Positions 1 to 64,000 of a stretch of DNA of 64,000 nt are shown one piece after another; within the stretch, counting starts at the first letter, position 1; every line of letters starts with the position of its first letter. This DNA is from Erythrobacter sp. (GTDB lineage: Bacteria > Pseudomonadota > Alphaproteobacteria > Sphingomonadales > Sphingomonadaceae). Both the position numbers and the translations under genes were made by a program. Location of the stretch: contig PNJY01000002.1 in assembly GCA_013822125.1 (NCBI GenBank), forward strand, positions 17,787-81,786, given 5' to 3'. Under the pieces are notes generated by a model, which saw only the letters and a program-made list of their open reading frames with translations, had not been told where the DNA came from and did no database searches.

Positions 1-51
1 CTATCCTGCATTCGCGATCTAAACGGCGCTAGAAAGCGATATACGGCAAAT

Positions 52-3000
52 TTATTCACCGCTGTTCACCGTGCAGATACCAATGGCAAGAGCATCTGCA
101 GCTAGAAGCGCGTAACCAACTACTGGAATGGCTCTACCAGCAAACTTCGCCGCACTCAGGGTAGATGAAAGCTTTAGGCCATTACCAATTCCGGGAAATC
201 CAGTGAGTGTTGGGAGCTTAACTGCCATCTTGGCATCGCCGTAAATTGCGCTTGCAGCTCGCCCAGCCCAAGAAGTGCCCGGCGTTGCACCAGCAAACTT
301 ACCTCTGGTCTCGATCACGTTAGCGCCAGCAGCAGCTAAAGCGCCTCCTGATCCGCCGAGTGCCAAATTCAAGCCATAATGGTCGAGCGCGCATTGTCCT
401 GCTCTCTCGAGAACATTTGGCTTATCACTTTGCGGCCCTTTGCCGCCACCGCCGGGAGTTGTTCGAGTAGCCCGCTGGCTTGCCAGTCGCAGGGATTCGG
501 ATATCGCAGCCCATTCATTGATCACCGTTTGTCCGTTCGAACTTGGCGTGTAGCATGACCATCCACTTGGGCAGACTGAAAAGTTTGACGGAACAGGGAC
601 GATTGTTACGCCAGGACGATCCGCCGAGACGACAATGCTGCCATCCACCACAGTTGTTACAGCATTGCATGGTGCCCCTCCACAGCCGTTATAGCTGGCA
701 AGTGTAGGATCTGATTGGTTCAACCCACTCGGATCCACAAAGTTCACCGGATCGGAGCCGACATAGTTGTACCAGTTGAGGCCGTCGGCATAGCCGATCG
801 GATCGGTCTGCATGAAACGGCCAAGCGTGGGCGAATACATGCGTGCCTTGTAATTATACATGCCGATGTCCGCAATCCAGGTCTGCCCGGTATACTGGAA
901 AGTGCCCAGATTGCCCGCCTGCGGTATGCCGTACTCATCATAACGGTTGACCCCGATCGAAGCACCTGAGGCATCGCTGAGCGCGATCACCGAGCCGCGC
1001 TCGTCCGCCTGCAACCAGCGGCGATCGGCAGTGCCCGAGCCTTCGTACCAGACGACTGGCTCGTCCACCCCGGGGCCGGGCACATAGCGCCGCAGAATGG
1101 CGCCACCGCTCGATTTCTCGGCAAGCCGCATGCCCCCCGAATAGACGAAGCGGGTGGTTTGCGTGCCCGCCAGTTGCTGCAGGCGGCCTGAGGGATCGTA
1201 GGTGAGCGTGGCGCCTGGCGCGTTCGTCAACTGATTGAGCTTGTCATAACTGTAGGTGTCGCCACCCGAAGTCGCGAGATTGCCGCGCGCATCATAGGTG
1301 ATGCTGGTGCCGCCAGAGTTGGTATATTGGTTGAGGCCGTTGGCAGTGTAATTGCGGTCAAAATTGTAATGGCCGATCCAGGCATAGCTATCGTTGCTGC
1401 GTACCTGGCTGATGATTTGGCCTGCGGGATTATATGCGATCGGGGTGCCGGTGCTGCCAACTTTGCCGATGACGAGATCGGCAGAGGTCCCCGCCTGATC
1501 GATCTTGAGGCCCGACATGCGCCCGATTGCATCCCATTCATAAGTCCGGATGGTTCCGTTACCAAACGCGATCGATGCGCGCTGCCCAATGTCGTTATAC
1601 GAATAGCTTGCCAGCACGCCGATACCGCTTGTCGCGCCATTTTCCCTGATCTTGGTAACGCGGCCGAGTAAGTCGTAATCATAATTGGCGTAAAATGCGT
1701 CGGGCCAGGTCAACCGAGTCAGTTGGCCCGCGGCATCGTATTGATAGCTGGCGGTGCCATAGGGCTGACTTTCGCTGGTCAGGCGGCCCAGCGCGTCCCA
1801 ACCATTGGTGAGGGTCACCCCGTCTGACGGGCGCTGGATCTGGGTAAGCCTTCCGGCAAGGTCATAGGTCAGATTAACCGCCGGCTCCCCATTTGGTGTG
1901 CGCGACACCGGCCGGTTGAGGTTATCATAGGCGAGTGCGATGGTCGCGCCATCGCGCAGCCTGACCTGAGTAACATTCGAGGCCGCATCGTAAGTGAATT
2001 GCTCGTAGTCGGTGGTCGAACTGCTGTTGCTGCCCTTGGTTGCCACCGGGTAGCGCACCTTGAGATTGCGATCGTGTCCGTCATACTCATAGGTCGTGCG
2101 ATTGAGTTCAGCGTCAATTACATGGGCGAGTTGGCTATTGGCCGTGTATCCGAGTTGCTCAAGCGATTCGACGCTAGTCCCGAACGAGGAGCGGACCGAT
2201 GTCATGCGGTCGCTGTTGTCGTAGCCGTACTTGGTAATCCGGTCATCGCCGAAAGATCCAGCAGCTCCCAGTGTGCACGCGCTCGAGGGGGGACTGCCGA
2301 ACAGTGCCGGGTTCATGCGCAGCGCAGTGCATTCAAGCCGGTTCCGGCCATCATAGGAATACTGCTGGAGCGCATAAGTAGTGCCGCCCGACTGGACATC
2401 CTGGCGGATCAGATTTCCTTTGCTGTCATAAGCGAAGTTCGTGGTCGACGTGACCACAAGGTTTGTCATGTCAGCCGGGCTGGTGCCGGTCACGGTTCCG
2501 ACTTCAACTTTTGTAACTTGCGTCCCATCCCCGAAGGTGCGCCTTACCGCCGGTCGCTTCAACGGTCCCGCGCCATCGGGATCGGGATAGATAATCGCAG
2601 AGGTGTATGGTGTGTTTGGCGGACGGAATGTGGTGCGCCTGTCGAAATAGTAAGTCGTGTCATCGGTACCCGCAAGCGGCCCATCGACCTTCCACAGTTT
2701 GCCAGTCGGCCGGTAAGTGTACTGAAACTGGCTTGAAGCCGACACATCGCCTGCGGAAATCGTCATGCTTGTCATCAGCAGGTTGGGATTGTTGTATGCG
2801 TAGGTGATGACTGTTTCATTGGCAGAGCCGGCACAGGTTGCCGCTGTCGCGCAGGATTTGACCTGAGTGATCTTGTAGGTGGGCGTACTGACATTGACCA
2901 AGACGCCTGATGTATTCCTCACTTGCGCGTAAAGCGCAGCATAGGTGTAATCGATTTGCGCGCGCGGCGCGCCAGTCGATGCGGCCGGCAATTGGACGCG

Positions 3001-4368
3001 CGTCACACCGCCATGCGTGGCATCATAGATAAAATCGCTGCGGTTGCCCCGTTCATCAATGATGTAGTTGGGCTTGTTACATGTGAGTTCGTTCGTGCAT
3101 GTCGCAGCGTAGCTGGCCGTCGAGACGATATCCGCTAGGCCCGACCCAGCCTTCGCCACGCGGCGAATTTCGGTCACATTACCGCGGCTGTCATAGGTCC
3201 AGTTGGCGTAGTTGCCTTCAGGATAGGTCTCGCGTGTTTTCCGTCCGGCAGAGTCATAAAGAAAGGTAGTCACGCCGCCTTGCGGGTCAGTGTATGACGT
3301 AAGCTTGGAAGTGATTGTATCAACGACAAATATCTCGGTTGCACCGGTTCCGCTGGTCACAGTGGTCGTCTGACTCGAGCCCGATGTCGAGGAAGCGTAC
3401 GTGAAGTTTTCGCCTTGCTCGGTGACCGTCTGTACATTGCTCGAGCCATCGTATGACACGGTCAAATCGACAATTGTCGTTTCGGGGCGATCGAGCGAAG
3501 TGGCCAATCCTCCCGTGCTTGTAATTGTGGTCTGGTCACCAAAATCATCTGTGACCGTCCCACCCGATTTGTTAAGCGAGACCTCGTCCTGCGTCAGTGT
3601 GCCGCAGGTATCTGCAAGTGGGTTGCAATAATCCTCCGACAAATTGATCAGGCTCACCTTGGTGAGAACGCCAGACTGAACATCCGGGTCGCTGTACTCG
3701 GCCTTCATCATGGCCCCGGTGCTGGAGACCACTGACTGCACGCGCCAGTAGATGCGATAGAAGCCCGACCCCTTGCCCGATACGAAAACGGCTTTGGACT
3801 TGTAATTGAATTGATGGTTGCGTCCGTCTGGAAACACGATGCTGCTGATGTATGATTTGATGAGGAGAACGGAATTCTGCTCGCCAGTACCGGCTGCTGC
3901 GAAAAAAATTACCTTTGTCCCGTCCGGCAGTGTCAGTTGGTAGTTTTCGCTTCCCGCTGCGCCAAGCGAAACGAGTTTGTACTCAGCGCCGTTCTCCGAT
4001 GTAAACTGCCCAGATCCAATGCTTATGAACTTCAGACTATTCCCGTTGATGACGACAATACGGTCAGCACCGCTGATCACGATATATGCGCTCAATTGGT
4101 TGCGCAGTGTATTGGAGAGCTGGCCGTCGTTGAACTCGAAATCGAGCGCGGAAATCGTGGCTGAATTCACGCCAATCTGACGCGTACGCACATCAACGCC
4201 CCGTGCGTCCAGGATGGGCCGCGTTGGGGTCAGCACACCGCCGGAAACTTGCGCATTTGCTTCTGCGGCGAATGCCAGAAGACCGATGAGACTCCCTGAA
4301 AGCATCGCCCCCACATAGATTCGGCGGACGGCTCTTGAGCTCGCGAAATCGATGACATTATCGGTCAT
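52..4368 (-). CDS. RHS/YD-repeat protein with N-terminal signal-like segment and variable C-terminal tip
   Basis: 1438 aa ORF; many YD repeats (e.g. YDSAGRKTRETYPEGNYANWTYDSRGNVTEI); RHS core end RFMQTDPIGYADGLNWYNYVGSDPVNFVDPSGL followed by a ~220 aa non-repeat tail. Confidence 0.93.
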   Translation of the reverse strand: MTDNVIDFASSRAVRRIYVGAMLSGSLIGLLAFAAEANAQVSGGVLTPTRPILDARGVDVRTRQIGVNSATISALDFEFNDGQLSNTLRNQLSAYIVISGADRIVVINGNSLKFISIGSGQFTSENGAEYKLVSLGAAGSENYQLTLPDGTKVIFFAAAGTGEQNSVLLIKSYISSIVFPDGRNHQFNYKSKAVFVSGKGSGFYRIYWRVQSVVSSTGAMMKAEYSDPDVQSGVLTKVSLINLSEDYCNPLADTCGTLTQDEVSLNKSGGTVTDDFGDQTTITSTGGLATSLDRPETTIVDLTVSYDGSSNVQTVTEQGENFTYASSTSGSSQTTTVTSGTGATEIFVVDTITSKLTSYTDPQGGVTTFLYDSAGRKTRETYPEGNYANWTYDSRGNVTEIRRVAKAGSGLADIVSTASYAATCTNELTCNKPNYIIDERGNRSDFIYDATHGGVTRVQLPAASTGAPRAQIDYTYAALYAQVRNTSGVLVNVSTPTYKITQVKSCATAATCAGSANETVITYAYNNPNLLMTSMTISAGDVSASSQFQYTYRPTGKLWKVDGPLAGTDDTTYYFDRRTTFRPPNTPYTSAIIYPDPDGAGPLKRPAVRRTFGDGTQVTKVEVGTVTGTSPADMTNLVVTSTTNFAYDSKGNLIRQDVQSGGTTYALQQYSYDGRNRLECTALRMNPALFGSPPSSACTLGAAGSFGDDRITKYGYDNSDRMTSVRSSFGTSVESLEQLGYTANSQLAHVIDAELNRTTYEYDGHDRNLKVRYPVATKGSNSSSTTDYEQFTYDAASNVTQVRLRDGATIALAYDNLNRPVSRTPNGEPAVNLTYDLAGRLTQIQRPSDGVTLTNGWDALGRLTSESQPYGTASYQYDAAGQLTRLTWPDAFYANYDYDLLGRVTKIRENGATSGIGVLASYSYNDIGQRASIAFGNGTIRTYEWDAIGRMSGLKIDQAGTSADLVIGKVGSTGTPIAYNPAGQIISQVRSNDSYAWIGHYNFDRNYTANGLNQYTNSGGTSITYDARGNLATSGGDTYSYDKLNQLTNAPGATLTYDPSGRLQQLAGTQTTRFVYSGGMRLAEKSSGGAILRRYVPGPGVDEPVVWYEGSGTADRRWLQADERGSVIALSDASGASIGVNRYDEYGIPQAGNLGTFQYTGQTWIADIGMYNYKARMYSPTLGRFMQTDPIGYADGLNWYNYVGSDPVNFVDPSGLNQSDPTLASYNGCGGAPCNAVTTVVDGSIVVSADRPGVTIVPVPSNFSVCPSGWSCYTPSSNGQTVINEWAAISESLRLASQRATRTTPGGGGKGPQSDKPNVLERAGQCALDHYGLNLALGGSGGALAAAGANVIETRGKFAGATPGTSWAGRAASAIYGDAKMAVKLPTLTGFPGIGNGLKLSSTLSAAKFAGRAIPVVGYALLAADALAIGICTVNSGE

Positions 4369-4434
4369 TGTACCTCGATACTGCGCACTTGCGCGCTTCG
4401 TTCAAAAAGTTGAATTTGCTTGATCGCAGACAAC

Positions 4435-4668
4435 TTACTGCGAAGAACCGGTCGTCTTCACATTGGTGCGGTTGTCGGCCTTGTCGTGACTGTAGGTCGT
4501 CTGCACCCCGTTGTTCACCGTTCCGGACCGCACGACTTTCACAAGCCTGCCCTTCGCGTCGTAAGTATAGGTGATTGTTTCGGAGCAGAGTGCCGGCGAC
4601 GGGATTGCAACAACTGCCATCATTGCCGTCAAACCCGTGCCAACCAGCAGTTTGCGAACATGCATCAT
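4435..4668 (-). CDS. small predicted secreted YD-repeat protein
   Basis: MHVRKLLVGTGLTAMMAVVAIPSPALC signal peptide then ITYTYDAKGRLVKVVRSGTVNNGVQTTYSHDKADNRTNV; ORF may extend to 4725; directly upstream of the RHS gene. Confidence 0.7.
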   Translation of the reverse strand: MMHVRKLLVGTGLTAMMAVVAIPSPALCSETITYTYDAKGRLVKVVRSGTVNNGVQTTYSHDKADNRTNVKTTGSSQ

Positions 4669-5005
4669 GTAGAAGCCCCCCGTGAAAACAGGAGGTGGCT
4701 CGCATGAAGGCGCGCTCGAATTCAAGGGGTTATTTGCATTCGCAATTGCAACTGAGCATCAGGTTTGGCGGAATTCCGCCAGTTTCGCTGGCCTGCCCTA
4801 CAGAGAATCTTAAGGGGGTCAACGCTCCGGATATGCGCTTAATTAAGTGAAATACGAAGGCGCGACCGGCATTATTGCGCTCCACCCGTACAGCGATTCG
4901 CGAACAAGAGTGATTCGCGAAATACTCGGCACAGCATTCCCGAGCGGTTCGGGACTGAGATTTGCTATTTGCGATTGTTGTTCACACAGATCGCCAATCT
5001 AACCG

Positions 5006-5311
5006 TCAGGCCTCGCTTTCAAACGCGCGCTTGCCCTTGCGCTTCCACAGCACCAGCGCATTTTCCCGATCTTCGCCACGCAGCTTGGCCGCAATCGTGA
5101 GGAACGCGCCATAGAGCGTGGCGCGATCATCGTCGGCGAGTTCGACCAGCCCGGCTTTCATCACCAGACCGCCGAGTTCGATCAGTTGCCGCGTGCGCTC
5201 GCGTCGCTTCACTTGCCATTCTCGCATGTCGGTGCGTGCCTTTTGTGCCTCAAGCCGATGCCGCGCCGCCGTCAAGCTGGAAAGTGCCGTTCGGCTGGCC
5301 TTGAGTTCCAT
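5006..5311 (-). CDS. traD: conjugal transfer protein TraD (Ti-type)
   Basis: MREWQVKRRERTRQLIELGGLVMKAGLVELADDDRATLYGAFLTIAAKLRGE matches the TraD family as I know it; start uncertain (5311 or 5227). Confidence 0.75.
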   Translation of the reverse strand: MELKASRTALSSLTAARHRLEAQKARTDMREWQVKRRERTRQLIELGGLVMKAGLVELADDDRATLYGAFLTIAAKLRGEDRENALVLWKRKGKRAFESEA

Positions 5312-5555
5312 CGCCACGCTTGCGTGCCGTGCTCCGAAAGAACGCGGTCCCGCGCTTCGCCCATGCCTCCCTCTTTCCGGCATCAGCGGTTTCAGCAATG
5401 ACCAGCAATGCGCCCGCCAGTGTTTCCGCGTCGGTCGCATCGGCTCCAGTGGCGATCACCAGTTCGCCGAGCTGCTGCACGCGGCGTTCTTTAAGCTGCC
5501 TTGCCCTGTCGGCGAGCGCCTTCAGTTCGGTGTCGATATTTCGTGGTTTGCGCAT
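5250..5555 (-). CDS. traC: conjugal transfer protein TraC-like
   Basis: MRKPRNIDTELKALADRARQLKERRVQQLGELVIATGADATDAETLAGALLVIAETAD; small gene divergent from traA. Confidence 0.72.
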   Translation of the reverse strand: MRKPRNIDTELKALADRARQLKERRVQQLGELVIATGADATDAETLAGALLVIAETADAGKREAWAKRGTAFFRSTARKRGDGTQGQPNGTFQLDGGAASA

Positions 5556-5670
5556 CGATAATCTCCATCGGTGGTTGATGCGCCGATGATAGCGTGCGGC
5601 ATTGCCCAGTGCAGCATTGTCGCTGGAACGCTCTGGAATGAGGCAATCCCGAGCGGGATTTTAATCTGTG

Positions 5671-5698
5671 AGGGCGCGCTTATACGTCGTGCCGACGT
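5671..5698 (-). other. candidate origin of transfer (oriT) with RSF1010/Ti-type nic core
   Basis: Minus strand reads ACGTCG-GCA-CGACGT-A-TAAGCGCGCCCT: a perfect 6-bp inverted repeat immediately 5' of a sequence matching the TAAGTGCGCCCT nic core with one mismatch; lies between divergent traC and traA. Confidence 0.75.
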
Positions 5699-5727
5699 GC
5701 TCGCTGTAGTGCAAATGGATTGCCGCC

Positions 5728-8601
5728 ATGGCGATCTATCACCTCTCGGTCAAAGTCATCAGCCGCTCGAGCGGGCGCAGCGCCGTCGCAGCTTCGGCCT
5801 ATCGCGCTGCCGAACGGCTGCACGACGATCGCCTCGACCGCGATCACGACTTCACAAACAAATCGGGCGTCGTCCATTCCGAAGTCATGCTGCCCGAACA
5901 TGCGCCCGACGAATGGCGTGACCGCGAACGCTTGTGGAACGATGTCGAAGCCATCGAGAAGCGCAAGGACGCGCAGCTGGCGCGCGAGGTCGAGTTCGCG
6001 ATTCCGCGCGAGCTCAATCAGCAACAGGGGATCGAGCTGGCGCGCGAGTTCGTCAGCCAGGAGTTCGTCGATATCGGCATGGTCGCCGACCTCAATGTCC
6101 ATTGGGACGCTGGTGCCGACGGCATGGCCAAGCCGCATGCGCATGTCATGCTGACGATGCGCGAGATCGGGAGCGAAGTGACCGCCAGCGACCACGGCGA
6201 ACCCGGCTTTGGCGCCAAGGTCCGCGACTGGAACCAGACCGCGCTGGTCGAGCGCTGGCGGACAAGCTGGGCCGATCATGTCAACACCCGCCTCGCCGAG
6301 CTCGACATCGATGCGCGTATCGATCACCGCAGCCTCGAAGCGCAGGGGATTGCGCTCGAGCCGCAGCACAAGATCGGCCCCGCCGCATCGCGCATGGAGG
6401 GTCAGGGCCATGCCAGCGAGCGGCTCGAACAGCATCACGCGATCGCGCGCAGCAATGGCGAGAAGATCCTCGCCGATCCGGCCATCGCGCTTGGCGCAAT
6501 CACGCACGGCCAGGCGACGTTTACCGGCCGCGACCTTGCCCGGTTCGTGCACCGCCACAGCGAAGGCAAGGACCAGTTCGATAGGGTCATGGCGGCGGTG
6601 CGCGCATCGCCCGAACTGGTGAGACTGGGCCGGGACGGGCGCGGCGAGCCGCGCTTCACCTCGCGCGAGATGCTCAGGACCGAAGCGCGGCTCGAACAGG
6701 CCAGCGTGAGCCTCGATGCGCGGCGCAGCCACGTGGTCGCCGCCCGCATGCAGGAACGCGCGCTCGCGCGCGCGCAGGCCCGCGGGCTCGATCTGTCGGG
6801 CGAGCAGCGTAGCGCCTTCGACCATGTGACCGGCTCGCGCGCGCTGGCCAGCGTCGTCGGCTATGCCGGGTCGGGCAAGAGCGCGATGCTCGGCGTGGCG
6901 CGCGAGGCCTGGGAGGCGGCGGGTTACGAGGTGCGCGGGCTGGCGCTCTCAGGGATTGCCGCCGAAGGCCTCGAGCACGGCTCGGGCATTCATTCGCGCA
7001 CCATTGCCAGCCTTGAACACCAGTGGAGCCAGGGCCGCGAACATCTCACTTCGCGCGATGTGCTGGTGATCGACGAGGCGGGCATGGTCGGCACGCGCCA
7101 GATCGAGCGCGTGCTCTCGCATGCCGCCGAAGCGGGCGCCAAGGTCGTGCTGGTTGGCGACCCGCAGCAATTGCAGGCGATCGAGGCGGGCGCGGCGTTC
7201 CGCGCGATTGCCGAGCGTCATGGCGCGATCGAGATTACCGCGGTCCGCCGCCAGCACGAAGACTGGCAGCGCGACGCGACGCGCCAGCTCGCCACCGGGC
7301 GCACCGCCGAGGCGCTTGATGCTTATGATGAGGCCGGACACGTCCATCCCGCCGCCACCAGAGAAGCAGCGCGCGGCGAACTGATCGAGCGCTGGGACCG
7401 CGAGCGCCAGGTAGCCCCAAGCGATACCCGCATTATCCTCACCCACACCAACGACGAGGTGCGCGCGCTCAACGAGGCGGCGCGTGGGCGCATGCGGATG
7501 GGGAGCGAGCCTGCGCCGGGCGCATCGCCCGAACGGCAACAGCTACTGGGCGAAGACGTGCGCGTCATGACCGAGCGCGGCGAGCGGAACTTTGCCAGCG
7601 GCGACCGGATCATGTTCCTCAAGAACGAGCGCAGCCTCGGGGTCAAGAACGGCACGCTCGGCATTGTCGAACATGTGACCCCGCAACACATTGCGGTGCA
7701 CACCGACGACGGCCGCAGCCTCGCCTTCGACACCAGGGACTATGCCCATATCGACCACGGTTACGCCGCCACGGTGCACAAGGCGCAGGGGATGACGGTG
7801 GAGCGGGTCCATGTGCTGGCAACCCCGGGGATGGACAGCCACTCGGCCTATGTTGCGCTCTCGCGCCATAGGACCAGCGTCGATCTGCACTATGGCAACG
7901 ACGACTTCGCCGATCAGACGCGCCTCACTCACGCGCTTAGCCGTGAACGCGGCAAGGACATGGCCAGCGACCATGCCCCCGCACACGGGCGCGCCATGCC
8001 GGTGCCAGAACACACCGATCACGGCCACGACGCGCGAGACAGCGAGGCGAGCCTGCGCCGCGCGCGCAGCGCCGCGCTGATTCGTCATGCCCGCGCGGTC
8101 GATGCGATCTTTACCGGGCAGAACATGGGGATCGAAGCAAGCGCCAGCCAGACCGCCGAACTCCAGCAGGCGCGGCGCAGCTTCGAGGAACTGCGCCCGT
8201 TCGGATCGCGCGATGCCGAGGCCGCCTATCGCAAGGACCCCGCGCTGGCGCGCGAGGCGGGCCAGGGCCAGATCACCCGCGCGGTCGCCGCGCTCTATGT
8301 CGAGACCGACCTGCACTCCGAGCGCTCCATGCGTGCCGACAGGTTCGTCGCCCGCTGGAACGGTCTCGCCGACCTCGCCGAGCGCCAGTATCGAAGCGGC
8401 AGCATGTCCGATCATCGCGGCACCCGCAGCGCCATGGCCGCGATGGCCAAAAGCCTCGAGCGCGATCCGCAGCTCGAATCGCTCCTCGCAGGCCGCAAGG
8501 CCCAGCTCGGCATCACGCTTGAAACCGGACGCTCGCTCGCTCGTGATCTCGCGCTCAGCCACGGGCTTGATCTCGGACGCGGACGAGGACTGGGGATTTG
8601 A
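5728..8601 (+). CDS. traA: Ti-type conjugative relaxase/helicase TraA (MobA/MobL + TraI-like helicase)
   Basis: 957 aa; MAIYHLSVKVISRSSGRSAVAASAYRAAERL; metal-binding HAHVMLTMRE; Walker A GYAGSGKSAMLG; VIDEAGMVGT; C-terminal GYAATVHKAQGMTVERVHVL. Confidence 0.95.
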   Translation: MAIYHLSVKVISRSSGRSAVAASAYRAAERLHDDRLDRDHDFTNKSGVVHSEVMLPEHAPDEWRDRERLWNDVEAIEKRKDAQLAREVEFAIPRELNQQQGIELAREFVSQEFVDIGMVADLNVHWDAGADGMAKPHAHVMLTMREIGSEVTASDHGEPGFGAKVRDWNQTALVERWRTSWADHVNTRLAELDIDARIDHRSLEAQGIALEPQHKIGPAASRMEGQGHASERLEQHHAIARSNGEKILADPAIALGAITHGQATFTGRDLARFVHRHSEGKDQFDRVMAAVRASPELVRLGRDGRGEPRFTSREMLRTEARLEQASVSLDARRSHVVAARMQERALARAQARGLDLSGEQRSAFDHVTGSRALASVVGYAGSGKSAMLGVAREAWEAAGYEVRGLALSGIAAEGLEHGSGIHSRTIASLEHQWSQGREHLTSRDVLVIDEAGMVGTRQIERVLSHAAEAGAKVVLVGDPQQLQAIEAGAAFRAIAERHGAIEITAVRRQHEDWQRDATRQLATGRTAEALDAYDEAGHVHPAATREAARGELIERWDRERQVAPSDTRIILTHTNDEVRALNEAARGRMRMGSEPAPGASPERQQLLGEDVRVMTERGERNFASGDRIMFLKNERSLGVKNGTLGIVEHVTPQHIAVHTDDGRSLAFDTRDYAHIDHGYAATVHKAQGMTVERVHVLATPGMDSHSAYVALSRHRTSVDLHYGNDDFADQTRLTHALSRERGKDMASDHAPAHGRAMPVPEHTDHGHDARDSEASLRRARSAALIRHARAVDAIFTGQNMGIEASASQTAELQQARRSFEELRPFGSRDAEAAYRKDPALAREAGQGQITRAVAALYVETDLHSERSMRADRFVARWNGLADLAERQYRSGSMSDHRGTRSAMAAMAKSLERDPQLESLLAGRKAQLGITLETGRSLARDLALSHGLDLGRGRGLGI

Positions 8602-8758
8602 GGGGGAAAGTTGAAAGTGCGAGAAGTGGGGCAAACTGTCTGTCGAAAGCAAGGTGAAGCCTGGCGCCTGTTGGGGCCTGTCTTGCCTGACTGGCCAGCG
8701 CCGCCGCTCCTCCCGGTTTGCAGAGTAAGTCCGGTTGATTTCCAGACATCCGCCAAAA

Positions 8759-10021
8759 TCAGTCAAAAGCATCGAGCTGTTCGCCAAATCCACGTCGGAT
8801 TGCAACGCAATCCGAGCAAAGGCGTAGCGAGGGAATACCCGGCATCGCCTCCGCCGCGTTGACCAGCCGGTAGTCGCTCGCCGGATCGCCGCATGACGAA
8901 CAGACCTCTGCTGACTCGGAGTGCCGGATCGCCAAGCGGGCGATAGCGCCCAGCCGTGGTTCGACACGATCAACGATCGAAAACCATAGGGGCGTATGCG
9001 GCACAACCCGTTCCATATAGCGAGCGACGTCATCCGGATAATGACTTAGCAGCCACGACCGCGCAGTCTCAATTCTCAGTTCGTGCTCGTGCACCAAGGT
9101 TTCATAGTGCGCGATGAGTATGCGGAGCGTATCGCGCGCGCTCTTCCTCTGCATAGCTTGATATTGCGTCAGGTTGACTGCAAACCGGACACCGCCCGAA
9201 TAGGCCTCGCGGATCGTCTCTATGCAGTATGCCTGTAAGTCAGCCACCATCGCCGGGTCCGAGACGCTTTTCATCAGCGGCAGGTCATAGCGGTAGGGGT
9301 GCGCCAGTCGTTCATGCCTCCAGACGTCGAGATAACCGGAACCCCGCAGGGCATGCGCGATGGTTGCATCCCATTCGGGGTGATCAAGGATCAGCCGGAC
9401 AAGGTCTGTAAAGTTCTCGACTACCGGATCGAGCCGTCTCCCCGCTGCCAGAACAGCGTTATGCGATTCGCGCATCAGGTCGAGCGGGCTGGGATATGCC
9501 GCGATAGCTTCGATCTCTTCGGCTGATACAGGCTGGGTGACATCGGCAAGCTCCACCAAAAGCGGACTGTTGCGCAGATCTTCAGGAGTGCAATAATCCT
9601 GATCGGGAACCATTTGGATGCCGACAGCCGCATAGGCCTGCGCGACCAGGCGCGAGCAAAATTGTCTGCTTCCGCGCGGCTTTCGACCGCCAAGCACAGA
9701 TCGAGCGGCTTCTGCCTTTGAGTATCTCGTGCCGATTTCAGAACGCGCAAAGTCGATGATACGCGCCATCTCGACTGGTGCCAACGGATCGCGCAATCTG
9801 AACGCAAAGACCGCCTCGTCTTCGCGAAAGAACTCGCGCTGAAGGTTCCACGCCTGGACCCCTTCTTCGGTTGAGTCGATGATCGACCCGTGTTGCACGC
9901 AGATCATTGCATGCGAAACGACGCCCTTGCTCGCCACGCGCACCACATTACCCTCCTTCGTCCGGTTAGCGGTCAGGATGATGTCGCCCGGTCGCAATCT
10001 ATCGATGTCAATCCGTCGCAT
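8759..10021 (-). CDS. YiiX/NlpC-P60-like (permuted papain fold) cysteine hydrolase with C-terminal CxxC zinc-ribbon-like motif
   Basis: GDIILTANRTKEGNVVRVASKGVVSHAMICVQHGSIIDSTEEGVQ (His motif) and RQFCSRLVAQAYAAVGI (Cys motif); CSSCG...CSDC near C-terminus. Confidence 0.7.
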   Translation of the reverse strand: MRRIDIDRLRPGDIILTANRTKEGNVVRVASKGVVSHAMICVQHGSIIDSTEEGVQAWNLQREFFREDEAVFAFRLRDPLAPVEMARIIDFARSEIGTRYSKAEAARSVLGGRKPRGSRQFCSRLVAQAYAAVGIQMVPDQDYCTPEDLRNSPLLVELADVTQPVSAEEIEAIAAYPSPLDLMRESHNAVLAAGRRLDPVVENFTDLVRLILDHPEWDATIAHALRGSGYLDVWRHERLAHPYRYDLPLMKSVSDPAMVADLQAYCIETIREAYSGGVRFAVNLTQYQAMQRKSARDTLRILIAHYETLVHEHELRIETARSWLLSHYPDDVARYMERVVPHTPLWFSIVDRVEPRLGAIARLAIRHSESAEVCSSCGDPASDYRLVNAAEAMPGIPSLRLCSDCVAIRRGFGEQLDAFD

Positions 10022-11378
10022 CCGAACCCCGTTGCACGATAAACTTGCGGGAATATCCGCCTGGAATTCCGCCCATGAAGGGCTCCCTTGTCAAAGTTAC
10101 CTGCCCGAACGGAATGTCGGCTGCGAAGTCATCAAGCGACACGACGAGGCTTTTGAGCCGTTCAACCGCGTCGAGGCTGACCGCTTGCTCAAGGAGGTGA
10201 AGCGCATGAACGATGAACATGTCCTCAGCTTCGCCCGATTGCTCCGGATCGTAGATGTTGATCTTGATTTTGAGCACGGACGCCGCGTGCTCGCTGCCTT
10301 CGATGTAATAGGCGACGTTATTTCGCCAGATGGCACCGTTTCCGAACTCGCGCATAGGGCTGGATGCAAACCATTCGTCGTCGTAGCTGCGATGGTAGTG
10401 ACCGGTTTCAACGCCAAGGTCGGCCATGAACTGCATGGCGAGGTAAGGCGACCATCCATCTTTAGGGTGCACCGTTGGCGGTGACTTCTCGCGCAGCGTC
10501 AAGGCGAGGAGCGCGTCTAGTGAGTGTTTGAGCTCGGCCTTGTTCGCCGGTCGCGAATTTTGCAGCGCTTTGCGCCACCGGTCCAGCAGCACGATGTTGC
10601 CGCGAATGCGTGTGATCGCCAGCCAGCGCGCATATGGAACCAGTCGCTTGTCGATCCCGAATATGCCGATTGTCGCGAACATGCTGTTGTTGGCGACATA
10701 GGTCCGCCACCCATAGAGAAACGGCAGGAAGCCAAGCGACAGCAGCACGGGAATGACAAACTCCGAAGCGGTCGCCCACGTTGCAGCCTTCTGCCATTGC
10801 TCAATGGTCCTGAGCAGGCTGAACCCCAGATAGGAGAAGCCGATTGCGCTGATCGTGCAGCCAAGCAGGCGTGACACCTGTGCGTGTTCTGGTCGGTGTT
10901 TTGCGACTTCTCCCATCATGGCGATCGTCGCGACGACCGGCAGCGCGATCAGTTCGACGATCAACGGAAAGGTGTGAAGCCCAGTGATGAAGACCAGCAC
11001 AGCCGTGACCGAGACAACATCGCGAGTGACCTTCGCCAGGCTTGCTGGCCGGTTTTTGGCTGTCGCTACTTCGAACATCGTAACGAAGCCGAAGGTCGCC
11101 AGCCAGAGGATGGTGGTCTTGAGGTTTGCCGCCGACCACAGGCCCGAACGATGAAGCACCCAAATTTCTGCCGCCGCGTAGAGCACTGCTACCGCCAAGG
11201 GAATCAGCAGCACCGGTTTGACGAAGGCTCTCAATACTCCGATGGCGCTGGACCGTGTCGATTGGGCGACAAAGACGTAAATGGCGAAAATGACCAACCA
11301 AATTGCTGCAGCGGCTTCGCGCGAATTCACCGAGCCCAAGAAAGCCTGAATCGCGCCGATCAGGCTATCGCCGCTCAC
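10008..11378 (-). CDS. multi-pass membrane protein of unknown function
   Basis: 456 aa; several hydrophobic segments in the first ~230 aa, soluble C-terminal half; 14-nt overlap with the downstream hydrolase gene. Confidence 0.75.
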   Translation of the reverse strand: MSGDSLIGAIQAFLGSVNSREAAAAIWLVIFAIYVFVAQSTRSSAIGVLRAFVKPVLLIPLAVAVLYAAAEIWVLHRSGLWSAANLKTTILWLATFGFVTMFEVATAKNRPASLAKVTRDVVSVTAVLVFITGLHTFPLIVELIALPVVATIAMMGEVAKHRPEHAQVSRLLGCTISAIGFSYLGFSLLRTIEQWQKAATWATASEFVIPVLLSLGFLPFLYGWRTYVANNSMFATIGIFGIDKRLVPYARWLAITRIRGNIVLLDRWRKALQNSRPANKAELKHSLDALLALTLREKSPPTVHPKDGWSPYLAMQFMADLGVETGHYHRSYDDEWFASSPMREFGNGAIWRNNVAYYIEGSEHAASVLKIKINIYDPEQSGEAEDMFIVHALHLLEQAVSLDAVERLKSLVVSLDDFAADIPFGQVTLTREPFMGGIPGGYSRKFIVQRGSDATD

Positions 11379-11380
11379 TG

Positions 11381-13762
11381 TCAGACCGCAAACCGGGCAG
11401 CAAAGGCATGAACATCGCTAGCATCCCACGCAGGTTCATCTGCGTCAGCGATCGCCCGCTCCCGCGCGCGCTTCGCCATCCATTGGCGATAGCTGGGTTC
11501 GGGATGGTCCTGCTCCAGCTCCTTGATTGCTGCATATGTGTCGGAACCGGGCTGCGAAGATAGCAGGTTGAACAGGTTGTTGCGCGCATCCTGAGCATCG
11601 TCGCGGGCGGTCGGCGAATAGACCCCGCCGTTGGCGCGGTTGATGTCGTCGCTCGCCCTGATGAAGCGATGCATCAGGACATACAAGCTCTTGAGATGCG
11701 CCGGCGTCTTGAAGGCGCCGGTCCGATTGCCGGTCCCGTGCCGGTCGCCTAGCAGCGAAACCACGAAGAACTGCGCAAAGCTCGATCCGTCTTCCCGCCC
11801 AAGCCTTTCCAACTCTGCCTCAAGCGCTGGAATAGCTTCATCAGGCGCGTTGTCGACCCACAGCGCATACCAGCGCGGGAGCTGCTCCGCACCAACCCCG
11901 CCCGCAAGCTTTGCTTTGGCTAGTTCGCCTAATTCGGCTGGTGCCACCCCTGAACTCGACAGGATGTTGAGGCAGTAGCGCAGATTGTCCGCGTTGTGCA
12001 TGTCGTTCGCAACTAGCCATTCGAGGATTAACGGCGCGACCTCGGCATGAAGCCATGGTGTGTGATAAAGGATATCGTGCAGGATATGGTGGGTTGGCTG
12101 ATCGGACTTGCTGTGATCCAGATCCCAGATCAGCTCTTTCGCCACTGCGTCCATTCCCGCCTGGGGGTGCGCGCGATAGAGCGGCTCGAACCAGCGCGGA
12201 AACCCGTTCAACTCCCAAGTGACATAGCGCAACACATGCCTCGCCTCTGCATCGCTGAGCGATGCGAAGAAGTTTTCATTTTCTGCAAATTCGATAGCAA
12301 TGCCCGCCATCGCGAAGATCAGCGCGTATGGCGTGGAACCAGTCGCAGCCCCCTCTGAGCGCAGGCCTGGCATGTACGGACGCCAAAAGCCCACGGCAGT
12401 GTCACGATAGGCGCGCGCAACATCTTCGCCCAACTCAGGGATCAACTGCTGCCAAGCCGAACCCCAATCGCGATCGTGCGCGATGCCGTCCTCCCGGATG
12501 CTGTGAAGGAGGTGCAACTGATCGTAACTGAATTCCCCTGGCCCCAGCCCTTCGGGCGATCGAACGCGGTCCGGATCAGCTTTGAGCATGCGCACCCAAT
12601 CCGCCCGGTCGCGCTCTTCTTTGTCTTCTCGGGCCTTCCTTTCCCGTTTCCATTTACGATTTTCCGCCTCCATCTTCCGCACTGCTGGCGAAGGGCGCGG
12701 ATCGATCCGCTGTGCGAGCGCCGCTACCAGTTCTGCCTGCCCAAATGCTGCGGCATGCATTTTCTCAAGCCAATCGGCCGGGCGATCCGCAGCGACGAAA
12801 AGAACAAGACAACGCGACAACGCCACCAGCCGGTCGTCGAGCGATTCTTTGTCGCGCACCCAGCCTAGACAGCGATCGAAGTCGTCGGCCTCGAAGCGCC
12901 AGAACGGTCCCATGAACGAGATTTGCCAATCGTCGACCATCCGCTCTCCTTTGGCGGCTAGGTGCGCGCGGCGCTCGGCAACGCTGGTCCAGTAGAGGCG
13001 ATCATTCAACTCCTGCCAGCGCGGGACGTTTACGCCAAGGGCATTCTTGAAGTCGGTCGCGCCATCGCTACGCCAGAAGCGAACGGCCGGCACTTTGCGG
13101 AGGATCGCAAGCGCCTCGGGATGCAAGGCCGCCGCCGCACGACCGCTCACCAGGCGATCGACCGCGTGCAGCGCCGGACCCATCAACCAGCTGAACGGCT
13201 CGGAGACATGGCATTCGCCACGCTCGATATGGGGTTCGCGGTCGAGAAATGCGTTGAGGCCTTCGACCAGGCAGGCAACCGGTTGTTCAGGCGCGGCATC
13301 GGCCATGATCGGCAGCCGCTCTATCAGGCGGTGGATCGCCTCTGATAGCCCCGTCGCTTCAAAGCGCTCATAGGGCGTGAGCCGGTCGATCGAGGCAAGA
13401 AGCAGCTCGACGCTTCGCATCGTCGGTGCGGCCCATTCCACCAGCTCACCCAACAAGCGCCGGTCGAGCGGTGGATCTAGCGCGACAACGGCTGACCACA
13501 GTGCGTCCTTCTGCGCCTCTTCGCCCAAAGTCATGACCGCGCGGATCGAAGCTATGCGGGCATAGCGGCCACGGTTCGGATCGAGCGCGATCTGCTCCAA
13601 CGCGGGCAGGCACGTGCGCATCTCACCCTGCCAGGCAAGGCGCCCGATGAAGAAGACGACATCGTCATCGCCGCCGAAGCGTTCGAGCAATGCAAGTGCG
13701 TCTTCGGCGAGGTCGGGTGCGGCAATGCGCTCGATCGCGGTGTTGTCCATAATCCCTCTCAC
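11381..13762 (-). CDS. large helical-repeat (HEAT-like) protein, probable sensor/partner subunit of the NACHT NTPase
   Basis: 793 aa alpha-helical ORF (ALLERFGGDDDVVFFIGRLAWQGEMRTCLPALEQIALDPNRGRYARIASIRAVMTLGEE); GTG start overlaps the TGA of the upstream NACHT gene; alternative ATG at 13750. Confidence 0.7.
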   Translation of the reverse strand: MRGIMDNTAIERIAAPDLAEDALALLERFGGDDDVVFFIGRLAWQGEMRTCLPALEQIALDPNRGRYARIASIRAVMTLGEEAQKDALWSAVVALDPPLDRRLLGELVEWAAPTMRSVELLLASIDRLTPYERFEATGLSEAIHRLIERLPIMADAAPEQPVACLVEGLNAFLDREPHIERGECHVSEPFSWLMGPALHAVDRLVSGRAAAALHPEALAILRKVPAVRFWRSDGATDFKNALGVNVPRWQELNDRLYWTSVAERRAHLAAKGERMVDDWQISFMGPFWRFEADDFDRCLGWVRDKESLDDRLVALSRCLVLFVAADRPADWLEKMHAAAFGQAELVAALAQRIDPRPSPAVRKMEAENRKWKRERKAREDKEERDRADWVRMLKADPDRVRSPEGLGPGEFSYDQLHLLHSIREDGIAHDRDWGSAWQQLIPELGEDVARAYRDTAVGFWRPYMPGLRSEGAATGSTPYALIFAMAGIAIEFAENENFFASLSDAEARHVLRYVTWELNGFPRWFEPLYRAHPQAGMDAVAKELIWDLDHSKSDQPTHHILHDILYHTPWLHAEVAPLILEWLVANDMHNADNLRYCLNILSSSGVAPAELGELAKAKLAGGVGAEQLPRWYALWVDNAPDEAIPALEAELERLGREDGSSFAQFFVVSLLGDRHGTGNRTGAFKTPAHLKSLYVLMHRFIRASDDINRANGGVYSPTARDDAQDARNNLFNLLSSQPGSDTYAAIKELEQDHPEPSYRQWMAKRARERAIADADEPAWDASDVHAFAARFAV

Positions 13763-15105
13763 TTCGCATCCGCTGCGATCTGGGCGACGATGCCGGCAAG
13801 CATTTCCCGCCGCACTGCCAGCGGCAGTTGCGATGGGTCGCCGCCTTCGCTGGCGATGTCGGGTTCAAGCGCGAGCGCCCGGTCGCGCACACCCTCATCG
13901 AGTAGCAAAAGCCAACACAAGGTCGGCCGCAACCGCGGAACGATGACCTCTTCGCCATACTGATTGCGGAAGAATAGGCCTTCGACCTCGGGCCTCGCGC
14001 CGGGACGAACAAGCAGCCGCTGAGCCCATTCAGCGGTAAGCAATTCGCGGATTTCGCGGTGACGAAAGCGAACGCTTGCATAGACGATATCGTCGAATAT
14101 GCCGGTCCGTAGCAATGCGACAAGTTCAGGTTCGGACCAGTCGGGCAGCACTGCGGCAGGATCGACCCGATCCACCTTGTTAGCATCGTCGGGTAGCGAT
14201 ACTATGCTCCGCCCAGTTAGAGTGACGGCGGCGGCCAGTGCCTGCGCGCCGCAGCGCGCGCGATCAGCCGAAATTTTTTGTGGGGCTACCATCCCCGACA
14301 GTGGTGCGAGCTGGAGTTCGATCAGACGCTGCAGAACCTTCAGGCGGCTGCCCAAAGCGCCATCGGCCTGCCAAACAAGGATGAGTGCTTTCAAGTCGAA
14401 TGGCCGCTCGGCAAGGGTTGTCAGACCGCCGCGCTCGACGGCGGCCATGAATGCGTTCGCATCGACACCGTAATGCGCGGCGAACAGCCTGATCTGATCC
14501 GGCTTGAGGCCGCCGAGGCGATAGATTTTGAGGACAGGATCGCTCTCGGTCTCGTCTGAATTCTTTTTCTTTTTTTCATCCGCTTCGGCTGGCGCACCAT
14601 GCGGCAGATATTGCTCGACCAGAGTACGATCGGTCAGAGCCTGCCAGGCGTCTTCGCGGCTCGTGATGATGATCCGTGCGCGCTCGCGGGCAGTCTGGAT
14701 GCGCGCGCCGAACAGCCGGATGGCATCTTCAAGCGCGCGCGGAGTCCCGAGCTGCGCTTCGTCAACCGAATCGAGGAAGAAATAGGCTTCGCCATCGCCT
14801 GCCAGCCACTCGGCGAAATCGGCGGCGGTGCCGACCTCGAACCCGTTCTCGAATGCTGCATCGATGGCCTCGATCCGGATGAAGAAGGCATTGGCGCCGT
14901 CTGCGCGAAGTTTAGCGGCGCGATCTTTTGCCTCGAATGTTTTGCCAGCACCAGCGTCGGCCAGAACCAGAACACGGTATTGCTCTTCGAGCGCGCGCCA
15001 CCCCTGCACTGTGCCGCCCGGTTCTGGATGGAGAAACTCCCACTCGCCGAAATGCGGCTTAGCCGGAACGAAGCGGCGGATCAGGGGGACGATAATATCC
15101 TTCAT
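13759..15105 (-). CDS. NACHT/STAND-type P-loop NTPase
   Basis: Walker A VLVLADAGAGKTFEAKDRA; Walker B EAYFFLDSVDEAQL; RARIIITSREDAW sensor segment; ATG at 15105 overlaps the Fic stop (ATGA). Confidence 0.82.
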   Translation of the reverse strand: MKDIIVPLIRRFVPAKPHFGEWEFLHPEPGGTVQGWRALEEQYRVLVLADAGAGKTFEAKDRAAKLRADGANAFFIRIEAIDAAFENGFEVGTAADFAEWLAGDGEAYFFLDSVDEAQLGTPRALEDAIRLFGARIQTARERARIIITSREDAWQALTDRTLVEQYLPHGAPAEADEKKKKNSDETESDPVLKIYRLGGLKPDQIRLFAAHYGVDANAFMAAVERGGLTTLAERPFDLKALILVWQADGALGSRLKVLQRLIELQLAPLSGMVAPQKISADRARCGAQALAAAVTLTGRSIVSLPDDANKVDRVDPAAVLPDWSEPELVALLRTGIFDDIVYASVRFRHREIRELLTAEWAQRLLVRPGARPEVEGLFFRNQYGEEVIVPRLRPTLCWLLLLDEGVRDRALALEPDIASEGGDPSQLPLAVRREMLAGIVAQIAADAK

Positions 15106-16295
15106 GGCCGCGTCCCTGCATTGGCCGGATAGAGGTTGGGAAACCAGCGCTCCGCGACATCGGCCGGGAAGGCGAGCCGCAGCGCGGCCTTGTGTGTCGG
15201 GGCGATCAGCATTCCGCGCTCGACCAATGCCGCCGTGACGTTGCGCGCGCCGCGTTCTCCGTAACCGGTAAGCATCGGGATTTTCGAGCGCTCGACCTCG
15301 CCTGCCAGCACCGCTTCGCGCAACACCGCATAGCTGCCACGCTGCAGCTGCTTCGACCGTACTTCCTCTTCGACATGAATCTCGATACGGCGCAGCAGCA
15401 TGTCTGGTTCGAGCAGGCCGCTCATGAATCGGATCTGGTCGATCGAGCGCTCTAGGAAGAAGCGGCAAAAAGCGATCAAGCCACGCTGGGTCAGGTTGCC
15501 GCGACCGTCGCGGTCGCCCTCGCGCGCCCCATCGGCCTGTGCGAGCAGCTTCTTGTAAAGCTCTTCTTCGCGCGCAAGGCCGCGCGCCACCGACCACAAG
15601 CTTGTGCCGATTCCCAGCCGCTTGAACAGCGCATGTGACATCAGCCGAGCTACCCGGCCGTTTCCGTCGAGAAAGGGGTGAATCCAGAGGAAGCGATGAT
15701 GCACTGCGCCGACTGCCTGGATTTGCCGGAAGCTGCTGAGTGGAGGCGAGGTGTAGGCCCGGTCGAACCGCGCCATGAATTGGGGCAGGTCGGAATGATC
15801 GGGCGGCAGATGTCTGCCGACCTCGACATCGCGGGTGCGCCACTCTCCGGGAACCACGGGCAGCTTCTCACCGGTTTGCGGATGCACGACCCAGAGCATC
15901 TCGGGCGGCAGGCGCGAGCAGAATTCCTCGTGCAGCCATGCGGCATAGGCGGCCGATGCCGGCCATACATCGGGATCGCGACCGATATCGATCAGCTGCT
16001 GCACATGGATATGCGCAACCGCTTCCTGCTGCAATTCGCGGCGCTTGGGTTCAGCCGAAAAGTCGTTGGCGAGCGCGCGATCAATATCGCGCGGATGCGT
16101 GTCATGGCCTTCGATCAGGTTCGAATAATAGCAGTTCATCGACCGGACGAGATCGCCCATGGAATCGCGCAGGATCGGGTGCACCCGGCCCGCAAGCTGG
16201 TTTGCCTCGGCAATTAGCACCACGACCTCGTCTTCGAGATCCTTGACCGCCTCCTCGGGCACCATAGGCTCCATGGTCATTGTGCTCATGCACAC
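15102..16295 (-). CDS. Fic family protein, class II (N-terminal inhibitory motif)
   Basis: Canonical HPFLDGNGRVARLM; N-terminal YYSNLIEGHDTHPRDI fits the (S/T)xxxE(G/N) inhibition motif; winged-helix-like C-terminus; start GTG 16295 or ATG 16289. Confidence 0.93.
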   Translation of the reverse strand: MCMSTMTMEPMVPEEAVKDLEDEVVVLIAEANQLAGRVHPILRDSMGDLVRSMNCYYSNLIEGHDTHPRDIDRALANDFSAEPKRRELQQEAVAHIHVQQLIDIGRDPDVWPASAAYAAWLHEEFCSRLPPEMLWVVHPQTGEKLPVVPGEWRTRDVEVGRHLPPDHSDLPQFMARFDRAYTSPPLSSFRQIQAVGAVHHRFLWIHPFLDGNGRVARLMSHALFKRLGIGTSLWSVARGLAREEELYKKLLAQADGAREGDRDGRGNLTQRGLIAFCRFFLERSIDQIRFMSGLLEPDMLLRRIEIHVEEEVRSKQLQRGSYAVLREAVLAGEVERSKIPMLTGYGERGARNVTAALVERGMLIAPTHKAALRLAFPADVAERWFPNLYPANAGTRP

Positions 16296-16297
16296 TT

Positions 16298-16390
16298 TAT
16301 GCCGGATTTCATGCCGGTTGTAAATGTTGAAAGTAAGGAATTTATATCGCTATATGAAAGCAATATGTGCCGCTTAATATGCCGGATATT
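16298..16390. promoter_or_regulatory. putative operator of the Fic-NACHT operon
   Basis: Three copies of ATGCCGG (16299-16305, 16311-16317, 16379-16385); the third lies inside the inverted repeat TAATAT-GCCGG-ATATTA; AT-rich segment directly upstream of the operon start. Confidence 0.5.
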
Positions 16391-16516
16391 AGAACGTATG
16401 TTGTGAATGTCCGCTTTCCCTAATCAGCCTCCAAAATCTGGCGTTCCGGAGTGTCGAACATCTCAATCATTGAGCACCGTTTTGCGCTTCGACCGCATTC
16501 AGACTTCAGAGATCGC

Positions 16517-17446
16517 CTACCCAGCCTTGCTTGCCAGCTCTTCAAGCTCGGCTATCCGCTCCGAGCAGATCTTATGCACGATCTGGCCGAGTTCCTCGAC
16601 GCGCTCGCCGAGCCAGCTCAGCTCCTCCTCGCTGATGCGGTAGTGCTTTGAGTAGCGCGCCTTGACATAGGCTTCCTTCAATTTCTCGAACATCGCCCGC
16701 TGTTTGCGGTTGTCCATCGGCCAGACATAGGTGAGGCGCCGGTCGAGCCGCTCGGCCTGGGTGCGCAGGAAGCCGAGATTGTGGACGTGAGGAGTGTAGA
16801 AGGTCACGACCAAAAGGGCGGAGTGGTAGAGGAACTCAGCGGTCTGATGTAGATCGAATGCTGCTGGCTTGAGAAAACCCTTCTTCAGGCCAAGTCTTGA
16901 GAGTTCAAAGCGCTGCATCGCGGTCGGAAACCACTCCTCGAAATACTCCTTGGCCATGGCCAGCGCCTGTTCGGGAGTCTTGGGCTTGGGCTGGTGGAAG
17001 GGCGTGTCGTCGCTCTGGTAGAGCGCGATGCCGTCCTTGGCCACGTCCATGAAGAAGTAGCGGCCATGGGCAAGTCCGTCGTTCACCTCCTGCAAGGTGT
17101 GGACGATGAAATTGACCGGGGTTCTGATCGCTCCGGCAATGCTGTATTCGCGCATCAGGCGCTCATCGAGCTTCGACCAGTACTTGACCCGGTCGGTGAG
17201 CCGCTTGTCGTTGACCACGATCAGCAGGTCATAGTCGGACTTGTAGCCCTTGGCGGTATGCGGCTCATCGACCCAGCCGCCGCGCGCATACGAACCGTAC
17301 AGCACGATCTTGAGGATGCGCCCGGCCTTCTTCCATTCGTGCTTGGCCAGCGCGAAGGCATCGCCGAACTCTTCAAAGATGATCTCGACCACCCTCTCGA
17401 GCTCGCGCTGCTTGTTGGCAGGAAGATGGTCAAGCTCGGTGCGCAT
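16517..17446 (-). CDS. fused MNT nucleotidyltransferase-HEPN domain protein
   Basis: IVLYGSYARGGWVDEPHTAKGYKSDYDLLIVV (GS...DxD polymerase-beta motif) plus C-terminal HEPN-like FDLHQTAEFLYHSALLVVTFYTPHVHNL...KARYSKHYRI. Confidence 0.85.
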   Translation of the reverse strand: MRTELDHLPANKQRELERVVEIIFEEFGDAFALAKHEWKKAGRILKIVLYGSYARGGWVDEPHTAKGYKSDYDLLIVVNDKRLTDRVKYWSKLDERLMREYSIAGAIRTPVNFIVHTLQEVNDGLAHGRYFFMDVAKDGIALYQSDDTPFHQPKPKTPEQALAMAKEYFEEWFPTAMQRFELSRLGLKKGFLKPAAFDLHQTAEFLYHSALLVVTFYTPHVHNLGFLRTQAERLDRRLTYVWPMDNRKQRAMFEKLKEAYVKARYSKHYRISEEELSWLGERVEELGQIVHKICSERIAELEELASKAG

Positions 17447-17687
17447 GCTCGATGTCTAGCAGCTAAGATGCTGAAAAGCCCATAGCAGAAAATGAGGATG
17501 GGCAAGGCGTACACAGCCAAGTCCGACAATGACAATGCCCAACATCCCTTCTCTGCCAGCTACGCCGTTCCCGGTTGTTGTGCGCCAGCCTGCGCGCCGC
17601 ATGATCCGCGCCTTGCGCATTCGGCACATGCTCCGTCACAACTGGGCCGGGCCATTCCGACCCGGCGCAATATGTGGAGCCAAAGCC

Positions 17688-17996
17688 ATGACCATCCCCG
17701 ACCGCATCATCCGGCTGCGAACCGTTCTGGAGAGCACCGGTCTGTCGCGCTCGACCGTCTATCGCAAGATCGCCGAAGGCACATTCCCTCCGCAGATCAA
17801 GCTCGGAGTCCATGGAGCAGGCTGGCGCGAGTCCGAGATCAATCGCTGGATCGCCGATCCGGTCAGCTATCGCCTGGATGGGGCCGAACATCGCCCGAAG
17901 ACCAGGGCTCAAGCCGCTTTTTTGCCCGCTTTGGCTTTGCTCTGGACATGCCTGCTAACAAGAGCGACCTTGTCACTGGGCTTCTTCGCGCAATAG
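17688..17996 (+). CDS. AlpA-family transcriptional regulator
   Basis: MTIPDRIIRLRTVLESTGLSRSTVYRKIAEGTFPPQIKLGVHGAGWRESEINRWIADPV; 3' end overlaps the integrase tail-to-tail. Confidence 0.88.
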   Translation: MTIPDRIIRLRTVLESTGLSRSTVYRKIAEGTFPPQIKLGVHGAGWRESEINRWIADPVSYRLDGAEHRPKTRAQAAFLPALALLWTCLLTRATLSLGFFAQ

Positions 17997-19147
17997 ACCG
18001 CCCATGCTTCCATCAGTTTGCGCCGCTTGTCGAACAGATCGCCGCGCCGATAAGCGGCCTCGGCCTTGTTGCCGATGGTATGCGCCAGCGCCATCTCGCA
18101 GACTTCGTGGGGAAAGCTGGTGGTCTCCGATGCCCAGTCACGGAAGGTCGAACGGAAGCCATGGACGGTGATGTCGGCTTTCATCCGGCGCAGCAGCATC
18201 GCCATCGCCATCGAGGACAATGGCCTCCTCGGCCTGGGGCCGGGAAAGACGAAGCCTTCGGTGCCGAGTGTCTGCATGGCCTCGACGATTTCCATTGCGC
18301 GCGATGACAGGGGAATGCGGTGCTCACGCCCCGCCTTCATCCGCGCAGCAGGGATCGTCCAGAATTTCTTCTCAAGATCGATCTCATTCCACTGAGCGCC
18401 CAGCACCTCGCCCGAACGCGCGGCGGTCAGGATGGTGAACTCCAGCGCCAGCGCCGCCACTGCGCTGCGTCCACGCAGGTCCGCCATGAAGCCGGGCAGC
18501 GCGTCATAGAGCATTGCCGCATGATGGCCGCGCGACAGCCGCTGACGCTTGGGCAGGAGCTGGTCGAGATGCCCGCGCCAGCGCGCCGGGTTCTCGCCAG
18601 AACGGTGGCCTTTGGCCTTGGCGGCATCGAGGACATTCTCGATCCGGCCGCGCAGCCGCTCGGCGGTCTCGGGCGTGCGCTTCCACAGGGCTTGCAGCAC
18701 GTCGAGCACATCCTGTGTCGCAACCTCGTTCACCGGCTTGCCGCGTATCGGTTTGGCATAGGTGGTCAGGGTCATCTTCCACTGCGCCGCATGTTTGGCA
18801 TTGCGCCACGACGGTGACATCGCCTCCACATAAGCATCGGCGCATTCGCCGAAGGTCGGGATATGGTCATCCCTGGCGCGCTCGGCCTTGGGATTGCCGC
18901 CTGCCGCCAGCATCGCCCGAAGCTTTCCCGCTTCGGTCCGCGCATGGGCAAGCGACAGGTCGCGCCCGCCGCCAAGGCCCAGCTCGGTGCGCTTGCCACC
19001 GCGCGCATACATGAAAATCCAGCGCCGCCGTCCATGCTGGTCGATGAACAGATAGAGCCCGCCGCCATCGGAATGGCGTCCGGGCGTCTTCAGCTTCGCC
19101 GCCTGCGCTGCGCTCAGCTTGTTAAGGGCTCGTCCCGCCATAATCAA
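17909..19147 (-). CDS. P4-type tyrosine integrase
   Basis: N-terminal KTPGRHSDGGGLYLFIDQHGRRRWIFMYARGGKRTELGLGG; catalytic region TAARSGEVLGAQWNEID...ITVHGFRSTFRDWASE. Confidence 0.95.
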   Translation of the reverse strand: MIMAGRALNKLSAAQAAKLKTPGRHSDGGGLYLFIDQHGRRRWIFMYARGGKRTELGLGGGRDLSLAHARTEAGKLRAMLAAGGNPKAERARDDHIPTFGECADAYVEAMSPSWRNAKHAAQWKMTLTTYAKPIRGKPVNEVATQDVLDVLQALWKRTPETAERLRGRIENVLDAAKAKGHRSGENPARWRGHLDQLLPKRQRLSRGHHAAMLYDALPGFMADLRGRSAVAALALEFTILTAARSGEVLGAQWNEIDLEKKFWTIPAARMKAGREHRIPLSSRAMEIVEAMQTLGTEGFVFPGPRPRRPLSSMAMAMLLRRMKADITVHGFRSTFRDWASETTSFPHEVCEMALAHTIGNKAEAAYRRGDLFDKRRKLMEAWAVYCAKKPSDKVALVSRHVQSKAKAGKKAA

Positions 19148-20096
19148 ACTCCCGGTCCCACTTTCGGTCCCACTTCATAAGCGGGATAGGGTGACATGTC
19201 CAGAAATGAAGCGGAACGACTATTCCTCACAAATCTCTAAAATTACGTGGTATATCAAAGCACTGCGACACCATATGAAATTCCATGAAACCCATAGTTC
19301 GGCGGACACCCTCTCCGCCATTATTCAGTTAAATTATTGAAATGCAAAGATGAAAAGTGATAAGGAGTCTGTGAAATCGCACTCTCCCCAATCTGTGCTA
19401 CAAACTCTTGCCAATGCGCATGATAGCAGTTCGCAAGATTGATGTGATATGATTGGCCAATGTCCGCGATTCCTGATCCGATATCCAATGTTGCACCACT
19501 GTCAGGCTGGAACCGATCCTCAGTGAAGTGAACACGCGGCGAGGGGCGTGCTTCACCACTTCACAGTCGTCGAGCAGGCGGTCTCTGAGTGCTAGCTTGA
19601 ACTTCACGCAGCATGTCCCGAACGGGCGGCAACCCGCCTTGCAGGACTCAAACGTGACGGGCAGAAGTTGTCGGCCCAGGTCGGTAACCTGCGCAAGACT
19701 GTCGAGGCGCGCTAGAAGCCTGCCGGGAGAGCTTCGACCCCCAGCTCCAAGCCTCGCGGTTCGGCACTTCTTTGCTTCAAAGTTGGTGCGACACGTTGCA
19801 ATATGCTGCGGCTGGCGCGTCCGTTTCGCACCCGAACTCGGCATTTCGAACGGGCATTAGAAACCGCAAAAGCGGACATTCTGTTGACGCGACCGCTATC
19901 ACCGGGATGTCGGGCGATCCGGATCGTCCGATTGTGGGCACGAGTATGCAAAATCACACTCTACATCTCGCTCAACATCGCGAGTGCCGCGGGCTGATGA
20001 AACGCTTCGCACCAAGACATTGGGTATTCAAAGTTCGTCCGGCTGCAAACCTCTAGCCCTAGGAAGTGGTAAGCCGGTTGCTCGCGAATAGTTGTC

Positions 20097-23000
20097 CTAA
20101 TATGAGCCATCCATGGTGCAACCGGATTGCGTCAGGGCAGCCTCAATCGGAAGGTTGCCTAGGAGAAGCCGGTCAACCGCTGGCTCGCCCGCTTTCCCGC
20201 TCGCCCGCCTCAGGACCCGTACAAAATCCAGCGACCGAACCGGTCGACCGACCGGTCCTGCCTTTGCGGCAAGCTCGTGTAGCGCGCTCACAATGGGCCC
20301 ATCGCCCAGCCGCGACCGCAAGCAAGCAAAAGCCAATGTTGCACGCGAGTACATGTCCTCGGTATCCTCGGCATCTATCAGCGGCGTTGAGATCTCGGTC
20401 GGGACAAGCCGCGCGTGTGCGAAGCGGTCTGCTTCCCAGGCGACCAGCGCCTGCATCGCCTTGGCGCCATAGCGCCGCTCGACCATCACCAGTTCGGCAT
20501 ATTTCGCGAGCGATTCGACCAGGAAGGCTCGTTCTTCCGGAATGCCATAGCCGATGAGATGACCGAACCACTGGTGCGCGGTTTCATGAACCGCGCGGCG
20601 ATAGGCTTGGTCGAACCCGGCATCGGGGGCGGGATCGGCCCGGAACCCGCCGCGGTGCGAGATCAGCATTGCCTGCGGCACGGCAAATCCGGTGGAACCA
20701 ATCCCAGGGGCAGCGATCAGGCGCAAGGTCTTGCCGGGATATGGCGCCACTTCGCGGTCAAGCCAGACCAGGGTATCGCGCATGCCCAAAAGGTTGGGAT
20801 CGTCTGCCGCGATCGGGCCGGGCGCATGGATTTCGGCTTTCAACGCTCCTGCTTGCCACCGGCGCGGCGCCCAGGACACTGCAAAGAACATCGGCGCATT
20901 GCGGATCGCGCGATCGGTGCGGAAGTGGAAGTGGCTGCGACCGCTTTCGCTCCAGCTGCGGACGAACTCGCCGGGAGCCACGCCATGGCGCCCGCGCGGC
21001 ACCGTGATGACGGTTTCAAACCGCGCCTGATGTGCTGCAAGGCCCGATTCGCTTGTACCCAGTCGCGAGGGTGGTACGATTTTCATGGGTGGCAAGCCGA
21101 ATCGCGCTCGGCGTGCTGGATCGCGCAAGACAAACTCGCGCTGAAAGCCAATTACGGGCAGGACCTGGAACGCGGGAATCGACGCAAATTGCGGTCGAAG
21201 GATCAACAGGCTTTCGGAGTTGGCCAGCACCGAGCGCGTAATGCGGGCGGTGAAGCGCAGGTTTCGCGTGTCGCCCGGCTGCATCGGCTGGACGAGGCGG
21301 AACCCGGTCTGGCCAGCACTTTCGTCTCGAAATTCCGAAATTGCCCCGGCGATCGCGACCTTGCCCGTCACGTCGATCAGGTTGCGTCCAACCAGAATCC
21401 GCTCGATCGGTTGGTTGGTTCGATTGACCAGTTGCAACGCCACGCGCAAGTCCGCGCTGTGGCCATCATCGCCGAAATCGACGAAGGATTGCACTTCGGC
21501 AATGTGCGGTTGGGGCCGGCTCTGCCAGTGGCTATACCGTCGTTCATAATCGGCTCGACGCCTGGCATTTTCATCTGCGCTGATCAGGGCAGAGTCGCCC
21601 ATAAGGGTGCGGTGGATGGCGAAACCCTGCCATACGCCGCCAGCCAGCAACACCACGGCGGCAAGTGCGGCCGGGTGAAGCAGCGCCTTGCGCATCGACG
21701 CTTGCCGGTAGGGTACGCCGCGGTGATGGACCCGAACCGCAATGACCAGCCCAGCGGTGCAGATCGCCGCCCAGAACAGTGCAAATGGCAGCAGCACAGC
21801 CCAGTTTGCGCCAAGGCCCAGTACATGATCGGGCATGGCCAGGGGCATGGCCAACGGCTTCCACAACGGATGGATCAGACCCATCGAGGGAGCAAGACTG
21901 CTGTGGCCCAGCACCACGAGCGCAAAACCGATCAGGTTGCCCGCCATGCGCGAACGGACCGCGCCATGCACGGCAACGAACGCAGTGGCACCGAGCAGCA
22001 GGCCGGGCAGGGCTTGGGCGCCCTGCTCGAGATACTCGCGTGGCTCGGCAGGCGATTGCGCTATGAACTGGGCGACGAGCACAACCAGCATGGTGAAAGA
22101 AAGCAGGACCAGCGCAACCAGCCACAGGCAGACGAGTTGTGCGGCGAGGAACCGCCACGAGGGATAGGGCGCGGCGGCCGTCAGGTCCGCCATTCCGGTG
22201 GCACTGCCCATCCGGCCGGTGCGATCGGCCGCGTAGAGCAGCAGAAGTGCGCCCATCGGCGGAACGAGGTCCCACATCACGCGGTTCAGTGCGTCGCGGC
22301 TGTCGGGGACCATGACGGCGAGCGGTTCGGCATAGTCCATGCCGGTGAGCACCTCCGGGAAGACCAGGAACGCCCAGCCAGCCAGCGCCAGCAGGAAGAA
22401 CTTGTCGAGCACGGTCCAGCGCAGCAACAGCGCAAGTTGGCCGGGCGCACTCAAAAGAGCTGCCAGATGAGGCAACCTGCGGCCTGGTCGGCTAGAAGCA
22501 TTCTCGCGTGCCGGAACGAGTGCCGGGATCTCGGAAATGCGGCGGACGAGCAGATAGCACATCCCCAACCAAGCAATACGGCCAAGTCCGATCACAATCT
22601 CTCGCGAATGGGCCGGCGCCGCCGGGCTGACAATCGCGGTGATGGCATAGGGGTCGGCCAACATCATTGCTGCACGCAGCGGCTCCCAGGCCACGAAGCT
22701 GCCGGCAATCAGCGGTGTGCCGGTTAGCGTCCCCAGCCCGACATAGGTCAGCCAGCCGAAGGCGGCGGCCAGATAGACCATGCTCGCCTTGCCCGTCGCG
22801 CAGCTCACACGGGCAAGAACGCAGGCCCAGATTACACAGGCGGGCAGATGGACCAGCGCCAGCAGGCTCGCCGCCTGTAACGCCATCGCGCCAAGCTGGC
22901 CGGGATGATCTATCGCCAGCATACCGACAATCGCCGCCTGTTGCCCGGCGCAGATGCCGGTCAGCAGGGCGGCGCAGCTGCCCAGCCGCACGGCCAGCCA

Positions 23001-23285
23001 GGCGCGCGGTGTTTGTGGGTAGGCGGCGAAAAGGTCGCTCATCCCATGTTCCACTTCGCGCAGGTAGAACACCGGCGCGAGCGCGCCGGCCACGAAAGGC
23101 AGCACGAAGGCGGGGATGAACAGGTTAAGCCGTACCAGCGCTTCGAACAGTTCGCGTTCGTTGCGGGGCGCTTCCTGGCCTGCGGCGAGCGCGACGAGCA
23201 CGATCGTCCCAAACGCGACGATCCAGACCAACGGATGCCATCGCGCGATCAGCCATTCGCCGTGCCAGTCGATGCGGGTCAACAT
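20097..23285 (-). CDS. ABC-2-type permease fused to M1-family aminopeptidase domain
   Basis: 1062 aa; two sets of TM segments then C-terminal VHETAHQWFGHLIGYGIPEERAFLVESLAKY (HExxH M1 signature). Confidence 0.9.
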   Translation of the reverse strand: MLTRIDWHGEWLIARWHPLVWIVAFGTIVLVALAAGQEAPRNERELFEALVRLNLFIPAFVLPFVAGALAPVFYLREVEHGMSDLFAAYPQTPRAWLAVRLGSCAALLTGICAGQQAAIVGMLAIDHPGQLGAMALQAASLLALVHLPACVIWACVLARVSCATGKASMVYLAAAFGWLTYVGLGTLTGTPLIAGSFVAWEPLRAAMMLADPYAITAIVSPAAPAHSREIVIGLGRIAWLGMCYLLVRRISEIPALVPARENASSRPGRRLPHLAALLSAPGQLALLLRWTVLDKFFLLALAGWAFLVFPEVLTGMDYAEPLAVMVPDSRDALNRVMWDLVPPMGALLLLYAADRTGRMGSATGMADLTAAAPYPSWRFLAAQLVCLWLVALVLLSFTMLVVLVAQFIAQSPAEPREYLEQGAQALPGLLLGATAFVAVHGAVRSRMAGNLIGFALVVLGHSSLAPSMGLIHPLWKPLAMPLAMPDHVLGLGANWAVLLPFALFWAAICTAGLVIAVRVHHRGVPYRQASMRKALLHPAALAAVVLLAGGVWQGFAIHRTLMGDSALISADENARRRADYERRYSHWQSRPQPHIAEVQSFVDFGDDGHSADLRVALQLVNRTNQPIERILVGRNLIDVTGKVAIAGAISEFRDESAGQTGFRLVQPMQPGDTRNLRFTARITRSVLANSESLLILRPQFASIPAFQVLPVIGFQREFVLRDPARRARFGLPPMKIVPPSRLGTSESGLAAHQARFETVITVPRGRHGVAPGEFVRSWSESGRSHFHFRTDRAIRNAPMFFAVSWAPRRWQAGALKAEIHAPGPIAADDPNLLGMRDTLVWLDREVAPYPGKTLRLIAAPGIGSTGFAVPQAMLISHRGGFRADPAPDAGFDQAYRRAVHETAHQWFGHLIGYGIPEERAFLVESLAKYAELVMVERRYGAKAMQALVAWEADRFAHARLVPTEISTPLIDAEDTEDMYSRATLAFACLRSRLGDGPIVSALHELAAKAGPVGRPVRSLDFVRVLRRASGKAGEPAVDRLLLGNLPIEAALTQSGCTMDGSY

Positions 23286-24142
23286 GGCCGGTTGCCCTGA
23301 AGCTCGAGGAAGTATCGGTCTTCAAGGCTGGGGGCCGCGGGCACGAACGGCTCACCGGGGTGGCTGTCTGCGAAATAGCGGTGCACCGGGGTGCCGCTCC
23401 TAAAGGCAGTACTGAGGCGCATGGCTGGCGATTTCGGCGAAGCGGCAGTCGGGGATTCCCAAATCCGCCCGACGAGTTCCTGCACCAGCGTTGCAGTCGC
23501 TCCCCGGGCTACCACCTTGCCGCCCTGCATGATCGCAACTTCGCGGCAGAGTTGCTCGACATCATCGACGATGTGGGTCGAAAGCAACACGGCCCGCTCG
23601 CCACTGAGTTGGCTAAGCAGATTGTAGAGCCGCATCCGCTCTTCCGGGTCGAGCCCGGCCGTCGGTTCGTCGAGGATCAGCAAGGCCGGATCGCCCAGCA
23701 GAGCCTGCGCGATCCCGAAGCGCTGGCGCATTCCCCCAGAAAAGGTCGTCACCGCTCGTCCGGCATGGGCAGCAAGGTTGGTGAGGTCGAGCAGATTTTC
23801 GATCCGGCGCACGGTGGCAGCATCATCAGGCAAGCCTTTGAGCACCGCCATGTGGCGCAGCATGGTTTTACAACTGGCGTGCGGATAGGCGCCGAACGAT
23901 TGCGGCAGGTAACCGAGGCGGCGGCGGAGCGCCACCGGATCGGCAAGCACATCGACCCCGTCGAACATGATCGTGCCGCAGTCCAGTAACTGAATCGCCG
24001 CCAGCGTACGCATCAGCGTACTCTTGCCTGCGCCGTTTGGGCCGAGCAGTCCGAACATGCCGACCGGGATCGACAGATCGATCCCGTCCAGCGCCGTGAC
24101 CCCGCCACGATAGGTTTTGCCAAGATTGCGAACTTCCAGCAT
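23279..24142 (-). CDS. ABC transporter ATP-binding protein
   Basis: LLGPNGAGKSTLMRTLAAIQ; TFSGGMRQRFGIAQALLGDPALLILDEPTAGLDPEERM; overlaps the permease start. Confidence 0.95.
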   Translation of the reverse strand: MLEVRNLGKTYRGGVTALDGIDLSIPVGMFGLLGPNGAGKSTLMRTLAAIQLLDCGTIMFDGVDVLADPVALRRRLGYLPQSFGAYPHASCKTMLRHMAVLKGLPDDAATVRRIENLLDLTNLAAHAGRAVTTFSGGMRQRFGIAQALLGDPALLILDEPTAGLDPEERMRLYNLLSQLSGERAVLLSTHIVDDVEQLCREVAIMQGGKVVARGATATLVQELVGRIWESPTAASPKSPAMRLSTAFRSGTPVHRYFADSHPGEPFVPAAPSLEDRYFLELQGNRPC

Positions 24143-24217
24143 GGTGCCTCCGGTCTTGTCGTTCGCGGCTGGCGCTGGTGCGGCGTGGACGCAATCGACC
24201 AATGGCCAGGGCCGGAT

Positions 24218-24269
24218 TTGCCGTGACGAACTGCCGCAAGCGGGTATTTGCCGACATTCGTCACGGCAA
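24218..24269. promoter_or_regulatory. inverted repeat in the intergenic region between the ABC operon and the LytS/LytTR genes
   Basis: TTGCCGTGACGAA (24218-24230) and TTCGTCACGGCAA (24257-24269): perfect 13-bp arms, 26-nt spacer. Confidence 0.7.
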
Positions 24270-24336
24270 TCGAGTCGTTCGTCATCTATGGGTGCCAATC
24301 GGCCGCCATAGCGGCCAGCACCAAGCGGCAGTGAGG

Positions 24337-25830
24337 ATGTGGGAGCTTGTGAAGCGGGTAGGGGAACTTTTGCAAAGCCGCTTTCTGCTTCAGGCCATGC
24401 CGGTCCTGGTGGCGATGCTCGTCATTGTGCTGCCGGACCACAGCACTGGCGCCGATCCCGATTGGGGTCGACTGATCTGGCGTACCGGCAATGTCGGCGC
24501 CCTGCTGTTGCCCGCGCTTGCCGCCCATCTGGCGGCTTGCAGCTTGCGGCCCTGGCCCGCCGCACTGGTCTGGTTTGCCGGCTTCGTTGCCTACCCCACT
24601 GTATTCGCCTTTATGGCTGGCAGCGTCACATTGCCGGTATGGCAATGGGTCCTTGTAGCAGGGTTCAGCCTGGCCTTCCTGCTGCTTCACCCCGGAGCGC
24701 GCGGGCGGCACGACTTGCCGAATGTCAACGTGCCGCCGATTCTGCGCCTGCCTATCACGCTCGACGGCACGATTGCCGCACTGCTCGGCGTGTGGGTGCT
24801 GAGCGCCACATCGCTTCTCGCCTCGACCCAGGACGCAGTGCGCAACCAGCCGCTGCGAGTGTGGGTGGATTGGCAGCGAATCGCGGCTGAGCCGGGCGAG
24901 ACGCTGTGGTACCTCGCTCAGTTTACCGTGCTCGCGGTAGTATTCTTCGGATGGTACTGGGTTTGCCGCTATGTATTGGTGCGCCGGGTGCTGCGCCAGA
25001 AGGGCATCGTTCCCTTAGCGTTTGCGGTGGTGGCATTTGTGGCTGTGGGCACGCCCGTGGCGATGGGCATCGCCTTGCAGATGCCGCTGAATATCCCGGA
25101 GTGGACTCTGCTTCCTTCCGAGAACCATAACCCCTTCGATCCCGACAATTACCGCTTTGCCATGTGGATTTCTGCGATCCTGCTGCCGATTATCCTGACG
25201 GTCGAGAGATTGTTGGCCGAGCAGTCCGAGGCTGGCACCCGGCACGAACGGGTTCGGGCCGAACTGCACTTGCTGCAACAACAGATCAATCCGCACTTCC
25301 TGTTCAATACCTTGAACACGCTCTACGCACTGTGCCTGAAGGACCGGGCCGAAAGCGCCGCGGCCGTCATCAAGCTTTCGGACCTGCTGCGATATGTGGT
25401 TTATCGCGGCCAGAGCAGCCTTGTCAGCCTTGATGACGAAGTCGATTACCTCAGGAACTACCTCGATCTGCAGCAGCTGCGTTTCGGCCATCGCTGCGCA
25501 CTGCACGCGAAATGGCCCGAAGCCGGGACCGGGCTTGGGTTGCCACCGCTGCTTCTGATCATGCTGCTCGAAAATGCGTTCAAACACGGGGTGGAGCCGG
25601 TTGACGGAGCCTGCGAAGTGCAGGTCATGGCGGCGATTGAAGGTCGGCGACTCCACTTCGAATGCATGAACCCGCTACCCTCAGGACAACTGTCCGGCAC
25701 GCCCGGCATGGGTCTAGCAAATCTGCGTCGACGGCTGGAATTGCTCTTCGGCCAGAATTTTCACCTTTCGACCGAACAGGCAGACGGGTTTTGGCGGGCA
25801 CGCCTCGAATTGGACCTTGAACCGTGCTGA
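24337..25830 (+). CDS. LytS/YehU-type sensor histidine kinase
   Basis: N-terminal TM segments; ELHLLQQQINPHFLFNTLNTLYALC; ATP-binding region LLIMLLENAFKHGVEP. Confidence 0.92.
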   Translation: MWELVKRVGELLQSRFLLQAMPVLVAMLVIVLPDHSTGADPDWGRLIWRTGNVGALLLPALAAHLAACSLRPWPAALVWFAGFVAYPTVFAFMAGSVTLPVWQWVLVAGFSLAFLLLHPGARGRHDLPNVNVPPILRLPITLDGTIAALLGVWVLSATSLLASTQDAVRNQPLRVWVDWQRIAAEPGETLWYLAQFTVLAVVFFGWYWVCRYVLVRRVLRQKGIVPLAFAVVAFVAVGTPVAMGIALQMPLNIPEWTLLPSENHNPFDPDNYRFAMWISAILLPIILTVERLLAEQSEAGTRHERVRAELHLLQQQINPHFLFNTLNTLYALCLKDRAESAAAVIKLSDLLRYVVYRGQSSLVSLDDEVDYLRNYLDLQQLRFGHRCALHAKWPEAGTGLGLPPLLLIMLLENAFKHGVEPVDGACEVQVMAAIEGRRLHFECMNPLPSGQLSGTPGMGLANLRRRLELLFGQNFHLSTEQADGFWRARLELDLEPC

Positions 25831-26507
25831 GAGTGCTGATCGTCGATGACGAGCCCCTTGCGCACGATGTGCTGGCCCACCATTGCCGCGCCGAACCCGA
25901 CATTGCGATCGTCGCCCACTGCCTGAACGCAGCCGAGGCGCTGGCCCAGCTCGAGACCAGTGCTGTCGACCTCATGTTTCTCGATATCCGGATGCCGCTG
26001 TTCGGCGGGCTGGATCTGCTGCGCGGCCTGCGTGCACCGCCTCTTACGATCATCGTCAGCGCCCATCACGAGCACGCGCTCGACGGGTTCGAGCTCGACG
26101 TGGTCGACTATCTGGTAAAGCCCGTGAGCGCAAAGCGATTCCAGGCAGCCTTGGGCAAGGTCCGCCGCCGCATGGCCGAGCGGCCGGTGGTCGGACAGGA
26201 GAGCCCGGACGACCTGGTCCTCAAGGTCGACCGGGCGTTGCGGCGGTTCCGGCTTGATGAGATTTCCTGCTTCGAAGCGCAGGGCAATTTCGTGAATGCC
26301 GTCGGCGACTGGGGCGCCGCTCTGGCGACGGTGACGCTGAAGAACTTGAGCGAGCTTCTCCCTGCCGATCGCTTTGTCCGAATCCATCGCAGTTACATCA
26401 TCAACCGCGACAGGATTGTTGAGCAACACCATGACAAGGTGCGGCTCAGCGATGGTCGCGTAATCCCGATTGGTCGATCCTATCGCGATGTGCGGCTACT
26501 CAAATAG
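25824..26507 (+). CDS. LytTR-family response regulator
   Basis: VLIVDDEPLAHDVL...VDLMFLDIRMP receiver; C-terminal FRLDEISCFEAQGNFVNAV...LSELLPADRFVRIHRSYIINRDRI LytTR domain. Confidence 0.95.
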   Translation: MLRVLIVDDEPLAHDVLAHHCRAEPDIAIVAHCLNAAEALAQLETSAVDLMFLDIRMPLFGGLDLLRGLRAPPLTIIVSAHHEHALDGFELDVVDYLVKPVSAKRFQAALGKVRRRMAERPVVGQESPDDLVLKVDRALRRFRLDEISCFEAQGNFVNAVGDWGAALATVTLKNLSELLPADRFVRIHRSYIINRDRIVEQHHDKVRLSDGRVIPIGRSYRDVRLLK

Positions 26508-26942
26508 CCACGGTCAGCGCGTCACTACGAGACAATGCATGGCAGGCTTCAACGATCTGCGGGCATGCGAAGTGGTATTTGCCGATTTTTGAACCGACGG
26601 CCTTTTTCAGAAAACGGCGCAGCTTATGCGTATGTCCGCCTCGTTGGCGAGTCTGGACCCCACGAACCAGCCGATCGAATGGCAGCTCTAACTCATGCCG
26701 CATCCAAAGCTGGCCAGTCGGCTATGGTCCTATTGCGGGCATAGATTGCATCCATTGACGTGACGTTTGGACAGCGCTGGGTAACGGGCGACCTTGCTAC
26801 AAAGTCTGCTACAGATTCTGGAATTAGGATCGTTCATAATATTGAAAATAGGCAGTAAATTTGAAGCGGTGTAAAATCCCACCCCCTCCGCCAGTTTCTT
26901 CATTTGTCGAAATAGCCGGGCAGTGCCCCGGGATCGCTCCGG

Positions 26943-27737
26943 TTAGCCCAGCCCCGCCAGTGCGAGCACGCCTTCAATTCCCGTGCTACTGATCAGCGGC
27001 GACGGACCGAGGGTTTCGGGTGTCACGCCCAGCCTGTTGATCCATGCCGTTCGATAGCCGAACCAGGTCGCACCCACCGCATCCCACCCGCCGAAGGCCG
27101 CAAAGCCGATCTCTTCGCACGGAAGCCCATAGGCTTCGATGGCCATATTGTAGGCAGCAGGCGCAGGCTTGAACCGCTGGACGCGATCAGTGCTGAGCGG
27201 CGGGTCGAAAAAGCGCGCGATACCGGCGTGTCGCATATTGGCGAGCAGCATGGGTTCGCTCAGGTTCGAAAGGAACGCCAGCCTGACGCCGGCGCTTTTC
27301 AGCCGATCGAGCGCCGGTACAACGTCGCTCCACACCTCAAGACGCTGGTAGGCATCCAGCAAGTCGCGACGCACCTCCCCGGAAAGCGTCAGCCCAAGGC
27401 TTTGGGCCGCGTATCGCAACGATACGTCGGCAAGCGTGGGAAAATCCTGATAATGCCCAGCCGCCGTTGCTAGCCAGCTGTAACCGAACAACTTGTTGCT
27501 CCATACAGCAGCAAGGGCCGCGCCCTTTTCGGGAAAGTGATGGACCGCAAGCGCGGTCACCGGACGGGGATCGAAGATCACAAAGCCATCGAAAGCGATG
27601 ACCTTGATGCGGGGGGCGGTGGCCGCCCTCACTGGTATGGGAAGCGCGGCTGCGCCCATCGCCAGGGTCAATCCATGCACGAACGTTCGTCGTGAAAGAG
27701 CGCTGGCGGCGGCTGAAACGAGTTTGGAATCGATCAT
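26943..27737 (-). CDS. Tat-exported HAD-superfamily (haloacid dehalogenase type II-like) protein
   Basis: SRRTFVHGLTLAMGAAALPIPVRA Tat-type leader; VIAFDGFVIFDP motif I; LAFLSNLSEPML motif II. Confidence 0.8.
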   Translation of the reverse strand: MIDSKLVSAAASALSRRTFVHGLTLAMGAAALPIPVRAATAPRIKVIAFDGFVIFDPRPVTALAVHHFPEKGAALAAVWSNKLFGYSWLATAAGHYQDFPTLADVSLRYAAQSLGLTLSGEVRRDLLDAYQRLEVWSDVVPALDRLKSAGVRLAFLSNLSEPMLLANMRHAGIARFFDPPLSTDRVQRFKPAPAAYNMAIEAYGLPCEEIGFAAFGGWDAVGATWFGYRTAWINRLGVTPETLGPSPLISSTGIEGVLALAGLG

Positions 27738-27968
27738 CGCAGAAAACTCTCACCTTCGATTGCGGCTCGACCCCCTAGAGGCGCGCCGTGGATCAGGAAT
27801 TCGTCAACACCGCAGCCCGGATTGAGGCCGGGTGCGGCGTGGCGTTCTCAACGGGGCGCCATCCCGGCCCCCCCGTCCGGGTGCAACATCACGCGCCGAT
27901 TCCTACATTCGAATCCGCTCGATTGGCGATTCCTATGATTTTCGGGATCGACGGGAAAGCGACTCCTA

Positions 27969-27994
27969 TCGAAACCCTGCCGGCAGGGTTTCGA
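27969..27994. repeat. perfect 26-bp palindrome
   Basis: TCGAAACCCTGCC|GGCAGGGTTTCGA. Confidence 0.9.
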
Positions 27995-28029
27995 CGGGTC
28001 ATCGACAAACTGATGGCGCAATCAAAAGG

Positions 28030-28815
28030 TCACGAGGAGGCCGCCTCGACGAAGAGCTGGTGGAAAGTCACTAGATCCGCCCCCTCAATGTCCGACACGG
28101 CCCAATATTCCAGATCGCCCGCGACCCAATGCGTCAGGCTATAGCTGCGGTGGCGGAGCGTCGTCGGCACGGACGATAGCCTGCCGGTGGAGGGACGGAT
28201 GAACAGGTTGATCGTGTGGAGCCGCCGCCGATAGACCAGCGCCGCAACCGGTCTATCGTCGATATAATCGAGCCGGCCGCCGACCAAGGGGAAGCCCTGC
28301 GGTGCGAGATCTACTACCGGTGGCGAGAAATCGAGCCGGCCGTTGAACCAGGGTTTGACGACATGGCGGTCGGACGTGAGCACATCGGTCAAATGGCTCG
28401 CCTGCAGCGACCGGATATGACCGGCGATCAGTTGATCGGTCAAATCGGGCTCGCTGAATTGTGGCGCGCCGAGCTGGGGCGCGCTGACCATCAGCGCCAG
28501 GCTGGCGGCGAGCGCTCCGACGGCGCCGCCGCCGAACCACGGCAAATAGCGCCGTGTCGCAGGCGGTTTCGGCGGGACCCGGCGCTCCTCGGACACCGCC
28601 ACCTGCGCCTCGATCCGCCAGCGTAGCGCTGCGGGCGCGGCGTCGTCGAGCATCGCCGACGCCATCGCCTCGCGCACGTCCGACAAGAATGCGATGTAAG
28701 CGCCACAGGTGGGGCAGGTACGGATATGTGCCTCGACTTCGGATGCGTTGAGACTGTCGAGTTCGCCATCGAACAGCGCGTTGAGCGCCGGTTCGCGTTC
28801 GGTGCAACTGGTCAT
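28030..28815 (-). CDS. anti-sigma factor (zinc-finger type)
   Basis: N-terminal CTEREPALNALFDGELDSLNASEVEAHIRTCPTCGAYIAFL; single TM region; overlaps the ECF sigma gene stop. Confidence 0.85.
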   Translation of the reverse strand: MTSCTEREPALNALFDGELDSLNASEVEAHIRTCPTCGAYIAFLSDVREAMASAMLDDAAPAALRWRIEAQVAVSEERRVPPKPPATRRYLPWFGGGAVGALAASLALMVSAPQLGAPQFSEPDLTDQLIAGHIRSLQASHLTDVLTSDRHVVKPWFNGRLDFSPPVVDLAPQGFPLVGGRLDYIDDRPVAALVYRRRLHTINLFIRPSTGRLSSVPTTLRHRSYSLTHWVAGDLEYWAVSDIEGADLVTFHQLFVEAASS

Positions 28816-29411
28816 CTGTTACCCTCCTTTCCGTCGCGCGACAGAAACAGCGTCGCCAGCATGACGCGCGCGCGCGCCAGTCTCGACATCACGGTGCCGA
28901 TCGGTACGTCGGTGATTGCGGCGATCTCTCGGTACGACAGCGAATCGAGTTCGCGCAGGATAATGGCTTCGCGAAAGGGCTCGGGCATCCCCGCGATTGC
29001 ATCGCGAACCGACAGCATGTCGTGTTGGCGTTGCAGCTGGGTTTCTGGCGTATCCCCATCGACCAGCGTCGCCGCCAGGTCGGCCAGGTCGCCGCCACTC
29101 CCGCCCCGATGGGCTTTGCTCCAGTCGATGAAACAGTTGCGGACGATGGCGAATAACCATGCCTTTTCATTGCCGTGGCACGATGCATGGGCCTTCAGCG
29201 CCCGTAAAAACGCCTCCTGCACGATATCTTCGGCCATCGGCTGATTGCGCGTCAGATAGCGCGCGTAGCGATAGGCATCGTCGAGGTGCGGCAGCAGCTG
29301 GCGGCCGAAATGCCGCCGATCGGACGCCGCCGCAGCCGCCAAATCGCCGCCGCGCGTATCGCGTACGACACGCGGACGCGCATTCCAGCGATTTCGATGA
29401 TCGTTCACCAT
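28812..29411 (-). CDS. ECF RNA polymerase sigma factor
   Basis: HLDDAYRYARYLTRNQPMAEDIVQEAFLRALKAH and PFREAIILRELDSLSYREIAAITDVPIGTVMSRLARAR. Confidence 0.93.
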   Translation of the reverse strand: MVNDHRNRWNARPRVVRDTRGGDLAAAAASDRRHFGRQLLPHLDDAYRYARYLTRNQPMAEDIVQEAFLRALKAHASCHGNEKAWLFAIVRNCFIDWSKAHRGGSGGDLADLAATLVDGDTPETQLQRQHDMLSVRDAIAGMPEPFREAIILRELDSLSYREIAAITDVPIGTVMSRLARARVMLATLFLSRDGKEGNR

Positions 29412-29445
29412 GTCGGACCGGCCCAGGGAGTCATGGCATTGTGCG

Positions 29446-29865
29446 TCAGTGCTGCTGCGCCAGATAGGCGATGATGTCGGCCCGCTGCTTGGGGTTGGCA
29501 ACCGAAAAATACATTTTTGCCCCCGGCACCATCCTTTGCGGATTGGTCAGCCAACGGTCGAGGTTGGCCTGCGTCCACACGATCCCCGATTTCCGGATCG
29601 CCGCCGAATAAGCATAGCCCGCCACGGCGCCCGCCTTGCGTCCGACGACCCCGCGATGCTTGGGGCCGATGTCATTCTCGTCGAGCGAATGGCAGCCCGA
29701 GCAGGTTTGGTACAGCGTTCGGCCAGTGACCGGATTGCCCGCCGGTGGCTTCGCGGCCGGCGTTGCCGCTGCGGCATGGCGCGACGTGGCGCCCCACACG
29801 CCGACCAGCGCGGCGGCGACCATGATGAAGGACGTGGTGGTGTTCATTGGGGAAAGATTTTTCAT
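29446..29865 (-). CDS. periplasmic class I c-type cytochrome
   Basis: Signal peptide; CSGCH haem motif; GPKHRGVVGRKAG; MVPGAKMYFSV. Confidence 0.92.
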   Translation of the reverse strand: MKNLSPMNTTTSFIMVAAALVGVWGATSRHAAAATPAAKPPAGNPVTGRTLYQTCSGCHSLDENDIGPKHRGVVGRKAGAVAGYAYSAAIRKSGIVWTQANLDRWLTNPQRMVPGAKMYFSVANPKQRADIIAYLAQQH

Positions 29866-29869
29866 GACA

Positions 29870-30835
29870 TCACTCCGCCAGCGTCCGGTCGATGATCGCG
29901 AGCGGCGACGCGGATTGGCGAACCAGCATGTTCGAAATACCGATCGCCGACCGTAGCTCGGCGGGGGGAACGACCAAGGGTCCGGGACCGGGGCCGACGC
30001 CGGGGGCTGGCTGCGGATAGGCGGTCGACCGCGCCGTATGGAAAACCATCCGACCTTCGGTTTTCTGCTGGATCTGATGGACATGTCCGTTGAGCGCGGT
30101 CACCGACGCGAAGCGTTTGAGCAGCGCCAGCGCCTGGGCCCCGTCGGAAGTCCCCCATCCCCAGTCAGGAAACAGCGGCCAGAGCGGAAAATGCGACAGC
30201 AAAACGATGGGGGTCGATGCCGACAGCGATGCGACATCGTCCTTCAGCCACGCCAGCTGGTCAGCGCCCAGCGACCCCATGCCTCGGTCGGCGAGGTGAA
30301 CGACGTTGACGAGCGCGATGAAATGCGCACCATTGGCATCGAAACTATACCAGCCGTCCCCTTTGGCGCCCTTGCCGAAACGGTCCAGAAATGCCCGCGG
30401 GTCGGTGCCGTCGACGATGTCGTGCTCGCCGGGAACGAAATGGATCGGCAGGTTGAGCTCGCTCAGCAATTGTTCGGCAGTGTCGAACTGCTCGGGCGTT
30501 GCAAGATGGGTAATGTCGCCCGTGTGGACGATGAAATCCGGCTGCACGACCAGCTGGCGCACCTTGTCGATCGTTTCCTTCAGCGTACCGACGACATCGG
30601 GATTAGCTTCCTTCTTGAAGCCGATATGGGTGTCGCTGATCTGCAGAAAGCTGAAAGGCTTGACCGGGAGCGCCTCGGTGGCTGCGCGTCCCGGCGTTGC
30701 CGCGAGCGCTTGGTCGAGAGTCAGCGAAGCATCGATGCCGCCGGCGAGCGCGAACAAAGTGCCCGTCCCCGCCCAGCCCATGCATTCCAGCATGCCGCGC
30801 CGGTCGATCGCCTTGTCCAAATGATGATGTGTCAT
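29870..30835 (-). CDS. metallophosphoesterase with Tat-like leader
   Basis: DRRGMLECMGWAGTGTLFALAGG; FLQISDTHIGF, HTGDITH, VPGEHD, ALNGHVHQ motifs. Confidence 0.9.
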   Translation of the reverse strand: MTHHHLDKAIDRRGMLECMGWAGTGTLFALAGGIDASLTLDQALAATPGRAATEALPVKPFSFLQISDTHIGFKKEANPDVVGTLKETIDKVRQLVVQPDFIVHTGDITHLATPEQFDTAEQLLSELNLPIHFVPGEHDIVDGTDPRAFLDRFGKGAKGDGWYSFDANGAHFIALVNVVHLADRGMGSLGADQLAWLKDDVASLSASTPIVLLSHFPLWPLFPDWGWGTSDGAQALALLKRFASVTALNGHVHQIQQKTEGRMVFHTARSTAYPQPAPGVGPGPGPLVVPPAELRSAIGISNMLVRQSASPLAIIDRTLAE

Positions 30836-31051
30836 GTCCGTCCTTCCCTTGTGGGTTCGAAGGATAAGACCGAAACGGCGCGCGATTTATTCCCGCGCCT
30901 GCCTTTTTTCTTTGGCAACGCTGTCTTGTCGATGAGGCACCTGCACTTGCAATTGCGACCCGATGAGCTGGGACGCTGCCTTGAAAGCCGTCCGTTTTGC
31001 AAAAGAGCCGGACCGGACAATCAAGGCAACGTCCTCCATCGGATTCGGGAG

Positions 31052-32038
31052 TTAGCGCCCAGCGAAGCTGGCCTTGATCTCCTTGCCAATCGCAAGGGCA
31101 TTCTCATCGAGGACGAAGTGGCCGGCATCGAGCCAGACGAGGCGTGCGCCGGGCAGATCGCGCTTATAGGCTTCGGCGCCGGGCGCGATGAAGATCGGAT
31201 CGTTCTTGCCCCACAGGATCAACGTCTTTGGCTGGTACTTGCGGAACAGTGCGTGCCACTTGTCATAGGACGCGACGTTCGATCGATAGTCTTCGAACAG
31301 ATCGAGTTGGATCGCGTCGTTTCCGGGCCTGTCTAGCAGCGACTGGTCGATCGCCCAGTTATCGGGGTTGATCGCTTCGGGATTTTTGGCGCCGTAACTA
31401 TATTGGAACTTCGTGCTTTCGAGCGAAATCAGCCCGCGCGCCGTCGCTTCGGACGCCGCATCGCGATGCTGTCCGATCGGAAGCAACGCCTGCTTGACCG
31501 GTTCACCAACGCCGTCGAGATAGGCGTTCGCATTCTGAATGACGAAACCTTTCACTTGGTCGGGACGCTGGGCAAAGATGCGAAATCCGACGGGGCCGCC
31601 GTAGTCCTGCATATAGAGCACATAGGATTTCAACCCGAGATGGTCGATCAGGCCCGCGACATGCGCGGTCAGATTGTCGAAGCTATAGTCGAAATCCGTT
31701 GCCGGCGGGGCGTCCGACTGGCCGAAGCCGACATAGTCGGGGGCGATCACGTGGAATTTGTCGGCGAGTTCGGGAATCAGATCGCGGTACATCTGGCTGC
31801 TGCTCGGGAAGCCGTGGAGCAGCAAAATCACCGGCGCTTTGGGGTCGCCCGCTTCGCGATAAAAGATCTTGCGGCCGTTAACGGAGGCATAGTGATAGGT
31901 TGTTGCATGGGCATTTTGGGGCATTGTCGCGGCCTTTTCCGGTTGACCGGCTGACGCGACGAAGGGGATGCAGGCAAGCGATGCGGCGATCGCCAAAGTG
32001 AGTGGTCGCAGCGCGGGCCGAAGTGAGTAAGAGGGCAT
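31052..32038 (-). CDS. exported alpha/beta hydrolase, haloalkane dehalogenase/epoxide hydrolase family
   Basis: Signal peptide; VILLLHGFPSSSQMYRDLIPELAD; nucleophile-elbow-like YMQDYGGPVG (Asp); WLDAGHFVLDE. Confidence 0.88.
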   Translation of the reverse strand: MPSYSLRPALRPLTLAIAASLACIPFVASAGQPEKAATMPQNAHATTYHYASVNGRKIFYREAGDPKAPVILLLHGFPSSSQMYRDLIPELADKFHVIAPDYVGFGQSDAPPATDFDYSFDNLTAHVAGLIDHLGLKSYVLYMQDYGGPVGFRIFAQRPDQVKGFVIQNANAYLDGVGEPVKQALLPIGQHRDAASEATARGLISLESTKFQYSYGAKNPEAINPDNWAIDQSLLDRPGNDAIQLDLFEDYRSNVASYDKWHALFRKYQPKTLILWGKNDPIFIAPGAEAYKRDLPGARLVWLDAGHFVLDENALAIGKEIKASFAGR

Positions 32039-32145
32039 GGAAATTCCTTGTAACTAATGAAACGGAGTTTTATAGGTGTCACAGTCTTTGACACGAGTCA
32101 ACAACCAATTTACAGGTTACGCAGGCACTTGAAGAGGAGCAGCAA

Positions 32146-32760
32146 ATGGCGGTGGCGGCAGGCGAGCCAAACGCTGGGAATCACGGTGATTCTAGCGAGG
32201 GAATGCCGTTTCTCGGCGGCAGCTTGTGGATCGATTTTCTCAATACCCGACCGGTTTCCAAGGGGGTGCAGCTGGACTTTCTCGCTAATGAGCAGGCGTT
32301 AGAGAGTTGGACAGTAGCTGCGGGGCTTTCGCATGGAAAGCCGACGCTGGCCGGTGAACTCGATACCCTGCATATGTTGCGTGAACGGCTGGTCATGGCG
32401 TTTGAACAAATGTCGCGCGGCGCATGCCTGTCGGGTGATGTGCTGGAAGTCGTGAACGCCCTGCTGGAGCGATTCTCGATCCGGATGCGGGTTTCGAACC
32501 TGAACGGGACGCCTGTCGTCGAAAGCGAAGAGATCATCGACGGGCCTGTGCTGGCGGTCCGGATCGCAGCGGATTTTGCGCGGTTCGCCCAGCAGTACGA
32601 AGCCGCGCGCCTCAAGCATTGCGAGAGTCCCGACTGCACCATGGTATTCTACGATCGCGGAAAGAGCGTCAGGAGACGATGGTGCTCGGCCACCGTTTGC
32701 GGGAACCGACACAAGGTCGCCAGCTACCGCGTGCGAAAAACGAGACAGCAAATACCGTGA
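32146..32760 (+). CDS. CGNR zinc-finger (ABATE) transcriptional regulator
   Basis: HCESPDCTMVFYDRGKSVRRRWCSATVCGNRHKVASYRVRK. Confidence 0.93.
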   Translation: MAVAAGEPNAGNHGDSSEGMPFLGGSLWIDFLNTRPVSKGVQLDFLANEQALESWTVAAGLSHGKPTLAGELDTLHMLRERLVMAFEQMSRGACLSGDVLEVVNALLERFSIRMRVSNLNGTPVVESEEIIDGPVLAVRIAADFARFAQQYEAARLKHCESPDCTMVFYDRGKSVRRRWCSATVCGNRHKVASYRVRKTRQQIP

Positions 32761-33367
32761 CAGCGCACTCAATTGTCATCATGTGTGCTCCTCGCGCGCT
32801 CGTCCAAGGCTAGGTGCGGCTGGGCCGCAGGCGAGGCATCTCCGCGTCTCCGCACCCCGATTGGAAACCCCTCTCCCACTTCCCGTCCGCAAGGGGAGAG
32901 TGCCCATTCGCCAAGCTCGGGACCTGGCCTGTGTCTCTGTGAAAGAAGGAATTCCTGCCTGCCGCGCGGGCTAGTCGGCCCCGCCCGGTTTTCCTACCCG
33001 GCGGCGGCGCGCTATCAGTGCGCCATGAAACCGCCATCCCTGCCCCGCCCCGGCCCCTCGCTGCACCGTCATGCGGGCGCGTCGTTGTGCGGGCGGAAAT
33101 TCTTTCTCATAACCGTGTTCCAGGTGTTCCAGGTTGCGCTGCGCGCAACGAACCGGGCGGTCCTCACCCTGCCCCGCGCCGCCTGCCTTCGCCGGGCTAC
33201 CAGTGGATGCTTGGTCGTCGTCTCCACCAACAACATCGCCGTCTCCATCTTTCCGAAAACCCAGACGGCGGTGCATCACCGGGGAATGAAGGGGCAAATT
33301 TGCATGCCTCGACAGAATCGCGTCTCAAATCTTGCGCCAATCGCTGGCAGAGAATCAGACTTCGGAA

Positions 33368-34552
33368 TCAAATGCGACTGCGGTGCTCAAGAATCTCCAG
33401 AAAGACATCCACCGTTTTGAAATGGCCGGACCAGTCTGGTGCACTAAAAGCCGCAAGGCGCTGCATCTGCGCAGCACGAAGCGGACTGTTCGGCGCTGCA
33501 TAGGCCATGATGCTTTTGGCCCAACCCTCCACATCGTCGGGCGGTAGCAGGTCGGGCACGCCTTGGCCGATCTCGCGAAACACGTCGAGATCACTGGCGA
33601 TCACCGGTACGCCGGCAGCCAACGCCTCGACCAGCGGTAAGCCGTAGCCTTCGGTAAAACTGGGGAAGAGCAGGGCGCGCGCTCCGGCGAGGTGGCGGGC
33701 GATGTCCTCGTCGTCCAGCGCGCCGGCTTCCACCACGCGGCTGCCGAAGCCGCCATGCGTCAGTCGCGCCAGGACATCTTCACAGGCCCAGCCGCGCTGG
33801 CCGATGATTACCAACTTCGGCGCGGCCTCGCCATGCTGCGCCACCAGCCCTTCCCACACGTCCAAAAGCAGCATGTGGTTCTTACGACCCTCGATCGTGC
33901 CAAGGATCACGAATTCATCAGTGGGCACCGGCCGCAGGACCGCAGGCATAGCTAAATGCGGCGTGCCCGGCCACACCGGCAAGGATGACGGCACCGCCAG
34001 GCCGATGCTCGCGGCATAAGCGTTCAGCCGGTCCAGCGTGTCTTGGCTATTGCCGATCACGCCATGGGCAATGCGCAGCAGCGTCTGCATCCTAACTTCA
34101 TGCCGCGCCATCTCGCCCTCACGGCAGAACTGCGGGTGAGTGATCGGAATGATGTCGTGCACCATCAGCACTGGCTTAATGTCAGCCGCGCGCACCCAAT
34201 CGGCAAGGTGGGGCAGGTTGAGTCCCGTATGCCCCGCATTCAACCACAACCGACCACGGCCAGGATGTGGGCGTACCAGATGCACGAAATTGCACGCTGC
34301 CCAGGTAACAAGGCGCCGACGGAACAGCGCGCGCGGACATTCTTCGTCGAGCAGATGGAACAACGCGGTGGAGGCCGCATTCGGCAGGATATGCCAGCCG
34401 CGCTTGTGGAACAGCGCCGCCTGCGACAGCGGCCCATAATGTTTGTTCCATTCGAGGCAGATGCGATCGATCCCCGTCGGCCGCACCCCTGCCCAACGCC
34501 GCCACACCATGCGCGACACATCGAGCAGATAGCGGGCACTGTTATCCGGCAT
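33368..34552 (-). CDS. glycosyltransferase family 4-like (group 1)
   Basis: MPDNSARYLLDVSRMVWRRWAGVRPTGIDRI; FVILGTIEGRKNH; ALLFPSFTEGYGLPLVEALAAGVPVIASD. Confidence 0.88.
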   Translation of the reverse strand: MPDNSARYLLDVSRMVWRRWAGVRPTGIDRICLEWNKHYGPLSQAALFHKRGWHILPNAASTALFHLLDEECPRALFRRRLVTWAACNFVHLVRPHPGRGRLWLNAGHTGLNLPHLADWVRAADIKPVLMVHDIIPITHPQFCREGEMARHEVRMQTLLRIAHGVIGNSQDTLDRLNAYAASIGLAVPSSLPVWPGTPHLAMPAVLRPVPTDEFVILGTIEGRKNHMLLLDVWEGLVAQHGEAAPKLVIIGQRGWACEDVLARLTHGGFGSRVVEAGALDDEDIARHLAGARALLFPSFTEGYGLPLVEALAAGVPVIASDLDVFREIGQGVPDLLPPDDVEGWAKSIMAYAAPNSPLRAAQMQRLAAFSAPDWSGHFKTVDVFLEILEHRSRI

Positions 34553-34726
34553 GGGCCTGCTGCCGGTCAGTATTGTACACCATATCAGCGCTGTGGCCGA
34601 TTGATGCGGCTGAATCAACCATGGTGGATTGGCGCCACGTGCCTCTTGGCCTCGCGGGCGTACCTGCTATCCATCCGGGATCAGGCCTTCGCCGCAAAAC
34701 GGCAACGGAAAGACAGGATCAATAAC

Positions 34727-35614
34727 GTGCATCCGCCCAAGCGTGTTTCCGTCTCGTTCATCGTCGATCAGGATCCGGTGTTTGCCTACACGGGATGGTA
34801 CCTGATCCATTCGCTGCTCAAACACACGCCGCTCAAGCCGACGGACATTCATGTCCAATGCCCTGCCGAGGTCGCCGAGCGCACCATAGCACGCTTTGCT
34901 GCCCTGGGCTGCCAAACCCATCGCCTCGCCCGCTTTGGCGATGGACGTTATTGCAACAAGCTGGCGCAATGGGAAAATTTGCACCGTCTTGGTCTTGATC
35001 ATGTCGTCTTCCTGGATACCGACATGATCTGCGTTGCCGATTTCACCCATTTCCTGTCGGCCGACATGATTGGCGGCAAGGTAGTGGATCTTGCCAATCC
35101 GCCATTGCCGCTGCTGGATGCGCTGTTCATGAGGGCCGGGTTTGCCGACCGGCCCGAACTGGTCGGCGTGGAAGCTTCGGCCGACAGGACCTATCGGGGC
35201 AATTGCAACGGCGGCCTCTATTCCGTGCCGACCCGTTTTGCCGATGCCCTCTTCGCGGCCTGGCGCCGTCGGGCGGAGCAACTGCTGGCTGACATCGAGC
35301 CGTTGCGGGCGGTTGGCAAGGAAAACCATGTCGACCAGATCGCGTTCTGCATGGCTCTGCACGAAACCGGCCTGCCATTTGTTGAACTGCCGTCAAACGT
35401 GAATTATTATATGCATTTCCCCGGCCCCCATGCCCAATTTGACGGCGCCCGTCCGCTTGCGCTGATCCACTATCACAACAACTCGCTGAACGTTCTTGGA
35501 GCGCTTGAGGCCGCTGGCGCGGTCGAGGCCCATGAGCAGGCCGCCGTCGCAGAGGCCAACAGGCTGATCCGCGACCGTTTCGATTCCCAGCTATTTCGGG
35601 ATTTTCGCTGCTAA
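34727..35614 (+). CDS. GT-A fold glycosyltransferase-like protein
   Basis: GTG start; VSVSFIVDQDPVFAYTGWYLIHSLLKHTP; HVVFLDTDMICVADFTHF (DxD). Confidence 0.72.
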   Translation: MHPPKRVSVSFIVDQDPVFAYTGWYLIHSLLKHTPLKPTDIHVQCPAEVAERTIARFAALGCQTHRLARFGDGRYCNKLAQWENLHRLGLDHVVFLDTDMICVADFTHFLSADMIGGKVVDLANPPLPLLDALFMRAGFADRPELVGVEASADRTYRGNCNGGLYSVPTRFADALFAAWRRRAEQLLADIEPLRAVGKENHVDQIAFCMALHETGLPFVELPSNVNYYMHFPGPHAQFDGARPLALIHYHNNSLNVLGALEAAGAVEAHEQAAVAEANRLIRDRFDSQLFRDFRC

Positions 35615-35659
35615 TGCCTCCCCGAGCGGGGCGCAGGCGCCGGATCGCGGGGAGAGAAC

Positions 35660-36086
35660 CTGTCCTACAGGCGAGACCTGCTGCAAACCGGGGGCATTAA
35701 GGTGGCGACATCGGTGCTGGATATCGGTTGCAGTGACCTGGAGGTGGTTGGTGCGTTGCACCTCCGCAACTTTGTGGGGTTGAATCAATCCCCGCAGTGC
35801 CTTGCGGCGGCGCGGGCGAAGCGCCGGATTGGACTTTTCTCCTGGCGCTGACAGAACAAGTCTAACCGGCCGATATCGGACCCTTGGGGATTTCATCGCG
35901 AGAAGCACAGCGTGTTGTCGCGTGACCTCGCGATATGATCATGCGGGCGATCATGTCGCAGCCAGTCACATGCTCTATTTTTACGAGCCGTTGCGGCGCA
36001 GCCTGGAAGCCACGGGCCGTTTTGCTGCGATCCGACAGATCGGCTCACATTCCGATGTCGTCGTCTATCGCTGTGATGTTGATTGA
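35660..36086 (+). pseudogene. degenerate class I SAM-dependent methyltransferase
   Basis: VATSVLDIGCSDLEVVGALHLRNFVGLNQSPQCLAAARAK in one frame, continues as RPDWTFLLA in a second frame, then DHVAASHMLYFYEPLRRSLEATGRFAAIRQIGSHSDVVVYRCDVD in a third. Confidence 0.65.
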
Positions 36087-36239
36087 ACCGCTGCCGCCGA
36101 TTGGCGCGCCCGTCGGTCCGGAGGTTGCAGATCGGAAATTCAACCGCTTGACTATTGCAGCGGCCCTAATGTCGCAATTAGACCTTGGGCGCGCTGATTC
36201 CCTCTGGCGCTGCTGCGGATGGGCGGGCATAGGGGCGCG

Positions 36240-37364
36240 ATGACCCTCATTCAAAGTTGGACTGTAAAAGCCAAACGCAATCCTTGGTTTCTGGCGGGCG
36301 TTATTCTGCCCGTGCTGGCCAGCGCTCTCTATTTCTTCTTGATTGCATCCGACGAGTTCGTTTCAGAGTCGCGGTTTGTCATCAAGGCGCCCAACCAGCG
36401 CGGCGGACAGGTCTCCAGCTTTGCAAACCTAATCCAAACGACGGGGCTTTCCGCCGGGCAGGAACAGGCCGACCAAGTGATTGATTTTGCTCGTTCGCGA
36501 TCGGCGCTGAAGAAGCTTGCAACCGAAGTGCCGGTGAAACAGGTCTATAGCGGCGATGGCGTGGATTTCCTCTCCGCCTTTCCCCTGCCCTGGCAGCAAG
36601 ACGCGTTCGAGGATCTGTATAATTATTACACGAGCAAGGTGAGCATTGCGCGAGACACCGATACCGGCCTCATCGTCCTGCGCACGCGCGCCTACACGGC
36701 CCGGGACGCCCACCTTATCAATGAGCGACTGCTCCGCCAGAGCGAGGCTCTGGTCAACGAACTGAACGAGCGAGCGCGCACGCGCGCCATAGCCGAGGCC
36801 GAAAGCCGTGTGGCGGAGGCGGAACAGCGCGTGGCCGCCGCCCGCCGCGCCTTGGCCGCCTATCGCAACAAGGCGCAGCTCGTCGATCCGTTGAAACAAG
36901 CCACCGGCGTTGTGGAAATTGCCAATCGCCTGATCGCCGAACGCGCCGCGCTGGAGGCGCAGCTATCGACGTTGCAGCGACTTACGCCTGAACATCCCTC
37001 CATTCCCGCCCTGCGGCAGCGCATCGCCTCCCTCACGCAGGAGGTCGACCAGCAGACTGCGCGCGTGGTCGGCGGCCCCGGCGCGATCAGTGGCAAGCTG
37101 CCAAGTTACGAAGCGCTGGAGCTGGAGCAGGAGCTCGCCGCCCAGCTGCTGGTGATCACCCGCACCTCGTTGGAACAGGCGCGGACGGAGGCGCTGAAAC
37201 AGCAATTCTACCTCGAACGCGTCGTCAATCCGAACGAACCTGACCTGCCCGAATATCCCCACGCCCTGCGCAATGTGTTGACCATCCTGGGCTTTGCCCT
37301 GTGCCTCTATTTCATCATCTGGATGTTCGTGGTCGGCATATTGGAACACGCACCGGAGGATTGA
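36240..37364 (+). CDS. kpsE: capsule polysaccharide export inner-membrane protein (KpsE/BexC-like)
   Basis: Two terminal TM segments around coiled coil; ASDEFVSESRFVIKAPNQ; PDLPEYPHALRNVLTILGFALCLYFIIWM. Confidence 0.88.
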   Translation: MTLIQSWTVKAKRNPWFLAGVILPVLASALYFFLIASDEFVSESRFVIKAPNQRGGQVSSFANLIQTTGLSAGQEQADQVIDFARSRSALKKLATEVPVKQVYSGDGVDFLSAFPLPWQQDAFEDLYNYYTSKVSIARDTDTGLIVLRTRAYTARDAHLINERLLRQSEALVNELNERARTRAIAEAESRVAEAEQRVAAARRALAAYRNKAQLVDPLKQATGVVEIANRLIAERAALEAQLSTLQRLTPEHPSIPALRQRIASLTQEVDQQTARVVGGPGAISGKLPSYEALELEQELAAQLLVITRTSLEQARTEALKQQFYLERVVNPNEPDLPEYPHALRNVLTILGFALCLYFIIWMFVVGILEHAPED

Positions 37365-37367
37365 ACC

Positions 37368-38150
37368 GTGGCTTCGCTCAGCAAGGGTTGGGATATCCAG
37401 ACACGCGTCATCGGCGCCCTGATGCTCCGCGAGCTGACGACGCGTTTCGGCCGGGAAAATATCGGCTTCCTGTGGATCATGGCAGAACCGCTGCTGTTCG
37501 CGGTTCTGGTCGGCCTGCTCTGGCGCGTGATGAAAGGGCCGCTGGAATACGGCGTGGACATCGTCGCTTTCGTCGTCAGTGGTTATATCCCGCTTGTGCT
37601 GTTCCGTAGCGTCATAATGCGAGCGGTGAACAGCTTCACTGCCAACGGCAGCCTGATGTATCACCGCCAGATAAAGGTCCTTGACCTCATTCTTGTCCGC
37701 TTCATTATTGAATTGATTGGCCATATGATGGCTTATCTCGCTATCGCGACAGCGCTAAGAGCCTTTGGTATGTTTCCTTGGCCACATGATATTGGTTTTT
37801 TGATGCTGGGATGGGGATATTTCTCACTATTTACGCTTTCAGTTGCTCTTATTGTTGCTCCGTTGAGTGAGATGAGTGATATTTTAGAGAAATTTATTCC
37901 CGTAACGACCTATTTGATGGTGCCATTCTCGGGCACGTTCTTTCTTGTTGGCGTGTTGTCGCCCGAAGCAGCCAACGTCGTTCTGTACTCTCCGCCTGTG
38001 CACGCCATGGAAATGATGCGTTTCGGAGTCTTTGGTCCGGCCATCGACCCTCATTATGATTTTATCTACCCTTTAGAATTCAGTTTGCCTTGTGTGGCCA
38101 TTGGTTTGTTTTTGTGCCGCGTGGTGCGCCGTCGGTTGGTGGTGGAATGA
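37368..38150 (+). CDS. kpsM: capsule ABC transporter permease
   Basis: VIGALMLRELTTRFGRENIGFLWIMAEPLLFAV; ABC-2 polysaccharide exporter family. Confidence 0.92.
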   Translation: MASLSKGWDIQTRVIGALMLRELTTRFGRENIGFLWIMAEPLLFAVLVGLLWRVMKGPLEYGVDIVAFVVSGYIPLVLFRSVIMRAVNSFTANGSLMYHRQIKVLDLILVRFIIELIGHMMAYLAIATALRAFGMFPWPHDIGFLMLGWGYFSLFTLSVALIVAPLSEMSDILEKFIPVTTYLMVPFSGTFFLVGVLSPEAANVVLYSPPVHAMEMMRFGVFGPAIDPHYDFIYPLEFSLPCVAIGLFLCRVVRRRLVVE

Positions 38151-38794
38151 TCGTCTGCCAGGATATTCGCAAAAGCTACCGCGCGGGGCATGGTCGGCAC
38201 GAAGTGCTGAAGGGCATCAACCTCACCATCAACAAGGGGGAGCGGGTGGCCCTGCTTGGCCGCAACGGCGCGGGCAAATCCACCCTGATCAAACAGATCG
38301 GCGGTGTCGAGATGCCCGACAGCGGCCGCATCATCCGCCAGATGACAAGCAGCTGGCCGATCGGTTTCAGTGGCGGTTTTCAGGGCAGCCTGACGGGTTA
38401 TGACAATGCCCGCTTCATCGCCCGCATCTATGGCCGATCCTATGCCGAAATGCGCGAGTTTGTGGAGGATTTCACCGAACTGGGCGGCTCGCTGAAAATG
38501 CCGGTGAAAACCTATTCATCCGGCATGCGCGCCCGCCTGGCCTTTGCCCTGTCGCTGGCCATCGAATTCGATTGTTACCTGATCGACGAGGTGATTCTAG
38601 TCGGGGATCAGAATTTCCAGCGCAAATGTCACGAACAGCTATTCGAGAAGCGCGCCGACCGCGCCATGGTCATCGCCAGCCACGATGTACACACCATACG
38701 TAACATCTGCAATCGCGCGTTATTGATCCACAATGGAGAAGGTGCCGTTTACGACGATGTGGCGGAGGCAATCAATCTATATGAAGCGCTTTAG
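38147..38794 (+). CDS. kpsT: capsule ABC transporter ATPase
   Basis: VALLGRNGAGKSTLIKQIGGVEMPDSGRI; KTYSSGMRARLAFALSLAIEFDCYLIDEV; ATGA overlap with kpsM. Confidence 0.94.
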   Translation: MIVCQDIRKSYRAGHGRHEVLKGINLTINKGERVALLGRNGAGKSTLIKQIGGVEMPDSGRIIRQMTSSWPIGFSGGFQGSLTGYDNARFIARIYGRSYAEMREFVEDFTELGGSLKMPVKTYSSGMRARLAFALSLAIEFDCYLIDEVILVGDQNFQRKCHEQLFEKRADRAMVIASHDVHTIRNICNRALLIHNGEGAVYDDVAEAINLYEAL

Positions 38795-38889
38795 GGACGA
38801 TTAATCCATTGTCACAGTAGAGATGCTTCCTCAAAATCCCTAATTGTGATGCCGTCTATGAAGTTTCTCCTCGGTCGCCTCCAATTGAA

Positions 38890-41800
38890 ATGGAGAATGT
38901 CGCTATGAAAACAAATATCTCGCGGGATGAGGTCGCTCGTCTCTATAAGTCAGGTATGTTCGATGCCGACTGGTATCGTAATGAATATCCGGATACTGAT
39001 GCGCTGGGCATGGATCCAGCAGAGCATTATCTTTGGATTGGGCGAAGATTAGGCCGACCTGGTTCAAAAAGAATGAGCGCTTCCACGCTTGAAAGCAGCG
39101 CAGAAGGTGGCTCGTTTGTCCCCGAGCTGAGCGAACAGAGTGGATACAGATCCATAGCCACATTCACGACCTCTGAGCGAGCCAATTTTCTACGGCGGTT
39201 GAGGATGCCTCCTCGTGCTCACGATTTTAATTATCGACCAACTATATCTATTCTTTTGCCAACGTACAAGAGCCAGATTAACTATTTAGATACGGCAGTT
39301 ATGTCTATTATTAATCAATCTTACATCAACTTGGAATTAATAATTGTTGATGATGGGTCAAATTCAATAGAACTGGAAGCTTATCTTAGAGGACTAATTC
39401 TTCGAGATGAGCGAATTCGTGTTCAGATTAATCTAATGAACGGCGGAATTTCGGCAGCAACGAACGAATGTCTGTCCCTAGCCAGTGGCGAATTTATTGC
39501 TCTGTTTGACCATGATGACATCCTGGTGCTTGATGCACTGGAACGATTCATAGACGTTTTAAATAGACAGCCAGCACTTGATCTCATCTACTCAGATGAA
39601 TGCCGCATAGATGAGTTCGATGTTCCGATTGATATGTTCAGAAAACCCGATTGGAGTAGCGCCATGTTGCAAAATTACATGTACACAGGGCATCTCTCGC
39701 TGTATCGCCGCTCTGTCGTTGAACGGGTCGGTGGTTTCCGTAGCGAGTATGACTTCTCACAAGACTATGATCTTGCGCTACGAGTCACTGAATTAACCGA
39801 TCGAATTCATCACATTCCCGAACTACTTTATGGTTGGCGCGCCATTGCAGGTTCTGGCGCAGCGGGCGGCAAGGACTTTGCGCGGGAGAGCAATATAGCC
39901 GCTCTCCAGGACGCCATGCGCCGCCGTGGCATCGCCGGCAAAGCCGTTCCCCTGGCTACGGCCAATCGCATGGATCGGCGCGGCTTCATGCCTGAGCCAC
40001 TCGTTTCTATTATCATACCATCCGACAATGTTAAACACATATCCGAGGCTATAAGTTCGATATTTTCATATACAGATTATGTAAATTTTGAAATAGTTAT
40101 TGTAACGAATTCCAATATTATAGAAACGTTGCGCGACACAACCGATGCTCGGGTTATTTTTATTGTATTTGATGAACCATTCAATTTTTCAGCGAAGTGT
40201 AACGCTGGCGCACAAGGTTCGCACGGTGATTTTTATTGCTTCTTCAATGATGACGTTCGCCCCATGTCTCGAGACTGGATTGAGGCGTTGCTTGAATATG
40301 GTCTAATGAGCGATGTTGGGGCGGTAGGCGCTAAATTGCTGTACGAGAATGGAACGATACAGCATGCAGGCATGGTCACTGGCGTTCGTAATCTGATTGG
40401 GACCGCGTTTCATTGCTTGCCAGCCGACACAGGCAGGCATTTCAACATGGCACAATGTGTTCGTGATGTTACCCTGCTGTGTGGTGCGTTGATTTTGATG
40501 CGCCGCGGAGTTTTCCACGCCGTTGGCGGTTGGGATGAGGGTGCCTTTGCAATAGCTCATTCTGATACTGACTTGTGTCTTAAGGTCTGGGACGCTGGTT
40601 TGCGCTGCGTCTACACGCCTTACGCAACATTAGTTCATATCGGCCACGTCTCGATCGGCCTTGAGGAAGCCAAGGAGCAAAAGAAAAAGAAGCGCAAGGA
40701 AAAGGGCGAAGTTGCTCTTTTGCGCCGCTGGCCCAATCAGATCGCTCATGATCCGTTCTTCACTTATCCAATGGTCAGAAGCGTCTATCACGATGCGCAG
40801 GAGTATTTCAGAATCTATCCTGGTAAACAGTTTCCGCTGCTCAAGGGACGTGATATTTTGATTGCTTGTCATGAGTTGACGCAGAGTGGTGCGCCGCTAA
40901 TGGCGCTCGAAATGGCCCGTCAATTGTTGCACGCGGGTCATTTTGTCACGGTGATTGCACCAGATGATGGTCCGATGAGAGTGGCCCTGACGGAGGCTGG
41001 AGTTACTGTAATAGTTGATGAATTGCTTTTCAGTGGACACGACACTGTAAAACGTCTGTGTGCAGGTTTTGATGTGGTGATCGCAAATACCATCGTGACA
41101 TGGCCACTTGTTAATTCAATTATGGATCATGTTTGTGTGAAGTGGTATATTCACGAAAGTCAATTTTTGCATGATTATATTGCGAACGAAGTTATTAGAT
41201 TCGACGATATATCGGAATCTGTAGACATTTGGGCTGTAACCTCCGTTCCAGCTAATATCCTGCAAGAAAAAGGGTGGAACTGTAGAATTGTTACTCCAGG
41301 AGTGGCTGAAGTCGCCGTTGCTCACAGGAAGAATCGGAATGATGATTTTATTGAGGTTGTAATTTTGGGGGGCTACGAATCTCGCAAGGGACAGGATTTG
41401 GCGGTTGCGATGCTAGAGCACCTTTCTCCACAGTTGCGTAAAATTGTACGTCTCAGATGCTTCGGCCGGATAGTTGACTCCCAATTTCACGACCGGCTGT
41501 TTGAGCTGGCTGCGCTGCAGAAAGGCCAAGTCTCGTTGAGCGCCGCCCTTAGTCGCGTCCAGGCTCAAGAGATGATCAGAAATGCAGATATAGTGCTTGT
41601 GCCTTCGCGGGATGAGTCATTTTCTCTAGTGGTGGTTGAAGCGCTCCAACAGGGGGCGATTGTTGTTTGTTCGCAAGCTGTTGGAGCGGCGGAATTCTTA
41701 GAGAATGGTAAAAGCGCATTTGTAGCGGCCTCGCCCTCTCCGAAAGATCTGGCTGGAGCGATTGAGCGTGCAGTTGCCTGCCGCAATCTTTGGCCAATGA

Positions 41801-41907
41801 TTCGGGAGGTCGGGGCGGACCTCGCTCGTTCTGAATTTAGTGAGCAGGCTTTTCGGAAACGGCTGTTGCTCGCCTTGGAGGACAGTCTCCATAGGGCGAG
41901 CCAATGA
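38890..41907 (+). CDS. large multidomain glycosyltransferase (two GT2-like domains plus a GT4-like C-terminus)
   Basis: ISILLPTYKSQINYLDTAVMSIINQSYINLELIIVDDGS; VSIIIPSDN...CFFNDDVRPMSRDW; IVLVPSRDESFSLVVVEALQQGAIVV; N-terminal FDADWYRNEYPDTDALGMDPAEHYLWIGRRLGR. Confidence 0.9.
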   Translation: MENVAMKTNISRDEVARLYKSGMFDADWYRNEYPDTDALGMDPAEHYLWIGRRLGRPGSKRMSASTLESSAEGGSFVPELSEQSGYRSIATFTTSERANFLRRLRMPPRAHDFNYRPTISILLPTYKSQINYLDTAVMSIINQSYINLELIIVDDGSNSIELEAYLRGLILRDERIRVQINLMNGGISAATNECLSLASGEFIALFDHDDILVLDALERFIDVLNRQPALDLIYSDECRIDEFDVPIDMFRKPDWSSAMLQNYMYTGHLSLYRRSVVERVGGFRSEYDFSQDYDLALRVTELTDRIHHIPELLYGWRAIAGSGAAGGKDFARESNIAALQDAMRRRGIAGKAVPLATANRMDRRGFMPEPLVSIIIPSDNVKHISEAISSIFSYTDYVNFEIVIVTNSNIIETLRDTTDARVIFIVFDEPFNFSAKCNAGAQGSHGDFYCFFNDDVRPMSRDWIEALLEYGLMSDVGAVGAKLLYENGTIQHAGMVTGVRNLIGTAFHCLPADTGRHFNMAQCVRDVTLLCGALILMRRGVFHAVGGWDEGAFAIAHSDTDLCLKVWDAGLRCVYTPYATLVHIGHVSIGLEEAKEQKKKKRKEKGEVALLRRWPNQIAHDPFFTYPMVRSVYHDAQEYFRIYPGKQFPLLKGRDILIACHELTQSGAPLMALEMARQLLHAGHFVTVIAPDDGPMRVALTEAGVTVIVDELLFSGHDTVKRLCAGFDVVIANTIVTWPLVNSIMDHVCVKWYIHESQFLHDYIANEVIRFDDISESVDIWAVTSVPANILQEKGWNCRIVTPGVAEVAVAHRKNRNDDFIEVVILGGYESRKGQDLAVAMLEHLSPQLRKIVRLRCFGRIVDSQFHDRLFELAALQKGQVSLSAALSRVQAQEMIRNADIVLVPSRDESFSLVVVEALQQGAIVVCSQAVGAAEFLENGKSAFVAASPSPKDLAGAIERAVACRNLWPMIREVGADLARSEFSEQAFRKRLLLALEDSLHRASQ

Positions 41908-41980
41908 CAGCTTGGATGGTTCGGCGGCGAGCAGATTCGGGGTCGGCAGACAGGATGAGCAGCCGAACGGAAACAGCGCC

Positions 41981-43411
41981 TTGATCACTCCTGTCATCCT
42001 GTGTGGCGGTTCGGGCACGCGGCTGTGGCCATCATCGCGGCAGAGCCTGCCCAAGCAGTTCGTGCGCTTGCTCGGCGAGCACACCCTGTTCCAGAGCGCA
42101 GTGCAATTGGCCGCCGGGCCCGGCTTTGCAGCGCCGGTGATCGTGACCGGAGAGCCGTTTCGCTTCATCGTGAAGGAACAGCTGGAGGAAGCAGGGCAGG
42201 GCGCCGCCGCCATTCTGATCGAACCGGAGCCGCGCAACACCGCGCCGGCCGTACTGCTCGCCGCGCTGCACCTGGCGCAAACCGCGCCGAATGCTCTGAT
42301 GCTGGTGCTCCCATCCGACCAACTGGTGCGCGATGCCACCGCTTTCCGCGCCGCCGTTTCAGCCGCAAAGGATCAGGCGCAGGCCGGCGCGATCATCACG
42401 TTCGGCATTGAGCCGACCCGGCCCGATACCGGCTTTGGCTATCTGGAATTGGCTGATCCCGCGGCCCGCAATGCCGCACGCCCGCAGCCGCTGCGCCGAT
42501 TCGTGGAAAAGCCCGATGCCGCCGCTGCTGCGGCGATGCTCGCCACCGGCAGCTATCTGTGGAATGCTGGCATATTCCTGTTTTCAGTGGCCACTATCAT
42601 CCGGGCGTTTCGCACCCATGCCCCAGATATCTTCGCCGCCGTTTCTGCCGTTCAGGCCGGGGCAAAAGATGACCAGGGCTTCATCCGATTCGACCGCAGC
42701 ACCTGGGCGCGATCGCCGGGCATATCGGTGGACTATGCGATCATGGAAAAGGCCGCGAACCTGGCCGTGATGCCTTATGGCGGCGGCTGGGCGGACCTGG
42801 GCGACTGGAACCGGGTGTGGATGGAATCCGTGCATGATACCGACGGCACGGTTTGCACCGGCCCTGTCACGGCGATCGACTGCGCCGGCACCCTGCTGCG
42901 ATCAGAAACCAGCGGACTGCATGTGGTGGGGTTTGGATTGCAGGATATGCTGGTAGTCGCCACCGGTGATGCCGTGCTGGTCGCCCCCCAGGCTGCCGGC
43001 CCGCGGGTGGGCGAAGTGGTGGCCCGTCTGAAGCAGCACGATGTTGCCCAGGCCGTGGTCGGCACGCGCGACCTGCGCCCTTGGGGCTGGTTCGAGAGCA
43101 TCGCCCGCGGCGAGCGCTTCCAGGTCAAGCGCATCCTTGTGAAGCCCGGTGCCTCCATGTCGCTGCAGAGCCATCAGCACCGCACGGAGCATTGGGTAAT
43201 CGTGGCCGGCACCGCGACCGTAACGGTGGGCGAGGAGGTGCGCGAGTTTCAGGTAGACCAGTCTGTTTACATTCCCGTCGGTGCCCGCCATCGCCTTGAG
43301 AACAAGACGGATTCACCTGTCATCCTTATCGAGGTCCAGACGGGTGCTTATCTTGGAGAAGACGATATCGTGCGGTACCAGGATCAATACGCACGATCAT
43401 CACCACGTTAG
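41981..43411 (+). CDS. manC: mannose-1-phosphate guanylyltransferase / mannose-6-phosphate isomerase
   Basis: ITPVILCGGSGTRLWPSSRQSLPKQFV; RPWGWFESIARGERFQVKRILVKPGASMSLQSHQHRTEHWVIVAGTA. Confidence 0.94.
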   Translation: MITPVILCGGSGTRLWPSSRQSLPKQFVRLLGEHTLFQSAVQLAAGPGFAAPVIVTGEPFRFIVKEQLEEAGQGAAAILIEPEPRNTAPAVLLAALHLAQTAPNALMLVLPSDQLVRDATAFRAAVSAAKDQAQAGAIITFGIEPTRPDTGFGYLELADPAARNAARPQPLRRFVEKPDAAAAAAMLATGSYLWNAGIFLFSVATIIRAFRTHAPDIFAAVSAVQAGAKDDQGFIRFDRSTWARSPGISVDYAIMEKAANLAVMPYGGGWADLGDWNRVWMESVHDTDGTVCTGPVTAIDCAGTLLRSETSGLHVVGFGLQDMLVVATGDAVLVAPQAAGPRVGEVVARLKQHDVAQAVVGTRDLRPWGWFESIARGERFQVKRILVKPGASMSLQSHQHRTEHWVIVAGTATVTVGEEVREFQVDQSVYIPVGARHRLENKTDSPVILIEVQTGAYLGEDDIVRYQDQYARSSPR

Positions 43412-45444
43412 CGTTTTTGCGGCCGCAGGCGCCCTTCCGCAATGCCATGCAGGATGTAATGCCGCACCGGGTCCATGCCGTGTTTGGCCACATCCGGGTA
43501 GGTTTCCAGATACTCGTCCGCGTCAAACAGCCCGGCGCTGCGATACCGGGCGTGTTCCCGCTTGCGGCGCCAGCCCTGTGGCATCAACGCCCACCATTTG
43601 GGGAAGCGCGCGGCCATCTGCATCATGCTGCGCAGCCATTCCGCATTGGCAACGGAGGCCGTAGACCGGCTGCTCTCATCGGCCAGCATTGCGGTGAGGC
43701 GGGCGATCTCGTCAAAACGTGCAGCCAGTTTTTGTTCGGTCTCGGCGCGCGTCGCTTCGGCGGAGCGGGTTGCGGCTTCCAGCTCTTGCACACGGGCCGA
43801 CAACTCGCTGCTCTCGTTGGCCTGCCGTGTCAGTGACTGTTCTGCCTCCGAAAGCGCAGCTGTCGCAGCCTGCGCCACAGTCTCCTGCTCCTGCAACATG
43901 CGCGTGAGCTGGGCGATTTCAGCGATCTGGAGCTCGGGAACCGGCGCCGGTGCGGCGCGGGCCTCATCCAGCTGTGAACGCAGATCGGCGGCGCCGGCCT
44001 CGGCAACGGCCGCTGCCTTTTCCACAGCCAGCAACTGGTTCCACAGCTGCGCCAATTCTTCCTGTCGCTGCACCAGCGCGCTTTCCCCGGCCGCGGCGCG
44101 GCCAGCGAGCTCGGCATTGCGGACCTCCTGATCGTGCAATTCGGCGATGCGCGTGGCAAGCGTCTGCTCGGCCGCAAGGCGTATCTGTCGTTCCTGCTCC
44201 ACTGCGCTCTCCGCGGACAGAAGTGCTGCCGCGAGCCTAGTGACATCTTGTACAAGCTGCGTCTCGCGCGCGCGCAACGCTTCTGCCTCGGCCGCGGTCC
44301 TGCCAAGTTGCTCGGCATCTGCCCGCAGGGCGTCGATCTCGGCCTGCAATTGCTGGGCCTGGGCACGGTCGGCCTCTAGGTGCGCCTGGAGTTCTGCTTC
44401 CTTTTCCGCGGCTGCAGCCTGACGGGCTTCGGCCCCCTGAACGGCTTGGCTTGCGGCTTCGGCAGCTTGCCTGGCGGCCACCAATTGATCGCTCAATTCG
44501 CGTTTCAATTGGCTGCCCGAACCGACGCTGCCCGATATGCCCGCCCCCAGCAGCATGCGGGCAAAGGTCGAATAGGCCTGGTCAAATTCATGTCTGATCC
44601 GGTCCAGGTCGGCATGATCGGCGCTGTTCTCGCCCTGCTCGCTCCAGGCTGTCAGGATGGAATAGGTGCGGCGCAGCCAGGACGAAGGGCCGACATCATT
44701 CGGCACAGGATCGGCGCCCAGTTCGTGATGGCGGTGCTCGCCGCTCAGGAACTGTTCGATCTCGACATGGACCGCCGGCGCGTTGCGCGGCAGGGCGATG
44801 CCCAGCCCGGCCTTGATCCGTTCCACTTCGGCATTCCAGTTCCGCATCAGTTGGTCATAGCGGCAAAGCACACGCGGCACGCCGCGCGAGAATCGCTCTG
44901 CATCCAGCACGTGGCGCAACCACAGCAACTGGCCATAACCGGGTGCCATCAGGTCGCGCTCTTCCAGCGAGGCACAGACTTCCGCCGGGTTTCGCAGCAT
45001 CACCACGACGCGGGGCTCAACTTCTGCAGCGGCCATAGCCTCCAGCCAGAGATCGGCCAGGCGGCACAGGCGCGGGTCCTTGAGCGCAAACAGCGGGCCA
45101 AGTTTCGCATGATCCTGCACCACCTGCCCGATCCTGCCCATCATGTTGGATTTGAGGCCGGAGTTGCGCCAATCGTCATTAATCGGGCCCCAGTCCTCCC
45201 AGCTAGATCCGGCAGAATCCAAGATCGCGTCATTCAACGTTACCGCCGCAACCGATTCCCAATGGCCGACCGCATTGCCATCACCGGCCCCGATAAGTTC
45301 GTCGGGCAGGGCGCAGCCCAGCAGATTGAGGACACGGGTGATGGCGCTGGTGCCGCTGCGATGCATGCCTAACACCAATATTCCCTGTGCCTTGGCCGGT
45401 GCGTGCGAGGACTGGGCTGCAGATTTGCGGACTGGGCGCTTCAT
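43408..45444 (-). CDS. sulfotransferase with long coiled coil and C-terminal FDADxY module
   Basis: ILVLGMHRSGTSAITRVLNLLG PAPS-loop; long Ala/Glu/Gln-rich coiled coil; C-term SAGLFDADEYLETYPDVAKHGMDPVRHYILHGIAEGR. Confidence 0.85.
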   Translation of the reverse strand: MKRPVRKSAAQSSHAPAKAQGILVLGMHRSGTSAITRVLNLLGCALPDELIGAGDGNAVGHWESVAAVTLNDAILDSAGSSWEDWGPINDDWRNSGLKSNMMGRIGQVVQDHAKLGPLFALKDPRLCRLADLWLEAMAAAEVEPRVVVMLRNPAEVCASLEERDLMAPGYGQLLWLRHVLDAERFSRGVPRVLCRYDQLMRNWNAEVERIKAGLGIALPRNAPAVHVEIEQFLSGEHRHHELGADPVPNDVGPSSWLRRTYSILTAWSEQGENSADHADLDRIRHEFDQAYSTFARMLLGAGISGSVGSGSQLKRELSDQLVAARQAAEAASQAVQGAEARQAAAAEKEAELQAHLEADRAQAQQLQAEIDALRADAEQLGRTAAEAEALRARETQLVQDVTRLAAALLSAESAVEQERQIRLAAEQTLATRIAELHDQEVRNAELAGRAAAGESALVQRQEELAQLWNQLLAVEKAAAVAEAGAADLRSQLDEARAAPAPVPELQIAEIAQLTRMLQEQETVAQAATAALSEAEQSLTRQANESSELSARVQELEAATRSAEATRAETEQKLAARFDEIARLTAMLADESSRSTASVANAEWLRSMMQMAARFPKWWALMPQGWRRKREHARYRSAGLFDADEYLETYPDVAKHGMDPVRHYILHGIAEGRLRPQKR

Positions 45445-45515
45445 GGCGAGCGCCCTATCGCATGCATGGCACGATTGTCCACAGCGGACAATCCAGATGC
45501 GGACGTGAGCTGCCA

Positions 45516-47177
45516 ATGAGCCTTCCGGGGGGGCGTCGAACCCGCTATGGGCTGCGCCGTATGCGCTCGCACCGGACATCCTGTATCGCCAGACGGATCG
45601 GCATTGCCTGGTTGCTGTTGTCGGTTCATTTCGACGGTTTTCGCGCCGATCCGCGTGCCTTTCTCATAGCGGCCACCTGGTGGCTGCTCCGCAAACGGGT
45701 GCGGGCGCGGGGGCAATTCGCGCCTCTACTCAGCCAGTCTCCCCGGGCATACGCGATTTGGGTACTGCGCGAGGAGCTGGGTCGGCAAACACACAGCTCC
45801 CCTGATCAGACACCGCCGATCATCGCTCTGGTGACCGTCGGCGCTGTGGAAGCGTTGTCGGCAACGCTGGACAGCCTGGCGGCAGAGGGGCTGGATGCCA
45901 TCATCATTGCCTCCGACGAGTCAAACTGCCTCGCGGGCGCCATTGCCGCCATCGACTGGCAGCGTGAACCTTGGCTGTTGCCAATGCGGGCAGGCGATCG
46001 CCTGGCACCGGGTGCGGCCGCAGCCTATCGCACCGTCATGGCCGAGACGGATGCTGCCGTGCTCTATGCCGATGATGATCTGCTGGACGGGGAACAGCAG
46101 CGCACCGATCCGCATTTCAAGCCGGACTGGAACAGCGAACTTTATCGTCAATTTGATTTTCTGACCGGGGCCTGCATCGTCCGCACCGGACCGGAATCGC
46201 TTGCCGATGCCGCCGGCCACGCCGATTGGGCCGCGCGTCTGGTGGCACAGGCCGTCGCAGCGGGCGGCGCACACCACGTGCGGGCGATGCTGCACCACCG
46301 CGCGGCGCGTCCAGAAGCGCCCCGGGCTGCGACCCCGTTGGTGATTGCCGCCGATCTGCCCCCGGTGAGCATCATCATCCCCACCCGCAACCGGCTGGAT
46401 CTGCTGCGCACCTGCCTCGATGGCGTGGCAGCGACCAGATACCCCGATATCGAGCTGATCGTGGTCGACAATGACAGCGATGATCCGGCTACGCTGGCCT
46501 ATCTGGCCGCGCAGGATCCGGCCCGTGTGCGGGTGCTGCGCCAGCCCGGGCCGTTCAACTATTCCACCATGAACAACCGGGCCGTGGTGCAAGCGCGCGG
46601 CCAACTGCTGTGCCTGCTCAACAACGATATCGAAGTGATGGCGCCAGACTGGCTGGCGATCATGGCCACGCAGGCGCAGCGCGACGAGGTTGGCGCGGTG
46701 GGCGCACAATTGCTCTACCCCGATGGCCGTATCCAGCATGCCGGCGTGGTGATCGGCATGGGCAATGCCGCCGGCCACGCCCACCGCTTTGTCGACCCGC
46801 AGGCCGCAGGCTATTTCCGCCGCCATGCGCTGCCACAGTTTACATCCGCCGTCACTGGTGCCTGCCTGGTGGTGGCGCGGGAAAAATTCCTGGCTGTCGG
46901 AGGGCTTGATGAGCGCAATTTCGCCGTTGCCTTCAACGATGTCGATCTGTGCCTGCGCCTCAACCAGCGCGGCTGGCAATCGCTCTATGAACCGCGCGCG
47001 GTGCTGATCCATCATGAATCGGTTTCGCGCGGCCATGATCGCGATCCAGCGGGTGCGGCGCGCTTTGCCGAAGAACTGGCCGCGTTGCAGCGGATCTGCC
47101 ACACTGACAGCATCGTCGATCCCTTCCATCATCCTCAGCTCAGCCGAGCCTCCGAACAATTTGCGGTGGCGCTGTGA
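45516..47177 (+). CDS. GT2 family glycosyltransferase
   Basis: VSIIIPTRNRLDLLRTCLDGVAATRYPDIELIVVDNDS; LCLLNNDIEVMAPDWLAIM. Confidence 0.93.
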   Translation: MSLPGGRRTRYGLRRMRSHRTSCIARRIGIAWLLLSVHFDGFRADPRAFLIAATWWLLRKRVRARGQFAPLLSQSPRAYAIWVLREELGRQTHSSPDQTPPIIALVTVGAVEALSATLDSLAAEGLDAIIIASDESNCLAGAIAAIDWQREPWLLPMRAGDRLAPGAAAAYRTVMAETDAAVLYADDDLLDGEQQRTDPHFKPDWNSELYRQFDFLTGACIVRTGPESLADAAGHADWAARLVAQAVAAGGAHHVRAMLHHRAARPEAPRAATPLVIAADLPPVSIIIPTRNRLDLLRTCLDGVAATRYPDIELIVVDNDSDDPATLAYLAAQDPARVRVLRQPGPFNYSTMNNRAVVQARGQLLCLLNNDIEVMAPDWLAIMATQAQRDEVGAVGAQLLYPDGRIQHAGVVIGMGNAAGHAHRFVDPQAAGYFRRHALPQFTSAVTGACLVVAREKFLAVGGLDERNFAVAFNDVDLCLRLNQRGWQSLYEPRAVLIHHESVSRGHDRDPAGAARFAEELAALQRICHTDSIVDPFHHPQLSRASEQFAVAL

Positions 47178-47196
47178 TGGCAGCGAAGCGGGCCGT

Positions 47197-47964
47197 ATGA
47201 ACCGTCTGCACCTGCCGCAGGTGACCTTGTGTGCAGCGACCTCGGTGAATGTCGCGGCCACGGTCCACGCGCTGGAGGCGAGCCTGGCCCAGATCGATTT
47301 CGCCGCTTGCCTGCTGTTCACCGATGCGCCCGTCCAGGCAGCGCATCCGGCGATCCGGACGGTGCCCGTTGGGCGGCTACAATCGACCGAAGCCTATTCC
47401 CGATTCCTCCTTGCCGAACTGGCCGACCATGTCGACACATCCCATTGTCTTGTCGTGCAATGGGATGGCCACGTGCTGAATCCCAGTCGCTGGGATCCGG
47501 CCTTTCTCGATCATGATTTCATCGGCGCCCGCTGGCCACAGTTCGGCGATGGCCATGACGTCGGCAATGGCGGCTTTTCCCTGCGCAGCTTGCGGCTATT
47601 GCGGGCGTGCCAGTCGCCCCGTTTTTGCCCGGCCCATCCAGAGGATGTCAAGATCGGACGCACGCATCGGGTATGGCTGGAGGCGCAAGGCCTGCGCTTT
47701 GCACCCGCTGCGCTGGCCGACCGTTTTTCCGCCGAACGCACCGGCGACCCTCTGGCGAGCTTTGGCTACCACGGGGTCTGGCATATGCCGCAGGTGCTCG
47801 GTGTCAAACGCTTCTGGCAGATCTACTCGTCACTGGACGAGCGCGGCGCCATCAGGCATGACCTTGGCACCGTGCTGAAACAGGTGGCAAAAGGGCAAGG
47901 TGGCGTGGGGCGTGCGCTGCATTTGCTGGCCGATCGGGTTGTCGACGCAATCAAATTAGGATGA
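47197..47964 (+). CDS. DUF5672-like protein (glycosyltransferase-like)
   Basis: VTLCAATSVNVAATVHALEASLAQIDFAACLLFTDA; VQWDGHVLNPSRWDPAFLDHDFIGARWP; GNGGFSLRSLRLL. Confidence 0.78.
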   Translation: MNRLHLPQVTLCAATSVNVAATVHALEASLAQIDFAACLLFTDAPVQAAHPAIRTVPVGRLQSTEAYSRFLLAELADHVDTSHCLVVQWDGHVLNPSRWDPAFLDHDFIGARWPQFGDGHDVGNGGFSLRSLRLLRACQSPRFCPAHPEDVKIGRTHRVWLEAQGLRFAPAALADRFSAERTGDPLASFGYHGVWHMPQVLGVKRFWQIYSSLDERGAIRHDLGTVLKQVAKGQGGVGRALHLLADRVVDAIKLG

Positions 47965-47971
47965 AGACCCA

Positions 47972-48937
47972 TTGAACAATCCGCTTCCAGGCGTGCCGCT
48001 GATCGAATTGCCCATGTTTCCGACAGTGGCATCAACATTGGGACTTGACGACAACGAAGCCCGCATCGCGCATGATTTGTTTGCAAGAGGTTTCGCCGTC
48101 TTCGATTTTCCAGATGACCAGCTTGATGCCCGCATCGAGCGCATCAAGCAGCGGCTGACGCCGCAATTCGCCGTGGATTTCGCCGATCCGGCGAGCAACA
48201 AGACGGTCGGCGAGCGCCGCATCCAGGATGCCTGGCAGCAGGATGAGGATGTGCGGGCCATCGCCGCCAACGGTCAAGTGCTGGCGCTACTGGGCAAGCT
48301 CTATGGTCGCCCGGCGTTCCCGTTCCAGACGCTCAATTTCCCAGTTGGCACCCAGCAGGATGCCCACTCAGATTCAGTGCATTTCTCCAGCCTGCCGGAA
48401 CGCTTCATGTGCGGGGTGTGGCTGGCGATGGAGGATATCAGCGCCGATGCCGGACCTTTGTTCTATTACCCCGGTTCGCACCGCTGGCCGGTGGTGACCA
48501 ACGCCATGATCGGTCGTCGCGGCTATGACAGCGTCCTGTCCTCGGCCCAGGACCCATTCGCACCGGCGTGGAATGCCCTTTGCCAGGCCTATGGCGCTGA
48601 AAAGGAGATTTTTCTGGCCCGCAAGGGGCAGGCCCTGATCTGGTGCGCCAATCTGCTGCATGGCGGCAGCGTGCAGACCGATCCCCGGCTCACCCGCTGG
48701 TCGCAGGTGACGCATTATTATTTCGAAGATTGCGTCTATTACACACCAGCCTTTTCCGACGAGGTGATTGGCCAGCTGCAACTGCGTTCGATCAGGGCCA
48801 TCAGCGACGGCAAGCCGCGCCCCAACCTTTATCTTGGGGAGGAGGTCAGGCCTGTACAGCAGACAGCCACAGACGCGCGGCGTTCGCGGTCGCCCTTGCG
48901 ACGCCTGCTCAAACGCATGATTTCCACTCGCGCCTGA
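47972..48937 (+). CDS. phytanoyl-CoA dioxygenase (PhyH) family protein
   Basis: Fe(II)/2OG motif QQDAHSDSVHFSSLP...LFYYPGSHRWPVV...LIWCANLLHGGS. Confidence 0.82.
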   Translation: MNNPLPGVPLIELPMFPTVASTLGLDDNEARIAHDLFARGFAVFDFPDDQLDARIERIKQRLTPQFAVDFADPASNKTVGERRIQDAWQQDEDVRAIAANGQVLALLGKLYGRPAFPFQTLNFPVGTQQDAHSDSVHFSSLPERFMCGVWLAMEDISADAGPLFYYPGSHRWPVVTNAMIGRRGYDSVLSSAQDPFAPAWNALCQAYGAEKEIFLARKGQALIWCANLLHGGSVQTDPRLTRWSQVTHYYFEDCVYYTPAFSDEVIGQLQLRSIRAISDGKPRPNLYLGEEVRPVQQTATDARRSRSPLRRLLKRMISTRA

Positions 48938-49028
48938 TTGCCGGCGCCACTGTTCTGGTTGCACTGCATTGGCATGAACGATAAGGCCCATGCCATGGCT
49001 GTTGTCGGCTGATGACGAAATCAAGGTG

Positions 49029-50180
49029 ATGGTGCCCCACGTGTTTTTCTCGACGGCGCAAAGGATTAGGCTTGGCGCGGCATTTGCCCTGACGATCATG
49101 TTGGCTGGATGTGTCGCAATTCCGGCCAGCGGGCCGACGGGCGGCGAGATCCGCTCGCAACTGAAGGCGGACACGAGCCACCTCGGCATCGCGCTGGTGC
49201 CGATAACCAGCGCCACAGATTTGCCGAAGCCCGCTGTTCCGGCACCGGTTTTCGCGCCGGACTACACGCCACCGCCGCCCACGGAACTTGTGGGGGCAGG
49301 CGATGTGCTCGACATTTCGATCTATGAAGCCGGCATTGCTGTGTTTGGCCGTTCAGCACCGGCGGTGGCGGCCGGGGAAGCCAATTTCGAATCCGCCGCC
49401 AGGGCTGAACGCCTGCCACCATCCCGCGTTAGTGACGATGGCACGATCAACGTGCCCTATGTCGGGGAACTTGTCGTCAAAAACCGCACCACGGCCGAGG
49501 TGGAACGGCTGATCCGCCAGTCGCTTCGCGGCAAGTCGGAGAATCCGCAGGTTCTTGTTTCTATCCGGGAGGGCCTCACCAATTCCGTGATCATCGGTGG
49601 CGACGTGGCGCGCCCCGGCCGGCTGGTGCTGCCCACCAACCGCGAGTCTCTGACCGATGTGATCGCCCTGGCTGGCGGCAACCGTGGCGATATCAAGGAC
49701 ATGCTGGTGCGAGTGCAGCGCGCCGGCGTGAACGGGGAATTCCGCCTGAGCGACATCATGAGTGATCCGGTGCAGGATATCCGCATCTTCCCGGCCGATC
49801 GTATCGCGCTGGTGAAGGCGCCGCGTAGCTTCTCGGTGATGGGCGCCGCCGGTCGGGCCGAACAAATCGCGTTTCCGGGCTCGCAGGTTTCACTGGCCGA
49901 GGCAATCGCCCAAGCAGGCGGATCCAATCCCAACACCGGCGATCCACGAGCCGTCTTCGTGTTCCGCATCACCAAGGGCGCCAATGGCGAAGACAGGCCG
50001 GTCGTCTATCATTTCGACATGATGCAGGCGAGCAGCTATGTCCTCGCCCAGCGTTTCACGATGACCGACAAGGACGTGCTTTACATCGGCAACGCGGCCG
50101 CCAACCAGCCCACCAAGCTGGTGCAGATCATCAGCCAGTTGTTCTTCCCATTGGTGGCGCTGCAAAACGTCAATTTCTGA
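49029..50180 (+). CDS. polysaccharide biosynthesis/export lipoprotein (Wza/KpsD-like)
   Basis: Lipobox LAGC; VGAGDVLDISIYEAG; SDDGTINVPYVGELVVKNRTTAEVERLIRQSLRGK; SLBB-like repeats. Confidence 0.9.
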   Translation: MVPHVFFSTAQRIRLGAAFALTIMLAGCVAIPASGPTGGEIRSQLKADTSHLGIALVPITSATDLPKPAVPAPVFAPDYTPPPPTELVGAGDVLDISIYEAGIAVFGRSAPAVAAGEANFESAARAERLPPSRVSDDGTINVPYVGELVVKNRTTAEVERLIRQSLRGKSENPQVLVSIREGLTNSVIIGGDVARPGRLVLPTNRESLTDVIALAGGNRGDIKDMLVRVQRAGVNGEFRLSDIMSDPVQDIRIFPADRIALVKAPRSFSVMGAAGRAEQIAFPGSQVSLAEAIAQAGGSNPNTGDPRAVFVFRITKGANGEDRPVVYHFDMMQASSYVLAQRFTMTDKDVLYIGNAAANQPTKLVQIISQLFFPLVALQNVNF

Positions 50181-50289
50181 GCGGTGCCGTGATCAGCCTT
50201 GGAAACCTGTTGAAGGTCTGCTTGTGCTGATTTAACGGACGCCCACAATTTCCAGTACATTCAATCTAGAAAGATCTGAGATCAGCATC

Positions 50290-51168
50290 ATGCGCAGAAA
50301 AGGAATCATCCTCGCGGGAGGATCGGGCACGCGCCTGTACCCTTTGACTGTACCGGTGTCGAAGCAGTTGATGCCGGTTTATGACAAGCCGATGATCTAC
50401 TACCCGCTGTCGCTGCTGCTGCTGGCCGGAGTCAGGGATATCCTGATCATTACCACGCCTGCCGATGCGCCAGCGTTCGAGGGATTATTGGGCAATGGCA
50501 GCCAGTGGGGCGTCAATATCCAGTATGCGCAGCAGCCGCGGCCAGAGGGCCTTGCACAAGCTTACCATATCGGCGCGGAATTCGTCGGCAATGACCCCAG
50601 CATGCTGATTTTGGGTGACAATATCTTCCACGGCCACGGCCTGCCCGATCTTCTGGCCAGCGCCGACAGCCGTGCCGACGGCGCGACGGTGTTCGGGTAT
50701 TATGTCAATGATCCCAAGGCCTATGGCGTCGTATCGTTCGATGCGGCCGGGCGCGCCGAGACGATCGAGGAAAAGCCGGAGCATCCGAAGAGCCATTACG
50801 CGGTCACGGGCCTTTATTTCTATGATGGCGACGCGGTGGCGCTGGCGCGCGATCTGAAGCCGTCGCCGCGTGGCGAGTTGGAGATCACCGATCTCAACCG
50901 GCTGTACCTGGAAGCCGGTAAGCTGCATGTCGAGATGATGGGGCGCGGCTTTGCCTGGCTCGATACTGGCACCCACACTTCGCTGCTCGATGCCGCCAAC
51001 TATGTCCGAATTGTTGAGGAACGCCAGGGCTTGAAGATCTGCTGCCCCGAGGAAATCGCCTGGCGCCTCGGTCATATCGACGACGTCCAGCTGGAAGCCA
51101 TCGCGGCGCCGCTCAGGAAATCGGGCTATGGCGAATATCTGCTTGCCCAGTTGAAGGATGGCAGATGA
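50290..51168 (+). CDS. rfbA: glucose-1-phosphate thymidylyltransferase
   Basis: [41 protein letters not shown]. Confidence 0.97.
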
Positions 51169-51710
51169 ACATCATCGACACGAGTTTGCCGGGCGTGCTG
51201 ATCATCGAGCCGAAGGTTTTCGGCGACTCGCGCGGTTTCTTCCTGGAAAGCTGGAACCGGCAGACGTTCGTGCAGGCTGGCCTGACGATGGATTTCGTGC
51301 AAGACAATCACAGCCGGTCATCGCGCGGTGTGCTGCGTGGCCTGCATTTCCAGCTGGAGAACCCGCAGGGGAAGCTGGTGCGGATCACGCAAGGTGCTGT
51401 GTTCGACGTGGCTGTCGACATCCGCCGCTCCTCGCCGCACTTCGGCCGATGGGTGGGTGTAGAACTCTCTGCTGATAATCACCGCATGTTGTGGGTCCCG
51501 CCCGGCTTCGCCCACGGCTTCCTGGTGCTTAGCGAGATGGCGGATTTCCTCTACAAGTGCACGAGCTACTATCATCCGCCCAGCGACCGCAGCCTGCGCT
51601 GGAACGATCCTGCCATCGGCATCGAATGGCCGGACGTAGGCCTGGCGCCGCTGCTGTCGGCCAAGGACGAGGCGGCGCCGTTGCTGGCGGATGCGGAGGT
51701 CTTCGCATGA
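51165..51710 (+). CDS. rfbC: dTDP-4-dehydrorhamnose 3,5-epimerase
   Basis: [42 protein letters not shown] overlap. Confidence 0.97.
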
Positions 51711-52558
51711 GAGTGCTTGTTGCCGGAAGTGGCGGGCAATTGGGCCGGGCCCTGGCCGCCATGGCACCGACCGGCATCACTCTGATCGCTCCGCCCAAAG
51801 CCGAATTCGACATCGGCAATGAAGCACAGGTGGCAGCCCTGGTGGCCGAGGCCAGGCCCGATCTGCTCGTCAACGCGGCCGCCTGGACGGCGGTGGACAA
51901 GGCCGAAACGGACGAGGCCGCCGCACTCCTGACCAACGGCACCGCCGTCGGCCACCTCGCAAAGGCTGCGGCGGCAACAGGCGCTCGCTTCGTGCAGGTG
52001 TCCACCGATTATGTCTTTGACGGCAAGGCCTGCCGGTCCTACCGCCCTGACACGCCGCCAGCCCCGGCCAGTGCCTATGGCCGCACTAAGTTGGCCGGCG
52101 AGCAGGCGGCGGTGGCCCACCACCCTGCGCCGCTGATCGTCCGCACCGCCTGGGTCTATGCCGCGGTCGGCAATAATTTCGTCAATACCATGCTGCGCCT
52201 GATGGCCGAGCGAGACGAGGTGCACGTGGTAGCCGACCAGGTTGGCACCCCAACCCATGCCGCCAGCCTGGCCCGCGCCATCTGGACGTTGCAAAGCCAC
52301 AGCGGCATCTTCCACTGGACCGATGCTGGCATCACCAGCTGGTATGATTTGGCGCAAGCCATTCAGGACGAGGCGCTGCGGCTGGGAATACTGTCACGCG
52401 CCGTGCCGATCATCCCGATTGCCACCGTCGATTATCCTACCCCGGCCCCCCGCCCGGCGTGGAGTGTGCTCGACAAGACTTCGAGCTGGGCCATCACCGG
52501 TCCGGCCCGCCACTGGCGCCACGAACTCATCGATTGCCTGAAAGACGTTGCCAAATGA
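51707..52558 (+). CDS. rfbD: dTDP-4-dehydrorhamnose reductase
   Basis: [41 protein letters not shown] overlap. Confidence 0.96.
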   Translation: MRVLVAGSGGQLGRALAAMAPTGITLIAPPKAEFDIGNEAQVAALVAEARPDLLVNAAAWTAVDKAETDEAAALLTNGTAVGHLAKAAAATGARFVQVSTDYVFDGKACRSYRPDTPPAPASAYGRTKLAGEQAAVAHHPAPLIVRTAWVYAAVGNNFVNTMLRLMAERDEVHVVADQVGTPTHAASLARAIWTLQSHSGIFHWTDAGITSWYDLAQAIQDEALRLGILSRAVPIIPIATVDYPTPAPRPAWSVLDKTSSWAITGPARHWRHELIDCLKDVAK

Positions 52559-53643
52559 CCAACCTGCTCGTGACCGGCGGTGCCGGCTTCATCGGTGCCA
52601 ATTTCGTGCATTACTGGCGCCGCCATCACCCAGCAGATGGCGTGGTGGTGCTGGATGCTCTCACCTATGCCGGCAACCCTGCCAATCTCGATGGGTTGAC
52701 AGGTATTGAATTCGTCCATGGCGACATCCGCGACACCGCGCTGGTGGAGAAACTGCTCGCCGATCACGGCATCGGTACCATCGTGCACTTCGCCGCCGAA
52801 AGTCATGTCGACCGTTCGATCCATGGTCCGGCGGCATTCGTCGACACCAACGTCATCGGCACGCTGTCTCTGCTCACTGCAGCTCGTGCCGCCTGGCTGA
52901 CAGGTCCGGGCCACGCGCATCGGTTCCACCATGTCTCCACCGATGAGGTTTATGGCACGCTTGGCCCGAATGACCCGGCGTTCAGCGAGACGACGCCCTA
53001 CGCCCCCAACAGTCCATATTCTGCCAGCAAGGCGGCCAGCGATCACCTGGTGAGGGCCTGGCACCACACCTTTGGCCTCCAGGTCACTACCAGCAATTGC
53101 TCCAATAATTATGGGCCCTACCAGTTTCCGGAGAAGCTGATCCCGCTGTTTCTGATCAACGCCCTGCACGGCCGCCCGCTGCCGATATATGGCGATGGCA
53201 TGCAGGTCCGCGATTGGCTGCATGTGGAAGATCATTGCCGCGGCATCGAGGCCTGCCTGCTGAAGGGCCGGGTGGGCGAGACATACAATATCGGTGGCGG
53301 CGCGGAGCTGCCGAACCTGATCGTGATCGAAACTCTGTGCGCCGCAGTGGATGCGGCTTTTGCCGCCGATTCGGGCCTGGCCGCGCGCTTCCCCGATGCC
53401 CCGGCCGCCAAGGGCCAGCCCACCGTCAGCCTGAAGACGTTCGTCACCGATCGGCCCGGCCACGACCGCCGCTACGCGATCGACGAGACCAAGGCGCGGG
53501 CCGAACTGGGCTATGCCCCAGCGCGCACTTTTGAACAGGGCTTTGCCGAAACCTTGCACTGGTATCTGGCCAACGAAGGCTGGTGGCACGCCGTCATGGA
53601 CGGCAGCTATCGCGACTGGGTGGCGACCAATTACGCGGTCTAG
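52555..53643 (+). CDS. rfbB: dTDP-glucose 4,6-dehydratase
   Basis: MTNLLVTGGAGFIGANFVHYW; HFAAESHVDRSI; VSTDEVYG; YSASKAASDHL. Confidence 0.97.
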   Translation: MTNLLVTGGAGFIGANFVHYWRRHHPADGVVVLDALTYAGNPANLDGLTGIEFVHGDIRDTALVEKLLADHGIGTIVHFAAESHVDRSIHGPAAFVDTNVIGTLSLLTAARAAWLTGPGHAHRFHHVSTDEVYGTLGPNDPAFSETTPYAPNSPYSASKAASDHLVRAWHHTFGLQVTTSNCSNNYGPYQFPEKLIPLFLINALHGRPLPIYGDGMQVRDWLHVEDHCRGIEACLLKGRVGETYNIGGGAELPNLIVIETLCAAVDAAFAADSGLAARFPDAPAAKGQPTVSLKTFVTDRPGHDRRYAIDETKARAELGYAPARTFEQGFAETLHWYLANEGWWHAVMDGSYRDWVATNYAV

Positions 53644-53745
53644 AGCGGCTTCCGATCTGATTGAATCAGGTCGACCGCTCCAGATATCTGTTTTAACTCG
53701 ATTTCCGAGCCGCGCGGTGATTCTACCGCGCTCGAAATCGCTCTA
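53641..53745. repeat. two-hairpin intergenic element between convergent rfbB and kpsC, outer TAGAGCG/CGCTCTA
   Basis: Hairpin 1 GAGCGG...GATCTGATTGAATCAGGTC...CCGCTC (53643-53680); hairpin 2 CGATTTC..CGCGGT-gattct-ACCGCG..GAAATCG (53699-53740); outer 7-bp inverted repeat 53641-53647 / 53739-53745. Confidence 0.8.
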
Positions 53746-53768
53746 ATCGCCGGTAAGGGCAAGCAGCA

Positions 53769-55271
53769 TCACCTGATCAACCGGCCGAGGCGCGAACGGG
53801 TACGACCGATGGCCTTGCGCGCCGTGACGACCAGCGCGCCTTTCACGTCCAGCCTTGGCGGTATCGGGCTGGACAGGCGCTTGACAAGTACCTCAGCGGG
53901 GCAAGGCAGACCGGTTACGGGGTCGAGATAGCGCGGGTAAAGGAGGTAAGCGGCGGCGACCACCTCATCCAGGGTGCGCCGCGTCGTGCGGCGGGCGGGC
54001 ACCGGGCCGCGATCACTGGTGAGGCCCCAGCCGGCATAGAAGGGAACGCCATGTACGGTGACCGGCTTGCCGCGCAGCAGCGCCTCGAACCCGGCCAGCG
54101 AGCTATTTACGTGCAGTTCATCAGCCATGGCGATCAGCGCTGCCATCGGTGCCGTTGTTTCGACACGGTCGGCGAGCGCCGCCATGTCCGTTTCGGCAAC
54201 GAGTCCCTTACGATGCCCGGCAAGCACATCAGGGTGGGGTTTGTAGATCACAAATGCATCGGAGCCGACCTCGGCCCGGGCACGGCGCAGCAGTTCGAGA
54301 TTGGACGACAACGCGCCGCCGCTGGTGACGGCGCGGTCATCCTCAACCTGGCCGGGCACCAGCACATGGCGGCGGTCGCCACCCGTCCGGGGCAGCGCAG
54401 TCGCGCCGCCACGCTCATATTTGGACAGTCCGCTGGCGACGATGGCAGCCCGCAAATCCTGCGCGCGCTTGATTAGGTCTGGCGTAAAGATGCCGTTCTG
54501 CAGCAGGTTTTCCAATCCGCTGGGCCGCTTCGGATCGAAATGCACGCCCATCGCGTCAACGACGATGGACAGCGGCGGCACGCAATCTGCGCCCAGCCCG
54601 GCGGAGCGAATGAAGCCATCCTCCACCTCCAGCACCGACTGCCCTGCCAGCGCCCTTTTCTGCGCAGCCGACAGGCGGGAGCGCCAGACGGCCACCACGT
54701 CGGCAGCCAACGGTGCCGACACCCCGTGTCGGAATGGCGTTTCGTGCCCGTTCCACAGCAGCGGCGCCATCGTCGGCCGTTTCCACCGGGCACAGCCCAA
54801 TACCGCCGTGATGCCGCGATTTCCGTCGATCAGCCGGCGAAAGAAACCACATAGTTCAATGGCTTGAATGGGAGTGATTGCAGCGTTGCTGAAAGGGTTG
54901 CGCCACTGCCAGCCTGTGAGATGTGCCTGCACCAGTGCACCCTTATCCACCGGCTGCGGCCGGGACTCGCCATCGGTCAGTGTGAGCGGCTTACCCGCGG
55001 CCAGCGCCAGCACCGCGCGCGCGTCCCCCACAGGCAGGCGCACCTCGGTCGCGGCATCGAGTAGCGGCCAGGGATCGGCATCGGCAGCCCAGTTGGCTGC
55101 ATCCAGAACCGCCGGGCCGGAACTCTGCCGCCCCCAATAGCAACCGCCAACGCGGTGCCGCGCCAGGGCCGCCAACAGCGCGTCCGGATCGCCTTCTCCG
55201 GTGCCGTCGGCCACGGCAAAGGCCGGCGCACGGCTGCCGGGAAAGGGTGGGATGGCCAGCATAGGGGCCAT
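53769..55271 (-). CDS. kpsC: capsule polysaccharide biosynthesis protein, KpsC/LipA family
   Basis: VLVPGQVEDDRAV; FVIYKPHPDVLAGHRKG; ELHVNSSLAGFEALLRGKPVTVHGVPFYAGWGLTSD. Confidence 0.88.
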   Translation of the reverse strand: MAPMLAIPPFPGSRAPAFAVADGTGEGDPDALLAALARHRVGGCYWGRQSSGPAVLDAANWAADADPWPLLDAATEVRLPVGDARAVLALAAGKPLTLTDGESRPQPVDKGALVQAHLTGWQWRNPFSNAAITPIQAIELCGFFRRLIDGNRGITAVLGCARWKRPTMAPLLWNGHETPFRHGVSAPLAADVVAVWRSRLSAAQKRALAGQSVLEVEDGFIRSAGLGADCVPPLSIVVDAMGVHFDPKRPSGLENLLQNGIFTPDLIKRAQDLRAAIVASGLSKYERGGATALPRTGGDRRHVLVPGQVEDDRAVTSGGALSSNLELLRRARAEVGSDAFVIYKPHPDVLAGHRKGLVAETDMAALADRVETTAPMAALIAMADELHVNSSLAGFEALLRGKPVTVHGVPFYAGWGLTSDRGPVPARRTTRRTLDEVVAAAYLLYPRYLDPVTGLPCPAEVLVKRLSSPIPPRLDVKGALVVTARKAIGRTRSRLGRLIR

Positions 55272-56089
55272 CAGCCGAGCGCGGCGATGGCGATCAGCTG
55301 GCGCATCAGGTCGGGCAGCGCGTCCAGCGGCACCATGTTGGGCCCGTCCGACAACGCACTGTCGGGATCGGGGTGGGTTTCCAAGAACAGGCCATCGATG
55401 CCCACGGCCATGGCAGCGCGGGCCAACGGTGCCACATACTGGCGCTGGCCCAGCGAGCGATCACCACCGCCGCCGGGCAATTGCACGCTGTGGGTCGCAT
55501 CGAACACCACCGGGCTGCCCAATTCGCGCATGATGACGAGGGCGCGCATGTCGACAACCAGATTGTTATAGCCGAAGCTCGATCCGCGCTCGCACAGCAG
55601 GATGTTGTCCCCGGCCACCCCGGCGGCACTAGCGGCGGCTTGTGCCTTGCCCAGCACGGCGGCCATGTCAACCGGGGCCATGAATTGAGCCTTCTTGATG
55701 TTGACCGGTCGGCCAGAGGCGGCGGCAGCACTGATCAGATCGGTCTGGCGGGCGAGGAATGCCGGCGTCTGTAGCATGTCCACCACCTCTGCCACGGGCA
55801 CCACCTGGTCGGGAAGGTGGACATCGGTCAGAACTGGAAGGCCGGTTTCGCGTCTCACCTTTTCCAGCACGCGCAGGCCTTCCTCCAGTCCATGTCCGCG
55901 GAAACCGCTGATGCTGGTGCGGTTGGCCTTATCGAAACTGGCCTTGAAGATGACAGGCAGGCCCAGCTCTTCGGCTAAGGCCTTGAGCCGGGCTGCTATG
56001 CCAAGGCACATCGACTCGCTTTCAATCACGCAAGGACCGGCGATCAGGAACGGCGGAGCGCCGGAGGTGCGGGTAAAATGGGGCAGCAT
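55271..56089 (-). CDS. kdsA: 3-deoxy-8-phosphooctulonate synthase
   Basis: [50 protein letters not shown]. Confidence 0.97.
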
Positions 56090-56904
56090 CAGTGGCTTTC
56101 GGCAAGTGCCCGGCGCGCCAGTTGGGCTTCGATCAGCGGCACGTCGGTCGGATTGTTGAGCTCAATCATCTCCCAAGCCGGCGCGGCACAGCGGGCCACA
56201 CCGACGGGCAGGCCGGTGTCGAGGAAGCGCAGCTGCTCCAGACCCTCTTGCAACTCCAGCGGGGCGGGGCCGGCAGCAACATAGGCGGCCAGCGCGGCCG
56301 GCCGATAGGCATAGAGGCCGATATGCAGCAGAACAGGCTCTACCGGCGTGGCGCCAGGCTCCACGTGCGGGATGATGGACTTGGAGAAATAGAGCGCGCG
56401 GCCGTCGCGGGCACAGACCACAGTGGTGCCGCCAACACGGCCGGCGGCGGTATCGGCCTGCAGATGGAGCAGTACGGCTGGTGTAGCGAGCACCGCCGCC
56501 GTGGCCATTGCGAAGCCGGGATTGGCATTGAGGTGCTCCACCACTGCTGTCACCATCGGTGCCGGAGTCAGCGGGGCATCGCCCTGAAAGTTGACGACGA
56601 GGTCGGGTTCAGTGGGAAGGCCTGCAACAGCAGCCGCACAACGTTCGGTGCCGTTCAAGCAGCTGGCAGGCGTCATCACCACTTCCATGCCTTGAGTTGT
56701 GCAGGCATCGGCGATGCGTGAATCATCGGTGGCGATCACGCAGTGCGTGGTGCCTGACAGAGCCGCGGCTGCGGCCTGTGCGGCAGCCCAAGTATAATGG
56801 ATGGCCGGGCGCGCCACACTATCCGGACCCATGATGGGCACCAGCGGCTTGGCAGGAAAGCGGGTGGAGGCCAGCCGCGCCGGGATAACGATCGCGATGC
56901 GCAA
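56089..56904 (-). CDS. kdsB: 3-deoxy-manno-octulosonate cytidylyltransferase
   Basis: [46 protein letters not shown]. Confidence 0.95.
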
Positions 56905-56908
56905 CGGA

Positions 56909-57889
56909 TCAGTGACCCCAAGCCGGCGAAGAGGCGATGTCGTAAATCTGCACCGCGCCTATCGGTCGGCGCGATCCGGGCTCTGGCACCACGAACAGAA
57001 CCGATATGCGGTGAGCGCGCATCATGTACAGTGCATCCTTAATCGATGCCGTCTTCTCAATAATTTTCGGCGAAGGCGTCATGACGGCTGTCACTTCGCC
57101 CGTGTCCAGGTTGGTCATGTGCCGACGCAAATCGCCATCAGTTATCACGCCGACCAGATCACCGCCTGCATTGACCACGCCGGTCATCCCGAGGCGCTTT
57201 TCAGTCATGGTCATAACCACCTCTGGCATGGCTGTGTCGACTGTGACCAATGGCAAACGATCTCCGCTGTGCATCAAATCGGCCACTTGGCCCATAAGGC
57301 GACCAATTTCACCACCGGGATGGAGGGCGCGGATATCGTCGCCCGAAAGCCCACGCGCCCTCATGGTCGCCACTGCCAACGCATCGCCCAACGCCAGCAT
57401 CATGGTGGACGAAGTGGTGGGCGCCATGCTGGACGTGCAGGCTTCCGGTACCGGCGGCAGCACGAGGCCAATGTCGGCCTTGCGCATCAACAGTGAATCC
57501 CGGTTTCGCGACACGCCGATCAAATTCACGCCGATGCGCTTGGCATGGCCATATAGCGGCTGCAGTTCGACCGTATCACCACTGTTGGAGTAAACGAGCA
57601 GCACATCGCCAGGCATCACCATCCCGGCGTCGCCGTGCGCGGCCTCGGCCCCGTGCAGGAAATGCGCGGGTGTTCCGGTGGCGGCCAGCGTGGCGGCGAC
57701 CTTGCGAGCAATGTGCCCGGACTTGCCCATGCCGGACACCACCACGCGCTGCTTGCAGGCCAGAAACGCATCAACGGCCGCAGCAAAGCTGCCGTCGATC
57801 ATGTTGCCCAATTGGTGCAGCGCGATGGCCTCCAACGCGATGACCTCTCGGCCGATCTGTTGGTGCAGATCGCTGTTTATCCTCAACAT
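56909..57889 (-). CDS. kdsD: arabinose-5-phosphate isomerase (SIS + CBS domains)
   Basis: VVVSGMGKSGHIARKVAATLAATGTPAHFLHGAEAAHGDAGMV; CBS pair DGDLRRHMTN. Confidence 0.95.
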   Translation of the reverse strand: MLRINSDLHQQIGREVIALEAIALHQLGNMIDGSFAAAVDAFLACKQRVVVSGMGKSGHIARKVAATLAATGTPAHFLHGAEAAHGDAGMVMPGDVLLVYSNSGDTVELQPLYGHAKRIGVNLIGVSRNRDSLLMRKADIGLVLPPVPEACTSSMAPTTSSTMMLALGDALAVATMRARGLSGDDIRALHPGGEIGRLMGQVADLMHSGDRLPLVTVDTAMPEVVMTMTEKRLGMTGVVNAGGDLVGVITDGDLRRHMTNLDTGEVTAVMTPSPKIIEKTASIKDALYMMRAHRISVLFVVPEPGSRRPIGAVQIYDIASSPAWGH

Positions 57890-57993
57890 ACACTTGTCCT
57901 GAAGAGCGGCCATTGTCGCGCCGCGCTGTTACTGCCGCCGCCGCCAACGGTCAAATCTTGACAGGGCCGATGTTGAAGAACAGGCGAAGTACC

Positions 57994-58656
57994 ATGCATA
58001 CAACGCTCTGGTCGGGCCAATCCCTTCGTCACATCCTGTTCGATCTCGATGGCACTTTGGTTGACAGTGTGCGAATGACCTGCGCCATCATCGATGAGAT
58101 GCTGGCCGAACGTGGCATTTCTTTCATCGCTGACCATGCCACAGCCCGCGCCATGGACGCGATTGGCGGCGAGGCCATGATTGCGGCGGTGATGGGGCCG
58201 CATTGCCGTGACCCAAAGCAGGAAATCGCCGAATTTCGCACCCGCCATGCCGTCGCCGCGACCCCGCCGGATCTGGCCTTTCCGGGGGTTGCCGAAGCCT
58301 TGGCGCGACTGGCCACTGCCGGTCTTGGGATGGCCATCTGCTCCAACAAGCCGCAACATCTCTGCGAAAAAATCATGAGCGACCTGAACTTGGCAAGGCA
58401 TTTTGGTGCCGTCTTCGGCGCCGTGGCTGATCGCCCGCGCAAACCTGCCCCCGATGCCGCGCTGGCTGCGCTCGTGGCACTCGATGCGGATTCGGCGACG
58501 ACGCTTTACATCGGCGACTCGCTGGTGGACGTTGCCACCGCCCACGCCGCGGGGTTGCAGGTGGCTCTCGTCGACTGGGGTTATGGCGTCGATGCAGCCC
58601 GCGCCGCCGCGCCCGATGTGCCCCTGCTTCAAAGCCTGATGCAACTGCTGAACTAG
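57994..58656 (+). CDS. HAD-superfamily phosphatase (phosphoglycolate phosphatase-like)
   Basis: HILFDLDGTLVDSVRM; MAICSNKPQHL; LYIGDSLVDVATAHAAGL. Confidence 0.88.
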   Translation: MHTTLWSGQSLRHILFDLDGTLVDSVRMTCAIIDEMLAERGISFIADHATARAMDAIGGEAMIAAVMGPHCRDPKQEIAEFRTRHAVAATPPDLAFPGVAEALARLATAGLGMAICSNKPQHLCEKIMSDLNLARHFGAVFGAVADRPRKPAPDAALAALVALDADSATTLYIGDSLVDVATAHAAGLQVALVDWGYGVDAARAAAPDVPLLQSLMQLLN

Positions 58657-59258
58657 GCTTCGATATTGCGGGTTATGCGCGTATGGAACAAGCGATCCCA
58701 TATCATCCCTGTGATGGCATAGTTGCCAAGTTCGTGCAGATGGTGGTGACGCATGTGGTGAGTCTTCAACATGCGCGCGAACGGGCCCTTCATCGGCCAC
58801 TGGTGGCAGGCATAATGCACCAGATCATAGCCGGCATAGCCCCCGATAAAACCGAGGAACAGCCAATTCCCCCCCGGGCCGATCAGCGCCAGCATCCCAA
58901 CCCAGATAAGCCCTGCCACAGGCAAGCTCACGACCGGTGGCATCAAGTTTCGCAACGGGTCATTGGGCACCGCATGATGGTTTCCGTGCATTATAAACAC
59001 GAAACGCCGCAACACCGCCGATTTTGGTTCCCAGTGAAACACGAAGCGGTGCAGCGCATACTCGGTCAGCGTCCACATGACGAGCCCGGCCACGGCGAGA
59101 AGAACAGCAAAGCCGGCGCTGGATGTGCCCCACGCCGTCCAGGCGACGCCAGCCAGTCCGATGGCCCACAAGACCATAAACGTTGGAACCGCGATCACCG
59201 TCAGCTTTTCAAGCCAACGGTTCTCGAACAACCTGATTGGAGATTGAGGAGCGACCAT
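58653..59258 (-). CDS. fatty acid hydroxylase/sterol desaturase family membrane protein
   Basis: EYALHRFVFHWEP, HGNHH, HYACHQWP, HHMRHHH histidine boxes. Confidence 0.9.
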   Translation of the reverse strand: MVAPQSPIRLFENRWLEKLTVIAVPTFMVLWAIGLAGVAWTAWGTSSAGFAVLLAVAGLVMWTLTEYALHRFVFHWEPKSAVLRRFVFIMHGNHHAVPNDPLRNLMPPVVSLPVAGLIWVGMLALIGPGGNWLFLGFIGGYAGYDLVHYACHQWPMKGPFARMLKTHHMRHHHLHELGNYAITGMIWDRLFHTRITRNIEA

Positions 59259-59437
59259 CACGTTTGCTCTCAACAGCAGGTATTGAGGACTGTCAAGGTA
59301 CAAGCGGTGTATTGAACTTGTCGTGCGTCAAATTGCCAATTACTTGTGTCTTTTTGGCAAATCGTGAAGAAATCGTAAATGTTGCAGGCAACTTCGCGCG
59401 CCCAAATCGCTGCTTTTCAGCCAATCCAGGCTGTCCT

Positions 59438-60283
59438 ATGAACGGTGCCATGAACGGCACGCCAGATGACAAGGCCCTGTCAGACTCAACATCTCACCCG
59501 ACGTCCGATCAAACGCGGGCGCAGCTGCCGGTCGATCGCCGCATCCTGATCACCGGGGCTTCGGGCGCGTTGGGCGGGGCGTTGGCGCGGCACATGGCGA
59601 CCCCTGGTACGCGCCTGTTGCTGTGGGGGCGCGCCGCCAGTAGGCTGTCGGCGATCGCCACGGAATGCCGTGCCGCCGGTGCCGCGGTGGAGCAGCGCCA
59701 GGTCGATCTGGCAGATGTGCCCGCCGCGCTGGCGGCGCTGGCTGCCGATGATCTGGTCGCGCCGGTCGATGCTGCTCTACTGGTGGCCGGACAAGGCGAT
59801 GCAGTGCGCCCCGGACAGGTGGTTGAATCGGCCGAACAGGTGGCGCGTCTGGCCAGTGTGAATTTTACCGCGCCCGCAGCACTGGCGGCCGCGCTTGCGG
59901 ATCGGATGGTGGCGCGCGGGCGGGGCCGCATCCTGTTGGTCGGATCGGCGGCTTCCTTCCACGCTCTGCCGCACGCGCCGGCCTATTGCGCCAGCAAGGC
60001 CGGGCTGGCGCGATTTGCCCAGGCACTTCGGCTAGCGGTGGCGCCGCACGGCGTGACAGTCACGCTCGTTTCCCCAGGCTTCATCGATTGGGCCGGTGGC
60101 GGGCGCCCGATACCGCGCCTGCTGCTGCTGCCACTGGAGGCGGCGGCCCTGCGTATCCTGACTGCGTTTGAAGCCGGGTTGGGCCATGCCATCATTCCCC
60201 GCCGCTTTGCCCTGCTTCGCCTGGTTGACCGGGCACTTCCGGCCTTGCTGCGGGAGCCCTTGTTGCGCCGACTCAGGCCGTGA
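59438..60283 (+). CDS. SDR family oxidoreductase
   Basis: RRILITGASGALGGALARHMA; YCASKAGLARFAQALR. Confidence 0.9.
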   Translation: MNGAMNGTPDDKALSDSTSHPTSDQTRAQLPVDRRILITGASGALGGALARHMATPGTRLLLWGRAASRLSAIATECRAAGAAVEQRQVDLADVPAALAALAADDLVAPVDAALLVAGQGDAVRPGQVVESAEQVARLASVNFTAPAALAAALADRMVARGRGRILLVGSAASFHALPHAPAYCASKAGLARFAQALRLAVAPHGVTVTLVSPGFIDWAGGGRPIPRLLLLPLEAAALRILTAFEAGLGHAIIPRRFALLRLVDRALPALLREPLLRRLRP

Positions 60284-61706
60284 GTGCGGCAATCACGCCG
60301 TGGTGCAGCTGGGCCGGCGTCAGGTCGCGCGCTTCCTGATCGCCGGGGATCAGCGCACCGTCGGCGCCAAAGCGCAGCACCACATAAGGCGTGTGACGAT
60401 CGCCACCGGGTTCCACCGCGCCGGGGATTGATGGCCGGTGGTCTCCATAGAAGACCAGCACCGCCGGTCGCCGGAGCCCCGCAATTTCGGCCATGAGTCG
60501 AGCCAGCATGGCATCGCCGCGCGCCACCAGCTGCAGATAGGCGCTGGACTGTTTGCCATGCGCGCCCGACCTGTCAGCTGGCCACGGCCCGTGATTCTCG
60601 ATGGTTACGGCGTGGATAAAGGTGGGTCCATTGGCGGCCTCGGCGCGCGCCATGATCACGTCCGCAACGGCGGCATCGGTGGCATAGCGGCCTTCAGTTG
60701 GCGGCGCGAAAGCCTCGGGGCCGATCAACTCGGCAAATCCGGCAGCGGGCAGGATCCGGTACCGACCATAAAAGCGCATGTCGTGCGGATGCACGAACAG
60801 GCTGCGCCAACCGGTCCGTCCCAGCCGGATGGGCAGGGCATGGCTGGTCTCGCCGATAGCGGTGAGATAGGGGTCAAAGCGGCGGAAGCCCAGGTCGGCC
60901 TCATCCCGGCCGAAGATCAGGCCATATTCGGTGCGCATCGTGTAGGCACCAAAACCCGATACCAGCAGTCGCCCTTGCCTCCAGGCCGAGGCGCGGGCGG
61001 CGGCAAGGCCGGGCAGAACCAGCGCCGGATCGTCGAACAGCTCGGCTGGATCGGCATAGCTTTCGCACTGCACCATCACTACCAGAGTTGCACTGGCAGG
61101 TGCAGGCAGCGCGACCGTGCTGGGCGCCGGACCAGCCGTGGCCTGCCAGCGCTGCCAATGCAGCAGTAACGTGGGCAGCAGGCCGTGCGCCGCCACATCG
61201 GCCTGGGCATCGGGCTCCGAGGCCAGATCCCGCAGCGGTGGCAGGGAGAGGCTGATTGCCAGAATCAGCAGCGCCGCGCCCAACAGACCGAGCCCGGCAA
61301 GGTGCGGTGCCACGGCCGGCACAAACTGCCAGGCCATCAGCGACAACAGGCCGACACCGCCAAGCGCCAGTGCCACAACCTGCCACATGGCCAGCGCTGA
61401 CAAATAGAATTGCGGATGTCGGAACACTGCGCCCACCAGCACCAGATCGGTAAACAGCAGTGGTTCGCCCAGTACGGCTCGCTTTGCGTTGGAGACAAAT
61501 GCCAATGTGGCCGCCAGAGTCGCGGTCACCAGCGCCGCCAAAATGAGATTGCCGCACAGCGCAAGGACCAGCCCGGCACCGGCAAGCAGCATGAGCAGGT
61601 GCACCCACTGCCCGGACAGGCTGCGAAGCCCGCGTGGCCGCACCAGCGCATCGGCCAGCAACGAAACTCCAAACATCATGCCGAACGTCACGAAAATCAG
61701 GCTCAT
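60273..61706 (-). CDS. LTA synthase/phosphoglycerol transferase-like membrane sulfatase-fold protein
   Basis: N-terminal TM segments; VVMVQCESYADP; GAYTMRTEYGLIFG; FIHAVTIENHGPW; VFYGDHRPSI. Confidence 0.87.
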   Translation of the reverse strand: MSLIFVTFGMMFGVSLLADALVRPRGLRSLSGQWVHLLMLLAGAGLVLALCGNLILAALVTATLAATLAFVSNAKRAVLGEPLLFTDLVLVGAVFRHPQFYLSALAMWQVVALALGGVGLLSLMAWQFVPAVAPHLAGLGLLGAALLILAISLSLPPLRDLASEPDAQADVAAHGLLPTLLLHWQRWQATAGPAPSTVALPAPASATLVVMVQCESYADPAELFDDPALVLPGLAAARASAWRQGRLLVSGFGAYTMRTEYGLIFGRDEADLGFRRFDPYLTAIGETSHALPIRLGRTGWRSLFVHPHDMRFYGRYRILPAAGFAELIGPEAFAPPTEGRYATDAAVADVIMARAEAANGPTFIHAVTIENHGPWPADRSGAHGKQSSAYLQLVARGDAMLARLMAEIAGLRRPAVLVFYGDHRPSIPGAVEPGGDRHTPYVVLRFGADGALIPGDQEARDLTPAQLHHGVIAALTA

Positions 61707-61959
61707 TCCCCTTGTCGGTGGTGGCCGCGCTAGGGCGGCGAGGTTCGCCGGACTATTAGCGGCGCCGTTCCGCCTTGTCATTATGCCTGTGCGGGCTCGT
61801 GCGTCTGCCAGTTTGGCAGTGATGCCGACGTGAAAATTGCGAGGAACACTATAATGTTACGTTGAAAATGGCTACAATTGACAATCTAAGTATAGGTGCG
61901 GTCGACAAGCCGTGGCGATTGGCGCTAGGGGCATCGTCGTCCACCAACCGGAGCCGTTG

Positions 61960-63501
61960 ATGCCCGACATGACGAGAGCAGCTATTGATCCGCTGCCGGC
62001 GGCGTCCACTGCCGCTGGGCGCGCGCGCTCTGTACTGCTGCTGCAGGGGTTAATGGGCCCTATGTTCCGTCGGCTAGGCCAGGGTCTGATTCGGGCTGGC
62101 TACCGGGTGCACAAGGTCAACTTCAACGGCGGTGACCGTGCGTTCTGGCGTCTGCCCGGTGGTATCGATTATTGCGGCACCATGGAGGAGTGGCCGGATG
62201 CGCTGCGCCGCCTGATCCGCCAGCATCGGGTGACCGACCTGATGTTGTTCGGCGATTGCCGCGACCCCCACATCGCCGCGCGCGAGGTCTGCAGCGAACT
62301 GGACGTGAAAGTGCATGTCTTCGAGGAAGGCTATGTCCGCCCCGACTGGGTGACCATGGAACATGGCGGGGTGAATGGCCATTCCACCCTGCCGCGTGAT
62401 CCGGCTTGGTACCGCGCGGCCGCCGCTGCCTTGCCGCCGCTACCGCCGCACAGCCGTGTGCGCTCCTCCTTCCGCCGTCGCGCGCTGGAGGGCCTAGCCT
62501 ACAACGTCGCCGACGTCCTGACCCGCTGGCATTATCCGCACTGGAACAACCACCGGCCTTGGCACCCGATTGTCGAGGGCATGGGTTGGGCCCGCAAATT
62601 GTGGCGTAAAAAGGAACGCGAGGCAGATGGGGCGGTGCTGATCGACCGGCTCATGCAGTCGGGCGCGCCCAGCTTCCTGTTCCCGATGCAACTGGACAGC
62701 GATGCCCAGATACGCATCCATTCGCCGTTTGTGGGCATTGCTGATGCGTTGAAGACGGTAATACGGTCCTTTGCCAGGCACGCACCGGCCGATGTGCGGC
62801 TGGTGGTGAAGGAACATCCGCTCGACAACGGCGTACGCAATTGGGAGCAGGAGACCGCCGACATTGCGAAGAAGTTTGGCGTCGCCGACCGGGTCGCTTA
62901 TTTGGTCGGTGGAGATATCGAAAGCCTGTGCGCCCGCATGCGTGGCATGGTGACGGTCAACAGCACCAGCGGCACGCTGGGCCTGGCCATGGGCATTCCC
63001 GTGGTGGTTCTAGGCGATGCCGTATACGACATGCCGGATATCACCTTCCAGAACGGGCTGGACAACTTCTGGCACGCGCCGACGCCGCCCGATGCCGAGA
63101 CATTTGCCGCCTTCCACCGCGAAGAACTTGTCGCCCGCATCCATGCCGTGGTGCGCCGCTCAAAGGGCCATTCGCAGTCGGTCATCCGCACGGGCAAGCT
63201 GGCGGTCAACCTCGATGCCAAGACGGTCGAGGTCGATGGCGCCCGCGTTCATCTGACGGGCAAGGAATATGCGATGCTCGAGCTGCTTTCGCTGCGCAAA
63301 GGCACCACGCTGACCAAGGAAATGTTCCTCAACCATCTCTATGGCGGGATGGACGAGCCCGAACTCAAGATCATCGACGTGTTCATCTGCAAGCTGCGCA
63401 AAAAGCTGAGCCTGGCCTGCGGCGGCGAGAACTATATCGAAACCGTCTGGGGCCGCGGCTATGTGCTGCGCGAGCCGGGAGAAGAGGCCGAAGCGGCCTG
63501 A
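61960..63501 (+). CDS. KpsS-like capsule protein fused in frame to the C-terminal CtrA DNA-binding domain
   Basis: [40 protein letters not shown]...[53 protein letters not shown] then [98 protein letters not shown]. Confidence 0.9.
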
Positions 63502-63529
63502 GCCGGAGAACCCACCCGCACAACGAAGG

Positions 63530-63566
63530 ACGCCCGGGGCCTTGCGCCTCTGGGCGTTTTTCTTTG
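63530..63566 (+). terminator. rho-independent terminator
   Basis: ACGCCCGGGGC-cttgc-GCCTCTGGGCGTTTTTCTTT after the KpsS-CtrA stop. Confidence 0.75.
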
Positions 63567-63648
63567 GACCCGCGAAGGCGAATTGTGCTCGCCGCCGGTC
63601 CGCCATACCCTTAAAGCGCGGCACAAACCGGCAGGGGAATATCTCGCA

Positions 63649-64000
63649 ATGGAAATGCTCGGCATCGATCTTGTGCAGTTGCTGCCGTTCATCGCGGTCG
63701 GCTTCGCGGCGCAGTTGGTCGACGGAGCGCTGGGAATGGCGTTCGGCGTGATCAGCAACACATTGCTGGTGGGCGTGATGGGCGTGCCGCCGGCGCTGGC
63801 ATCCCAGCGGGTCCACGTGGTCGAATGCTTCACCACCGCCACTTCGGGCATCAGCCACCTGCTGCATGGCAATATCGACAAGCGGCTGTTCTTTCGCCTG
63901 CTCATCCCCGGCGTCGTCGGCGGGGTCACCGGGGCCTATCTGCTGACATCGATCGACGCCTCGGTCATCAAGCCGTTCGTGCTGATCTACCTTGCCGGGA
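63649..64000 (+). CDS. TauE/SafE (TSUP) family permease, truncated by window end
   Basis: MEMLGIDLVQLLPFIAVGFAAQLVDGALGMAFGVISNTLLVGVMGVPPALASQRVHVVECFTTATSGISH. Confidence 0.88.
   Translation, partial: MEMLGIDLVQLLPFIAVGFAAQLVDGALGMAFGVISNTLLVGVMGVPPALASQRVHVVECFTTATSGISHLLHGNIDKRLFFRLLIPGVVGGVTGAYLLTSIDASVIKPFVLIYLAG

Follow-up and report, generated by a model that had tools for sequence, protein, structure and literature searches.

We describe an operon in which a class II Fic gene directly precedes both halves of a split HyoA, a NACHT domain-containing antiphage protein, and we favor the reading that effector replacement has occurred, with Fic acting in trans where most HyoA relatives carry a nuclease in cis. 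The operon lies on the minus strand of the window, the whole 64,000-nt stretch of DNA analyzed, in which the five ORFs of the first-pass annotation and the junctions between them were confirmed:

16369..16387 (-): putative distal operator, CCGGCATATTAA-GCGGC, located ~70 bp farther upstream than the proximal operator
16296..16317 (-): putative proximal operator, a tandem CCGGCATGAAAT-CCGGCATAAA direct repeat with 12-bp period, immediately before the Fic start
15102..16295 (-): class II Fic protein, 397 aa (Pfam PF02661, E 1.4e-15; FICD in PDB, E 2.8e-12)
13759..15105 (-): NACHT NTPase half of split HyoA, 448 aa, its ATG within a longer mechanical ORF (NF058534 positions 28-458, E 5.7e-140)
11381..13762 (-): HEAT-like solenoid half of split HyoA, 793 aa (NF058534 positions 464-1246 of 1430, E 5.7e-229)
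10008..11378 (-): accessory polytopic membrane (TM) protein, 456 aa, with ~6-7 hydrophobic segments at residues 19-225 and a soluble C-terminal half (hydropathy)
8759..10021 (-): accessory C92/YaeF-YiiX permuted papain-like hydrolase, 420 aa (PF05708, 51.3 bits vs a gathering cut-off of 27)

Fic and NACHT genes overlap by 4 nt (ATGA), as do NACHT and helical genes (GTGA); a 2-nt gap follows before the TM gene, which overlaps the hydrolase gene by 14 nt. The NACHT start is most plausibly the ATG at 15105, within the ATGA shared with the Fic stop. Window positions 8780-16332 align with another genome as a single 7.6-kb stretch at 77% nucleotide identity, whose edges are the edges of the operon, and dN/dS ratios of 0.04-0.11 across all five genes indicate purifying selection; the block is therefore more than a chance assembly. 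The mobile setting noted earlier was also found, with an integrase gene upstream of the operon and relaxase and conjugal genes downstream. Directly upstream are genes for an MNT-HEPN fusion protein (16517-17446, minus strand) and a tyrosine integrase (17909-19147, minus strand); an MNT-HEPN gene also adjoins a solo Fic gene at another locus (L170). Downstream are genes for a TraA-like relaxase/helicase (5728-8601, plus strand), a TraD-family conjugal protein (5006-5440, minus strand) and an RHS-repeat protein (52-4368, minus strand).

The NACHT and helical proteins had been taken for a new pair. Instead, each represents half of a single protein from a known antiphage family, since they match consecutive stretches of the same 1430-residue NCBIfam model, NF058534. 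Scored singly, the halves reach 468 and 763 bits, each below the curated cut-off of 1200 bits, and a Rhizobium member of the window's Fic clade, in which the halves are fused into one protein of 1239 aa, passes that equivalog cut-off with 1244.7 bits. Pfam alone would miss the relationship, because its models match the NACHT half only weakly, through STAND families, and do not match the helical half. PADLOC models, Avs among them, did not match either protein at E ≤ 1, a PDB sequence search with the NACHT protein found no match, and literature matches to 'EruA' were unrelated to HyoA/EruA. No relatives of the helical protein were found in phage records; viral contigs held one distant relative.

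The NTPase assignment stands, with Walker A (ADAGAGKT) and Walker B (FFLDSVDE(A)) motifs that are kept in all 13 Fic-clade members. So does that of a helical-repeat protein: the AF2 model (pLDDT 87) is an all-helical, HEAT-like solenoid, and its top structural neighbors, CAND1, SF3B1 and importins, are HEAT proteins, matched at low global TM-scores, as is usual for bent solenoids. This half is probably the sensor arm. In Sphingomonadales and Burkholderiales members the sensor is in two pieces with an identical split point, and the junction, where it was read out, is a 1–4 nt overlap. The split is a stable gene fission, and translational coupling of the halves is probable. Assembly error or a pseudogene was rejected as the cause, the split being common to nine rows of the clade (the window, L010-L014 and L132-L134); programmed frameshifting to fuse the halves is less likely, as the junction differs among members (ATGA, GTGA, 1-nt overlap).

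Genome contigs, plasmid records and whole genomes were surveyed, yielding 93 usable NACHT-plus-helical sequences, which were placed on a tree by a quick LG+G4 search. An extra C-terminal domain is present in 75 of the 93 rows and absent from 18. This tail spans ~185 aa (profile positions ~1246-1430). Of 69 tails examined, 68 continue the reading frame of the sensor, and the residues E68/E92/D102/E117-x-K119 are conserved in 68–69; a Q is conserved as well. In Foldseek comparisons with the AF2 model of the tail (pLDDT 89), McrC, Hjc resolvases, the R2 endonuclease domain and SwaI rank among the best structural neighbors, each by a weak match (best E 4e-3); a PDB sequence search with the tail profile gave no relevant match. 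Taking the conserved motif and the structural neighbors jointly, we regard the tail as a PD-(D/E)XK-like nuclease. It is most likely ancestral, because the more distant relatives L090-L097 also carry it.

The tail is missing exactly where another candidate effector is present. Thirteen of the tailless rows, including the window, have Fic directly upstream and form one clade with a single origin (SH-aLRT 100) from Sphingomonadales, Burkholderiales and Rhizobiales; some of these rows are near copies (L010/L132 and L002/L016), so they represent about 11 distinct loci. The other five form a second clade (SH-aLRT 100) from Pseudomonas, Stutzerimonas, Sphingomonas and Sphingobium, and in all five the Septu genes ptuA and ptuB lie directly downstream (PtuA match, E 0), with no Fic gene. 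These loci share one layout, in locus coordinates:

L020, L022, L028, L036, L039: tailless HyoA-like sensor at 7.5-11.4 kb, PtuA/PtuB at 11.4-14.7 kb

None of the 75 tailed rows has a linked Fic of the operon type; one of them (L064) has an unrelated weak Fic match 2 kb away. Mapped on the 93-row tree, the tail/Fic/Septu state requires 2 changes vs 17.2 in shuffles. On the tree, Fic became linked to the sensor once and so did Septu; their exclusivity with the nuclease therefore reflects two events that were then maintained and not many independent swaps. The tree gives no order of branching among the Fic, Septu and nuclease clades. The second clade may represent a NACHT-Septu system, a pairing that we did not find in the searchable literature, which excludes subscription papers and preprints.

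The Fic protein has the class II features claimed for it, an intact HPFLDGNGR motif (HPFx(D/E)GNGR) and an N-terminal SNLIEG helix ((S/T)xxxE(G/N)), and both catalytic and inhibitory motifs are intact in all HyoA-linked homologs. Its C-terminal region is probably a winged HTH. Fic evolves more slowly than its partners (dN/dS 0.04) and keeps 77–92% identity within the clade vs 49–81% for the helical part. Close orphan Fic genes might have spoken against an association with the sensor; this was resolved for plasmids of Rhizobium beringeri and R. leguminosarum, whose orphan Fic is 98% identical to linked Fic and is followed by NACHT-gene remnants (about 8185-8280 in L164, L165 and L166), 32 codons in L164 and a shorter piece in the other two. 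Across these loci the sensor deletion has two different end points and the Fic gene is intact. Fic can therefore be tolerated in the sensor's absence, as would be expected more readily if the sensor activates Fic than if it restrains it. Solo Fic relatives at 43–64% identity are common; this, with the persistence of the orphans, indicates that Fic can have a role independent of the sensor.

The repeat-rich region reported upstream of Fic was likewise found, as CCGGCA copies near 16296-16317 and 16369-16387. CCGGCA-type repeats precede every HyoA-linked Fic gene, with 46 copies in 13 loci against 1.5 expected from shuffles, in tandem arrays of 12-bp period, usually as two clusters about 70–90 bp apart. 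They were also upstream of 7 of 10 class II Fic genes examined that stand alone, so that such repeats precede linked and solo genes alike (L002-L016, L164-L172); the operator thus belongs to the Fic gene. The proximal repeats of the window lie just before the start codon, between TTTACA and CATAAA with 17-nt spacing. We read these hexamers as a putative -35/-10 promoter; the assignment is our own, as a consensus sigma-70 scan of the window promoter found nothing above threshold.

The last two genes are less constant. The TM protein is a polytopic membrane protein by hydropathy, as annotated, with no family match in Pfam, PADLOC or NCBIfam profile searches. The proposed YiiX-like hydrolase proved to be of C92/YiiX type, with candidate His37/Cys122 and a C-terminal CxxC..CxxC zinc ribbon; a PDB sequence search with it gave no match. 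A TM and a C92 gene are found after the sensor in only 3 of the 13 clade loci (the window, L010, which is the same as L131, and L132), whereas Fic with HyoA, the NACHT-plus-helical sensor that had been linked to Fic, is kept in 13/13. The five genes are therefore not one conserved system, and the core is Fic plus the (split) HyoA sensor; TM and C92 are an accessory pair, probably a later dispensable add-on in a Novosphingobium-like lineage. The TM gene of L132 is interrupted by an IS3-type element. A recent transfer is suggested by L131 and L132, which come from genomes with different genus codes and share 99.96% identity across 13 kb. Solo TM homologs occur beside a TIR protein, a PDC-S06-like ATPase (AAA) or large unassigned ORFs:

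L138:7827-9170, solo TM homolog
L139:7524-8885, solo TM homolog
L145:8037-9320, solo TM homolog
L146:7989-9311, solo TM homolog

Solo TM homologs include ones on Salmonella and Arcobacter plasmids. C92 also occurs by itself, on Ri plasmids and in the neighborhood of restriction-modification genes and of a TIR gene; the hydrolase encoded by L147:8001-9269, on Rhizobium rhizogenes Ri plasmids beside a RES-domain gene, has both the C92 domain and the zinc ribbon and is 52% identical.

We propose that two translationally coupled genes of the operon encode the separate polypeptides of a HyoA-type NACHT/HEAT STAND sensor. When triggered by a signal that is derived from phage or induced by infection, the sensor would bind ATP and oligomerize through its NACHT module. 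The triggered sensor would then activate the co-encoded Fic by relieving the block of the SNLIEG inhibitory helix over the HPFLDGNGR active site, and active Fic would AMPylate, or otherwise NMP-modify, an essential host target, leading to growth arrest or abortive infection. Fic would thereby take the role of the cis C-terminal PD-(D/E)XK-like nuclease, as PtuAB seemingly does in the sister lineage. Expression would be kept low if Fic, as is probable, binds the CCGGCA repeats at the Fic promoter; such autorepression through the C-terminal wHTH would parallel CbFic2, a wHTH-bearing class II Fic that both binds DNA and is under its control (PMC10628234). The TM protein and C92 hydrolase may form a second, membrane-acting effector.

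Other arrangements of the same parts are less likely. Fic might be a regulator, (de-)AMPylating the NACHT/HEAT protein or using its wHTH and the CCGGCA repeats to repress the operon, with the killing effector elsewhere (in the window, TM or C92). The operator's position at the promoter and its co-occurrence with Fic agree with this, as do the CbFic2 precedent, the presence of C92 and TM in the window, and the occurrence of C92 relatives near other defense genes. However, 10 of the 13 clade loci lack TM/C92 or any other recognized effector, so there Fic would regulate a sensor without output, and the nuclease tail is absent exactly where Fic is present; we consider a purely regulatory Fic unlikely. 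Slightly less likely again is a single five-gene system whose sensor would set off Fic and the membrane/C92 effector together. The tight junctions, the block alignment that ends at the operon edges and the purifying selection on all five genes would suit such a system, but the complete set is found in only three loci, two of them nearly identical, one TM gene is broken by the IS3-type insertion, and elsewhere TM and C92 are each found as solo genes.

It is highly improbable that NACHT/HEAT restrains a toxic Fic as in a toxin-antitoxin pair, its loss at infection setting Fic free. Sofic does have a separate small antitoxin, AS1 (PMC12249575), and the genes here overlap; yet intact Fic, 98% identical to the linked form, survives two different sensor deletions, and Fic already has its own inhibitory helix. 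Effector replacement remains our preferred reading. We lean, a little less firmly, towards its broader form, that the HyoA chassis swapped its nuclease for a Fic AMPylase once and for PtuAB once, and that a STAND sensor drives AMPylation in trans.

If this is true, a bacterial NLR-like sensor has been re-armed by effector swap, between a domain in cis and a partner in trans, and class II Fic enzymes in defense gain a concrete candidate activator (cf. PMC12249575). It would also be a natural experiment in which three sister lineages join one sensor type to three outputs, nuclease, AMPylase and Septu, so that sensor specificity and effector output become separately testable. The earlier description of the operon as undescribed holds for the combination but not for the NACHT/helical family, which is HyoA: a Fic-plus-NACHT composition was not found in the searchable literature (subscription papers and preprints are outside this scope), and as far as could be searched the coupling of sensor to AMPylation is new.

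Among known systems, HyoA (NF058534) is the closest, aligning end to end with the NACHT and HEAT-like regions of the window. The window form differs in being two polypeptides without the C-terminal ~185-aa PD-(D/E)XK-like domain, and in having a class II Fic gene coupled upstream. In a sister lineage of HyoA, Septu PtuAB is presumed to act as the effector in trans; PtuA and PtuB are absent from the window operon. NLR-like bNACHT proteins (e.g. bNACHT25/32) share the NACHT NTPase and a C-terminal helical region as presumed sensor, and some have PD-(D/E)XK effectors (PMC12169576). The window protein has their Walker A/B motifs and lacks an N-terminal effector domain, its NACHT starting near residue 35. 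Whereas bNACHT effectors are N-terminal and in cis, the nuclease of HyoA relatives is C-terminal and the presumed effector of the window is a separate protein. Sofic, a single-protein class II Fic defense (PMC12249575), shares the N-terminal inhibitory helix and a similar layout; the window Fic matches the PADLOC SoFic model at E 1.7e-20 and scores 17.3 bits with NCBIfam SoFic NF046030, far under the 550-bit cut-off. Unlike in Sofic, no AS1-like gene lies between Fic and NACHT in the window, and throughout the clade Fic always adjoins a NACHT/HEAT sensor.
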